From: a virus
DNA: 41,691 bases
IMG/VR virus record: IMGVR_UViG_3300011113_000653
Span: 1-41,691 of that record
Strand: one strand, 5' to 3'
The notes beneath the pieces were generated by a model that saw nothing but the letters and a program-made list of their open reading frames with translations, did not search any database and was not told the DNA's origin. Each line of letters begins with the position of its first letter. Position 1 is the first letter of the stretch. Shown here piece by piece: positions 1 through 41,691 of the stretch. The position numbers and the translations under genes were made by a program.

Positions 1-952
1 CAGAATACATCTCAACACCATCGCTTAAATTCAAAGAAGCATATACCTTTGATGACGATGAAATTGGTATAAATTTACCAATATAAATACCACCTCTAAA
101 TTCATCACCAACTTGTAAATTCAATAAATCAAAAGATGCTTCACTCATTGATTCTGGTTCGATTATTCTTCCTGTTTCAACTATTGGAACTTGTGGTGCA
201 TATAAAGTATCACAGAATATAGTATTATTCACTCCAAAATCAGGAGATACCCAATAACCATTACAATTGTGAAGCATTTCTAGGCTACACTCATATGTGT
301 ATCCATCTGTATTTTTAATTAAATTGAAGCACGCACCAATATCAAAGGTAGCGTATGATGATGATCCTGCAACAATTTCAGCAAATCTTGCCAATGGAAT
401 ATTATTTTGAGCGCATTCAACTTCAGAGCACAAAGAATTTGATGTATAAACTGGTGTATTTTTAAGAGTTCCATCTTCAAATGTAATACCTTTCAATGAG
501 CATTCTTTTTCACTACAAACATTTTCACACGTAATACCTATTGGAAATCCATTAGCATTGTATTCAAGATAACAACATGCTTTTGGAATACGAATATCTC
601 TTGTAACATTATTAGGATCTATTTTTGATAAATTACCACCAACTCTAAAACATTCACATTCTGTTACTGTTTTTGTTCCCCATGTAGGATTTTCATCTAA
701 TATTTCTGGATTCTCAATAACTTGTAATTTTTGTGATGTTGTTAAATATGAACATGCATAACATGTTTTCAACTCTCCTTGATTTGGACATGCAGCATCA
801 GTTCCAGCAATAAATGTTCCATTTTTTATAAAACACTCATAAAATGAAAGTGATTGACTTGTTCCATCAGTAAAACAACACGTACCGACTGCTTTTAGAT
901 CTGTGCCATAATTTACAACTGATTTTATTCTTGATCTAAATTGGGTGCTCAT
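1..952 (-). CDS. Cysteine-rich fibre-like protein, N-terminal part (runs off left edge)
   Basis: An open frame starts at the ATG at 952-950 and stays open to the left edge, giving about 317 residues with no stop. The start overlaps the stop of the upstream fibre gene as ATGA, the usual junction in this operon. The protein begins MSTQFRSRIKSVVNYGTD and has no collagen stem. It is rich in cysteine, with pairs and spacings like the modules of the next three genes (TCC, ACC, CECF). Near the left edge it carries GDEFRGGIYIG, which matches GDEYAGGIVVG of the fibre at 8796-11531, where that motif opens a DUF1566-like C-terminal domain. I infer a further virion surface protein of the same fibre group. 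Its C-terminal domain lies outside the window, so the assignment is by similarity only. Confidence 0.7.
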   Translation of the reverse strand, partial: MSTQFRSRIKSVVNYGTDLKAVGTCCFTDGTSQSLSFYECFIKNGTFIAGTDAACPNQGELKTCYACSYLTTSQKLQVIENPEILDENPTWGTKTVTECECFRVGGNLSKIDPNNVTRDIRIPKACCYLEYNANGFPIGITCENVCSEKECSLKGITFEDGTLKNTPVYTSNSLCSEVECAQNNIPLARFAEIVAGSSSYATFDIGACFNLIKNTDGYTYECSLEMLHNCNGYWVSPDFGVNNTIFCDTLYAPQVPIVETGRIIEPESMSEASFDLLNLQVGDEFRGGIYIGKFIPISSSSKVYASLNLSDGVEMYS

Positions 953-3900
953 GTAGCTCCTCCATCACAATCCTCGTAATTATTTACGTTTTCTACTTGA
1001 GAATCCATTGGTATACAAATATAAGTGATATCATCGATATACAATTTTTTATTTAATATAGGAGATATTCCAACAAAATTTGAATTACAATCAAATGGTG
1101 TATTAATAACAAAATTTTGATCTGTTGAATCATAAAATCTTCCAAGTACATTTGAAACATTTGCATTGTTATCTTCAAGACCATGTTTTTCAATTATTTT
1201 ATTAATTATAGGAAGTAATTTAACGGGATCTAGATATGATTGAATAGTTTCACCTGGATTAGGTACAAGGCATCCTTCTATGTAATCAGATAAATATCTC
1301 CAACTTGGTGGCCAAGTATTATTAAATACATTAAAAGTATCATAATAATTACAAAGTGTATCAACATAAAGTGCAGGAAAATCATATGGGGGAGATAATT
1401 TAAAATCTTTGGGATATATTTTTTTAATAACTCTATTATCTAAATATTCTCCATTAGTAAATTCACATTTTCTTTGTATATCAAAAACTCTAGTATCTGG
1501 AAAATTTGGGTATAAATATCTTTCTGAATCTCGGGGTCTTGCTTGAGCAATACCCCCACAGCCCCCATCCGCAACAGAAGTCAATACTCCAGATCCCTTT
1601 ACGTATATTCCATATGAAAATCTAAATTTATCACACTCAATATCATCAAATTTAGATATTATGCCTTCAATTAAAAATTCTCTATTAGTCTGACATCTTC
1701 CGACCACACAATTATCATCAGTTGATGAAGGGCAACATGCACAACATGGATCAGTATTTGAGCCACCTGGACCACCAGTTTGATTAATACCACCATCGCC
1801 ACCTTCATCTTGAGGGCAGTCAATATTACAATTATAATTTTTTGATGTACTTTTATATTTAAATATTATTGCATCACCTGAACATGAAATATCAGGGATA
1901 AAATTACACAATGTACAATCAGATGATGTTGATTGGAATCTACATTCTCCATTAGGAATATTAAATCTGATATTTATTTCAGGTTTTGTTTCTGATGACA
2001 TAGTATTATCAATATTATGATTTGATACATCAGTAAACACCACTAATCTTAAAGTATCATTTGTATGTAATAATCGCCCATTAAAATCATCCTGATCACC
2101 ATCCCCTAAGCCTGGACTACTTGGATTATCTCCTGGATCTATAGTTTTAATATATTTGGATATATTTGGTATATTTACACATACGTTAAATACAACCTTA
2201 CCATTAATTAATACATTTGATGCCGATGTTTTTGCGTATGGGTAAGTAGCAATAGTAGTTGAATTGGGTCTTCCATCATATGGATCAGATAATGCTTTTG
2301 AGTGATAATTTTTAAACTTTGTAGTTATTGAATTAGGAATAATACAATTTTTAGTAGCATCATATGAATCATCTAATACAACATCATCAAGATATTTGTG
2401 ATAATAATCAGTGCCTGTAATTTTAGTTTTTTGAACTTCTATAGCACCACTATCGTAAATAATTGCTTCTGGATATGTTTTCTTTATATTTGCTATTAAT
2501 ATTTTGGGTGGATTAGTTCCTATTCCATCATCTTCGAACGTATATCCTGGATTTTCTAAATCAACAGTCCATGGATGGCCTGTAAATGCAATAGAATTAT
2601 TTAATGTAGTAGTTGGTATTCCATCTATCTCTTCGTTAAAATCTAAAAAATTACTCTCATTATTAGAACCATTAAATCTAAAAGTATTTGCAAAATTTAA
2701 AGATTTTTTACTTAAATGCTTATAAAAAATATTTGAATATATTCCTCCAAACGTATTACCTTGTTCTGAAGTTATACTACCACTAGAAACTTGCATATTT
2801 ATTTTTTTATATCCAGGAGTATAATAACCACAAAGAAAACCATTATAGGTCAAAGTAGTATTATTATATAAAATATCATAACTATAATATCCTACGGATG
2901 ATGAACTGGTCAACCACTGTGGGTTTTTATTATCTAATAATGTTCTTAAATCACTAGATGGTTGATACTTTAATGAAGTTCTCATAATACCTGTTTGTTC
3001 ATTTGGATCTGTATAATCATAAAGAGTCCAATTACCTGAAGATATTTGAGTTTGATCATATGCATGACATGCCTGAAATACACTACCATTTTTTCCTGAA
3101 ATTGATAATATTGGTCTGGTAGTTTCATTTGTGTAAAGCATAGGCATATATAGTTTTATACCAAAACTACCATTATCATACATTGCATATATGTTTTGAT
3201 TAGTAGATGCATCAGCAAATGCGGCGAATGTGTACCCATATGATGGTAAATATTCTGTTCCCATCATATGTAAACCAAACTTAGTTAAATGAAGATCATA
3301 ATTTTCATTTGTTTCAACACTAGACGGAATACTACCACTATTAAATATTGAAGGATAATTAAATCTTACCAATCCATACAAAGGATTATTCAATGTTCTT
3401 CTGAGTTTATATGTTCCTGGTAAAAAAACTTTATTACCTGCTGCCGTTTTAATTATTATATCACCATTTTCAAAATTAGTATCTCTACCATTTTGTATTC
3501 CTTGATAATTAGGTGTTCTATTTTCTTTTAAATTAGAATTAACAACTCTATTATCTAAAAATTCATATTGATTGTCCAATGAATCTTTAAATTTTAATAA
3601 AGCGGCATAATTATGTGAAAAAAACTTTGGAAAACCAGTTCTTAATAAATAAATTCTAAAAGATTTTAAAAGATCAGGATCTACATCAATTGTCATACAA
3701 AATCTAGCATTATCATCGCTAATAGATATTGAACTACCATTTGTAGTATGATATGAAGTTTTAGGAATATAAAAATCTTTTACTGCAATTGGGCTTCTAA
3801 AAATATATTTATTGACAGAACCATTTTTCCAATCAGATGAATCAGTATTTTCTATAATAGCAAAATTATTAATACCTGGTGATAAAATACTTTGATTGCT

Positions 3901-5820
3901 ATACGTTGTGGGAGATGATGTGTGATTCTTTCCTGTTCCGCTTGCAGAACTTGAACCTGGTGTTGCGTTATATGGAGTATTGAATTTTATATATGTATTT
4001 GCAGGTAATACCTCATTTAAAAAATCATCACAAATTATTGGTTCGACAGAAGTATCACATTCACTGGGGGGATTATTACAATTTTGGATAGAACAATTAA
4101 CATTAGAACACGAATTACCCTGATTTTGTCCATTTAAATTAGTACAAATTACAGGAGTAGTATCTAAACATGTAGTCATACCATTATTGCAATAACAGCA
4201 GGCAATAGTTTCAGTATCACATGAATTTGGTTGACATGATCCTCCTATCCATTTTCCAGTACATTGGCTTTGATATTTTTGTGAACAAGTTCCACCATCA
4301 CAACATGCACCAACTTCTTCATTAATATCAAAACATTCACAATTTATTTCTTCACAAGCGAATCCTTCACCCATGTAAATACCAACAACAGCATCACACT
4401 CTGCTTTTGTTAATTCTCTACAACCTGTGCTTGTACAACAAGGACCGATTCCTATATTCTGTTCACAACATTTTGCATCAACACAGGTTTTATCAAAAGC
4501 AACACCACCTAAATGTTCGCATAATAATTTTGTATAGTCTTCACCTAAACATACTCCATCTTTACAACATGATACCAATCCATCTTGTTCACAATTATTT
4601 GGACATAATCTTGTTCCAAAATTTGTGCTATTTGGATCATTATTATATGCCCCACATGTTAAACCAAGAAAAAATCTACCACCAAATGCTTCACATTCAG
4701 ATGGATTTGAATTTTCGATACACTTTCCATTTGAACAACAAATTCCTACAGTACCACATGCAGTATCGCATGATTTGAGAGGAGAAAATGTTCCTGCTAA
4801 AGAATCACATGTTTCTTTAGATGTATAATCTAAACATTTAATTGAAAAATCTACTCCCTGATAGCAACATGATCCCAGTGTATTTGATATTGTACATGTC
4901 CCTGTAGAAACATCAAAACCTCTCGCAGCAACTGTTGCTAACCATGTCTCTCCTTGATCGGTAGAAATTAAATTAATTACGCTCTTGCCACATGTTAAAT
5001 AATTTTCTGCTTCTTCAAAATATATGTTAGATGGGAAATGCCATATATTTTCACTTTCAGGTATAATAGTAAGTGATATAGATTCATTTTTTCTAAAAGT
5101 ACCAGTGATTCCAGCTATTCCAATTGGTGTACTTAGATAAAAAACGCCAGCTTCATCAGCATTTAAATAAATTGGATTTTCATTTTTAAATATAGGACCA
5201 ATATAATTTATCTTTGCAGAAGCATTAAGTTTTGCTCTTCCATTTCCAGAACCAACGTCATCATATACTAATGTTCCATTATAATATATGCCATCATCAT
5301 AACTTACACCAACTGATGTGCTTGATATTTTAAAATTTTCTTTTAAGTATATGAGTGTTCTTGACTGAAGAGTAGCAATATCTTTTTGTGAATTTTGTTC
5401 AGATAAATTTGTGTGAATATAGATATAATCATTATCTTCTGTCAAATATAATGATCCAGAAGCAGACAAACCTTTTACATATAAAGTTTTAGTTGAATCG
5501 TCGTATGACGAAATGATTGAACCATAATCATGTAATATTTCATTATCATTTAATTCAAAACTTGAAGTTATGCCAGAAATAAAGAATTCACTCGTAGCAC
5601 CTCTAAAATTACCAAAAACTTCTTTTGTTGTACCATCAGATAACGTAAAAATAATTTTATCGGGAGATGGTAATATTGTTGTTATATATCGACCATAATC
5701 ACCAGTTGGTCCTGTTGGTCCAGTATTACCAGTATTACCTGTTTCTCCGGTAGGACCAATAGGTCCAGATGGTCCCTGTGGCCCCAGAATAACGAATGAT
5801 CCTATAGTGCTATTTGCCAT
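949..5820 (-). CDS. Giant fibre-like protein: collagen-like stem plus cysteine-module array
   Basis: This 1623-residue protein is probably a tail or virion fibre. Residues about 13-42 are collagen-like Gly-X-Y repeats (GPQGPSGPIGPTG and on), a common trimerising stem in phage fibres. Residues about 318-590 hold seven or more modules of the type CC-x-x-G-x-C...C...GG...C...C, rich in paired cysteines and presumably disulfide-bonded outside the cell. A long beta-rich, Tyr/Asn/Ser-rich region follows, then a second cysteine cluster near residues 1365-1430. I recognise no enzymatic domain. It is the longest gene in the window and sits near the distal end of the baseplate operon, where adhesins are expected. 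The start ATG at 5820 follows a TATAAATT box by 9 nt. Its role as a receptor-binding fibre is inferred from architecture and position. Confidence 0.8.
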   Translation of the reverse strand: MANSTIGSFVILGPQGPSGPIGPTGETGNTGNTGPTGPTGDYGRYITTILPSPDKIIFTLSDGTTKEVFGNFRGATSEFFISGITSSFELNDNEILHDYGSIISSYDDSTKTLYVKGLSASGSLYLTEDNDYIYIHTNLSEQNSQKDIATLQSRTLIYLKENFKISSTSVGVSYDDGIYYNGTLVYDDVGSGNGRAKLNASAKINYIGPIFKNENPIYLNADEAGVFYLSTPIGIAGITGTFRKNESISLTIIPESENIWHFPSNIYFEEAENYLTCGKSVINLISTDQGETWLATVAARGFDVSTGTCTISNTLGSCCYQGVDFSIKCLDYTSKETCDSLAGTFSPLKSCDTACGTVGICCSNGKCIENSNPSECEAFGGRFFLGLTCGAYNNDPNSTNFGTRLCPNNCEQDGLVSCCKDGVCLGEDYTKLLCEHLGGVAFDKTCVDAKCCEQNIGIGPCCTSTGCRELTKAECDAVVGIYMGEGFACEEINCECFDINEEVGACCDGGTCSQKYQSQCTGKWIGGSCQPNSCDTETIACCYCNNGMTTCLDTTPVICTNLNGQNQGNSCSNVNCSIQNCNNPPSECDTSVEPIICDDFLNEVLPANTYIKFNTPYNATPGSSSASGTGKNHTSSPTTYSNQSILSPGINNFAIIENTDSSDWKNGSVNKYIFRSPIAVKDFYIPKTSYHTTNGSSISISDDNARFCMTIDVDPDLLKSFRIYLLRTGFPKFFSHNYAALLKFKDSLDNQYEFLDNRVVNSNLKENRTPNYQGIQNGRDTNFENGDIIIKTAAGNKVFLPGTYKLRRTLNNPLYGLVRFNYPSIFNSGSIPSSVETNENYDLHLTKFGLHMMGTEYLPSYGYTFAAFADASTNQNIYAMYDNGSFGIKLYMPMLYTNETTRPILSISGKNGSVFQACHAYDQTQISSGNWTLYDYTDPNEQTGIMRTSLKYQPSSDLRTLLDNKNPQWLTSSSSVGYYSYDILYNNTTLTYNGFLCGYYTPGYKKINMQVSSGSITSEQGNTFGGIYSNIFYKHLSKKSLNFANTFRFNGSNNESNFLDFNEEIDGIPTTTLNNSIAFTGHPWTVDLENPGYTFEDDGIGTNPPKILIANIKKTYPEAIIYDSGAIEVQKTKITGTDYYHKYLDDVVLDDSYDATKNCIIPNSITTKFKNYHSKALSDPYDGRPNSTTIATYPYAKTSASNVLINGKVVFNVCVNIPNISKYIKTIDPGDNPSSPGLGDGDQDDFNGRLLHTNDTLRLVVFTDVSNHNIDNTMSSETKPEINIRFNIPNGECRFQSTSSDCTLCNFIPDISCSGDAIIFKYKSTSKNYNCNIDCPQDEGGDGGINQTGGPGGSNTDPCCACCPSSTDDNCVVGRCQTNREFLIEGIISKFDDIECDKFRFSYGIYVKGSGVLTSVADGGCGGIAQARPRDSERYLYPNFPDTRVFDIQRKCEFTNGEYLDNRVIKKIYPKDFKLSPPYDFPALYVDTLCNYYDTFNVFNNTWPPSWRYLSDYIEGCLVPNPGETIQSYLDPVKLLPIINKIIEKHGLEDNNANVSNVLGRFYDSTDQNFVINTPFDCNSNFVGISPILNKKLYIDDITYICIPMDSQVENVNNYEDCDGGAT

Positions 5821-5829
5821 AATTTATCC

Positions 5830-5837
5830 AATTTATA
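5830..5837 (-). promoter_or_regulatory. Possible late promoter box TATAAATT
   Basis: On the minus strand TATAAATT (7 of 8 with the T4 late box TATAAATA) lies 9 nt upstream of the ATG at 5820, in the 24-nt gap between two fibre genes. Such octamers also arise by chance in DNA this AT-rich, so position is the main support. Confidence 0.35.
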
Positions 5838-5844
5838 TTATTTA

Positions 5845-8799
5845 TTAACAACCATCCTGACATGATAAACAAGTAGCATATGGATCATTTGAAGATGTAA
5901 AGCTACTATAAGCATTTATAATAGAGTATTCAGAACACTCGCTCTTTATAATTGGTATTCTTCGAACTGGTCGTAATACTGCGTTATTTTGATTTCTCTT
6001 TTTAGATTCCATAAATCCATCATCAAAATTCTGAACTAACATGTTTTCACCAGCACAAACATTCATACTTAAATTGTAGAGATTCTTATCAGTTTCATTA
6101 AAATCATTCTTAGTAAATCTAAATTTACTATTGAATGTACCTGATGGTGTTTCAAAAATATTATATAAGGATGAATCTTGACTGTTATTGTTATTCCAAC
6201 TATGTAAAACACACATACTTGTTGAACTCCAATAGTTCAATTCTAAATCAAGTGGTTCATCACCATTAATTAAAAGTGAGCTATTCAAATCATTACGATT
6301 AGCATAAATGTAATTTAATTCAATAATACTTGGAATGTACCAATCAGTATATCCGTTTATGCCTGTTTGATTAATAATTGATATTTGTTTAGTGCATGAA
6401 TCTGTAGGATTATTATTATCCCACATTATTGCATATTTTTCTTTAAATTCATTTAAATTATTTTCAATTAATGATTCGTTTGTTGTAGCAGTCCAGTTTG
6501 ATTTTCCATTCAATGAACCATCATAGAAACAAAATCTATCGAACGCCAAATCATCAGAATCACTATTTGTTCTATACCAGAAATATGTATTTTCTTTTGA
6601 TGTTTCATCATGCATTCTGGTAGTCAATAATCCATCCAATGGACAAGTACTAATTGGTTCTAAATTATAATTTGACAAACCCTTGACTCTACCTTCAGAC
6701 ATACCCCATTTAAGTAATTTACTTCCATTATCTAATTCTATATCATCTGGTGCTATAATCAATGCCCATAATAATGGTATTCCATTTGAAGCATAAAATT
6801 GTTGTGCCATAGATCTATAAAGATCGGTATTTCCAACACCCAGTGATTCAGAAAGTAAAACTGAATCTAAATCCGAGTTTGCATACGATAATTGTGAAGC
6901 ATTAGCATTACCCTCAAACATAACAGGATCTGACCATGATGCTTCATCTTCTGATGAAGTAGTGTTTCTAACAAATCCATCATATGTTTGCATGACGTAA
7001 GGAGTTCCACCTTTGAATAAACACCCAGTATCTTTGGATTGTTGTGGTAATACGATAGGATGAGTTCTAGCAAAATATTTTATATTTAATTTAGAAGCAG
7101 GAAGATCTGTGGAACCAAATGTTATACCAGAATTTCCAAAACAGTTTTTATATTTGTATCCTAAGAAATTATTTACAAAACCTCTAGGATGATATCTACA
7201 TCCTAGCATTTGACCTTCAGCTATGAGTGGATTTTTAAATGTATCAGTACATGGTGAAGGTTCACCAATGATACCAACTAAATATCCACCAGCAACTTTT
7301 GTTCCTATATCAAAACACGGAATATTTATTGTGCTTCTACATGATGTAGAACCCATAAAATATTGAAATGAAACTGAATTAAAACAACATTGACCTGATA
7401 TTATTCCTGGACCAAGAAACACACCACCCTCTTGAGCACAGTCTTCTGCATATTTAATGGTGATTTGATTATCTATACAACAACCACCTTTAGATGTTTC
7501 TTTACATTGTGTATCACAATCACCTTGACATTGTTGTCCTTCAAAAAATACTGAATTGCTTATAGATGCACATTCAAAATTTGTAAAATTATTAAAACAT
7601 TTTCCATTTACACAACATTTTCCAGTTTTAAATTCTATAGGGCATGATGATGGGCATGTAAAATATGCTTCACTACCCTCATTATTATTACAAATTTTAT
7701 TTGGATAAAATATACCACCATACTTTAGGCACATTTGTTGTGATGTATTAACACATTTGTCGTTCAAACAACAAGCACCTTCAGAAAAACAATCTCCATT
7801 AATAACTCTGCTTGCACAAGATGTAGTATTAAAACTACCACCCATATCAATACAATATTGACGATTTACATAGTCAATACATTTAATATCACCAGCTGTT
7901 TCATTTAACTCACACAAACAACATGATCCTACATCATTTGCAGTAATTACTTGTGGAGTAAATGAATATCCTTTATTAAAAGTGTTTGTTAAAAATTTTA
8001 TATCAAGATTAGTTGCACCACTTGAGCCAACATATAATGTTTGATCAAGTTTAATTTCTTTATTTACATCAAAATCAACTTGATATCTTGAAAAGTTAGG
8101 ATTAATTTTATATTCATTAGTGAATGCAAAGAATGGAACAGAAATACCAGTTGCTCCCGAAAATCCACTTATATTTTGAGAAAATGATAATAAAGAAGAA
8201 ACATAATTTTTATTATTATGTACTGCATGTCTTTCAGAAGATAATGGTAAATCAAGCATAGAAATACCATCATTCCAATAACTATATTCTATACCTTTTG
8301 CTTTAGTAGAAGTATATGCATATAGTATATTACCAGTATCACCAAGAGAATATATTCCAAATGTAGGTGCAGTGATGTAAATATTATTTGTATCTTCAGT
8401 AAAGTTAAAATAATCTAAACCAAACTGAATTTTTTGTAATTGTCCAGTTTCACCTTTATAAATTTTTTGTATATTTAATAAAGCATCATTTGGAATTTCA
8501 TGTCTTATTACCGAGACACCATTCGTAGTAGTCCCTTTTAATAAGGCATATTGATTTGCATAAGCTGATGTTCTTCCTTGTATATTTAAAGATACACTTG
8601 ATGTTCCACCAATAAAAATAGTAATGAACTTATTGGTAGTAGAAGTAAACCCCGTAATTCCAAGGCCACTTGCACCTGTTGGTCCAAATAAGAGTGGTCC
8701 AGTTGGGCCAGATGGACCTGTTGGTCCAGTGGCTCCTGTAGGTCCAGTTGGCCCAGAGATATTATCATAAAAAGTAAAGAATGAACTTCCTATAATCAT
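5845..8799 (-). CDS. Fibre-like protein: collagen stem, cysteine modules, DUF1566-like tip
   Basis: This is a second member of the fibre family, 984 residues from the ATG at 8799. I prefer that start over 8823 because it makes the ATGA overlap typical here and because the N-terminus MIIGSSFF then matches MSIIGSSNIF of the next gene. Residues about 16-45 are Gly-Pro-Thr collagen-like repeats. Cysteine modules (GSCCLC, GACCLNDKC, GKCCVNGKC, GGCCIDNQ) occupy roughly 285-500. The C-terminal 350 or so residues resemble a DUF1566/C-type-lectin-like domain: WYIPSIIELNYIY, NYWSSTS and LRPVRRIP occur in the order usual for that family. A receptor-binding tip is a reasonable inference; the ligand is unknown. 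Confidence 0.8.
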   Translation of the reverse strand: MIIGSSFFTFYDNISGPTGPTGATGPTGPSGPTGPLLFGPTGASGLGITGFTSTTNKFITIFIGGTSSVSLNIQGRTSAYANQYALLKGTTTNGVSVIRHEIPNDALLNIQKIYKGETGQLQKIQFGLDYFNFTEDTNNIYITAPTFGIYSLGDTGNILYAYTSTKAKGIEYSYWNDGISMLDLPLSSERHAVHNNKNYVSSLLSFSQNISGFSGATGISVPFFAFTNEYKINPNFSRYQVDFDVNKEIKLDQTLYVGSSGATNLDIKFLTNTFNKGYSFTPQVITANDVGSCCLCELNETAGDIKCIDYVNRQYCIDMGGSFNTTSCASRVINGDCFSEGACCLNDKCVNTSQQMCLKYGGIFYPNKICNNNEGSEAYFTCPSSCPIEFKTGKCCVNGKCFNNFTNFECASISNSVFFEGQQCQGDCDTQCKETSKGGCCIDNQITIKYAEDCAQEGGVFLGPGIISGQCCFNSVSFQYFMGSTSCRSTINIPCFDIGTKVAGGYLVGIIGEPSPCTDTFKNPLIAEGQMLGCRYHPRGFVNNFLGYKYKNCFGNSGITFGSTDLPASKLNIKYFARTHPIVLPQQSKDTGCLFKGGTPYVMQTYDGFVRNTTSSEDEASWSDPVMFEGNANASQLSYANSDLDSVLLSESLGVGNTDLYRSMAQQFYASNGIPLLWALIIAPDDIELDNGSKLLKWGMSEGRVKGLSNYNLEPISTCPLDGLLTTRMHDETSKENTYFWYRTNSDSDDLAFDRFCFYDGSLNGKSNWTATTNESLIENNLNEFKEKYAIMWDNNNPTDSCTKQISIINQTGINGYTDWYIPSIIELNYIYANRNDLNSSLLINGDEPLDLELNYWSSTSMCVLHSWNNNNSQDSSLYNIFETPSGTFNSKFRFTKNDFNETDKNLYNLSMNVCAGENMLVQNFDDGFMESKKRNQNNAVLRPVRRIPIIKSECSEYSIINAYSSFTSSNDPYATCLSCQDGC

Positions 8800-11531
8800 T
8801 GAATACCTAATGGCAATCGCCAAAGTTTATAAGTTTCGTCTAAGCTCTCTGGATAATCACCATCACATCGTATTAATTTTATAGCTCTAACTTTGTATTT
8901 ATTTGTTCTATTTGATGTAATAGAATAATTATTACTTGGATCATTTGAATCAATATAATGTACCCAAGCCTTAGAACCACGTCTTGAAGAATTCAGTATA
9001 TCTGTTTCTGAGAAAGCTCCAGTTGATGTCCAATAATAACCATCTAAAGCCGAAAAATTATCAAGCAATAGTGAGACATTTATATTAAAATCATTTGTTT
9101 CTTTTGTTAAATATGATATAAATGCTAACTCATCGTGTGATGGTATAAACCAACTTGATTCTCTTGCAGAAGATGGTGGATTATTTACATTGAAATCTTT
9201 GATTGCATCATATACTGTATAATCAGTAATTGAAGCAGATTCTTGATAAGCAAATTTAGATGTCATTAAACGATGTGTATTGTACAATCCAAAACTTCTT
9301 CTCCATTTTCCATTATAAGAGGTTGTTGGTGCAGTTAACAACCATTGTAATGATTCACCAGAAGTTCTAATTGCTGATGATGAAAAAGTATTATTTTGTA
9401 ATGATATACTCAAATTAACACTACCTTCACCTTGATTGAATATAGATGTTGTTGTAATTTCTTCTGGTGTGTTTGTTAATGAATTATAAATTGTACCCCA
9501 TGCAGTTTGACCTTTTGACCAAACAAATGTTGTAGAGTCTTCATACGAAATATCATGCTTAGAAACAATTAAGATAACTTTATCATTTGTACTCAATCTA
9601 TTAGCAAATGTTTTATCAAATCCATACCCAGTATAATCATATTTTGATGTATAATTATTTGAATTTAAATTACTAGAGTTATAGGTGTCAATTTCATTAG
9701 CAGCACTAGTATCAATATCTTCTAAAGAATTAAAAGAAGCATTACCAAATAATTTACTTTGTGCTGGATCAAATATACCCACCACAATTCCACCAGCATA
9801 CTCATCTCCTTGTTTAAGATTTGATATACCAGGAATTGATTGTGAGCAAGAAATTGAATCAGGTGCACATGTAAATGATTGACAGAATTTTTGATCACCT
9901 AAATATGATTTATTTTCTGATATACAATGTGAACCAGTATATCCATTATTGCAAGTAACACCAGAATCACAACAACCACCAGAACCACCTGAACATATAG
10001 TGTAATCTAAATTACTATTATTTGGTTTGCAATTAACACCTCTACCCTGGAAAAAATGATTTAAACCATCACATAAAAATTTTGTAATAGTATTGCAATT
10101 TCCTAACCCATCACAACAAGCTCCAGTATCATTTATAAAACACAATTCGTCACAAAAAAACCATGTTTTATCTGTTTTCAAACCTTCATATGCATGCCAT
10201 ATAAATTCTTTTGTACCAGCTAATGTATTACATCCACAATAAGTTGTATCGGTATGTGTAAATGTTGAATTTGAGTTTTTGATACAACAACTTCCAAGTT
10301 TAGTACATAAAGAAGAACTGCTTAATCTTTTTGTTGGTATAAAATATCCAGTACATCCACCATAATTAGATTCGTATGCAGCGTTTGAGCAATTTCCAGG
10401 GCAACATAATCCACCAATAAAATAAGATTGTGATGGAGTAGCGGTATCTGAATCTAGAATATAAGGATAGCATTCTGTGTTATATAAATCAGAATCAATT
10501 TCAGCATTATTCAAACTTAAATTTTGGTTAAATTGTGCTGGTATGGCTAAGTATCTTGAACCAAGTGATATTAGATTCAGTGCATTATATGAAGCAGATG
10601 GGCAAAAATATGAATTATTTTGCCATTCAACACCAGCAGTATCAAAATTATTATAAAATATTTCACTAAATGTTATTCCTGCTGATATATCCGAATCATT
10701 TGTATATAAAACATAGTAAATTTTACTAGTATTAGTAAATGTAGCAGGAAATTGAATTGTTATTCCCTTCGAATAAGTGCTTACAGGAGGTTTTTTAATA
10801 AAAATTATAAATCCATTTATTTCATTATTTTGATTTACCGTACTTGTATATGGATTTAAATGAAATACGGTTCCTTGTTCTACATCAACTTTCCAATATA
10901 TAAAAGAAGAATTAAGAGCAACTGGTTTTACAATTACTAAACTTTCTTGAATATTTTTATGTTGAATTAAAATGGATTTTTCGTCTTCATCATATGATGT
11001 TGCTGTAATACCTGTTTGTGATAAGGTATTAATATTTTGCATTATATTAGGAACACCACCACCACTTACGCCAAGATATGCTATTCCAGAAAAATCTGCA
11101 TATAATTTTATATAATTTTCAGCATTTTGTACAAAAATATAAGGAGCACTTGCTGAAGATAATCCTTTAAATGTCAATATATCAATAGGAAAATCATTCG
11201 TATATGATTGATCTTGTTGTGATAATTTAAGTGGACTGAATGTTCCTAAACTAACACCTAATAATTTTATTTTCGAATAACCATCATTTCCTAATATTGC
11301 ATCAGATGATTTTTGTATTGTTCCATCGTTATAATGAAATATAAATGCATTATCATTATCAATTGTTATATTAACAATATTTGGTCCTGTATTACCAGTT
11401 CCACCTATAATACTATTACCAGTATTTCCCCTCGCACCAATATTACCAGTAGCACCAGTAGGACCAGTCAATCCTTTTCTAAAGGATTTTATGTCATCAG
11501 AAAATATATTACTGCTGCCTATTATACTCAT
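8796..11531 (-). CDS. Fibre-like protein: collagen stem, cysteine modules, DUF1566-like tip
   Basis: This third fibre-family member has 911 residues. It opens with MSIIGSSNIF and a short collagen-like run at about residues 18-47 (LTGPTGATGNIGARGNTG). A beta-rich shaft follows, then cysteine modules around 370-560 (GGLCCPGNC, GSCCIKN, GACCDGLGNC, GGCCDSG). The C-terminal domain starts with GDEYAGGIVVGIFDP and contains SWFIPSHDELAFIS, YYWTSTG and KYKVRAIKLIRC, the order expected for a DUF1566-type lectin-like fold. Its start overlaps the upstream stop as ATGA. The domain order is shared with the gene at 5845-8799, so duplication followed by divergence is likely. The role is inferred to be receptor binding or virion decoration. 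Confidence 0.8.
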   Translation of the reverse strand: MSIIGSSNIFSDDIKSFRKGLTGPTGATGNIGARGNTGNSIIGGTGNTGPNIVNITIDNDNAFIFHYNDGTIQKSSDAILGNDGYSKIKLLGVSLGTFSPLKLSQQDQSYTNDFPIDILTFKGLSSASAPYIFVQNAENYIKLYADFSGIAYLGVSGGGVPNIMQNINTLSQTGITATSYDEDEKSILIQHKNIQESLVIVKPVALNSSFIYWKVDVEQGTVFHLNPYTSTVNQNNEINGFIIFIKKPPVSTYSKGITIQFPATFTNTSKIYYVLYTNDSDISAGITFSEIFYNNFDTAGVEWQNNSYFCPSASYNALNLISLGSRYLAIPAQFNQNLSLNNAEIDSDLYNTECYPYILDSDTATPSQSYFIGGLCCPGNCSNAAYESNYGGCTGYFIPTKRLSSSSLCTKLGSCCIKNSNSTFTHTDTTYCGCNTLAGTKEFIWHAYEGLKTDKTWFFCDELCFINDTGACCDGLGNCNTITKFLCDGLNHFFQGRGVNCKPNNSNLDYTICSGGSGGCCDSGVTCNNGYTGSHCISENKSYLGDQKFCQSFTCAPDSISCSQSIPGISNLKQGDEYAGGIVVGIFDPAQSKLFGNASFNSLEDIDTSAANEIDTYNSSNLNSNNYTSKYDYTGYGFDKTFANRLSTNDKVILIVSKHDISYEDSTTFVWSKGQTAWGTIYNSLTNTPEEITTTSIFNQGEGSVNLSISLQNNTFSSSAIRTSGESLQWLLTAPTTSYNGKWRRSFGLYNTHRLMTSKFAYQESASITDYTVYDAIKDFNVNNPPSSARESSWFIPSHDELAFISYLTKETNDFNINVSLLLDNFSALDGYYWTSTGAFSETDILNSSRRGSKAWVHYIDSNDPSNNYSITSNRTNKYKVRAIKLIRCDGDYPESLDETYKLWRLPLGIQ

Positions 11532-12004
11532 GGGTTAGGTACTTTATATCCTATGTAATTCATAACAGCACCAGTAAAATTTCCGTGTGGTGCTTTTTGA
11601 TACACTGCCTTTACAATATGATCCTGTGTATTTGGTGCTAATGATTGTAATTTTCCAGCAGTTAAACCACTTAAAAAATATACATCATGACCACCACTAC
11701 CACCATCACTCATATCAATATATCCAGTAAGGCCAATCGAACCATATAAAACAACACTTGCACTCCCACTTATGTCGATGCTTTCTACCACACCAAATAC
11801 TTCTGCTGTTGCTGGATCATCAGCTCTTGATCTTTTATAGCAACCACACACACCACTATAATGTATAGCATCTCCTGCGGAAAACCCAGGAGATCCAATA
11901 ACCGAATTATCTAATTGAATAATAATGCGATTGCCACCGTCACTAGATAAACTTACGACAGTATTTGATGCTCTAATATTTGAACTTGTACTTACGGATG
12001 GCAT
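11528..12004 (-). CDS. Small fibre-associated structural protein
   Basis: A 158-residue beta-rich protein. Its middle reads AEVFGVVESIDISGSASVVLYG, followed by YFLSGLTAGKLQ. The same pattern occurs in the 769-residue protein upstream (AEVLGLISSLGQ, then YFLDETLAGKID), so both carry a copy of the same shaft or collar domain. I know such modules from tail-fibre and virion proteins of large phages. Two cysteines sit close together in GVCGCYKRSRADDP. It is co-transcribed between the 769-residue fibre and the collagen-stem fibres, and may be a connector or a stand-alone trimer. No enzymatic motif is visible. Confidence 0.65.
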   Translation of the reverse strand: MPSVSTSSNIRASNTVVSLSSDGGNRIIIQLDNSVIGSPGFSAGDAIHYSGVCGCYKRSRADDPATAEVFGVVESIDISGSASVVLYGSIGLTGYIDMSDGGSGGHDVYFLSGLTAGKLQSLAPNTQDHIVKAVYQKAPHGNFTGAVMNYIGYKVPNP

Positions 12005-12014
12005 TTAATATTCC

Positions 12015-14324
12015 TTATATTGGATAATCTGCATCTGCAATAAAATGATAATATACTTGATCATAGGGAACATAACCATTATTTAAAGATATTTTTACAT
12101 TATTTATTCTAGCAGTTGCCGATATTGCAGTACTTCCATCAGCACTTCGTATTGCACCACCATATCCAACTGTACCGTTAGTATATCGTAGTTCACGTGA
12201 TGCACTCTGATTATATGCTTCATTTGAACTACCACTGTAAGGTGAATATATAGTGACCGTTGGTGTTGTTCTCATATGAAGTGGTAATTCATGAATTATC
12301 GAAGCATAATTTGGAATAGTAACTAAAAATGGTGTTGTTTCACTTGAAATAAATGTTGAAACTAGTGTAGGAGTTCCTATTCTTTCATTTCTCGCATATG
12401 TTGAATAATAATATTGTTGACAATATTGTAATTGTTTGCCATATGGTTCAAAATAATGATATTTAATTGATGAAATTCCAAGAGCAGCACTGAATGATGC
12501 TATAGATACATAAACATTTGTTGATATGGATTCAGCTGCTTCATTTGCTTGAGTGATTAGTGGTATTAAATCTATACCAACTTCACAATAATCATTTGCC
12601 AGAGGAGTAGCACTTGAAGCAAGCGAATCAATAAACGTAGTTAAATCATAACGAGTCCATGTAGTTGTTAATGTAACAGTTCCTATTACTTTATAATCTA
12701 AAAGTGTAGTGCCAGCATATCTTGCTAAGTATACTATACCTTTATCATAATCATTGTGTGATGTTTTGGCATAGAAACTAACTGAAATATTTGTATCATC
12801 GAATGTTTTAGCGTTTTCAACCACATGACCAACCATCAAATGGTCAAAGAATGTATATCCTGGATAAATTCCTTGTGTAATTCCTGGATATGAAGCTGCT
12901 GATGATCCTAATGCTTTAATATCAACATAATAATTTGGACTTCCTTCAATATCTGATTGATAATCACTAAATGATTGTCGAGTTATATAATAATTTTTAA
13001 AACTATTTCCACCAGTGATTCCATCATGTCTTCTCCACATATCAGCAAAAGATAACGATCCAGTTGAAGTGTATGATACATCTCTTCCTGTGTTTGACCT
13101 CTGCCATACTTCATAATTACCATTTATTAATAAATTATTTGATCCGCTACTTGAATTTGATCTTGGCGTGGTTCCTTGAGCAGATTGTGATGATTTATTG
13201 ATATCTATTACTGAATAACCATTCGCAGTATCATAATTTATTGCAATAAGAGTTAAATTACTTATATTACTTGCGGATGATTTTAATTGAGGATAATTTG
13301 CACGATCATTTAAATCAAAATCACTAGTTAAATACATTCCACCAAAAGTATCATAACTTGCACTGAATACGTCAGTATAACCTGAAAGCTGTAAAGTAAT
13401 GTATAATGTCGAAGCAACTAATATTTTCTCTATAACAACACCAACTATATAAATTTCTTCACCATTACCAGTAGTACTATGGAAAAACCCACCATAATTT
13501 TTTCTATTGCCATATGATGGGGAATCACTTTCAATGGTTTGTGCATATTCAGGAGAAAATGAAATTACATCACCTAATAAAATATCAGAATTTGCTGTTG
13601 TGTATAAAGTCGTATTAATAGAAAATACTATTTGATTTGAACCAGATGAACCATAACTTGTTGTATCATAATTTAAATAATTACCACGATAATTTAAAAC
13701 TATACCTTCTGTTAATGTAAGACCTAATAATACAGGTTTTGATACAGAACCTGTTGTTTGTGGTTCATCATCATCAATTTTACCTGCTAATGTCTCATCA
13801 AGAAAATAAATGCATCCAGCACTTAAACCTTGACCATATATTCCACTAAAATTACCAGTTATTTTACCAGATATAGCAATATATGAATATGTCTGACCCA
13901 ACGAAGATATTAAACCTAAAACTTCCGCGTTTTCTGGTGAATTTGCCCTTGCCGCTGTATATCCAATATTTTGCGAACCATCCAGATATATTCTTACAGG
14001 TGTTCCAAAAGTATATCCAGATGTACCACTTGTTATACCTGTTGTTTGTAGATTTAATGTTGGTAAATTTACTAAATTATTAAACGAAACAACACCATTA
14101 AAAGTTAATGGAGATTGAATAATTCCAGATGTACCACCTATTGAAAGAGATAACTGACCACTAGTATTTGTTGTTGCGAGAATACCATCACCACTTGTGG
14201 CTCCATAAACCTTAAGTAAATTCAACTTAGCAATTATATCGGTATTTTCTTTATTGAACCAATCATAAAAGCTTGCAGTTGATCCTAAAGTTGGTATTAC
14301 ATATGTGTTATTAGTTACTGGCAT
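12015..14324 (-). CDS. Tail fibre / receptor-binding-type virion protein
   Basis: This 769-residue protein has a serine/glycine/tyrosine-rich shaft and a C-terminal module typical of phage fibres. LLINGNYEVWQR followed by FADMWRRHDG, then a beta-sandwich region and LQYCQQYYYSTY, is the order seen in many tail-fibre and appendage proteins (NxxxWQRG ... ADRW ... CQRYY) thought to form a carbohydrate-binding-like domain. Residues about 130-220 contain the AEVLGLI/YFLDETLAGK module shared with the next gene. The N-terminus (NTYVIPTLGSTASFYDWFNKEN) is a plausible baseplate-attachment segment. A Shine-Dalgarno-like AAGGTAAGAG lies directly upstream of the ATG. The fibre call is good; receptor and exact position in the virion are unknown. 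Confidence 0.75.
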   Translation of the reverse strand: MPVTNNTYVIPTLGSTASFYDWFNKENTDIIAKLNLLKVYGATSGDGILATTNTSGQLSLSIGGTSGIIQSPLTFNGVVSFNNLVNLPTLNLQTTGITSGTSGYTFGTPVRIYLDGSQNIGYTAARANSPENAEVLGLISSLGQTYSYIAISGKITGNFSGIYGQGLSAGCIYFLDETLAGKIDDDEPQTTGSVSKPVLLGLTLTEGIVLNYRGNYLNYDTTSYGSSGSNQIVFSINTTLYTTANSDILLGDVISFSPEYAQTIESDSPSYGNRKNYGGFFHSTTGNGEEIYIVGVVIEKILVASTLYITLQLSGYTDVFSASYDTFGGMYLTSDFDLNDRANYPQLKSSASNISNLTLIAINYDTANGYSVIDINKSSQSAQGTTPRSNSSSGSNNLLINGNYEVWQRSNTGRDVSYTSTGSLSFADMWRRHDGITGGNSFKNYYITRQSFSDYQSDIEGSPNYYVDIKALGSSAASYPGITQGIYPGYTFFDHLMVGHVVENAKTFDDTNISVSFYAKTSHNDYDKGIVYLARYAGTTLLDYKVIGTVTLTTTWTRYDLTTFIDSLASSATPLANDYCEVGIDLIPLITQANEAAESISTNVYVSIASFSAALGISSIKYHYFEPYGKQLQYCQQYYYSTYARNERIGTPTLVSTFISSETTPFLVTIPNYASIIHELPLHMRTTPTVTIYSPYSGSSNEAYNQSASRELRYTNGTVGYGGAIRSADGSTAISATARINNVKISLNNGYVPYDQVYYHFIADADYPI

Positions 14325-14337
14325 CTCTTACCTTTTT

Positions 14338-14988
14338 TTATTGAATTTCCAACCCATTCAAAAAATAATATTTTCCTAATATTTTTTGAATTATGGGACT
14401 ATACGTTGATGAATTAGTAGATGATTGAATCGAATCAAGTAAAAAACTTACTCTATATGAACCTGGACTATTTGTATTTACAGAACCACTTGAATTATCA
14501 TTTAATCTATTATCTGTGTTTGAATAAACATCAATCAGATTTACATTAAATCCAATATAGACATCACTTAATGATGAAGCATTAAAAGTTTGATCTGAAT
14601 CTAAATAAATCCAATATTGTAAATTACTTTTGTGATTATAATAATACCAACCTTCACTAAAAGTAAAAGTATCGCTTGATTTTGTAATTTGATTTGGATT
14701 AAGTGGAACTGTGCCACTCCAAATAACACCATTCAATGAATTTATTGAAGAAATATTTTTCATAACCTCTAAAGTCCAATTTGAAAGCATCAAATTATTT
14801 AAAGTAGAGACTTTATGAAAATTATCTTGTAACTCATTTAATTCAGCTGCTTGTAATGCCAATCCGGGAGTGAAGGCTATAAGGGCATAATTGCTATTTG
14901 TATTTTCAAATTGAGTAAATCTTGAATAAAATGGGGATCTACTTAAAGTAGAAGAATTGTCTGTGTTTCCAAATAAATCTGTTGCCAT
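14338..14988 (-). CDS. Baseplate-fibre connector-type structural protein
   Basis: A 216-residue protein containing FTPGLALQAAELNELQDNF at about residues 38-56. This resembles the F-x-PG-x-x-LQAxELNxxQ motif common near the N-terminus of baseplate and fibre-attachment proteins of T4-like phages (DUF4815-like). The remainder is beta-rich, and no catalytic residues are apparent. The preceding gp8 gene ends in TAA directly abutting this ATG, so the two are translationally coupled. Its place between gp8 and the fibre genes suggests a wedge-to-fibre adaptor, functionally like T4 gp9 or gp10, but I cannot show homology to those proteins. Confidence 0.6.
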   Translation of the reverse strand: MATDLFGNTDNSSTLSRSPFYSRFTQFENTNSNYALIAFTPGLALQAAELNELQDNFHKVSTLNNLMLSNWTLEVMKNISSINSLNGVIWSGTVPLNPNQITKSSDTFTFSEGWYYYNHKSNLQYWIYLDSDQTFNASSLSDVYIGFNVNLIDVYSNTDNRLNDNSSGSVNTNSPGSYRVSFLLDSIQSSTNSSTYSPIIQKILGKYYFLNGLEIQ

Positions 14989-16788
14989 TTATATACCCTT
15001 AATCATATTTATTCTAATAACACGGGTTGCGCTATTATCTGCTGTTGTAAGTTTTAAATTCTTAGTAAGTTTTTTTGTTTGTAATACTTTTCCACTGTAC
15101 TGCGATAAAGATGGTTTTTCCAGCACGTAATTTACATTGAAAGTTTCATCATTTGCATCGGTTATTTCATTAAGATTATCAATATTACTATAATCTAGTC
15201 CAGATACAGTAATAACTGATTCATATATGGAAATTGGATAATCATATACTGCCAAACCAAGATCATTGGTAATATTTTTAAGTATTTTTGTACTATAATT
15301 TGTTTTGGTTGAACCTGCCGCTAAAGATGTACTTAATGCATTTCCTGTTACTGGATTTACTGATGGTGGATCTAGCGGATTACTTTCGTCACCAGGATAT
15401 ACTACAGCAAGAGTAGTTGCTCCAGATTTTAATTTTGAGCCATATGGTGATAATTCTGATCCAGAAATTACAAAATCCCCACTTGCAGTTTCTTCAATAG
15501 GGTTTGAAACCAGACCAAATATGTTAATTTCATCGGGAAGTGGAATCGAAGATAATGCTAATTCATTAGTATCAATTCTAGTATCAACCATTACAGTGTT
15601 GCAATTCAAAACATCATAAGGATCAATATTCAACCCATCTATTTCATCAAAGTTTAATATAATTGATGATAATAATAAATCTTTTATATTAGCATTTTCA
15701 AAAATACTACTTGAAATATCTAATACCGCATCTCTATAATTTGATCCACCTGATTCTAATATAACACCATCAATAACATATTTACCATTAATTGTATTAT
15801 ATGTTTTAAATTTTAATATTCCACCCGATCCTGTTGAAGAGTCTATTGTTATTGAAGGATTTGCTGTATTTACGATTAAATCATTTCCTGTAATTCCAGT
15901 TAAATCAATATGTGCTGAAATAATAGCACCATCATCTGGCCCATTATTTGCAATATCATACAAAGCATAATATGCTGTAGATGGGGATATTTTATTTTCA
16001 GAAACCAATCGTTCTATAAGATCGTATTTACTTTCAACGGTTATTGATGAAGCAACAGAAATTCCAGTTTCATAAAATTTAGGAATAAATTTATCATTAT
16101 TGTTAAATAATGTATAACAATTATCACAGTCACTTATAATACTTGTATACAGATCACCTTGATCATAATGATCAAAACTAACACCACTTACTTGTATCTC
16201 AGCAGATTCTTTAAAATATAATGAACAATTTCCAGTTATACCTATATTCCCATCACAAAAACTACTTTTTGCCAAATATTCTGATGTAAATGCTTCTTCT
16301 TCAAAATCTTCAAATGATACAACTGGAATCCATTCAGTTTTAACAAATCTTAAAAGATCACCAGTTATTCTATATAAAGGCATCCATGAATAACCATCTG
16401 AATATGTTTGAATTCCATAACTATGATTTGGTATAAAGGTAGATGCATTTAATCCATCAAGATCTAATCTTGATTTATCATTATTTTGTATGCAAAGATA
16501 TACGGTTCCGTTTTCTTTATTCCAAGCATAATAAGCACCAGTATTTTGTTTTGATGATTTCCATGGATGATAAACATTTCCAGACACCCAAGGAATATTT
16601 GGTATAATTCCCATCACATCATATTTACTGATCTTTTTACTAAAAGTCATGTCTCTCCACAAATCTAATGATGAATCAATAGTATTATTTTCAGCAGTTG
16701 TGGAAGATTTACCAACAAAAACATGTAGATGTTCTGTTTTTCCTATAGATGAAAGATACCGTTGTATATCGTTAGATTTTTTAGACAT
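14989..16788 (-). CDS. gp8: Baseplate wedge protein, gp8-like
   Basis: At 599 residues this is well above T4 gp8 (334), but the N-terminal half follows the gp8 pattern. It starts with a short segment naming a display strand (LHVFVGKSS), then WRDMTFSKKISKYDVMGIIP, NVYHPW, YYAWNKENGTVYLCIQN and GYSWMPLYRI. These Tyr/Trp-rich blocks are the gp8 signature as I know it from longer cyanophage versions. The C-terminal half is a beta-rich extension. In T4 gp8 is part of the hexagonal wedge that binds gp7 and gp10. Here it directly follows the gp7-like gene with a TAATG overlap, the T4 order (6-7-8). Confidence 0.75.
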   Translation of the reverse strand: MSKKSNDIQRYLSSIGKTEHLHVFVGKSSTTAENNTIDSSLDLWRDMTFSKKISKYDVMGIIPNIPWVSGNVYHPWKSSKQNTGAYYAWNKENGTVYLCIQNNDKSRLDLDGLNASTFIPNHSYGIQTYSDGYSWMPLYRITGDLLRFVKTEWIPVVSFEDFEEEAFTSEYLAKSSFCDGNIGITGNCSLYFKESAEIQVSGVSFDHYDQGDLYTSIISDCDNCYTLFNNNDKFIPKFYETGISVASSITVESKYDLIERLVSENKISPSTAYYALYDIANNGPDDGAIISAHIDLTGITGNDLIVNTANPSITIDSSTGSGGILKFKTYNTINGKYVIDGVILESGGSNYRDAVLDISSSIFENANIKDLLLSSIILNFDEIDGLNIDPYDVLNCNTVMVDTRIDTNELALSSIPLPDEINIFGLVSNPIEETASGDFVISGSELSPYGSKLKSGATTLAVVYPGDESNPLDPPSVNPVTGNALSTSLAAGSTKTNYSTKILKNITNDLGLAVYDYPISIYESVITVSGLDYSNIDNLNEITDANDETFNVNYVLEKPSLSQYSGKVLQTKKLTKNLKLTTADNSATRVIRINMIKGI

Positions 16789-17981
16789 TAGTTACAACCA
16801 GTGCATGTAAGATTATCGTTAGGGCTTGTTAAACCATCAGAATAACAAAGAAAAATAAAATCTTGAATATTTATATTACCAAATATAGTTTCAGTAATAT
16901 TTTGTGTCCAATTTGGGAATCTATGTGTTGGGCCAGTAAATCCACCATAACTTGTCCCACAACATCCTACACAAGAAGATAAACCAAAGAAACTTAAACC
17001 ATTTACGCTTCCTATTGCTGGATATGTTGCTCCTATAACATATGGAGCATAGTTTTTAAGCATCGGAAATTCACATACAATTCCAGATTCTGAATCTGGT
17101 TCTGACGGTTCAAAATCTGATATTTGTTTACCGAATATTAGATGAGTACCAATAGGATGATTTGATTTACGATATAAAGATTCAGCATCATCATTATTGC
17201 TATACTTGTCTCCAACAAACACAAGATATGAATAATCATGATACCAATTAGTATCATGTAATCTTGAAAAGTTTAAATAACTTCCTGATAAGTCTGCTTT
17301 ATCAAGATAACTTCCAGTATCACCAGTTGATGTATTGAATGAAAAATTTGGATTGAAAAACTTACCACCATTCAATCTTAAAATATATTGTTTTGGTATT
17401 TCTATTTCAATATCAGCTTCATCAACAATAAACAATGTTGTGAATATTTTACGAATGGCATCTTCAGTACCTTTTTTATGATAAAAATTTCTTCTTATTC
17501 CTATAAGAAATTTTTCTAGTTCAGGTCTACCAACATCTAGCGTATTTGATTGAAATACTCCACTAAAAGATTCGGCATACATCTTATAGAGATTTTGTAT
17601 TAAGTTTTCTTTTGTTTTTCGTATATCAATCAAATCTAAAATATTTTTAGACAAATTATATTGAGCACCAGTTGAAGCATCACAATACAACCAATCATAA
17701 TATTTTTGTAGAAAATCATAAATTGTTAAAACAGATTCTCCAGAATTAATTCTTTCTTGTTTTTCTTTAATTACCCAAAGCGGAATAAATTTTGTTATAT
17801 CAAATAATGTACCGCAAGTTTCAACATCATTAAAATTGAATCTAGGATCATTTTCACTTAATTTTTGATTAGAAGTATTTGTATTTTCTGTAGATAATAT
17901 TTCAGACGTAGCCAATTCAATCAAACTATTAATAGCATGATTGTTATTCAAGACTGTGTTTTTGAAATATATCGGATTCAT
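16788..17981 (-). CDS. gp7: Baseplate wedge protein, gp7-like (short)
   Basis: A 397-residue protein with the hallmark of the N-terminal part of T4-like wedge protein gp7. FIPLWVIKEKQ and FLQKYYDWLY are followed by a helical region, then EKFLIGIRRNFYHKKGTEDAIRKIF and a beta-strand block ending YILRLNGGKF. This F-L-x-x-Y-Y-x-W/F-L ... KGTEDxxxxLF layout is common in gp7-like proteins of T4-like phages. T4 gp7 is much longer (1032 residues), so only the core may be present, with other functions moved to neighbours. The C-terminus holds a small cysteine cluster (SSCVGCCGTS, CTGCN). Its gene lies between gp6 and gp8 with overlaps on both sides, which supports the assignment. Confidence 0.7.
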   Translation of the reverse strand: MNPIYFKNTVLNNNHAINSLIELATSEILSTENTNTSNQKLSENDPRFNFNDVETCGTLFDITKFIPLWVIKEKQERINSGESVLTIYDFLQKYYDWLYCDASTGAQYNLSKNILDLIDIRKTKENLIQNLYKMYAESFSGVFQSNTLDVGRPELEKFLIGIRRNFYHKKGTEDAIRKIFTTLFIVDEADIEIEIPKQYILRLNGGKFFNPNFSFNTSTGDTGSYLDKADLSGSYLNFSRLHDTNWYHDYSYLVFVGDKYSNNDDAESLYRKSNHPIGTHLIFGKQISDFEPSEPDSESGIVCEFPMLKNYAPYVIGATYPAIGSVNGLSFFGLSSCVGCCGTSYGGFTGPTHRFPNWTQNITETIFGNINIQDFIFLCYSDGLTSPNDNLTCTGCN

Positions 17982-19687
17982 AATTCAATTATATTATTTA
18001 ATAAAATACTAAATTTAGTATTTGTTGTTGTATTAAAGAATTTATTTTTAATTGGTAATGTAATATTTATTGAGCCGCTGTAAATATCTGATATTTGCAA
18101 TATACCTTCTTTAACATTTATTTTTCCATATAGTAAAGAAGAATTTAATATAGGTGTACCATTAGTAAGAACTGAAGTTCTAAGATTTATCAATCTAGAT
18201 AGATCTTGATTTGATGTAATATTTGCTCTTAGATTTATAACTCTTCCATTAATATCAGTAAACTGTTCACATACACTTTTGTTTTCACCAACATTAAAAT
18301 CAAGTTCATTCTCTAAATTAAGATTTATTTCACCACCAGTTTTGATCGAATCATAATATAATTTTAAATTCACTGTGTTTATTTCAGTAAATCTATTCAA
18401 TATATCATCTTCAATAGTTTGTCCATTAAAATTTATGTTATATTTATTTAAAATAATATATGTATTTGTTATATAATTTTTAATATTAGATATTGTAAGT
18501 TGTTTTTGATTATCTGATAAAGTAGTTCTAAATGAAATTTCTAAATCAAAAAACACTGAATCTTGGTTTGAATCGACATATTCTGGTAAAATTGTAATAG
18601 CACATTTTGATTTTAAATATGCTACTAAATCTAAGATATCAGATCTTGGTATTACATCAGTTGCTATAAAAACTCTTCCATATTGTGGAGGAAATAATTC
18701 ATCCCCACCAAATACAGAAAAATTATCTTTTGTTACATCATAACCTTTATTTCTTAAATATACAGTTGATAGTGCTAAAAAATCATCTTTTGTAATCGCT
18801 CTATTTTGTGCTGCAAAAAATTTAGGAGCAATAAATTTTAAATAATCTAAATCTGGAGAATTTAATCCGCCACTAGATTGTTCGATTAGTTCAACTATAT
18901 TTTCAGGATCATCTGTATACTCAAAATTTACGACATTATTTGCAGCTGATCCACTTGAAATTAAATAACTAATACGAGTATTGTAAGTATCTAAAATTTC
19001 ATTTCCTAGTGAATTCTCTTTACCAAATTGTATTTCGAATCCACTTTCATATCTTTCAATAAAGAAAATATTTTGACTTAAATTTTCGGTTGAATCACCT
19101 ATATTATCACTCAAAATCCACTTTTTATACACACCATCACCTTCATCAACTTCAACAATAAGCGTTGAAATATCAACTGTATTGTCTGGTATAAAATATG
19201 TTTGATTGTTATAATCAATGAGAGATTTTATTTCTTTATGTTTAACTAACTGTCTTCCCTCAACTAAAATAACATTATTAATAAAATTATCATTTTCTTC
19301 AGTGTAATCTTGTAAAGTATAAAAATTATAAATTATACCTGATTCATTTTTTCCTGAAAATTGTGAAAATTGTGGAAGTATTTCGGTCCCACCTAGTCTT
19401 ATTTTTGCTCTTGCAGATGTTCTTGATGGAACTGTTATACCTAAAGGTTTTACTAATGATATAATAGATTGTTCTCTTTGAGCTGAATCTAAAAACATTT
19501 CATTCGATAACATGTTTGAATAAAATGCATAGTATAAAGTATTATAACTTAGGAGACTTACAATAGATTGTAAAACAGAACCCTCAAAATTATAATCTTT
19601 AAGAACATCTTGTTTTTTCAAAAATTCTGTTAGACTATCTTTTATTTGTTGATAATCAATAGAACCTAAATTTATATTATTTGACAT
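17978..19687 (-). CDS. gp6: Baseplate wedge protein gp6 (baseplate J-like)
   Basis: This 569-residue protein is clearly gp6. The N-terminus (IDYQQIKDSLTEFLKKQ, then DYNFEGSVLQSIVSLLSYN, YYAFYSNMLSNEMFLDSAQ and LVKPLGITVPSRTSARA) is the standard start of the gp6/baseplate J family. The J-type core includes SSGGLNSPDLDYLKFIAPKFF and RAITKDDFLALS. T4 gp6 is 660 residues and forms the inner ring of the baseplate that joins the wedges. Its start overlaps the gp25 stop as TAATG, the conserved 25-6 order. No anomaly is seen. Confidence 0.92.
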   Translation of the reverse strand: MSNNINLGSIDYQQIKDSLTEFLKKQDVLKDYNFEGSVLQSIVSLLSYNTLYYAFYSNMLSNEMFLDSAQREQSIISLVKPLGITVPSRTSARAKIRLGGTEILPQFSQFSGKNESGIIYNFYTLQDYTEENDNFINNVILVEGRQLVKHKEIKSLIDYNNQTYFIPDNTVDISTLIVEVDEGDGVYKKWILSDNIGDSTENLSQNIFFIERYESGFEIQFGKENSLGNEILDTYNTRISYLISSGSAANNVVNFEYTDDPENIVELIEQSSGGLNSPDLDYLKFIAPKFFAAQNRAITKDDFLALSTVYLRNKGYDVTKDNFSVFGGDELFPPQYGRVFIATDVIPRSDILDLVAYLKSKCAITILPEYVDSNQDSVFFDLEISFRTTLSDNQKQLTISNIKNYITNTYIILNKYNINFNGQTIEDDILNRFTEINTVNLKLYYDSIKTGGEINLNLENELDFNVGENKSVCEQFTDINGRVINLRANITSNQDLSRLINLRTSVLTNGTPILNSSLLYGKINVKEGILQISDIYSGSINITLPIKNKFFNTTTNTKFSILLNNIIEL

Positions 19688-20070
19688 TATTGGGATCTCG
19701 CTATTTCTATATTGAATGTATCGGTTATATTTAATGATGTTATAGAATATGAAATTTCAACATTAAAAATATCATCAGTATTTGAATACTCAATATCAAT
19801 AATATTAATTCTAGGTTCGAAAGTATTAATAGCCAATCTTAAAGCTTCATCAACATAAAAAGCAATTAATTCTGGATGTTCAAATACAGAATTGTATATA
19901 TTGCTTCCGAAATTTCGTAAAAATGGTCTTTCTCCAAAATTAGTCAAAACTATATTTTTTATTGATTGTTTAATTGCATTCTGGTCTTTACGAATTGCAA
20001 AATCATTAGTAAAGGGATTTTTACTAATAAAAAAATTTAAATCAGAATATAAATTTTTTTGTAATACCAT
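19687..20070 (-). CDS. gp25: Baseplate wedge protein gp25
   Basis: A 127-residue protein of the gp25/GPW family (T4 gp25 has 132). Diagnostic features are DFAIRKDQNAIKQSIKNIVLTN followed by FGERPFLRNFGSNI, the latter being the conserved E-R-x-F-x-x-x-xG-S-x-I block, then a predicted helix and a final beta hairpin. gp25 links gp6 to the sheath and primes sheath polymerisation. The family is called lysozyme-like in some databases but is not catalytic. The gene lies 17 bp after the giant hub-like gene and overlaps gp6. An ACTAAATA box sits 5 nt before its ATG. Confidence 0.92.
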   Translation of the reverse strand: MVLQKNLYSDLNFFISKNPFTNDFAIRKDQNAIKQSIKNIVLTNFGERPFLRNFGSNIYNSVFEHPELIAFYVDEALRLAINTFEPRINIIDIEYSNTDDIFNVEISYSITSLNITDTFNIEIARSQ

Positions 20071-20075
20071 AATAT

Positions 20076-20083
20076 TATTTAGT
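20076..20083 (-). promoter_or_regulatory. Possible degenerate late box ACTAAATA before gp25
   Basis: Minus-strand ACTAAATA keeps the TAAATA core of the late consensus and lies 5 nt before the gp25 ATG, the same spacing as stronger boxes in this window. The same ACTAAATA stands before gp4 at 26791. It partly overlaps the 17-nt gap after the hub gene. Weak evidence on its own. Confidence 0.25.
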
Positions 20084-20087
20084 AATT

Positions 20088-23000
20088 TTATTCAAATGGA
20101 TTTGATGCCTCATTAGGATTTAAGAATGGTGTATCTCTATTAAGTGTAAGTTCGTAGTAATCTACAGCATTATTATTGAATATGTAATTTATTGAAGTTA
20201 TCAAATATCTACCAGTAAATCGTTTATATTGATTTTTATCATCTTGAACTGTATTTGGTTGTAATAAAGCAACAACATCACCAATTTTCAATGCTGGATT
20301 TGCTTGAACTTTAATTTGTAATGTAGAACTGAATAATAATTTTATTTGAGCATTTCTTAATAAAGGTGTTTTAGGTGGGGTATTCCAGAATGTAGCATAT
20401 GTTCTACTATATTCTAAATACTTCATAAATTTTTCCCCGACTTCAGGACAATTACAACTTGCTGTATTGTCTGGATTTGACCACACACAACCGAGCCATT
20501 CCTCGCCCAAATGTTCTTGTATTAATGAACATTCTTTAAGTTCTTGTTCTAACTTATAAAGTTCAAGATACGATGGTTCGGCTTCAGTGGGTTTTCTATT
20601 TTGTGCAGGACAATTGCAATATGGATTTTCTGGTGGACAACCACTTGATACCGTAGAACCAGATGGATTAATACATTTAAGATTATTTTTCTTACACACG
20701 TCCGTTGATTTAGCAAAAACAACAAATTGACCTGCAAAATTATGATCAAATATATCTGGGTGATTTGCATTTACTGGAGGTAAAACAATTCCATATTCAC
20801 TATAACCAGATAGATCATATTTCCAAATATCTTCCGTAATAAGGCTTTCTTCAAATCTTGTATCTCTAAACCAATAATTTGTTAAATGGCTAAAATATTT
20901 CTTAAATTCTGGAAAAGCTCCAAAACCAACATCACTAAAATCTACATCATCTTTAAATATACTTACACTTTCATCAGCAGCATGATCCTGTAACACTAAT
21001 GTCAAATTATTTTGAAATAATGGATTAATAACGTCAGTGTATACATCATCTGAATCTAAAAGTTTAAGATAGCAATCATGAAATAATTTATTAGAATCTA
21101 TATTTGTATAATCTATATTATAATTAGTATTACCATCGCGGTAATTATAAAAATTAAATGTTGAATAATATGATCTATAATCTTTAAATTTTTTTTCTGT
21201 AAAGATTATATCACCATTTGTGTCTCCTATTTTAATAAAATCATCAATAGCAGTAATGTTATCCAGTAATTCATAAAATCTATTATACAAATAAGGAATA
21301 ATTTTAATATTATCGGGAATATTAAATGACCAATAATTTCTTATTGCTTTTATAACTTTATGTGATTCCATGAGATAATTACTAGCATAGTTATCTGAGG
21401 ATAAATCTTTATTATATCTTGAATTTAATTGTTTGATATTTTTAGTTTCATCTTCATTTACTACACTTGAAGGAAGACTTTCATCAGATAAATTAATATA
21501 TGTTTTAGTATTTACATCTATTGGCAATTTATTAAGATATTGACCTTGTACTGCATTTGAGTCATCTACTATATCTGGAGATGTTGAATTTTGACCACCA
21601 AATCCAAATAAATCTGCATTTGAATTTATATAGTCTTTATTTGGCATATGAGCCGTATAATAAGTATATTTGGTTTCAAAATATATTATTGGATCACTTG
21701 GTAATATTGGCCATAAAAACATACCAGGAGATGCTGATCCATTGTACCACCAGTAATATTCTCCATTTACATTTTTCTGATCAACAATTCTCTTCATAGC
21801 AACATCAAAACCATATGGATCCATTCCAATTATTACTAAATTTTGATTAATTGTCTGTCTTCCATTTGGTCCAGAAGTAAGTGAAACTAAATATGGTAAA
21901 AAATATTCATTACCAGCATTTCGAATAAATCCTTTAGGAAAATCAGCTAAACTTTCAATCCCAATAGGTTGTTTAAATTCTATTCGAATATATGATGATA
22001 TTTCTTCTCGTTTTATATTTGGGGGTTTTTGACCAACAAGATTATTTTTAAATAAATTAAATCTTTGAATATATTCATTTTCTTCAAAATTTTCAATATT
22101 TTTTGATATGGCTCGTAATTCACTATTAATATATCCTTCATCCGACAACGCAGATGAACTTTTAATTTGATTTTCTTTAGCGGAAATAAATGCTCTTTGT
22201 TTTCCACCACCTACAACATTAGAACTTGGATATGAAAACTCAGATGTAATATTATTTGATGTATAAAAATCATCAATTGATCTTATTTTCTTAATTTTAG
22301 GCAAATCAACAAAAGATGAATCGCCTAAATTTTGTTTATATGTTTGATCATAATATGGATGTTTTCCATCACCATCAATAGAAGTTTCATTTTCAAAAAA
22401 TACACTATATAAATATTCTTCTATATTATCGCTTACACCTTTACTTTTTGCTAAAATTTCATATCGTGATCCACGTATAGGCTTTCTTGTGATTGATTTT
22501 ATATTAAATAAAGATAAATTTGAAGTAATAATATTATTTTTCAAATTAGTTTCAAAGGATGTACCTTTGTTTGAAATATAAAAAGCTGGTTTTTGTAAAT
22601 AATTAGAAATATTATTAAAATATAATTCCTGTTCGCCACTTACACCAACAATTATTGACGGTGTTTCACCTATACTATATTTTGCTGTTAAATTATCTAA
22701 AATATATTGAAGTAATTTTATTTGAACTTGTCTTATAGATTTTTCTTTAACAGCATTATTTTTTATTACTTCTAAGCTTATTGAATTTGTGCAACTAGTA
22801 CAAAAATAGTTTTTATCACTTTCAATGTCAGCAACACTACCGTCACCTATAGCAATAACATCATTCGGATTTGTGTAAAAATTAGAAATATCCTTAAAAT
22901 ATTTATTAAATTTTTGATTACTAAATCCACTATAGTTAATTACTCCATTACCATCATATCTTCGTCCATTTGGAATATATGGGTGTGTAGAACAAGCTTT

Positions 23001-24908
23001 AAATAAATGAGTTGGTAATACATAATTTTCATCTTGAATTGGTTCCTTGTTAGGTGGAGCCAACATATAAGATGACATATTATAACGTGGTATAAAAAAA
23101 CGTAATTGTCGTTCTCTTTCCGGAATATCACCTTCAAAATCTACTTCGAATGGCACAAATTGTGACTGAAATACTGTATTTGCTAAACTTATAAAATTTG
23201 GAACTTGAATTAAAAAATCATCAATAATTGATATAATTCTTTCATGTTCTTCGATATGTTTTTTATAAATTTCTAAACCATAATCTATAACATATTTTCG
23301 ATAATTTTTCATATCACCGATATGATAAAAATCTGCTATTGTTTCATTGTATGGACTACTATTTAAATCATATGATAAAGTTATTCCCTTAGAATCAATT
23401 TGCTTTTCATCATAATTATAAACATCACTAAAAGATCCAGCAGCGACTATATTATACTGAACTCCCAAATCATTGAAAATGCCAGTAGGACCAAATAAAA
23501 GTTTAAAATCTGGATTAGATGATGGATTTTCAATATTTTGAAAAGCTTCAATATCTTGCTGATCTTTAATACCACCAAGTCTATCTGATAAACAACAAAT
23601 AGAACATCTATAAACTTCCCATTTGCGTTTTAAGTTTTTTAGATAAGAGTATTTTACTCTTTTTTGTCTTAATGGTTCTCTTATTTTTTTATGAATTGTA
23701 TGAAATGTTTTGATATCCAACTCAGTCATATCGTACTGTGGGATAAAATTAATATCATTCCATCTTGAATCAGCTGTTTTACCAATGTGATCCCATGATT
23801 GCGGAAATGGTGTATTTAATTTAGATTTATCGAAATAACCATAAACATTATCATCTACCTTTAAATTTTGTAATAATTTTTTATTAGAATAAACTGACGT
23901 AGAAACGCTATCTGGTAATAATTTATTACTCTCTATACTTCTCCATGTACTAAAATCTCGATGATAATCAAAATCAACAATTTGATATTTGTATGAAAGT
24001 CCATTATCAACAAAATCTAAATAAAATTCGTCATAATTTGGACTTATTTTTTCATAGAAAGATTGAAATACATTTTCATCAGATAATTTTAAAATATTTG
24101 ATTCTGACATCTGATAAACAGCTTTTACAGCATATGGTGGTGTTGTTTCACTTGTAAATACATAAGCTGCTGAATTTTCACTTGGCTCAGTTATCATTTT
24201 TTCGACTGATTTAAAATGATAACCATCAATATCTCTCCATAAAAAATAATTTACGGCATTTTTATTATCTTTTGATACAGAATATTGTGTAATATACCTT
24301 AAAAGACTTTCTATATCCGTTTGACCTTTGTGTTTAGCCCATGGATATGTTAATTCATTTGATCTTACCCATACACCATTATATGAAGGTTCTATTTCGA
24401 ATTCATCAATACCAAGTTTGTTAAATATTTCATTTATAAGTCCTGGAATTTCACCAGAACCATCAGTGGCAATATATCCAACAAAATCATCACCCAAACC
24501 CAAAATATCATATTCATATGATTCTGCTGTAATATTATCTGTAGAAAAATCTATTTTTATAATATTATAAAATTCAGATTCATTCATCGTAAGATTTATT
24601 GCTGTATTCGAAACTTGTTCAATCGAAAAAATCTTAAATTCAATTGTTTTTGTATTCACATAAGTTATATCAGAAAAAAATTCAACAATTAATTTTTCAG
24701 TGCCAATTAAATTTAAACTACCAGACCAATTATAGACATCTTTAATTATAAGATGTCCGCCAAGACTTAATGAATTTATATCTTGGATAAATCTAAATTC
24801 TTCCAATGGATTCAAACCTTTATGATTCCATGGATAAATTTCAAATGTTATATTATTTTTAACTACTTGAATTTTTCTTACAACTGATGCTAAATTTTGT
24901 GCTGGCAT
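20088..24908 (-). CDS. Giant baseplate hub-like structural protein
   Basis: A 1606-residue protein. The N-terminus (RKIQVVKNNITFEIYPWNH, then EFRFIQDINSLSLGGHLIIKD) and the last 120 residues (LQIKVQANPALKIGDVVALL, RFTGRYLITSINYIF) resemble the two ends of hub proteins of the gp27 type in T4-like aquatic phages, with a very large middle insertion. The insertion has no recognised domain. I see no lysozyme motif, so it is not a gp5. Near residues 1395-1480 there is a cysteine-rich insert (CKKNNLKC, CPPENPYCNC, CNCPE), unusual for a hub. It lies between gp53 and gp25. I infer a hub or hub-associated scaffold at the tail tip; the exact homologue is uncertain. Confidence 0.6.
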   Translation of the reverse strand: MPAQNLASVVRKIQVVKNNITFEIYPWNHKGLNPLEEFRFIQDINSLSLGGHLIIKDVYNWSGSLNLIGTEKLIVEFFSDITYVNTKTIEFKIFSIEQVSNTAINLTMNESEFYNIIKIDFSTDNITAESYEYDILGLGDDFVGYIATDGSGEIPGLINEIFNKLGIDEFEIEPSYNGVWVRSNELTYPWAKHKGQTDIESLLRYITQYSVSKDNKNAVNYFLWRDIDGYHFKSVEKMITEPSENSAAYVFTSETTPPYAVKAVYQMSESNILKLSDENVFQSFYEKISPNYDEFYLDFVDNGLSYKYQIVDFDYHRDFSTWRSIESNKLLPDSVSTSVYSNKKLLQNLKVDDNVYGYFDKSKLNTPFPQSWDHIGKTADSRWNDINFIPQYDMTELDIKTFHTIHKKIREPLRQKRVKYSYLKNLKRKWEVYRCSICCLSDRLGGIKDQQDIEAFQNIENPSSNPDFKLLFGPTGIFNDLGVQYNIVAAGSFSDVYNYDEKQIDSKGITLSYDLNSSPYNETIADFYHIGDMKNYRKYVIDYGLEIYKKHIEEHERIISIIDDFLIQVPNFISLANTVFQSQFVPFEVDFEGDIPERERQLRFFIPRYNMSSYMLAPPNKEPIQDENYVLPTHLFKACSTHPYIPNGRRYDGNGVINYSGFSNQKFNKYFKDISNFYTNPNDVIAIGDGSVADIESDKNYFCTSCTNSISLEVIKNNAVKEKSIRQVQIKLLQYILDNLTAKYSIGETPSIIVGVSGEQELYFNNISNYLQKPAFYISNKGTSFETNLKNNIITSNLSLFNIKSITRKPIRGSRYEILAKSKGVSDNIEEYLYSVFFENETSIDGDGKHPYYDQTYKQNLGDSSFVDLPKIKKIRSIDDFYTSNNITSEFSYPSSNVVGGGKQRAFISAKENQIKSSSALSDEGYINSELRAISKNIENFEENEYIQRFNLFKNNLVGQKPPNIKREEISSYIRIEFKQPIGIESLADFPKGFIRNAGNEYFLPYLVSLTSGPNGRQTINQNLVIIGMDPYGFDVAMKRIVDQKNVNGEYYWWYNGSASPGMFLWPILPSDPIIYFETKYTYYTAHMPNKDYINSNADLFGFGGQNSTSPDIVDDSNAVQGQYLNKLPIDVNTKTYINLSDESLPSSVVNEDETKNIKQLNSRYNKDLSSDNYASNYLMESHKVIKAIRNYWSFNIPDNIKIIPYLYNRFYELLDNITAIDDFIKIGDTNGDIIFTEKKFKDYRSYYSTFNFYNYRDGNTNYNIDYTNIDSNKLFHDCYLKLLDSDDVYTDVINPLFQNNLTLVLQDHAADESVSIFKDDVDFSDVGFGAFPEFKKYFSHLTNYWFRDTRFEESLITEDIWKYDLSGYSEYGIVLPPVNANHPDIFDHNFAGQFVVFAKSTDVCKKNNLKCINPSGSTVSSGCPPENPYCNCPAQNRKPTEAEPSYLELYKLEQELKECSLIQEHLGEEWLGCVWSNPDNTASCNCPEVGEKFMKYLEYSRTYATFWNTPPKTPLLRNAQIKLLFSSTLQIKVQANPALKIGDVVALLQPNTVQDDKNQYKRFTGRYLITSINYIFNNNAVDYYELTLNRDTPFLNPNEASNPFE

Positions 24909-25846
24909 TATAAAGTTACCGTTATATTAATTGATCTAGAATTCGAATTGACTAAAGAAATTATTTCAGTAATTACTCTTATAGCAAATTTGGGATTTAG
25001 TAATTTTATACTTCTATTTTTTTCATTATCTCTAATTGCTTTTGATCTATTTGTCGTAATAAATGGTACATTTGGATCATTAGTATTTGTCATATACTTG
25101 TATAATGAAGTATTGTTTATGGTATTAGTATCATCAAGTGATCCAGAATATGTGCCAATACATGTAGAGTTGGCTTCATTCAATGAATTTACATAATATG
25201 GTGAAATAAAATTAGAAAATTGATCTAAAAATTCAACTGGAGCATCAACATTATTTTTTATAACTTTTATATTTGCCCAAGATTTACTTTTTGTTTCACC
25301 ACCAGATGTATCGATAAAGTCATGTGTGATTTCATTTGAATCTTTATCATAAAAGCCGACAATATCATTTGCCTCTAGAGATCCATTTATTTTATTGACT
25401 AATGCATATCTAAAAACTTTATTATATTCAACCACGACTGCATAGTTTTCTTCACTAGTATTTTGAATTTCAGTTGAAGAAGCATTTAATGTCACGCCAG
25501 CTATAACATTACCAACTTTTAGATTTGGAATATATTCCGAAAAGAACAAAATTTTTCCAGGATATTTTGTTTCAATAAATGAAGTTAAATAGTTTTCTGA
25601 AATAGGAAATTCATTATTACTTATTATATTATTTGGCAATAGTACTAACCACCATAAATTTGCATCTTTGTAAAAATTTCTTGCTATATTTTCTGGTGTA
25701 TCGTCATCAGTAACATAATAAGTAAAAAATATACTTGAATTATCTAAAGTAGCTTGTCGAAAGCTTACTCTACGAAAAATATCAACTAGATCATATTCAG
25801 TATTATTGAAGGTGTATTTTAATTTTGGTAATTTATTTAAATACAT
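24908..25846 (-). CDS. gp53: Baseplate wedge protein gp53
   Basis: A 312-residue protein whose first 110 residues match gp53: a short N-terminal strand (YLNKLPKLKYTFNNTEYDLV), then DIFRRVSF, YYVTDDDTPENIARNFYKD and LWWLVLLPNNI. The D-T-P-x-x-IA...Y...WWxxxLxN stretch is the LysM-like signature of the family. T4 gp53 has 196 residues, so there is a C-terminal extension of about 110 residues. gp53 clamps neighbouring wedges during baseplate assembly. The gene overlaps the hub-like gene and the tube-cap gene by one base on each side (TAATG), so all three should be made at matched rates. Confidence 0.88.
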   Translation of the reverse strand: MYLNKLPKLKYTFNNTEYDLVDIFRRVSFRQATLDNSSIFFTYYVTDDDTPENIARNFYKDANLWWLVLLPNNIISNNEFPISENYLTSFIETKYPGKILFFSEYIPNLKVGNVIAGVTLNASSTEIQNTSEENYAVVVEYNKVFRYALVNKINGSLEANDIVGFYDKDSNEITHDFIDTSGGETKSKSWANIKVIKNNVDAPVEFLDQFSNFISPYYVNSLNEANSTCIGTYSGSLDDTNTINNTSLYKYMTNTNDPNVPFITTNRSKAIRDNEKNRSIKLLNPKFAIRVITEIISLVNSNSRSINITVTL

Positions 25847-26790
25847 TATACTGCATTCTTAGAAATAATATTGATCCCATCTTCTAATCGATAGACTGGG
25901 TCTAGTTCTGTGAAATTAAGAGCAAAACTTACTAATAAAGGTTTTGGCATATTACCTTTATCTTCAATCATATATGGACTTCCGCCTGCTGCTGTATTGA
26001 TTGATACTGATTTTAAAACACAAATTTGCGTTTGACCTAACCATGATGGATCAACCTTACCAGTAATACCTGTTCCTATACCAAATCTCCATAATGGAGG
26101 AGAAAAACCTTTATCAATAGGAATCAAACTGGAAACACTTGAAACTGATCCACCAATTAAAGCACCAGGAATAGCTCCAACGCCACCAAATAAAGCCCCA
26201 ACAGCTGCTCCGGACGCTGCTCCAGAAGCAGCAGCAGCACCATATCCAGCAACTGTACCTCCTAGAGTTTTGAATGTTGGTAATGCCAGAGCATGAAAAG
26301 TGTTTGCTATTAATGCAACTTCTCTTGCTTCATTTGTACTTGTAGCCAAAAGAGTAAAATTAAGACTAAATGATCTTTTTTCTGTGTTTGAAAATAAGCT
26401 TTGTGTGTTATCTATATCTCTACGACCTTCAGTCTGTGATGCAAATATTTTACCAAGACCACCAAATTCAGTCAAAAATTCCAATGCACCAATACCAAGT
26501 GATTTCAAAGAAGTTGCCGTAGTCGTATCATCTGTAAATTTAAGAGTTGTATTACTTATTATTTGTTTTGGCGCAGGAACAAATATAGTTGAAATTTTAT
26601 CATCCATCCCAGAATACAAATCTGTTGGTTTTATATTAAGTGAGGAGGAAGTAACTGTATCGACAAACTTTCTGCAACAAAATTTCAAAAAAAGTGTTTT
26701 TTCTAACAATTTATCTTCATTGGAATTCGTAAGTCTTCCAGATGGAAATATTATGTTAGGATTAAATTTTAGTGGATCTGATGTTGCCAT
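25846..26790 (-). CDS. gp48: Baseplate tail-tube cap / initiator protein (gp48/gp54-like)
   Basis: A 314-residue protein that opens the minus-strand baseplate operon. The pattern fits the T4 gp48/gp54 family: an N-terminal strand segment, IFVPAPKQIISNTTLKF (family form I-x-LPxPxxI), an alanine/glycine-rich membrane-like middle (residues about 195-235), RSFSLNFTLLATSTNEA before it, and a C-terminal block GNMPKPLLVSFALNFTELDP. The last feature, [G]-x-P-x-x-(V/L)-x-(F/L)-x-L-x-F-x-E-L, is typical. T4 gp48 has 364 residues and gp54 has 320. These proteins sit on the hub and start tube polymerisation. I favour gp48, since a second tube-fold protein is encoded at 27236-27817. The opposite-strand frame covering 26300-26815 is a shadow. 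Confidence 0.7.
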   Translation of the reverse strand: MATSDPLKFNPNIIFPSGRLTNSNEDKLLEKTLFLKFCCRKFVDTVTSSSLNIKPTDLYSGMDDKISTIFVPAPKQIISNTTLKFTDDTTTATSLKSLGIGALEFLTEFGGLGKIFASQTEGRRDIDNTQSLFSNTEKRSFSLNFTLLATSTNEAREVALIANTFHALALPTFKTLGGTVAGYGAAAASGAASGAAVGALFGGVGAIPGALIGGSVSSVSSLIPIDKGFSPPLWRFGIGTGITGKVDPSWLGQTQICVLKSVSINTAAGGSPYMIEDKGNMPKPLLVSFALNFTELDPVYRLEDGINIISKNAV

Positions 26791-26804
26791 ACTAAATATA
26801 TATT

Positions 26805-27236
26805 ATGGCATATAAAACAAAATTTATCCCGAAAAATACAAACAAATACAAGGGAAATCCCGAGAAGATTGTATGTAGATCTCTTTGGGAAAGAAAGTTT
26901 TGCAAATATCTGGATGAAAATAAAAATATTGTCGGTTGGGCATCAGAACCTCTAAAAATACCATATTTGTCGCCAACTGATAATCAAGTTCATTTTTATA
27001 TCCCTGATTTTCTAGTAGAAAAAAGAAATACTGATGGGACTATTGATACGCTTATGGTTGAAATAAAACCAGAAAAGCAAACAAAAGTTCCAGAGAAAGG
27101 TAAAAAGCAGAAAAAAACCATAATAAGTGAGACTTTAACATACGCAATTAATGTAGAAAAATGGAAATCAGCTGATAAATTTTGCAGAGAACATGGTATA
27201 AAATTTAAAATTCTAACAGAAAAGGATTTATTTTAA
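26805..27236 (+). CDS. gp4: Head completion protein gp4
   Basis: A 143-residue protein close in length to T4 gp4 (150). It follows the family pattern throughout: KTKFIPKNTNKYKGNPEKI, CRSLWERKFCKYLD, VGWASEPLKIPYLSP, HFYIPDFLVEK and VEIKPEKQT. The W-E-R, PDF and EIKP residues match the TnsA/VRR-like nuclease fold proposed for this family. gp4 caps the filled head before tail joining and influences packaged DNA ends. It is the first gene of a plus-strand operon divergent from the baseplate operon, only 14 bp from the opposing start, and its stop overlaps the next ATG (TAATG). Confidence 0.92.
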   Translation: MAYKTKFIPKNTNKYKGNPEKIVCRSLWERKFCKYLDENKNIVGWASEPLKIPYLSPTDNQVHFYIPDFLVEKRNTDGTIDTLMVEIKPEKQTKVPEKGKKQKKTIISETLTYAINVEKWKSADKFCREHGIKFKILTEKDLF

Positions 27237-27817
27237 TGGGATATACTATAAATCAATATAAAAGTTATGTTGAGAGCCGTAGATTTACCCAAAGTCCTTC
27301 ACATTATACTATGAAAATAGATGGAGCCGAATTAAAGATTCTTTATCCAGATAGTATTTTATTGCCAGGTAGAAATTTTATTAATACGCCATTCTCCTAT
27401 TATGGTCCTGAATTTACCTTACCACTTAAAAGAGAATATAATGAATTATCAGTAAATTTTATAGTATATCAAGATTGGGCTGAAAGAATTTATTTTGAAC
27501 AATGGATGGATGAAATCCTTCCATATCAAGCAAATAATATATCAGTACAATCTTCTGATATACTTCCAGACGATCTTAAAAAGTATTTAAGAAACATAAC
27601 TGTAAATTTTTACGAAAGAACAGGAACGGCTGGAAATGTTGGTGGATTAAAACCAGAAGTTGAATTTGATTTTTATGATTCTTATCCACTTTTAATTACA
27701 CCGACATCATTTACTTCAGAAAATGCTGGTTATACAATTTTTACAGTTAACTTTGCTTATCGATACTATACAACAAGAGCCTATGGTCCCGGTGGGCCAT
27801 TGGTTGGAGGATATTAA
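27236..27817 (+). CDS. Tail-tube-fold protein (gp19/gp54-like)
   Basis: A 193-residue protein with a tail-tube-type fold. LPLKREYNELSVNFIVYQDW followed by RIYFEQWMDEI and, at the end, YTIFTVNFAYRYY are the parts expected of tube-domain proteins: a beta strand leading into the alpha-helix that faces neighbouring subunits, and a final strand with F-A-Y-R. T4 gp54 contains the similar ending TFAYRVM. It may be the tube initiator that pairs with the gp48-like cap, or a tube paralogue. The main tube gp19 is usually next to the sheath gene, which is not in this window, so I favour the initiator role. It sits between gp4 and gp26. Confidence 0.65.
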   Translation: MGYTINQYKSYVESRRFTQSPSHYTMKIDGAELKILYPDSILLPGRNFINTPFSYYGPEFTLPLKREYNELSVNFIVYQDWAERIYFEQWMDEILPYQANNISVQSSDILPDDLKKYLRNITVNFYERTGTAGNVGGLKPEVEFDFYDSYPLLITPTSFTSENAGYTIFTVNFAYRYYTTRAYGPGGPLVGGY

Positions 27818-27819
27818 TA

Positions 27820-28539
27820 ATGATTGAACAAACACTTATAAACAATTTACCAAAATTTTCATTCAAAAGACCTTCTAATAATAAAATTGTATATTTTAGA
27901 CCAATTTTAGTAAAAGAAGAAAAAAAAATATTAATTGCCCAAGAATTAGGCACTCGTAATGATATAATTAAATCCTTGACTGAAATATTAAAATCTTGCT
28001 TTTATGATATCAATATTGAAACATTACCAACTTATGAATTTGATTACTTCTATATTCAATTAAGGAGTAAATCTGTAGGTGAAATAATTGATGCTAAATT
28101 TATATGCCCAGATACTGGTGAAAAAATAAATTTAAATATAAATTTAAATGATATTCAAATAAGTGGATTAGAAAAATTACAAACAAAAGTTAAAATATCA
28201 GACGATATAATATTTGAATTTAGACCTCCATGTTATTCTGATATAATAGATTTTGAACAAAAAAACTTTTCATATGATGATATGATTAAATTAACTGCAA
28301 AATGTTTAGTTAATATTCACAAAAAAGATGAAACAATTGATGCAACAAATTATAATGAAGAGCAAAAAATAAATGACATAATGTTATTAACACAAAAACA
28401 ATTTGCAAAAATTATTGATTTTTATGATAATTTACCAAAATATGAATATCAAATTAGTTATAAAACATCTGATGATGTAGAAAGAAAAATTGTAATATCA
28501 GGTATTGATGATTTTTTCACATTAGCCTCAGTCACATAA
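27820..28539 (+). CDS. gp26: Baseplate hub assembly protein gp26
   Basis: A 239-residue protein of the T4 baseplate protein family (T4 gp26 has 208). Characteristic stretches are IVYFRPILVKEEKKILIAQE near the N-terminus, YEFDYFYIQLRSKSVGEII around residue 80, an insertion with CPDTGEKI, and a helical C-terminal half. The protein is needed for hub assembly. It is probably not a major virion component, but that is from T4. The start is 2 nt after the stop of the tube-fold gene. Neighbouring gp51-like and Lys/Asn-rich proteins fit the T4 order 25-26-51-27-28-29 with rearrangement. Confidence 0.82.
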   Translation: MIEQTLINNLPKFSFKRPSNNKIVYFRPILVKEEKKILIAQELGTRNDIIKSLTEILKSCFYDINIETLPTYEFDYFYIQLRSKSVGEIIDAKFICPDTGEKINLNINLNDIQISGLEKLQTKVKISDDIIFEFRPPCYSDIIDFEQKNFSYDDMIKLTAKCLVNIHKKDETIDATNYNEEQKINDIMLLTQKQFAKIIDFYDNLPKYEYQISYKTSDDVERKIVISGIDDFFTLASVT

Positions 28540-28544
28540 GTTTG

Positions 28545-28727
28545 ATGTCATATTTTGATGTTAATTTTCAATTAATGCAGCATCATAAGTATTCTTTAAA
28601 TGATTTAGAAAATATGATGCCATGGGAAAGAGACATTTATGTGGAGCAACTGAGGCAGTATATAGAATCAGAAAATCTTAAAAATCTACAGGAAGCAGCA
28701 AATAAAAAATCTAGAGGCCCAAGATGA
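28545..28727 (+). CDS. Small hub/tail assembly protein, gp51-like
   Basis: A 60-residue protein from the ATG at 28545; a TTG at 28542 would add one residue and is less likely. The sequence YFDVNFQLMQHHKYSLNDLE followed by MPWERDIYVEQLRQY resembles short proteins that follow gp26 in T4-like phages (F-x-L-x-x-x...S-x-x-x-L-x-x-MPxWER-x-x-Y-x-x-L). They are usually annotated as baseplate hub assembly catalyst gp51 or a tail assembly chaperone. It is far shorter than T4 gp51 (249). It ends ATGA into the next gene. The assembly role is by family resemblance and position only. Confidence 0.6.
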   Translation: MSYFDVNFQLMQHHKYSLNDLENMMPWERDIYVEQLRQYIESENLKNLQEAANKKSRGPR

Positions 28728-29980
28728 AAAGTAAAAAATTACAATTTGAAAAATTAAAAAATAAATTAAAAAATATATTTTTTAGAAAATTAATTCAAGT
28801 TGTAAATAATAGTCCAAAATTAAATTTGCTAAAACAACATTATGATTCTGATAATAATGAAATTGTTGATAATGATAACAAGAAAGAATTAAAAGAAAAA
28901 TCTATTTTTGTTATAAAAAATATTGATAATAAAGATTTTATCTTATCAAATAATCAAAAAATAAATAATTCAAAAAATATTATTATATCAAAAGAAAAAG
29001 AAAATAATATTTCGAAAATATCATTAGATCCTAAAAAATTAACTTCTTCAAATAAAATAAAAGAGTTGTCAAAACCATTTTTATTTAAAAATAATATAAT
29101 AAAAAACAATTTAGTATATGATAAAAAAAATAATAATAATTATATAACTAAGAATTTAAATACTAATAAATTAGATCTAAATAAAACATTTAATGTGTTT
29201 AAAAATTATAATATAAAATTATTACAAAAACCTAATGATGTTAAAAATCTTAAAATTGAAAATATATTTAATCAAAATTTTGAATTAGATAATAAAGATT
29301 TTACAATACCATCAAAAGAACAGTTAAAAATTTTAAAAGATAAATTAAAATTAAATAAAGCAGATATTAATAAAAATAATAAAACACCATTTAATATTTC
29401 AAAAATTAAAAAACCCATTGTTAAAGAAAAAATATCAAAAATATCCAAAAATATATTTACTAATAAAGTTTTAAATTATAATAGATCAAATAATCTTACA
29501 AGTAATATTTTTAATTTTTCTTCTATAAATCCAATTAATATTGATAAAAATAAAACACTTTATGCTTTACCTGCTTATCAAGAAGGTACTGATGGTCCAG
29601 TATCTATGGAATCTATAGGTAAAATACATGCTGGCGAAATGATTCTTAATAAAAAACAATCAGCATCATTTTCAAAAAATTTAATGAAAACTGAACTGTC
29701 ATCAGATCTTAAAATAAAAAGACCACCAACTGATTCAGAACCAGAACAAGAAACAACAGCAAAATTAGAAGCTAATTCTACCAATGAAAATAGTGTTTCT
29801 TCGGCTATTCCAATGGATGATAATGCGAAAGCACTAGCTAAAGATAAAATTTTAAATAATATTCCAAATGAAATATCTAAGCCAGATCTTTTAATAAAAG
29901 AAAAAGTTGAATCACCTCTTTTTATTAATTCAGTTATAAAAAAACAGTCGCTCCCCTCATGGAGAACGACTGTTGGATAA
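28724..29980 (+). CDS. Lys/Asn-rich tail protein with tape-measure-like C-terminal motif
   Basis: A 418-residue protein. Residues 1 to about 275 are low-complexity, dominated by Lys, Asn, Ile and Leu, with no cysteine and predicted mostly helical or disordered. At about 280-315 comes ALPAYQEGTDGPV, then IGKIHAGEMILNKKQS. This type of motif (P-x-Y-x-x-G-T...HAGExVLNKxQ) marks the C-terminal part of tape-measure and related tail-length proteins. It occupies the place of T4 gp29. At 418 residues it would be short for a tape measure, so it may be a tape-measure partner instead. The last codons form the terminator hairpin of the opposing gp32 gene. Confidence 0.5.
   Translation: MKSKKLQFEKLKNKLKNIFFRKLIQVVNNSPKLNLLKQHYDSDNNEIVDNDNKKELKEKSIFVIKNIDNKDFILSNNQKINNSKNIIISKEKENNISKISLDPKKLTSSNKIKELSKPFLFKNNIIKNNLVYDKKNNNNYITKNLNTNKLDLNKTFNVFKNYNIKLLQKPNDVKNLKIENIFNQNFELDNKDFTIPSKEQLKILKDKLKLNKADINKNNKTPFNISKIKKPIVKEKISKISKNIFTNKVLNYNRSNNLTSNIFNFSSINPINIDKNKTLYALPAYQEGTDGPVSMESIGKIHAGEMILNKKQSASFSKNLMKTELSSDLKIKRPPTDSEPEQETTAKLEANSTNENSVSSAIPMDDNAKALAKDKILNNIPNEISKPDLLIKEKVESPLFINSVIKKQSLPSWRTTVG
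29938..29974 (-). terminator. Rho-independent terminator of gp32, inside the opposing gene
   Basis: On the minus strand AACAGTCG and CGACTGTT pair perfectly, with an inner GGAG/CTCC extension and a two-base bulge, followed at once by seven T residues (29944-29938). It lies 20 nt past the gp32 stop. The hairpin arms are also the last codons of the plus-strand gene at 28724-29980. Confidence 0.9.
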
Positions 29981-29994
29981 TAATGGAATATTTT

Positions 29995-30888
29995 TTATGC
30001 GTTCTTGAATTGCTCAAAATAACTCAAGGCATCGATTTCTTCATCAGCAGAATCTTCTACCTTTGGCTTTTGCTTTAGATTTGATGGCTTCTGTTGAAAA
30101 TCAGTTTCATCAATATCTTCAGCTGTCTTTTCATTACCAGCAGTTCCACGAATATCTCCACCTAGAACATCATAAAGACGCTTCTTAAGATCATCATATG
30201 ACTTAAAATTACTTGGAGATACAAATTCTTCAAGAGAATTAAGTTGATTCCAAACACCTTCAATTTTATTGTCATCGCCATTAAAAAGAGCAGTGGATGA
30301 ATCAAATTCTGACTTATCGTAATTTGTATAGCCACCAATCTTACGCATCTTCAACTTGAAGTTACAACCAGTCCACAAATCAAATGGATTGATTGGTTCT
30401 TCATCCTTAAATTCTGGCTTCATCTTTTCTTGAATCTTATCGAAGATTTTTGTGCCATACTTAAAAAGAAATACTTTACCTTCATTCTGAGGATTTGCTT
30501 CATCCTTAATGACAAGAATATTTGAAATGTATGTGGTCTTACGTTTACGATTTCGTGCAATATTTTTATCTTCTTCAGAACCAGTATTCCAAAGTTGTGT
30601 ATTCAATTCACTTACTGGATCCTTTTGATTCATTGTTGTAAGAGAATTTTCGATATACCATCCACCCGGACCTTGAAATGCGTGGGAGAACAACTTTACC
30701 CATGGTGCGTCTGTTCCATTTGCAACTGGCAAGAAGCGAATTACAGCAAAACCATTACCCATCTTATCTGGTTCAGGTCGCCAAAAACGATCATCACGAT
30801 AATCCTTCTTGCTTCCTTCATCAAGCTTCTTAATCAAATCATTAATACTTGTCTTAGACTTATTCTTAAAATCCTTAAATGTGCTCAT
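29995..30888 (-). CDS. gp32: Single-stranded DNA-binding protein gp32
   Basis: A 297-residue protein (T4 gp32 has 301). I start it at the ATG at 30888 (MSTFKDFKNKSK): the 30 codons upstream in the same frame cover a promoter and two hairpins and do not look coding. The OB-fold core shows FAVIRFLPVANGTDAPW, GPGGWYIEN, KRKTTYISNILVIKD and GKVFLFKYGTKIFDKI, all matching gp32. The zinc-binding cysteines of T4 gp32 are absent: the segment reads SELNTQLWNTG where T4 has CPVC. An acidic tail (ADEEIDALSYFEQF) serves for partner binding in the family. Lysine codons near the start are all AAG, unlike the AAA-rich tail genes, consistent with high expression. It binds ssDNA in replication, recombination and repair. 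Confidence 0.95.
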   Translation of the reverse strand: MSTFKDFKNKSKTSINDLIKKLDEGSKKDYRDDRFWRPEPDKMGNGFAVIRFLPVANGTDAPWVKLFSHAFQGPGGWYIENSLTTMNQKDPVSELNTQLWNTGSEEDKNIARNRKRKTTYISNILVIKDEANPQNEGKVFLFKYGTKIFDKIQEKMKPEFKDEEPINPFDLWTGCNFKLKMRKIGGYTNYDKSEFDSSTALFNGDDNKIEGVWNQLNSLEEFVSPSNFKSYDDLKKRLYDVLGGDIRGTAGNEKTAEDIDETDFQQKPSNLKQKPKVEDSADEEIDALSYFEQFKNA

Positions 30889-30902
30889 ATAATCTACTTT
30901 CC

Positions 30903-30944
30903 CCGAAGATCTCCTTCGGTCTAATTTAGCAGGAACTCCCTGCT
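30903..30944 (-). promoter_or_regulatory. Twin hairpins in the gp32 mRNA leader
   Basis: Two 17-nt hairpins with 6-bp stems and 5-nt loops lie in tandem, 8 nt apart, between the sigma-70-type promoter and the gp32 ATG. On the minus strand the first is AGCAGG-GAGTT-CCTGCT (30944-30928) and the second is CCGAAG-GAGAT-CTTCGG (30919-30903). The predicted transcription start is near 30943, so the first hairpin would be at the very 5' end of the mRNA. The second holds an AGGAGA ribosome-binding-like sequence partly in its stem. T4 gp32 represses its own translation through a structured leader; a similar role here is inferred. Confidence 0.7.
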
Positions 30945-30949
30945 TGTTT

Positions 30950-30978
30950 ATTGTACTTTGTTTTAAATACCATGTCAA
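30950..30978 (-). promoter_or_regulatory. Sigma-70-type promoter of gp32
   Basis: TTGACA (30978-30973) and TACAAT (30955-30950) are separated by 17 nt on the minus strand. The -35 box contains the TGA stop codon of gp33. Transcription would begin near 30943, leaving a leader of about 55 nt that consists largely of the two hairpins. Confidence 0.8.
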
Positions 30979-31202
30979 GAGAATGGTAGTCTATTTTTTG
31001 GTTTTCTAATTAAATTAATTTCTAAACCTTCTTTCTCAATTTTTTCAATTAATGGTTTAGTAAGTAATTTAGGTGCAACTGAAGAATCAATTGATGCCAT
31101 TTCAAGATTATGAATAACTGCATCAATATAAGAATATTTATATTTTTTAACTGTATCTTCTACTTTACGAGAGAACTCTTCTTTGGTAATATCGAATATC
31201 AT
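30975..31202 (-). CDS. gp33: Late transcription co-activator gp33
   Basis: A 75-residue protein resembling the short gp33 of T4-like cyanophages. It has an N-terminal helix (FDITKEEFSRKVEDTVKKYK), then SYIDAVIHNLEMASID, then LLTKPLIEKIEKEGLEINLI. The S/T-KPL-x-EKIE-x-E-x-x-x-x-N block is the family mark. T4 gp33 has 112 residues. gp33 binds the RNA polymerase beta flap and links it to the sliding clamp gp45 for transcription from TATAAATA promoters with sigma factor gp55. The gene directly precedes gp32, which recalls the T4 33-59-32 order, without gene 59. The presence of NATAAATA boxes in this window fits its role. Confidence 0.82.
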   Translation of the reverse strand: MIFDITKEEFSRKVEDTVKKYKYSYIDAVIHNLEMASIDSSVAPKLLTKPLIEKIEKEGLEINLIRKPKNRLPFS

Positions 31203-31207
31203 TTTAG

Positions 31208-31215
31208 TCTTTATA
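31208..31215 (-). promoter_or_regulatory. Possible late box TATAAAGA before gp33
   Basis: Minus-strand TATAAAGA (7 of 8 with TATAAATA) lies exactly 5 nt before the gp33 ATG, the same spacing as other boxes here. The surrounding run of TATA repeats means chance is a real alternative. Confidence 0.3.
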
Positions 31216-31236
31216 TATATTTTATAAGGGTTTTAT

Positions 31237-32514
31237 ATGCCAACAGCCGACACTAGTAATAACATTATTATTACAACATATGATGCCACTGCGATACTTG
31301 GAACCGATTACGGAACAAGTGGCACTGGTCTTTCACTTGCACATATTCCAATACAAAAATTAGCATGGGGTACTGAATCTCAAGCATATAGAGTCTCAGA
31401 ATCAACACCACTTCCAGTAAGTATTTTAGGAGTTACTGGTGGATCAAATGTTTTAGGTGTTACTTTTGGAGCCATAACTGGTTCTGTATCTGTTTCGAAT
31501 AGAGCAGGAACATACATTGTTGTAGGTGGCCCAAGTGGTTCAATAAGCGGTTATAAAAGCGTTCCAGTTACTGGTAACATTCAGGGCACTACAAACGGTA
31601 TTTTACTCGGAATAACCGGAACTGTCAATGTCGGAAATACAGTTACTATACAAGGTCTTAGTGGTGGTGTAGCTGTTGGTATTACTGGTGGTAGACCTTT
31701 ATCAAGTTCAAGAGATAGCGTAACAGTCACTGGTTATGTTGGTATATGTGGCGGATTTGGTTTAGCAGCGGCTACAGATAGCGTCAGAGTCTATGGATCA
31801 GATTCAGGTTCAAAGGTCTTGGCGAAGCTCTACGCAAGCGACGGAGCAACCCTCGGGTATTCTGGTGATGCATTAAATGTTAATGTTGTTGGAGCTGGAA
31901 TTAGTGCCACTGTGACTATTAATCCAGTGGTTGGTGTTACAAACGGTAATGGTCTTCCACTTAAAGTTATTGGAAGCGGAGTAACATCAGATAGTCCAAT
32001 TCTTGTAAAAGGTACTATTGGAAGTGGTGCTATCGATGTTACTGCTACTACTGCACTTCCTGTGGGTGTTACTGGTACTGTAGTAATTGATGATACTGAT
32101 ATTATAACTTCTCTTGAATCTACTTCAAAACCAATTGTATCTAATTTAGCATCTATAAAAACCAATACAGCAATTATTTCTACAATAAATGATAAATTGA
32201 GTGCAGGCACAGTATCTGCTAAAATTTCTGAAATAATAAAACCAACAAAACTCTATAGTGGTTTTAAAGATCTATCTTCAACAGCGTCAGTAATTGTAAC
32301 CACATCATCACCATTGAAGAGTGGAGTGCATATCAAAGCACCATTATCAAATACATCTACGATTTACATAGGAAATTCAAGTTTAGCAACAAGTTCAACA
32401 TCTGGATTCCCATTAGATCCAGGCGAATCATTATTCCTAGAAATTGATAATTTAAATAAAGTTTTTGCTTTAGCAAATGTAACACTACAAAAAATTAACT
32501 ACATTGCATCATAA
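31237..32514 (+). CDS. Glycine/valine-rich repetitive beta structural protein
   Basis: A 425-residue protein with no recognised catalytic domain. Residues about 70-310 are imperfect beta repeats of the kind (S/T)-x-(L/V)-P-V-x-V-x-G-(T/V)-x-G (SVPVTGNIQGTTNGILLGITG), suggesting a beta-helical or beta-prism shaft. The last 85 residues (SGVHIKAPLSNTSTIYIGNS, PLDPGESLFLEIDNLNKVFA) look like a virion decoration or appendage domain. They resemble the C-terminus of the 125-residue protein at 38685-39062. An AAGGG ribosome-binding site precedes the ATG. The DNA is richer in G and C than the baseplate operon, especially near 31800-31860, which may point to a different origin. A head-fibre or spike role is inferred. 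Confidence 0.6.
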   Translation: MPTADTSNNIIITTYDATAILGTDYGTSGTGLSLAHIPIQKLAWGTESQAYRVSESTPLPVSILGVTGGSNVLGVTFGAITGSVSVSNRAGTYIVVGGPSGSISGYKSVPVTGNIQGTTNGILLGITGTVNVGNTVTIQGLSGGVAVGITGGRPLSSSRDSVTVTGYVGICGGFGLAAATDSVRVYGSDSGSKVLAKLYASDGATLGYSGDALNVNVVGAGISATVTINPVVGVTNGNGLPLKVIGSGVTSDSPILVKGTIGSGAIDVTATTALPVGVTGTVVIDDTDIITSLESTSKPIVSNLASIKTNTAIISTINDKLSAGTVSAKISEIIKPTKLYSGFKDLSSTASVIVTTSSPLKSGVHIKAPLSNTSTIYIGNSSLATSSTSGFPLDPGESLFLEIDNLNKVFALANVTLQKINYIAS

Positions 32515-33506
32515 TGATTTCAAAATCTAGTTTAAATAAGCAAAATAGACCACAGGGACAAACAAAAGATTTTGTTGCTGTTCGTTCTGATGCTTTCTAT
32601 GGTTTAAAATTTGAAAAGAAAGTATTAGAAACTTCGTCATTTAAAAGAGGTATTGTTGCATCACCAAATTTTATATTTTATGATAATTACACAAAGGTGA
32701 TGGTTGATTTTTCAGATTATAAAAATTCAACATCTGATGATGATATAAAAGAATTTTTTTCTTTAAATTTATCTGGAACTACATTTACTGTAGATCAGGC
32801 TGATTGGTTAAATACACAATTGACAGATAGAAAGATAAATTTATCTGGAACATACACAATAAGTGAATTTAAAAATAGAATATTATTTGCAAATGTTGTT
32901 GATATTGATAATTACACAACTAATGTTTCAAGATATGATAAAAATTATTTTATTGACACACCTAATTTTATTTTACTTGTAAATTCATCACAGGCTGATT
33001 TGCTTGTTACAAAAATTACAAATATTTTTGGTCAAAATTCTAAAAATTCATTTAAATATCTTGGAGCAAATATTGGTGATTATATTTCCACTTCATTATC
33101 AAGTAAAAAATTTGAAATAATCGATTTTTATCTTGATGAAGAGGGAAAAGAAATTATTGAAATAAATGGTGAATTGACTCAACAAGATTTATCAACCACA
33201 TTAACAAATATTACACTTTATGTAAAAAATAAAAATAATATTGATGTAAATTTATTTGATAATATTGCTTTAGGAAATTGTACTATAGCAAACGGTGTAA
33301 ATAGTTTTTGTTTGGATAATCAAACAGAATTACAATGTAATCTGAGAACAGATAAAATTAATGGCGATACGTCAACATTCGTGTTGAATTCATATTGCCC
33401 ATCACAACCAAATTCAGTAAGACAACAAACGGCTGTAGAAAAACTTACCGTAATTGCTGATAATACCGTAAGACTATTGAATAACATGTCATTATCAAGA
33501 CGTTAA
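32514..33506 (+). CDS. Unrecognised, probably structural protein
   Basis: A 330-residue protein that I do not recognise. It begins MISKSSLNKQNRPQGQTKDF, contains mixed alpha/beta segments, and has three cysteines near the end (GNCTIANGVNSFCLDNQTELQC). The C-terminus VEKLTVIADNTVRLLNNMSL suggests a short helix. There is no signal peptide or membrane segment. It starts on the A of the preceding stop (TAATG), so it is translated with the repetitive structural protein upstream and is likely to act with it, perhaps as its base or partner. Its stop shares the TTAA of the convergent gene on the other strand. Function unknown. Confidence 0.6.
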   Translation: MISKSSLNKQNRPQGQTKDFVAVRSDAFYGLKFEKKVLETSSFKRGIVASPNFIFYDNYTKVMVDFSDYKNSTSDDDIKEFFSLNLSGTTFTVDQADWLNTQLTDRKINLSGTYTISEFKNRILFANVVDIDNYTTNVSRYDKNYFIDTPNFILLVNSSQADLLVTKITNIFGQNSKNSFKYLGANIGDYISTSLSSKKFEIIDFYLDEEGKEIIEINGELTQQDLSTTLTNITLYVKNKNNIDVNLFDNIALGNCTIANGVNSFCLDNQTELQCNLRTDKINGDTSTFVLNSYCPSQPNSVRQQTAVEKLTVIADNTVRLLNNMSLSRR

Positions 33507-33721
33507 ATTTTTACTTCTTTTTTTGCAAATATTTCATATCGAATTGCAAAATAATGTTTAAGTTTTTCAACAGTATCTAAAGAATCACATATCACATTTA
33601 AATTTACTTCATCATTTATAACATCATATGATGAAACTTTACATTCAGGTATTTTTTCAATATCTCTCTTTGGTTTTCCGCCAAATAATGTAAAGTTGAA
33701 ATTAAATGTTAATTCATACAT
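33503..33721 (-). CDS. Small conserved-type phage protein, unknown function
   Basis: A 72-residue protein starting at the ATG at 33721 (MYELTFNFNFTLFGGKPK). The upstream in-frame codons to 33766 cover a terminator hairpin and a promoter-like box and are rejected. It has alternating beta strands and a C-terminal helix (TVEKLKHYFAIRYEIFA), with one Cys in each of two strands. No known domain is recognised. An AATAAATA box lies 5 nt before the ATG, so expression is probably late and leaderless. It overlaps the stop of the convergent plus-strand gene by 4 bases. Confidence 0.6.
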   Translation of the reverse strand: MYELTFNFNFTLFGGKPKRDIEKIPECKVSSYDVINDEVNLNVICDSLDTVEKLKHYFAIRYEIFAKKEVKI

Positions 33722-33726
33722 AAAAT

Positions 33727-33734
33727 TATTTATT
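33727..33734 (-). promoter_or_regulatory. Late-type box AATAAATA
   Basis: Minus-strand AATAAATA fits the relaxed NATAAATA late form and sits exactly 5 nt before the ATG at 33721, just past the terminator hairpin of the gene upstream. The spacing equals that of the boxes at 38429, 39989 and 40052. Confidence 0.5.
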
Positions 33735-33744
33735 AATAAACAAA

Positions 33745-33776
33745 AAACCCTCAGTTGATTAATCAACTGAGGGTTT
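33745..33776 (-). terminator. Perfect palindromic terminator
   Basis: A 32-nt perfect palindrome with AAACCCTCAGTTGATT as one arm. On the minus strand it ends GGGTTTTTTG, giving a T-tract, so it should end transcription of the gene at 33791-34138. On the plus strand only three T follow the GGG, so termination there should be weaker. Confidence 0.85.
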
Positions 33777-33790
33777 AATTAAGTATATAA

Positions 33791-34138
33791 TTACTTACGT
33801 TTTGATTCAAGATCTTCTAAACGTGTATAAAGTGCATCTAGTTCATTTTGATACCAACGACAATTTTCATCACTACTCTTATTACATTCATCCTTCAAAT
33901 CATGAATTCGTTGCCAAATTGATGAAATTTGTTGTTCATCATTATATTCATCCTGTAGGATTTTTGTTGGTGATGGTGATGCAAAAGATGTCAAAAGACC
34001 AGAAATACCAAAAATTGCAACACTAGTTAAAACTGCAACACTAGCTACCTGTTGATTCTTAACAACAAATGAAGCAATCAAACCAAATACAAGAATACTC
34101 AAACCAATCAAACTTAAAACAATACTTGAATTACGCAT
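33791..34138 (-). CDS. Small membrane protein with two transmembrane segments and a coiled coil
   Basis: A 115-residue protein. Residues about 5-27 (IVLSLIGLSILVFGLIASFV) and 32-52 (VASVAVLTSVAIFGISGLL) are hydrophobic and look like two membrane helices. The C-terminal half is charged and likely coiled-coil (IWQRIHDLKDECNK, YQNELDALYTRLEDLESKRK) with two cysteines. A strong AAGGAGAT ribosome-binding site precedes the ATG, better than in most genes here. It lies directly after the tRNA-Arg-like gene and before a strong terminator. Topology resembles some holins or membrane-associated phage proteins, but no lysis partner is nearby, so I leave the function open. Confidence 0.65.
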   Translation of the reverse strand: MRNSSIVLSLIGLSILVFGLIASFVVKNQQVASVAVLTSVAIFGISGLLTSFASPSPTKILQDEYNDEQQISSIWQRIHDLKDECNKSSDENCRWYQNELDALYTRLEDLESKRK

Positions 34139-34154
34139 AATATCTCCTTTAAAG

Positions 34155-34229
34155 CACGGGTGATAGGGATCGAACCTACATCATCCAGTTACGGTACTTC
34201 TGCTTAGAAGGCAGAGCCGATACACCCGC
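34155..34229 (-). tRNA. tRNA-Arg(UCU)-like gene with an abnormal D region
   Basis: On the minus strand the acceptor arms GCGGGTG/CACCCGT pair (first pair G-U). A T arm with loop TTCGATC and an anticodon arm TCTGC-CTTCTAA-GCAGA are clear, giving anticodon UCU. Only seven bases (TATCGGC) separate the acceptor from the anticodon stem, so no D arm fits there. Instead 19 bases that look D-loop-like (AACTGGATGA) lie between the anticodon and T arms. Total length, 75 nt, is normal. No CCA is encoded. It may be functional, defective or rearranged. Confidence 0.6.
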
Positions 34230-34254
34230 ATAAAATGCACATGAGTATACACAC

Positions 34255-34282
34255 ATTATACCAAAAATTTAATATATGTCAA
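34255..34282 (-). promoter_or_regulatory. Sigma-70-type promoter of the tRNA-Arg-like gene
   Basis: Perfect TTGACA (34282-34277) and TATAAT (34260-34255) boxes with a 16-nt spacer on the minus strand, about 25 nt before the tRNA. The gene at 33791-34138 would be on the same transcript. Confidence 0.85.
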
Positions 34283-34343
34283 TATGTAAAACTTAAATAC
34301 ATTTATTAAAATATCCAAATAAGTACAAATATAAAAGTTATTA

Positions 34344-34413
34344 TAATAAACCATGATCAAATTTTAATAGCATATGATTTTAGTGCCATTAATAATTTAA
34401 TCATGGTTTATTA
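34344..34413 (-). repeat. Long inverted repeat after the Sm-like gene
   Basis: TAATAAACCATGAT (34344-34357) and its exact complement (34400-34413) form a 14-bp stem around a 42-nt loop. It begins about 10 nt past the stop of the gene at 34424-34753. There is only a weak T-rich stretch beyond it. It may act as a terminator or 3' mRNA protector. The rest of 34231-34423 holds the tRNA promoter and no gene. Confidence 0.6.
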
Positions 34414-34423
34414 CTTAACTAAA

Positions 34424-34753
34424 TTAGTCAAGAGCTAACTTGAGATCTCCAGGTCCAGCAATTTTCTTTTGTGGAATAAAAAGATTATTCAATACAACAG
34501 AAACATAATGATCTTTGAGATCATCCATTGGCTCACCTTCAAACACAACAGCAGACTTAGGAATAGTAATTCCCTCATCTTGCTTCATATATGGCAACCA
34601 ACGAGCAAACATAAGTTTACCCTCTGGGCCAGGAATTAAAATCGCTGGACTTTTAATGACATAAAAAATATCATCATTTGTTACCTTTGTGTCATAGGAA
34701 CAAATAATTTCTTCACCAGAATTTAGACGCAAAATTGTAATATTATCACTCAT
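34424..34753 (-). CDS. Phage Sm-like (LSm) protein
   Basis: A 109-residue protein with an Sm-like start: ITILRLNSGEEIICSYD, where L-x-x-G-x-x-(I/V)-x-(G/C) is the Sm1 strand pattern. VIKSPAILIP and a later Tyr-containing strand (HYVSVVLNNLFIP) follow. Proteins of this look are common in T4-like cyanophages, and an Sm-like protein of putative cyanophage origin has a solved structure in the literature. They are thought to form ring oligomers that might bind RNA; the function in infection is not known. An AAGGA ribosome-binding site lies 8 nt before the ATG. The start overlaps the previous stop as ATGA. Confidence 0.7.
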   Translation of the reverse strand: MSDNITILRLNSGEEIICSYDTKVTNDDIFYVIKSPAILIPGPEGKLMFARWLPYMKQDEGITIPKSAVVFEGEPMDDLKDHYVSVVLNNLFIPQKKIAGPGDLKLALD

Positions 34754-34980
34754 GATTTATCCTTACACGAACAATTGCCAAGAATTTTTTCCCAAAAAGA
34801 GCATTTTGGCGGTTGCTCAATTGGCCAACATGTATTTAATGTACTAGGTATGAAATCTGAATTTGCGGGATCAATCATTCTATTTGATGCTCTAGCAATT
34901 TCTTTTTCAGTAAATAAAAGATCTAAACAACGACCATCAACTTCGATTTTTGTATAAAATAATTTATTTTTAGATTTCAT
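34750..34980 (-). CDS. Small conserved-type phage protein, unknown function
   Basis: A 76-residue protein: KLFYTKIEVDGRCLDLLFTE, then EIARASNRMIDPANSDFIP, then a cysteine-containing tail (CSFWEKILGNCSCKDKS). It resembles short proteins that travel with the Sm-like gene in T4-like aquatic phages, but I cannot name a domain. The start codon follows a tRNA-like T-arm/acceptor element after just two T residues, with no ribosome-binding site between them. The stop overlaps the Sm-like start. The two genes form a pair and may act together. Confidence 0.6.
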   Translation of the reverse strand: MKSKNKLFYTKIEVDGRCLDLLFTEKEIARASNRMIDPANSDFIPSTLNTCWPIEQPPKCSFWEKILGNCSCKDKS

Positions 34981-34982
34981 AA

Positions 34983-35009
34983 CGGGAATAGTAGGATTTG
35001 AACCTACTA
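34983..35009 (-). pseudogene. tRNA-like T arm and 3' acceptor half without a clear 5' half
   Basis: Minus-strand TAGTAGG-TTCAAAT-CCTACTA is a canonical T arm, followed by TATTCCC and a G in the discriminator position. No matching 5' acceptor or D and anticodon arms are found within 75 nt. A perfect GGGAATA heptamer occurs at 35134-35128, in the end of the preceding gene, 152 nt away. The element is a tRNA remnant, or less likely a split gene. Positions 35010-35113 hold nothing else recognisable. Confidence 0.4.
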
Positions 35010-35113
35010 ATATATATATTTTTTATTCAATTCTATGACGGGCCTAAGATTTCGTCCTCTTTTACACATGTAGCGTAATCTGTTTGATGAAATATAAACC
35101 AGAATAAAAAATA

Positions 35114-35461
35114 TTATACTACTCCTGTATTCCCCTTTTTTCTTTTCTTTTTCTTTTCTTCTTTATTTGATAAATGTAAAGCTGCAATAGGAATTCCATG
35201 ATCAGTAAATAGTTCAAATTTACTGATCACTTTATCTGAATAAACATTATCACCCAATTCTAAATACGGACCATTTTCAAATTCAACAATTACTATTTTT
35301 TCTTTATTTTTTTTATCAAATGCTTGTCTAATATAGTTAGATGGACCAAAACAATATAAAATATTGTCTATTTCATTTAGAAAAAAACATCGATCTTCAC
35401 CAGTCTTAGTTTTATTTCTACCAATAACTTTATAATTTTTAATAATATCTTCAATAGTCAT
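35114..35461 (-). CDS. Unrecognised small protein with a basic tail
   Basis: A 115-residue protein of unknown function. It begins MTIEDIIKNYKVIGRNKTKT and shows alternating strands (CFFLNEIDNILYCFGPSNYI, KIVIVEFENGPYLELGDNVY), then ends in a very basic stretch (EEKKKKRKKGNTGVV) that could bind nucleic acid. There is no membrane segment or signal. A GATAAATA late-type box lies 8 nt before the ATG, inside the 3' end of the preceding gene, so it may be separately transcribed late in infection. The protein fold could be a small beta-barrel, but I cannot assign a family. Confidence 0.55.
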   Translation of the reverse strand: MTIEDIIKNYKVIGRNKTKTGEDRCFFLNEIDNILYCFGPSNYIRQAFDKKNKEKIVIVEFENGPYLELGDNVYSDKVISKFELFTDHGIPIAALHLSNKEEKKKKRKKGNTGVV

Positions 35462-35469
35462 ACTAAAAA

Positions 35470-35477
35470 TATTTATC
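35470..35477 (-). promoter_or_regulatory. Late-type box GATAAATA
   Basis: Minus-strand GATAAATA lies 8 nt before the ATG at 35461 and contains the stop codon of the upstream gene. It would give an mRNA with a leader of about 2 nt. Confidence 0.45.
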
Positions 35478-35658
35478 TTGAAAAGTGCTGTTTTATAAGC
35501 TTACATTCAATGCGCTTATCAGCATCTTTCTTTATTTTACGTTGTTTAATAATTTTTTTACCCCAACCAATACGTGAAATTTGTGTAAGTTGAATTTTAA
35601 AAGCAGAGCCTTGCCTCTCTGCTTCTTCGTCAATTAAATCCCATTTACGTTTTGCCAT
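35473..35658 (-). CDS. Small basic protein directly behind tRNA-Ile
   Basis: A 61-residue protein beginning MAKRKWDLIDEEAERQGSAF at the ATG at 35658. An in-frame extension to 35730 runs through the tRNA-Ile gene and is rejected. It is rich in Lys, Arg and Ile, with the core IQLTQISRIGWGKKIIKQRK, and could be a nucleic-acid-binding protein. No family is recognised. The ATG lies two bases past the tRNA discriminator base, with no ribosome-binding site. Translation must either use the unprocessed transcript or start on a nearly leaderless mRNA after tRNA 3' processing. Confidence 0.55.
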   Translation of the reverse strand: MAKRKWDLIDEEAERQGSAFKIQLTQISRIGWGKKIIKQRKIKKDADKRIECKLIKQHFSR

Positions 35659-35660
35659 AA

Positions 35661-35735
35661 TACGCCGTCTTGGATTCGAACCAAGTCTTATTCGATTATA
35701 AGTCGAACTGAGATAACCAAGACCTCCCACGGCGC
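35661..35735 (-). tRNA. tRNA-Ile(UAU)
   Basis: A full cloverleaf on the minus strand: acceptor GCGCCGT/ACGGCGT (first pair G-U), D arm with GAG/CTC around GTCTTGGTTAT, anticodon arm TTCGA-CTTATAA-TCGAA with anticodon UAU, variable TAAGA, T arm CTTGG-TTCGAAT-CCAAG, discriminator A. No CCA is encoded. It reads AUA codons, rare in many bacteria but frequent in this AT-rich phage. Confidence 0.93.
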
Positions 35736-35742
35736 GTTTGTA

Positions 35743-36000
35743 TTATTCTACCATACTTTCTGTCTTTGTCAAGTGAATCTTACTCTTTTTATTATTCACA
35801 TGACCATTTTCATTTTTCATAAAATAATTACTCTTCTGGCGGTCATCATCATGACCAAGACGATAATTAATCTCACTGATATTAGTACGTTCAATTAGAA
35901 TTGCATTATTAATAACCCCTACAATCAACTCAGAAGCCTTCATAGCCTCTTCTTCGGTGAATGGCATTGGAATATCAATATGAAGTCGATACTGGCTCAT
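35743..36000 (-). CDS. Conserved-type phage protein, unknown function
   Basis: An 85-residue protein: MSQYRLHIDIPMPFTEEEAM, KASELIVGVINNA, then INYRLGHDDDRQKSNYFMKN and NGHVNNKK. The block YRLG-x-D-x-DRQ-x-x-NY...GH is one I associate with a small protein family of T4-like aquatic phages; its function is not known. It overlaps the deaminase-like gene upstream as ATGA, so the two are coupled. Its last codons contain the -10 box of the tRNA-Ile promoter, so gene end and promoter share bases. Confidence 0.6.
   Translation of the reverse strand: MSQYRLHIDIPMPFTEEEAMKASELIVGVINNAILIERTNISEINYRLGHDDDRQKSNYFMKNENGHVNNKKSKIHLTKTESMVE
35745..35772 (-). promoter_or_regulatory. Sigma-70-type promoter of tRNA-Ile
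   Basis: TTGACA (35772-35767) and TAGAAT (35750-35745), 16 nt apart on the minus strand. The -10 box ends 9 nt before the tRNA 5' end, so transcription would start a few bases ahead of, or almost at, the mature tRNA end. Confidence 0.82.
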
Positions 36001-36362
36001 AGTCGCTTAAATCCTTCATTATCAGTATAATAGATACGATCAAAAATTTCAATACACCAACCACTACAAACTTCACACGGGCGAGACATTCGAAGTTCAC
36101 CATCAGCATTCATACGAACATTAATAAGTGTTAACTTCTTATTCTTCATATACTTGGGAACCTTACGATATGCATCTAATTCAGAATGCATCTCATTGTA
36201 AAGATATCCCAACTTTTTTGCTTTTGGATGCGTCTTAAAATAATTAGCACCAACAGAAACAAGACGATTCTTACTAAAAATTAATGAAATGTGTTTCTTT
36301 TGTCTTGGAATTTCCAAGCAAAGAGGAAAAGCAAATTCAAGAATTTCATTATTAGGAATCAT
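35997..36362 (-). CDS. Cytidine/deoxycytidylate deaminase-like zinc protein
   Basis: A 121-residue protein with the paired zinc motifs of the cytidine-deaminase fold: H59-S-E61 in MHSELDAYRKV and P95-C96-E-V-C99 in SRPCEVCSGWC. The glutamate would be the proton shuttle and the histidine and two cysteines the zinc ligands. The order of strands (LIFSKNRLVSVGANYF before, LTLINVRMNADGEL between) also fits. It is somewhat short for a dCMP deaminase. The substrate could be a free nucleotide or a nucleic acid base; I cannot tell. A terminator-like hairpin with a strong Shine-Dalgarno sequence lies just upstream of the ATG, with no separate promoter seen. Confidence 0.7.
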   Translation of the reverse strand: MIPNNEILEFAFPLCLEIPRQKKHISLIFSKNRLVSVGANYFKTHPKAKKLGYLYNEMHSELDAYRKVPKYMKNKKLTLINVRMNADGELRMSRPCEVCSGWCIEIFDRIYYTDNEGFKRL

Positions 36363-36370
36363 AAAAGAAA

Positions 36371-36390
36371 GAGGTGACGTTAATCACCTC
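36371..36390 (-). terminator. Hairpin with T-tract holding a perfect Shine-Dalgarno sequence
   Basis: Minus-strand GAGGTGA-TTAACG-TCACCTC is followed by TTTCTTTT, so it can end the transcript of the gene at 36407-36688. The left arm and flank, GGAGGTGAT, is a complete complement to the 16S rRNA 3' end and lies about 20 nt ahead of the ATG at 36362. It may be a terminator, a translational switch, or both. Confidence 0.65.
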
Positions 36391-36406
36391 CCTCCGAAAA
36401 AGTATC

Positions 36407-36688
36407 TTAGCGAGAGCTGCAAGTTGCGCGACGAGAAGGTGTTTCGTCAAACGAAAACTTACGACTACTGCCACTGGTATTACGCATGAAGTAACGAGTA
36501 CCACCACTACGTGTTTCTTCAGTCTCTACTTCCCAATTACCATAACGCTCAACAAGAGTACGAATATCGCTCATCATAGCGCGAATATTCTTCACACCAA
36601 AACGGCTACGAGCTTCTGCTGCGGTGATGCCACGACCAGCTGCGAGATAATTGAGAACACGACGCTTCTTCGAAATAACATTTGCCAT
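36407..36688 (-). CDS. Winged-helix DNA-binding-type protein
   Basis: A 93-residue protein. Residues about 8-50 (KRRVLNYLAAGRGITAAEAR, RFGVKNIRAMMSDIRTLVER) form a helix-turn-helix of the kind found in winged-helix regulators, where I-T-A-A-E-A-x-x-x-F-G is the first and second helix and NIRAMMSDIR the recognition helix. The wing may be WEVETEETRSGGTRYFM. The tail is Ser/Arg-rich. Small proteins of this look are widespread in T4-like phages. A good AGGAG site precedes the ATG. It follows tRNA-Lys on the same strand and could share its promoter; a terminator follows. Target genes are unknown. Confidence 0.7.
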   Translation of the reverse strand: MANVISKKRRVLNYLAAGRGITAAEARSRFGVKNIRAMMSDIRTLVERYGNWEVETEETRSGGTRYFMRNTSGSSRKFSFDETPSRRATCSSR

Positions 36689-36718
36689 AATTAAACTCCT
36701 AAATGACTCTAGTTTTAA

Positions 36719-36744
36719 TCATCGTGTCGAGTCTATCACGATGA
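36719..36744 (-). other. Stem-loop between tRNA-Lys and the winged-helix gene
   Basis: TCATCGTG and CACGATGA form an 8-bp stem with a 10-nt loop, starting 12 nt past the tRNA 3' end. There is no T-tract, so it is more likely a processing or stability element than a terminator. Confidence 0.5.
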
Positions 36745-36756
36745 CGAACGATTAAA

Positions 36757-37010
36757 TGCCCCCAGTAGGGATCGAACCTACGACTGTCAGATTAACTTAC
36801 CACTATGGCTTTCGCCACCTTTCGTTTGTGGTCTGGACTATGCCTTCATCCGTTCTGGATGCCAACCGTCTAGTCTCTACACCTTCCCGTTAGGGCTTGG
36901 CTCGGCGTTGGGATTTTAAACCGTTCACCGAATTTGGCTGGATTCACTGAAATATTCCTATTTCAGTGCTCCTATAAAGTCTGCTACTCTACCAACTGAG
37001 TTATAAGGGC
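36757..37010 (-). tRNA. tRNA-Lys(UUU) interrupted by a group I intron
   Basis: The exons are 37010-36977 and 36795-36757. Joined they give a normal 73-nt tRNA: acceptor GCCCTTA/TGGGGGC, D arm ACTC-AGTTGGTA-GAGT, anticodon loop CTTTTAA (anticodon UUU), a 5-nt variable loop, T arm GTAGG-TTCGATC-CCTAC, and discriminator A. One mismatch (27-43) closes the anticodon stem. No CCA is encoded. The intron lies after U34, the same place as the well-known cyanobacterial and plastid tRNA-Leu(UAA) intron. Confidence 0.93.
36796..36976 (-). ncRNA. Group I self-splicing intron, 181 nt, no ORF
   Basis: The minus-strand sequence has the group I core: GGTGTAGAGACTA (R region, 36883-36871) and AAGGCATAGTCC (S region, 36846-36835), whose GACTA/TAGTC form P7. 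A 10-bp P2-like hairpin with a GGAA tetraloop lies at 36968-36945, and a GGC-GAAA-GCC hairpin at 36816-36807. The exon ends in CUU, which can pair with an internal GAG as P1, with a U-G wobble at the splice site. The intron ends in G (36796). Compact size recalls subgroup IC3. No reading frame is present. Confidence 0.9.
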
Positions 37011-37027
37011 TTTACTTGTGAGTGCTC

Positions 37028-37056
37028 ATTGTAGCTCAATGAGTTGTGTTTGTCAA
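37028..37056 (-). promoter_or_regulatory. Sigma-70-type promoter of tRNA-Lys
   Basis: TTGACA (37056-37051) and TACAAT (37033-37028) with a 17-nt spacer on the minus strand, 17 nt before the tRNA 5' end. The -35 box contains the TGA stop of the HNH gene, as at the gp33/gp32 junction. Confidence 0.82.
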
Positions 37057-37397
37057 GAGATCACACCAAACTTCTTTAGCAATTCTTTGTTTGTATGTTC
37101 TTCGATATGACAATTAGCACACAATAAAATACATTTTTTTGCTTCTTCGTACCTATCCGCACGTAAAAGATTCTTAGAATACAGAGAATATTTTTTTTGT
37201 GTTGGGTCTATATGATGAAACTGGAGTGAGGCTGGATTTCCTTGAAATCCACACTTGGTACACTTACCACCCATCATCTCAAGTAATTCTTTACGAGATT
37301 CCCAGCGGCGTTTAGTTGTGTCGCAAGAAGAACAAACAACACATCCTTTTTTCTTTCGCTGAGTAAATTCTTTTTCACAGTACTTGCATTTGCACAT
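37053..37397 (-). CDS. Zinc-finger HNH endonuclease
   Basis: A 114-residue nuclease. Cys pairs CKCKYC and CVVCSSC near the N-terminus and CTKCGF at about residue 46-51 bind zinc. The HNH core follows: LQFHHIDP carries the first His, and ILLCANCHIEEH the final Cys-x-x-Cys-His. Enzymes of this family cut double-stranded DNA and are often free-standing homing enzymes in phages. It ends 42 bp before the intron-bearing tRNA-Lys gene, which suggests a role in moving that intron. It overlaps the upstream gene by 23 bp. The target site is unknown. Confidence 0.82.
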   Translation of the reverse strand: MCKCKYCEKEFTQRKKKGCVVCSSCDTTKRRWESRKELLEMMGGKCTKCGFQGNPASLQFHHIDPTQKKYSLYSKNLLRADRYEEAKKCILLCANCHIEEHTNKELLKKFGVIS

Positions 37398-37896
37398 TCA
37401 ATACACCTTCTGTATACCACTGAGGTGGTTCTGTAAATTTCCACTTGGCAAATCGTGACTTTTCGTAAATATAATAATTTCGATATGCAGTCACACCATC
37501 TTCACACTTGTATTTATCTGGCATGGCCTGTGCGAATGGAGTTAGATTACCATGTGGAATTTGGCCAGGAATATTTTGAATAAACCAACGAGACATATCG
37601 TGTGCCTTGTGAATTTTACCATATCTGTGTGTATATTCACATGACAAGGCAAACGTATGATCTGCTAACCACATATAATTCGATGTTGTTTGCCTTGCCC
37701 AAATCGTACAAGGATGGTTGCGAAATGATTCCTTGTATAGCTCAACAGGAGCATAGACAATATGACTTGCACTCATACGATGAATCGTAGAAAGCATTTG
37801 ACAACCTTCTACAATCATCTTGACTACGTGCTTATCGCAAAGTTGTTGTGCCGAAATAATTGGACATTCATCAACGACAAAAATATTCATGCTCAC
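37375..37896 (-). CDS. Conserved-type phage protein, Cys/His/Trp-rich
   Basis: A 173-residue protein: MNIFVVDECPIISAQQLCDK, HVVKMIVEGCQMLSTIHR, then HPCTIWARQTTSNYMWLADH and LSCEYTHRYGKIHKAH. I associate the pattern CDKHVVKM-x-x-E...QxLS...HP-C-x-x-W-x-R-x-x...NY-x-WL...EYT-x-RYGK-x-H with a conserved family in large phages and viruses, which may be distantly related to pyrimidine-dimer glycosylase-like proteins. No function is proven. Two ATGs are possible (37896 and 37890). A TTGAGA/TACAAT pair with 17-nt spacing sits immediately upstream, so the mRNA could begin near the second ATG. Confidence 0.65.
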   Translation of the reverse strand: MSMNIFVVDECPIISAQQLCDKHVVKMIVEGCQMLSTIHRMSASHIVYAPVELYKESFRNHPCTIWARQTTSNYMWLADHTFALSCEYTHRYGKIHKAHDMSRWFIQNIPGQIPHGNLTPFAQAMPDKYKCEDGVTAYRNYYIYEKSRFAKWKFTEPPQWYTEGVLNVQMQVL

Positions 37897-37902
37897 ATTG
37901 TA

Positions 37903-38058
37903 TCAAGAGTGCTTGCTAATCTCAATAGCCGCTAATTGTTTTTTTGCTTTTTTCAATGTAGTATGAGTACCAAGCGTTTTGGTTTTATCTTTATTCATAA
38001 CAATAAATTTATTATCTCGTTTAACAATAGTTTCAAGTAATGTTTTGAAAGATTTCAT
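37903..38058 (-). CDS. Small basic protein with targeting-like N-terminus
   Basis: A 51-residue protein encoded immediately after, and overlapping as ATGA, the gene at 38055-38423. It starts MKSFKTLLETIVKR, resembling the short N-terminal peptides (M-K-x-F/Y-x-x-F/L-x-x-E) that direct T4 internal proteins into the prohead. The rest reads NKFIVMNKDKTKTLGTHTTL and KKAKKQLAAIEISKH. The ending H-T-T-x-K-K-A-x-K-Q-L-x-AIE-x-x-KH is a motif I know from many small phage proteins of unknown role. The gene is conserved-looking despite its size. Function unknown. Confidence 0.7.
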   Translation of the reverse strand: MKSFKTLLETIVKRDNKFIVMNKDKTKTLGTHTTLKKAKKQLAAIEISKHS

Positions 38059-38423
38059 TTTTTATATCTGCTAACGGCAGTCTTATATGCATTTATTTGA
38101 CCCTCACCACCAAAATCTCTAGCCAAGGCCGATTTCTGTTTTCCAGTTGCTCCAGTTACTACATCCTCAACACCCTGTAAAGCAGCATCAACTCTACTAA
38201 ATTGTGCGGTTTTCATTGCTTGCTTCATTAATTTTCCACTTGCCTCTATCGCTTCTTTTGATTTAGCAATAGACGGATCTGTAGAATACATTAATTTTGT
38301 TTCATCTTTTGTAATTGAAGGTATTTCAGATCTTACTCGTTCTTTTCTTGCCAAAAGACGAGCTTCTTCTTCTCTAGGATCTTTTCTCATTTTTTCAGTT
38401 ATGTAATCTTTGAAGTTTTTCAT
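38055..38423 (-). CDS. Small helical protein with capsid-targeting-like N-terminus
   Basis: A 122-residue, highly charged and mostly helical protein starting MKNFKDYITEKMRKDPREEE. The first ten residues resemble the T4 capsid-targeting sequence MKTYQEFIAEA, which ends at an I/L-x-E site cut by the prohead protease gp21; here ITE would be the site. The remainder (KERVRSEIPSITKDETKLMY, ALQGVEDVVTGATGKQKSAL) shows no known domain. A perfect TATAAATA late box lies 5 nt before the ATG with no ribosome-binding site. A packaged internal head protein is a plausible inference, not shown. Confidence 0.65.
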   Translation of the reverse strand: MKNFKDYITEKMRKDPREEEARLLARKERVRSEIPSITKDETKLMYSTDPSIAKSKEAIEASGKLMKQAMKTAQFSRVDAALQGVEDVVTGATGKQKSALARDFGGEGQINAYKTAVSRYKK

Positions 38424-38428
38424 AAAAA

Positions 38429-38436
38429 TATTTATA
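38429..38436 (-). promoter_or_regulatory. Late promoter box TATAAATA
   Basis: A perfect T4-type late octamer on the minus strand, 5 nt (TTTTT) before the ATG at 38423. In T4 the octamer spans about -13 to -6, so transcription should start at the A of the ATG. It begins inside the T-tract of the terminator at 38443-38459. Confidence 0.7.
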
Positions 38437-38442
38437 AAAAAA

Positions 38443-38459
38443 GAAGGCTTAGAGCCTTC
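38443..38459 (-). terminator. Terminator overlapping the stop of the basic protein gene
   Basis: GAAGGC-TCTAA-GCCTTC on the minus strand, followed by seven T. The stop codon TAA of the gene at 38449-38613 lies in the loop, and the T-tract runs into the late box of the next gene. Confidence 0.85.
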
Positions 38460-38613
38460 CCATTGCGATTTTAGGCAATCGACCTTGCTTGTGAAGTTTT
38501 TCTAGTGTCTTTTTATTGGCATTTAATGCAATAGATTCTTGGCTCTTTTTACGAATACGAATTTTTCGTTTACGATGTTTAATTTTTACTTCACGATTTG
38601 TAGTGTTTGGCAT
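38449..38613 (-). CDS. Very basic small protein
   Basis: A 54-residue protein, MPNTTNREVKIKHRKRKIRI, then RKKSQESIALNANKKTLEKL and HKQGRLPKIAMGRL. The first half is almost all basic and beta-prone, so nucleic-acid binding is likely, but no family is recognised. A good AGGAG site and a TTGACA-16-TAAAAT promoter precede it, and a terminator ends it, so it is a self-contained transcription unit, probably expressed early. The strong single-gene layout suggests it matters for host takeover or regulation; that is inference. Confidence 0.65.
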   Translation of the reverse strand: MPNTTNREVKIKHRKRKIRIRKKSQESIALNANKKTLEKLHKQGRLPKIAMGRL

Positions 38614-38630
38614 AATTACTCCTTGACTTT

Positions 38631-38658
38631 ATTTTAACATAAATATTCAAATTGTCAA
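38631..38658 (-). promoter_or_regulatory. Sigma-70-type promoter of the basic protein gene
   Basis: TTGACA (38658-38653), 16-nt spacer, TAAAAT (38636-38631) on the minus strand, 18 nt before the ATG at 38613. It lies back to back with a late promoter on the other strand. Confidence 0.75.
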
Positions 38659-38661
38659 GTA

Positions 38662-38669
38662 TATAAATA
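38662..38669 (+). promoter_or_regulatory. Late promoter box TATAAATA
   Basis: Perfect late octamer on the plus strand, 15 nt before the ATG at 38685. Transcription starting about 6 nt downstream would give a leader of about 10 nt beginning GGAAAA. Confidence 0.7.
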
Positions 38670-38684
38670 ATATAGGAAAATAAT

Positions 38685-39062
38685 ATGTCATTTAAACTTA
38701 ATAATACAGACATTCGAAGCATCAAAGTTTACGATCCAAAACTCATACAAACCACAACAGGATACGTAGCAAATACAGCTACATCTTGGATATATCTTCA
38801 AGGTGGAACATTTACTAAACCATCATCTACAGTATTATCTGAAGGTGTTCTTATAAGAAATATTGGAACAGTTAGCAATGCTGTAATAAGTATTGAGGGT
38901 CTGACTGCTGGTACTTACCCAGGAACAGGTGCAACTGCTCATGGTTTTCTTTTGGCTATAAATTCTGAAATGTTTTTACCTGTTAATAATCTTAATGATG
39001 TAGTCTTTAAAACATCAGGATCATCAGTAGTTGGTATAACATTAGGATTTATTGCATACTAA
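38685..39062 (+). CDS. Small beta-rich virion-like protein
   Basis: A 125-residue protein, MSFKLNNTDIRSIKVYDPKL onward. Its second half (SEGVLIRNIGTVSNAVISIE, LLAINSEMFLPVNNLNDVVF) has the same layout as the C-terminus of the structural protein at 31237-32514: G-V-x-I ... S-x-x-x-I-x-I ... E-x-F-x-x-x-NLN-x-V. The two are probably related decoration or appendage domains. A perfect TATAAATA late promoter upstream fits a virion protein made late. It overlaps the next gene as TAATG. There is no cysteine, membrane segment or catalytic motif. I infer a head or tail decoration protein. Confidence 0.6.
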   Translation: MSFKLNNTDIRSIKVYDPKLIQTTTGYVANTATSWIYLQGGTFTKPSSTVLSEGVLIRNIGTVSNAVISIEGLTAGTYPGTGATAHGFLLAINSEMFLPVNNLNDVVFKTSGSSVVGITLGFIAY

Positions 39063-39499
39063 TGCGAAATTCAAGAAAATATATAAACCCATCTATAAAT
39101 GGTAGTAGAAATATTTTTACTTCCATCGATAATATACCTGACACATATATCAGTGGTAATATAAGTGGTATTAATACAGCATCAGTTTCATTTAATATCG
39201 AAGGTATTAATACTTCAGTTCCAATAGCATTTACAACATCTAATGGTACTTTTTCAGCAACACATACTTTAGAGTTTTATAGAAATGGTAGACTTATTAA
39301 TACATTTACAGTTTCAAGTAGAGTAAGTCAAAATATTATTTTAAGTGAACAATTTAATAATACAGATACAATCACCATTACGGCAATTGATCCTATTTCT
39401 AGTGTTTCCTATACTTTAAATATAAAATCTTTAAGAGTTCCTATAACAAATGTATTAACAGATGGAACTTCAGTGGGAATAAATGTAGCGATAACCTAA
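39062..39499 (+). CDS. Small beta-rich protein, probably virion-associated
   Basis: A 145-residue protein starting MRNSRKYINPSINGSRNIFT. It is rich in Thr, Ser, Ile and Asn and appears to be all-beta (VSFNIEGINTSVPIAFTTSN, TFSATHTLEFYRNGRLINTF). An Ig-like or similar sandwich is possible, as found in phage decoration proteins, but no signature is strong enough to name. It is co-transcribed with the preceding virion-like gene (one-base overlap) and ends directly against the stop of the convergent gene on the other strand, with no gap. Confidence 0.55.
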   Translation: MRNSRKYINPSINGSRNIFTSIDNIPDTYISGNISGINTASVSFNIEGINTSVPIAFTTSNGTFSATHTLEFYRNGRLINTFTVSSRVSQNIILSEQFNNTDTITITAIDPISSVSYTLNIKSLRVPITNVLTDGTSVGINVAIT

Positions 39500-39790
39500 C
39501 TATTTTCTACGAATTTCTTCTTCTGTATGAAAACTTAATATATTATTAATATAAAAACTTTTCCATTTTCTTTCTTTAATATCAAAAAATGGCAAAAGAT
39601 TTGGATCATCCTGAGCCTTGTTTATTTCCATAATTGTATTTTGATATTTTCCAGGAATAAGACTTGGTTTTAAAGTCCCTATGATACTTCTAAATCTACC
39701 ATTTGTAACCTTACGAAAAAATACTTTACAAATTCCCTTTGATAATTCTTCTATGAGAATTGTTCTACTAGCGTTTCTTCTTAATACCAT
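39500..39790 (-). CDS. Small conserved-type phage protein (DUF2693-like)
   Basis: A 96-residue protein containing ICKVFFRKVTNGRFRSIIGT at about residues 20-39, and FFDIKERKWKSFYINNILSF at 68-87. The F-x-K-V-x-G-x-x-R-x-x-x-x-T-L ... D-x-x-x-x-x-W-(R/K)-SF-x-x-x-x-I pattern resembles small phage and bacterial proteins of the DUF2693 type; function unknown. The start at 39790 overlaps the upstream gene by 23 bp; a later start is possible but would cut the first strand. The residues just before the motif are basic (RRNASR). Confidence 0.55.
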   Translation of the reverse strand: MVLRRNASRTILIEELSKGICKVFFRKVTNGRFRSIIGTLKPSLIPGKYQNTIMEINKAQDDPNLLPFFDIKERKWKSFYINNILSFHTEEEIRRK

Positions 39791-39983
39791 GTCTAGATTG
39801 CCCTCTCTTTGCTAATCTTCGAATACGCTTTACGTTAAAAGATGAAATATTTTTACGTCGTTTAGATAAACGAATACCAGATTTAACCAATCTATCTGAA
39901 TCTCGTTTTTCGGAACCGACATATTCAATCTCTCGTCCACCCCTTTTAAATATTTCTTCCATGAGAGTTTTAAATTTTTTCAT
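39768..39983 (-). CDS. Basic small protein with capsid-targeting-like N-terminus
   Basis: A 71-residue protein, MKKFKTLMEEIFKRGGREIE, then a strongly basic C-terminal half (RLSKRRKNISSFNVKRIRRL, AKRGQSRHGIKKKR). The N-terminus has the M-K-x-F-x-x-x-x-x-E pattern of T4 capsid-targeting peptides, with LMEE as a possible cut site. The basic rest suggests binding to packaged DNA, as with T4 internal proteins. A perfect TATAAATA late box lies 5 nt before the ATG. The role is inferred; no homologue is recognised. Confidence 0.6.
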   Translation of the reverse strand: MKKFKTLMEEIFKRGGREIEYVGSEKRDSDRLVKSGIRLSKRRKNISSFNVKRIRRLAKRGQSRHGIKKKR

Positions 39984-39988
39984 AAAAA

Positions 39989-39996
39989 TATTTATA
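39989..39996 (-). promoter_or_regulatory. Late promoter box TATAAATA
   Basis: Perfect octamer on the minus strand, 5 nt (TTTTT) before the ATG at 39983. The 16 nt from octamer to start codon are identical to those at 38436-38421. Confidence 0.7.
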
Positions 39997-40005
39997 TTTT
40001 TGTAC

Positions 40006-40033
40006 TTGACAACATTTTTTTAATAATTATAAT
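40006..40033 (+). promoter_or_regulatory. Sigma-70-type promoter of the second HNH gene
   Basis: Perfect TTGACA (40006-40011) and TATAAT (40028-40033) with a 16-nt spacer. Transcription from about 40040 would give a leader of about 25 nt that includes AAGGA. Confidence 0.85.
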
Positions 40034-40051
40034 TACTTTGTCTGGTATAAG

Positions 40052-40059
40052 GATAAATA
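40052..40059 (+). promoter_or_regulatory. Late-type box GATAAATA
   Basis: GATAAATA lies 5 nt (TTTTT) before the ATG at 40065, the same arrangement as on the opposite strand at 39989. The gene thus appears to have both a sigma-70-type and a late promoter. Confidence 0.5.
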
Positions 40060-40064
40060 TTTTT

Positions 40065-40514
40065 ATGAGTACAGTAAGTCTTTATAATATGTCTTATCAA
40101 AAGATAATTGAGATCGATTGGAAACATGCTGTAATTTTACTAATAAATGATAAAGTTGCTCCATGTACAGATGAAGAATTTATTGAAATTAAAACTGGAA
40201 ATGGAATATTTAAATTACCACTTCATTTGGCTCTAAAAAAATATGTTTATATTCCTTTTAGGGAAATGAGTCCTTCTCGTAAAAATATTTTTAAAAGAGA
40301 TAATTATATTTGTCAATATTGTTCATGTAAATTAGAATATACAGAAGCCACAGTTGATCATGTCATTCCTAGATGTAAAGGTGGAAAGCATGAATGGCAA
40401 AATGTGGTGACAAGTTGTTTGAGATGCAATCGTAAGAAAGCCGATAGAACTCCAAAGGATGCCAATATGCCTTTAAATAAAGCACCAAAGCCCCTAAGAT
40501 TTGGATATTTTTAA
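40065..40514 (+). CDS. HNH endonuclease
   Basis: A 149-residue protein from the ATG at 40065; an upstream TTG at 40038 would place the late box inside the gene and is rejected. The N-terminal part (VSLYNMSYQKIIEIDWKHAV) follows the N-x-x-Y-x-x-I-x-x-x-WKxA pattern of a widespread HNH subfamily. The nuclease core is RDNYICQYCSCKLEYTEATV, DHVIPRCKGGKHEWQNVV, CLRCNRKKADRTPKDANM: two Cys pairs for zinc, DH for catalysis and an N for the HNH motif. It may be a homing enzyme or a housekeeping phage nuclease. It ends on a TTAA shared with the convergent gene. Confidence 0.85.
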   Translation: MSTVSLYNMSYQKIIEIDWKHAVILLINDKVAPCTDEEFIEIKTGNGIFKLPLHLALKKYVYIPFREMSPSRKNIFKRDNYICQYCSCKLEYTEATVDHVIPRCKGGKHEWQNVVTSCLRCNRKKADRTPKDANMPLNKAPKPLRFGYF

Positions 40515-41431
40515 GGTTTCTTTGGTTTTTTATAGGTTCCATCTCGCTGTGGTGTTTGACCTGGAGTAAATCTGTCTATAGGCTCTTCTCTAGATGTTGC
40601 TGTTACTGGTGGTATTTTTGGTTTAGGCTTCTTAGGATCATTTACTGGCCTATTTGAGCCTATTGGATTTATTATTTCTAAAATTGTTTTATTTACATTA
40701 TTTGAAATATATGAATCACCAATAGTTCTGAAAAAATTCCATTCAGCGGTTGTTAAATTATCTGGTTTGTTTTTACCCAGTGCTGCTCTTACATCAGTAG
40801 ATGATACATCTTTATTATCAATATTTGAATGTCTTACTGATTTTGCCATTCTATCATTTAAATATGAACTTAAAGAATTTCTATTTGGAAATAGTAAACC
40901 AGATGCGGTGATCTGTACTTTGTGTTTATTTTTTAATTTTTCTATATATTCTGGATTAAAATTTTTAATAAAACTAAGTTCTAGTGAAAAATTATCAGAA
41001 TTTGGAACTATCTTTAAAAGATGATTCATATGATCATGAAATTCTGATAGATCTTTGTGTGAATAATTTTGTTTCCATGATCTATCGTCCTCTAATTCGA
41101 ATTTGTGTTCTGTTGGATATAATTCGCCATTTGAGGTATGTGCTGGTTTATGTGAATACAAACCTCTAAAATGCCCTTTTTTATTCATACCAGTAATAAT
41201 ATTATCGTCCCATGAATAACCACTACTTATTTCTTTAATACTTTTTATTGGCTTCATATCATGAATATCTTGAATAGTCATATCAAATTTATGAGGCTCA
41301 TCCACAACTGCTTTGACATGATGAATTCCATCATTTAATGAAACAAACCCACCACCACTTTTAAACCAAAATTTTCCTCTTGGAATTAATCTTGATGATT
41401 GTTCAATTAAAAAATATTTGAATGATAGCAT
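40511..41431 (-). CDS. Unknown protein with capsid-targeting-like N-terminus
   Basis: A 306-residue protein of unknown function. It begins MLSFKYFLIEQSSRLIPRGK; FLIE followed by Q resembles the end of a T4 capsid-targeting peptide. The next 200 residues look like a folded alpha/beta domain (FWFKSGGGFVSLNDGIHHVK, SLELSFIKNFNPEYIEKLKN, ITASGLLFPNRNSLSSYLND), with no motif I can name. The C-terminal 50 residues are proline/lysine-rich and likely disordered (DPKKPKPKIPP). It lies next to another gene with a similar N-terminus. If packaged and processed, it could be an injected effector; that is a hypothesis. Confidence 0.6.
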   Translation of the reverse strand: MLSFKYFLIEQSSRLIPRGKFWFKSGGGFVSLNDGIHHVKAVVDEPHKFDMTIQDIHDMKPIKSIKEISSGYSWDDNIITGMNKKGHFRGLYSHKPAHTSNGELYPTEHKFELEDDRSWKQNYSHKDLSEFHDHMNHLLKIVPNSDNFSLELSFIKNFNPEYIEKLKNKHKVQITASGLLFPNRNSLSSYLNDRMAKSVRHSNIDNKDVSSTDVRAALGKNKPDNLTTAEWNFFRTIGDSYISNNVNKTILEIINPIGSNRPVNDPKKPKPKIPPVTATSREEPIDRFTPGQTPQRDGTYKKPKKP

Positions 41432-41439
41432 AGATTATG

Positions 41440-41691
41440 TTAAGGTCTTCTTCTTGGAGCACCTAGCGGTTTTCCAGATAGAATTTCCTTACCGAGAGGA
41501 CTTTTAGGATGTATTCCAGAAGCACCTGTATAAGTTCCTGATAATATTTCTCCAGGTGATTGTGGTTTTACTATTTTTGGTATTGGTTTATTTATTGATG
41601 GGGAGTTATTTGGTGTAGTATTAGGTTTATTTGGATTTACATATCCCATTTGTTCTAACAATTTTTGTTTAAAATATTCCTTATAATTCAT
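41440..41691 (-). CDS. Proline-rich small protein with targeting-like N-terminus
   Basis: An 83-residue protein whose ATG is the last codon-sized unit of the window, so an earlier start beyond the edge cannot be excluded. It begins MNYKEYFKQKLLEQMGY, again a short amphipathic segment with LLE at the end, then a Pro/Asn/Lys-rich disordered region (NPNKPNTTPNNSPSINKPIP) and two similar stretches, GEILSGTYTGA and KEILSGKPLGA. It ends RRRP. No known domain. It lies 8 bp upstream of the 306-residue gene on the same strand, so the two probably belong together. Confidence 0.5.
   Translation of the reverse strand: MNYKEYFKQKLLEQMGYVNPNKPNTTPNNSPSINKPIPKIVKPQSPGEILSGTYTGASGIHPKSPLGKEILSGKPLGAPRRRP

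Follow-up and report, generated by a model that had tools for sequence, protein, structure and literature searches.

The tRNA-Lys(UUU) gene of a T4-like phage is interrupted within its anticodon by a group I intron without an open reading frame, a ribozyme that very probably splices out to yield a working tRNA. The split gene itself is real, and the reading of its insert as a ribozyme is well supported.

The split tRNA-Lys(UUU) gene and its genome context

The analysed stretch of DNA (the window) is an entire 41,691-base virus contig from IMG/VR, a metagenomic fragment. On its minus strand, a tRNA-Lys(UUU) gene spans positions 37010-36757; an insert of 181 nt separates bases 34 and 35 of its anticodon. 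The 5' exon (36977..37010, 34 nt) ends with GCAGACUU, the last base being U34, and the 3' exon (36757..36795, 39 nt) starts with UUAAUCUG, which contains U35 and U36; the intron occupies positions 36796..36976 and its last base is the terminal G. When introns were allowed, ARAGORN called the gene directly as tRNA-Lys c[36757,37010] (ttt) i(35,181), while 100 dinucleotide shuffles of the window gave one intron-containing tRNA call in total. The joined exons (37010-36977 and 36795-36757) form a 73-nt cloverleaf with the anticodon UUU, identified as tRNA-Lys(ttt) by the same program. The original prediction had described this tRNA as perfect; its length and identity stand, but the adjective is too strong, as pair 27-43 is G/A and CCA is not encoded.

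The Rfam group I intron model RF00028 matches positions 36987-36813 with 60.3 bits (cut-off 50, E 1e-14). The placement of an ORF-less group I intron in the anticodon of this gene, together with its coordinates, is borne out. The match was recovered again in a search of the whole record. A whole-window Rfam scan with default filters at the gathering threshold missed the intron because of these filters, and a scan of the short stretch found it.

The genes of the window include gp32, gp53, gp25- and gp6-like wedge proteins and a tail-tube cap, and the phage is therefore T4-like. Its genes contain 570 AAA and 152 AAG lysine codons. Two further tRNA genes lie nearby on the minus strand, an intronless tRNA-Ile(UAU) (35661..35735, ARAGORN) and a probable tRNA-Arg(UCU) (34155..34229), which scores 35.5 bits with the Rfam tRNA model and is not called by ARAGORN; these two and tRNA-Lys(UUU) suit an AT-rich codon set. 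About 45 bp upstream of tRNA-Lys, also on the minus strand, is a free-standing HNH endonuclease gene similar to phrog_2255 of PHROGs (37053..37397).

An empty site in close relatives

Both intron ends are fixed by an empty site. The relative L307 aligns with the window on both flanks, over 2.5 kb at 83% and over 3.6 kb at 75% DNA identity, up to a break exactly at 36795/36976. In a three-way alignment, L307 and L310 possess intact orthologous tRNA-Lys(UUU) genes in which the 181 nt are missing between CUU and UUAA, which makes the insertion precise; the window sequence shows a U.G pair where the 5' splice site lies, and the intron ends in G. A near-identical intron is present at the same locus of a related phage in an independent contig, L265, and two other relatives, L308 and L309, have no tRNA-Lys at all.

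The anticodon stem differs between the intron-bearing and the intronless gene, being CAGA/UCUG in the window and AAAA/UUUU in L307, so that two G-C pairs stand where L307 has A-U pairs; the remaining tRNA is nearly unchanged. Two explanations fit this difference: the flanking exon sequence was co-converted when the intron was transferred, or a firmer stem was selected. The latter is considered because exon pairing in the anticodon stem was reported to be necessary for splicing of the Anabaena pre-tRNA (Zaug et al. 1993, as cited in PMC3984707).

Ribozyme structure and splice-site guide

A structural alignment of 24 tRNA-Lys introns from phages and bacteria (MAFFT) demonstrated that helices P1, P2, P3, P4, P5, P6, P6a, P7, P8, P9, P9b, and P10 are conserved, with 93.8% of cells paired and 28 pairs changed on both sides. 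Neither value was reached in any of 500 shuffles, and sliding the helix partners by one to three columns decreased the pairing to 29-45%. The alignment contains the P3-P8 core with the P3/P7 pseudoknot, every P3 and P7 cell being paired in all 24 sequences, with double changes. In particular, the P3 strands CCAGCC (36936..36941) and GGUUGG (36862..36867, all positions in this section being on the minus strand) covary in four of six pairs. In the guanosine-binding helix P7, formed by GACUA (36871..36875) and UAGUC (36836..36840), the last pair is G-C, U-A or A-U, and the adjoining pair is once C-G. The 10-bp P2 hairpin with its GGAA tetraloop (36945..36968) has nine of its ten pairs changed on both sides. 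Every element named in the original prediction, namely P7 (GACTA/TAGTC), the GNRA-capped P2, the U.G pair in P1 and the terminal G, is present in the sequence. The window copy has a U.U mismatch in P5, part of which is weak in the whole alignment; one P1 pair scores low due to a MAFFT misalignment, the U.G itself being present in the sequences.

The internal guide UAG+GAG (36969..36974) takes part in two helices: its GAG joins CUU of the 5' exon in P1, where U.G marks the splice site, and its UAG joins UUA of the 3' exon in P10. P1 (CUU:GAG) is identical in all 24 aligned introns and is constant over lysine, leucine, threonine and nearly all arginine hosts, whereas the P10 triplet follows the host tRNA: 48 of the 53 tRNA-Lys introns have UAG (exon UUA), 42 of the 45 tRNA-Leu introns have UUU or AUU (exon AAA), and the two tRNA-Thr introns have UAC (exon GUA). 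The lysine guide UAG suits tRNA-Arg(UCU) exons about equally well. The constant P1 and the host-matched P10 therefore locate the splice sites without recourse to the tRNA-finding program.

The 181 nt are wholly accounted for by core structure, leaving no ORF and no internal homing endonuclease. With its small core, a short P5 that lacks P5abc, GNRA loops on P2 and P9, and insertion in the anticodon loop, the intron resembles subgroup IC3. Several homologues score 30-38 bits with RF00028, below the cut-off, and hence this model covers the family only in part.

Phage and bacterial members of the family

A loose pattern (GTTAAT...GGTTCGA) gave mainly chance matches in viral contigs and was replaced by a stricter one, which identified the split tRNA-Lys in 23 stretches of viral contigs and 41 of bacterial genomes. 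When the loci were parsed anew by exon pairing, a tRNA-Lys(UUU) split between bases 34 and 35 was confirmed for about 15 different viral contigs and almost all of the bacterial ones (L266-L306). At several loci ARAGORN had assigned other labels (tRNA-Asn(gtt), Ala, Val, SeC, Tyr, and others), which we rejected, since the intron was misplaced by one or a few bases. Split genes of this kind are overlooked by standard tRNA annotation.

The bacterial carriers are mostly actinobacteria (Microbacterium, Nesterenkonia, Tsukamurella, Mycobacterium sp. IS-3022, Prauserella, Phytoactinopolyspora, Frankiales) and include some Alphaproteobacteria. In two bacterial loci inspected by eye, the neighbouring genes are chromosomal rather than prophage. 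Using strict patterns, we found an intronless tRNA-Lys(UUU) in none of 16 intron-bearing bacterial genomes, while the control tRNA-Lys(CUU) was found in 13 of the same 16. Among 59 genomes of the genus Microbacterium, the same kind of search detected the split form in five, the intact form in 46, and both in none. The bacterial split form is rare or restricted, because a phylum-wide strict-pattern survey retrieved it from one of 296, namely the query genome itself. The bacterial members very likely splice, since no tRNA-Lys(UUU) other than the split gene was found in the genomes sampled and AAA codons need this tRNA. Bacteria of the Microbacterium type would thus rely on a ribozyme for the sole tRNA-Lys(UUU) that was found in them.

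Related or similar elements were observed elsewhere. One viral contig (L024, 6025-6311) may have an intron in tRNA-Lys(CUU), inserted one anticodon base later, and five others (L061, L118, L043, L060, L067) have introns in tRNA-Thr(UGU) and tRNA-Arg(UCU), likewise between bases 34 and 35. Unannotated tRNA-Leu(UAA) genes interrupted by group I-type introns occur in Agrobacterium phage Atu_ph07 and a 735-kb huge phage (L003 1344-1705; L006 1419-1709). Permuted tmRNA matches above the Rfam cut-off were detected in two viral contigs that carry split tRNA-Lys (L042 3451-3721, L255 2577-2779). In Pelagibacter phage HTVC120P (L002 1501-1618, MH598807.1), a stretch resembling the intron core, with no tRNA and no Rfam match, lies between two pieces that are each annotated as capsid protein. 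Finally, L388 has only a 31-nt run in common with the window intron.

One member belongs to an isolated phage. Gordonia phage Daredevil (L004 1340-1651; NC_048021.1, about 41,821-42,131) possesses an unannotated tRNA-Lys(UUU) with a 238-nt group I-type intron, 0.6 kb from the integrase. Its joined exons are 86% identical to intact mycobacteriophage tRNA-Lys genes over all 73 nt, and its T loop starts with A, not T. In a study of tRNA-dependent lysogeny, Daredevil was described as integrating in tRNA-Lys-TTT without encoding that tRNA (PMC10865867). The premise of that comparison needs to be rechecked, as the phage has a predicted split copy of the tRNA it supposedly lacks.

Exchange of intron cores and HNH endonucleases

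In a tree built from 47 intron cores, a single tRNA-Lys clade is rejected (AU p 0.0006), which rules out a single origin of the tRNA-Lys introns; one clade of lysine and arginine introns is likewise rejected. Closest to the window intron are the introns of L265 and L092. The latter (738-1791) is a tRNA-Leu(UAA) intron of another T4-like phage (judged by its DNA polymerase), which is nested among the lysine copies in the tree with weak support. The window intron and that of L092 share an identical stretch of 151 nt that begins immediately downstream of P2 and runs to the 3' end, the guide and P2 being different, and no DNA match was found between the window and L092 outside the intron region. 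A recent exchange of the core between a tRNA-Lys and a tRNA-Leu intron has thus taken place. Given this shared stretch and the absence of a single tRNA-Lys clade, cores have moved between tRNAs, and the sharp break after P2 favours DNA recombination as the route. One core that occurs in two phage tRNAs, each with its own guide, also provides a natural test of how a tRNA intron changes its host.

Such recombination could be aided by HNH endonucleases encoded beside the tRNAs. In collaborative homing, which is compatible with the ribozyme reading and has been described for phages (PMC3984707), an HNH protein encoded next to the tRNA would cut the intronless tRNA-Lys at the anticodon, and repair would copy the intron in. 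A distinct HNH subfamily is located 35-54 bp downstream of the split tRNA-Lys in four related loci (L042, L259, L261, L265); its proteins are 55-89% identical among themselves and only 43-54% identical to the upstream HNH proteins, and their placement suggests the arrangement expected for collaborative homing. The huge phage LR756511.1 (L005 1422-2208) has a tRNA-Leu(UAA) with a related 700-nt group I intron that contains an HNH gene inside its P6 loop. A homologue of this HNH protein (44% identical) adjoins the core-sharing tRNA-Leu of L092, where the HNH gene overlaps the 3' end of the tRNA. However, the window has only the upstream HNH gene, and most split tRNA-Lys loci have no HNH gene nearby. 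The upstream gene is also present in the intronless relatives, so its arrival together with the intron is rejected. On balance, collaborative homing at this locus is a possibility that we put forward with reserve.

Alternatively, the introns could have spread through an RNA intermediate: reverse splicing, directed by the CUU common to many U34 tRNAs, would be followed by reverse transcription and recombination. The constancy of P1 in lysine, leucine, threonine and nearly all arginine hosts with a P10 triplet re-fitted to each of them would agree with this route, as would the scattering of the tRNA-Lys introns over more than one clade. Nevertheless, the common leucine/lysine core with its sharp break after P2 resembles DNA recombination between resident introns, and direct evidence for the RNA pathway is absent according to a review of phage introns (PMC3984707). 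We therefore regard the RNA route as unlikely.

As a broader picture, held with less than even confidence, phages may harbour a freely exchanging family of anticodon introns that have a fixed P1 for U34 tRNAs with CUU and a re-fitted P10. Their cores would pass among the introns of tRNA-Leu, tRNA-Lys and other tRNAs by HNH-aided recombination, and phages would be a source of the single-copy tRNA-Lys(UUU) introns of bacteria.

Predicted splicing and function

By homology with the other members of the family, the small ORF-less ribozyme, of the kind found in anticodon loops of bacterial tRNAs and here inserted between U34 and U35 of tRNA-Lys(UUU) of a T4-like phage, would splice as follows. On folding of the pre-tRNA, GAG of the intron would pair with CUU of the 5' exon (P1), and guanosine bound in P7 would cut at the U.G pair. 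UAG of the intron would then hold UUA of the 3' exon (P10), and the exons would be joined. The product would be a functional lysine tRNA, probably used for the AAA-rich phage messages during infection. The intron would spread via DNA recombination, possibly aided by the adjacent HNH endonucleases.

The opposite possibility is that the intron is inactive and simply knocks out a dispensable gene, phage tRNAs being frequently dispensable. The P5 mismatch of the window copy and the loss of tRNA-Lys from the relatives L308 and L309 are in line with such decay. On the other hand, the catalytic elements are all intact and conserved, the core has been kept identical over 151 nt in another phage, and the two G-C pairs of the anticodon stem (A-U in L307) match the exon-pairing requirement reported for Anabaena, as cited in PMC3984707. 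Decay of the intron is thus very improbable, and the active ribozyme remains our preferred reading.

Group I introns require guanosine. The original prediction suggested that dependence of the tRNA on ribozyme splicing could couple translation capacity to guanosine level or infection state; this regulatory switch is scarcely credible and finds no support, as the 181 nt represent the core only, without riboswitch-like or additional conserved domains, and the sole-copy bacterial genes point to constitutive splicing.

Comparison with known systems

The tRNA-Lys(UUU) gene is an apparently unreported host and setting for a known class of ribozymes, in which the traces of exchange between tRNAs are unusually clear. 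No group I intron in a phage tRNA, or in any tRNA-Lys(UUU), was found in a search of the open-access literature. In agreement with this, a 2014 review placed all phage introns then known in protein genes, despite the many tRNA genes of phages (PMC3984707). The claim that a phage tRNA-Lys host had not been described is consistent with these sources. The unusual host is not singular, as the family occurs in many phage contigs and bacterial chromosomes. The present analysis adds to the literature searched both the tRNA-Lys(UUU) host and the phage tRNA gene as a habitat of group I introns. Among bacteria, split tRNA-Arg(UCU) and tRNA-Leu(UAA) genes have been reported in Thiomargarita and a related bacterium (PMC4853749). 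Cyanobacterial 'group I introns' published for tRNA-Arg, -Gly, and -Lys(CUU) measure 22-49 nt (PMC5733544); we rejected them as a prior description, since they are too short for group I introns.

The introns of Microbacterium, Nesterenkonia, Tsukamurella, and other bacteria share with the window intron the tRNA-Lys(UUU) host, the insertion site and the guide UAGGAG. The bacterial tRNA-Lys introns differ in their length (214-220 nt, compared with 181 nt in the phage), chromosomal location, residence in what is apparently the sole tRNA-Lys(UUU), and separate branch on the tree. The proteobacterial introns of tRNA-Arg and tRNA-Ile (subgroup IC3, e.g. that of Azoarcus) are similarly small ORF-less ribozymes in the anticodon loop, but their host tRNAs are different. 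The Azoarcus intron is positioned after the anticodon and not within it. The cyanophage psbA intron with its free-standing homing endonuclease (Zeng et al. 2009, as cited in PMC3984707) likewise combines an ORF-less intron with a separate endonuclease gene nearby, whereas in our case the host gene is a tRNA and the endonuclease cleavage is putative.

A further parallel is with the cyanobacterial tRNA-Leu introns; homology of the window intron to tRNA-Leu introns is clear from the tree and sequence comparison. The tRNA-Leu introns, which are usually ORF-less, have the same core, the same P1 (CUU:GAG), and the same position after CUU between bases 34 and 35 (as seen in the phage copies). The window intron differs from them in its host tRNA-Lys(UUU), its guide UAG instead of UUU or AUU, its length of 181 nt, which is smaller than most of them, and its residence in a phage.
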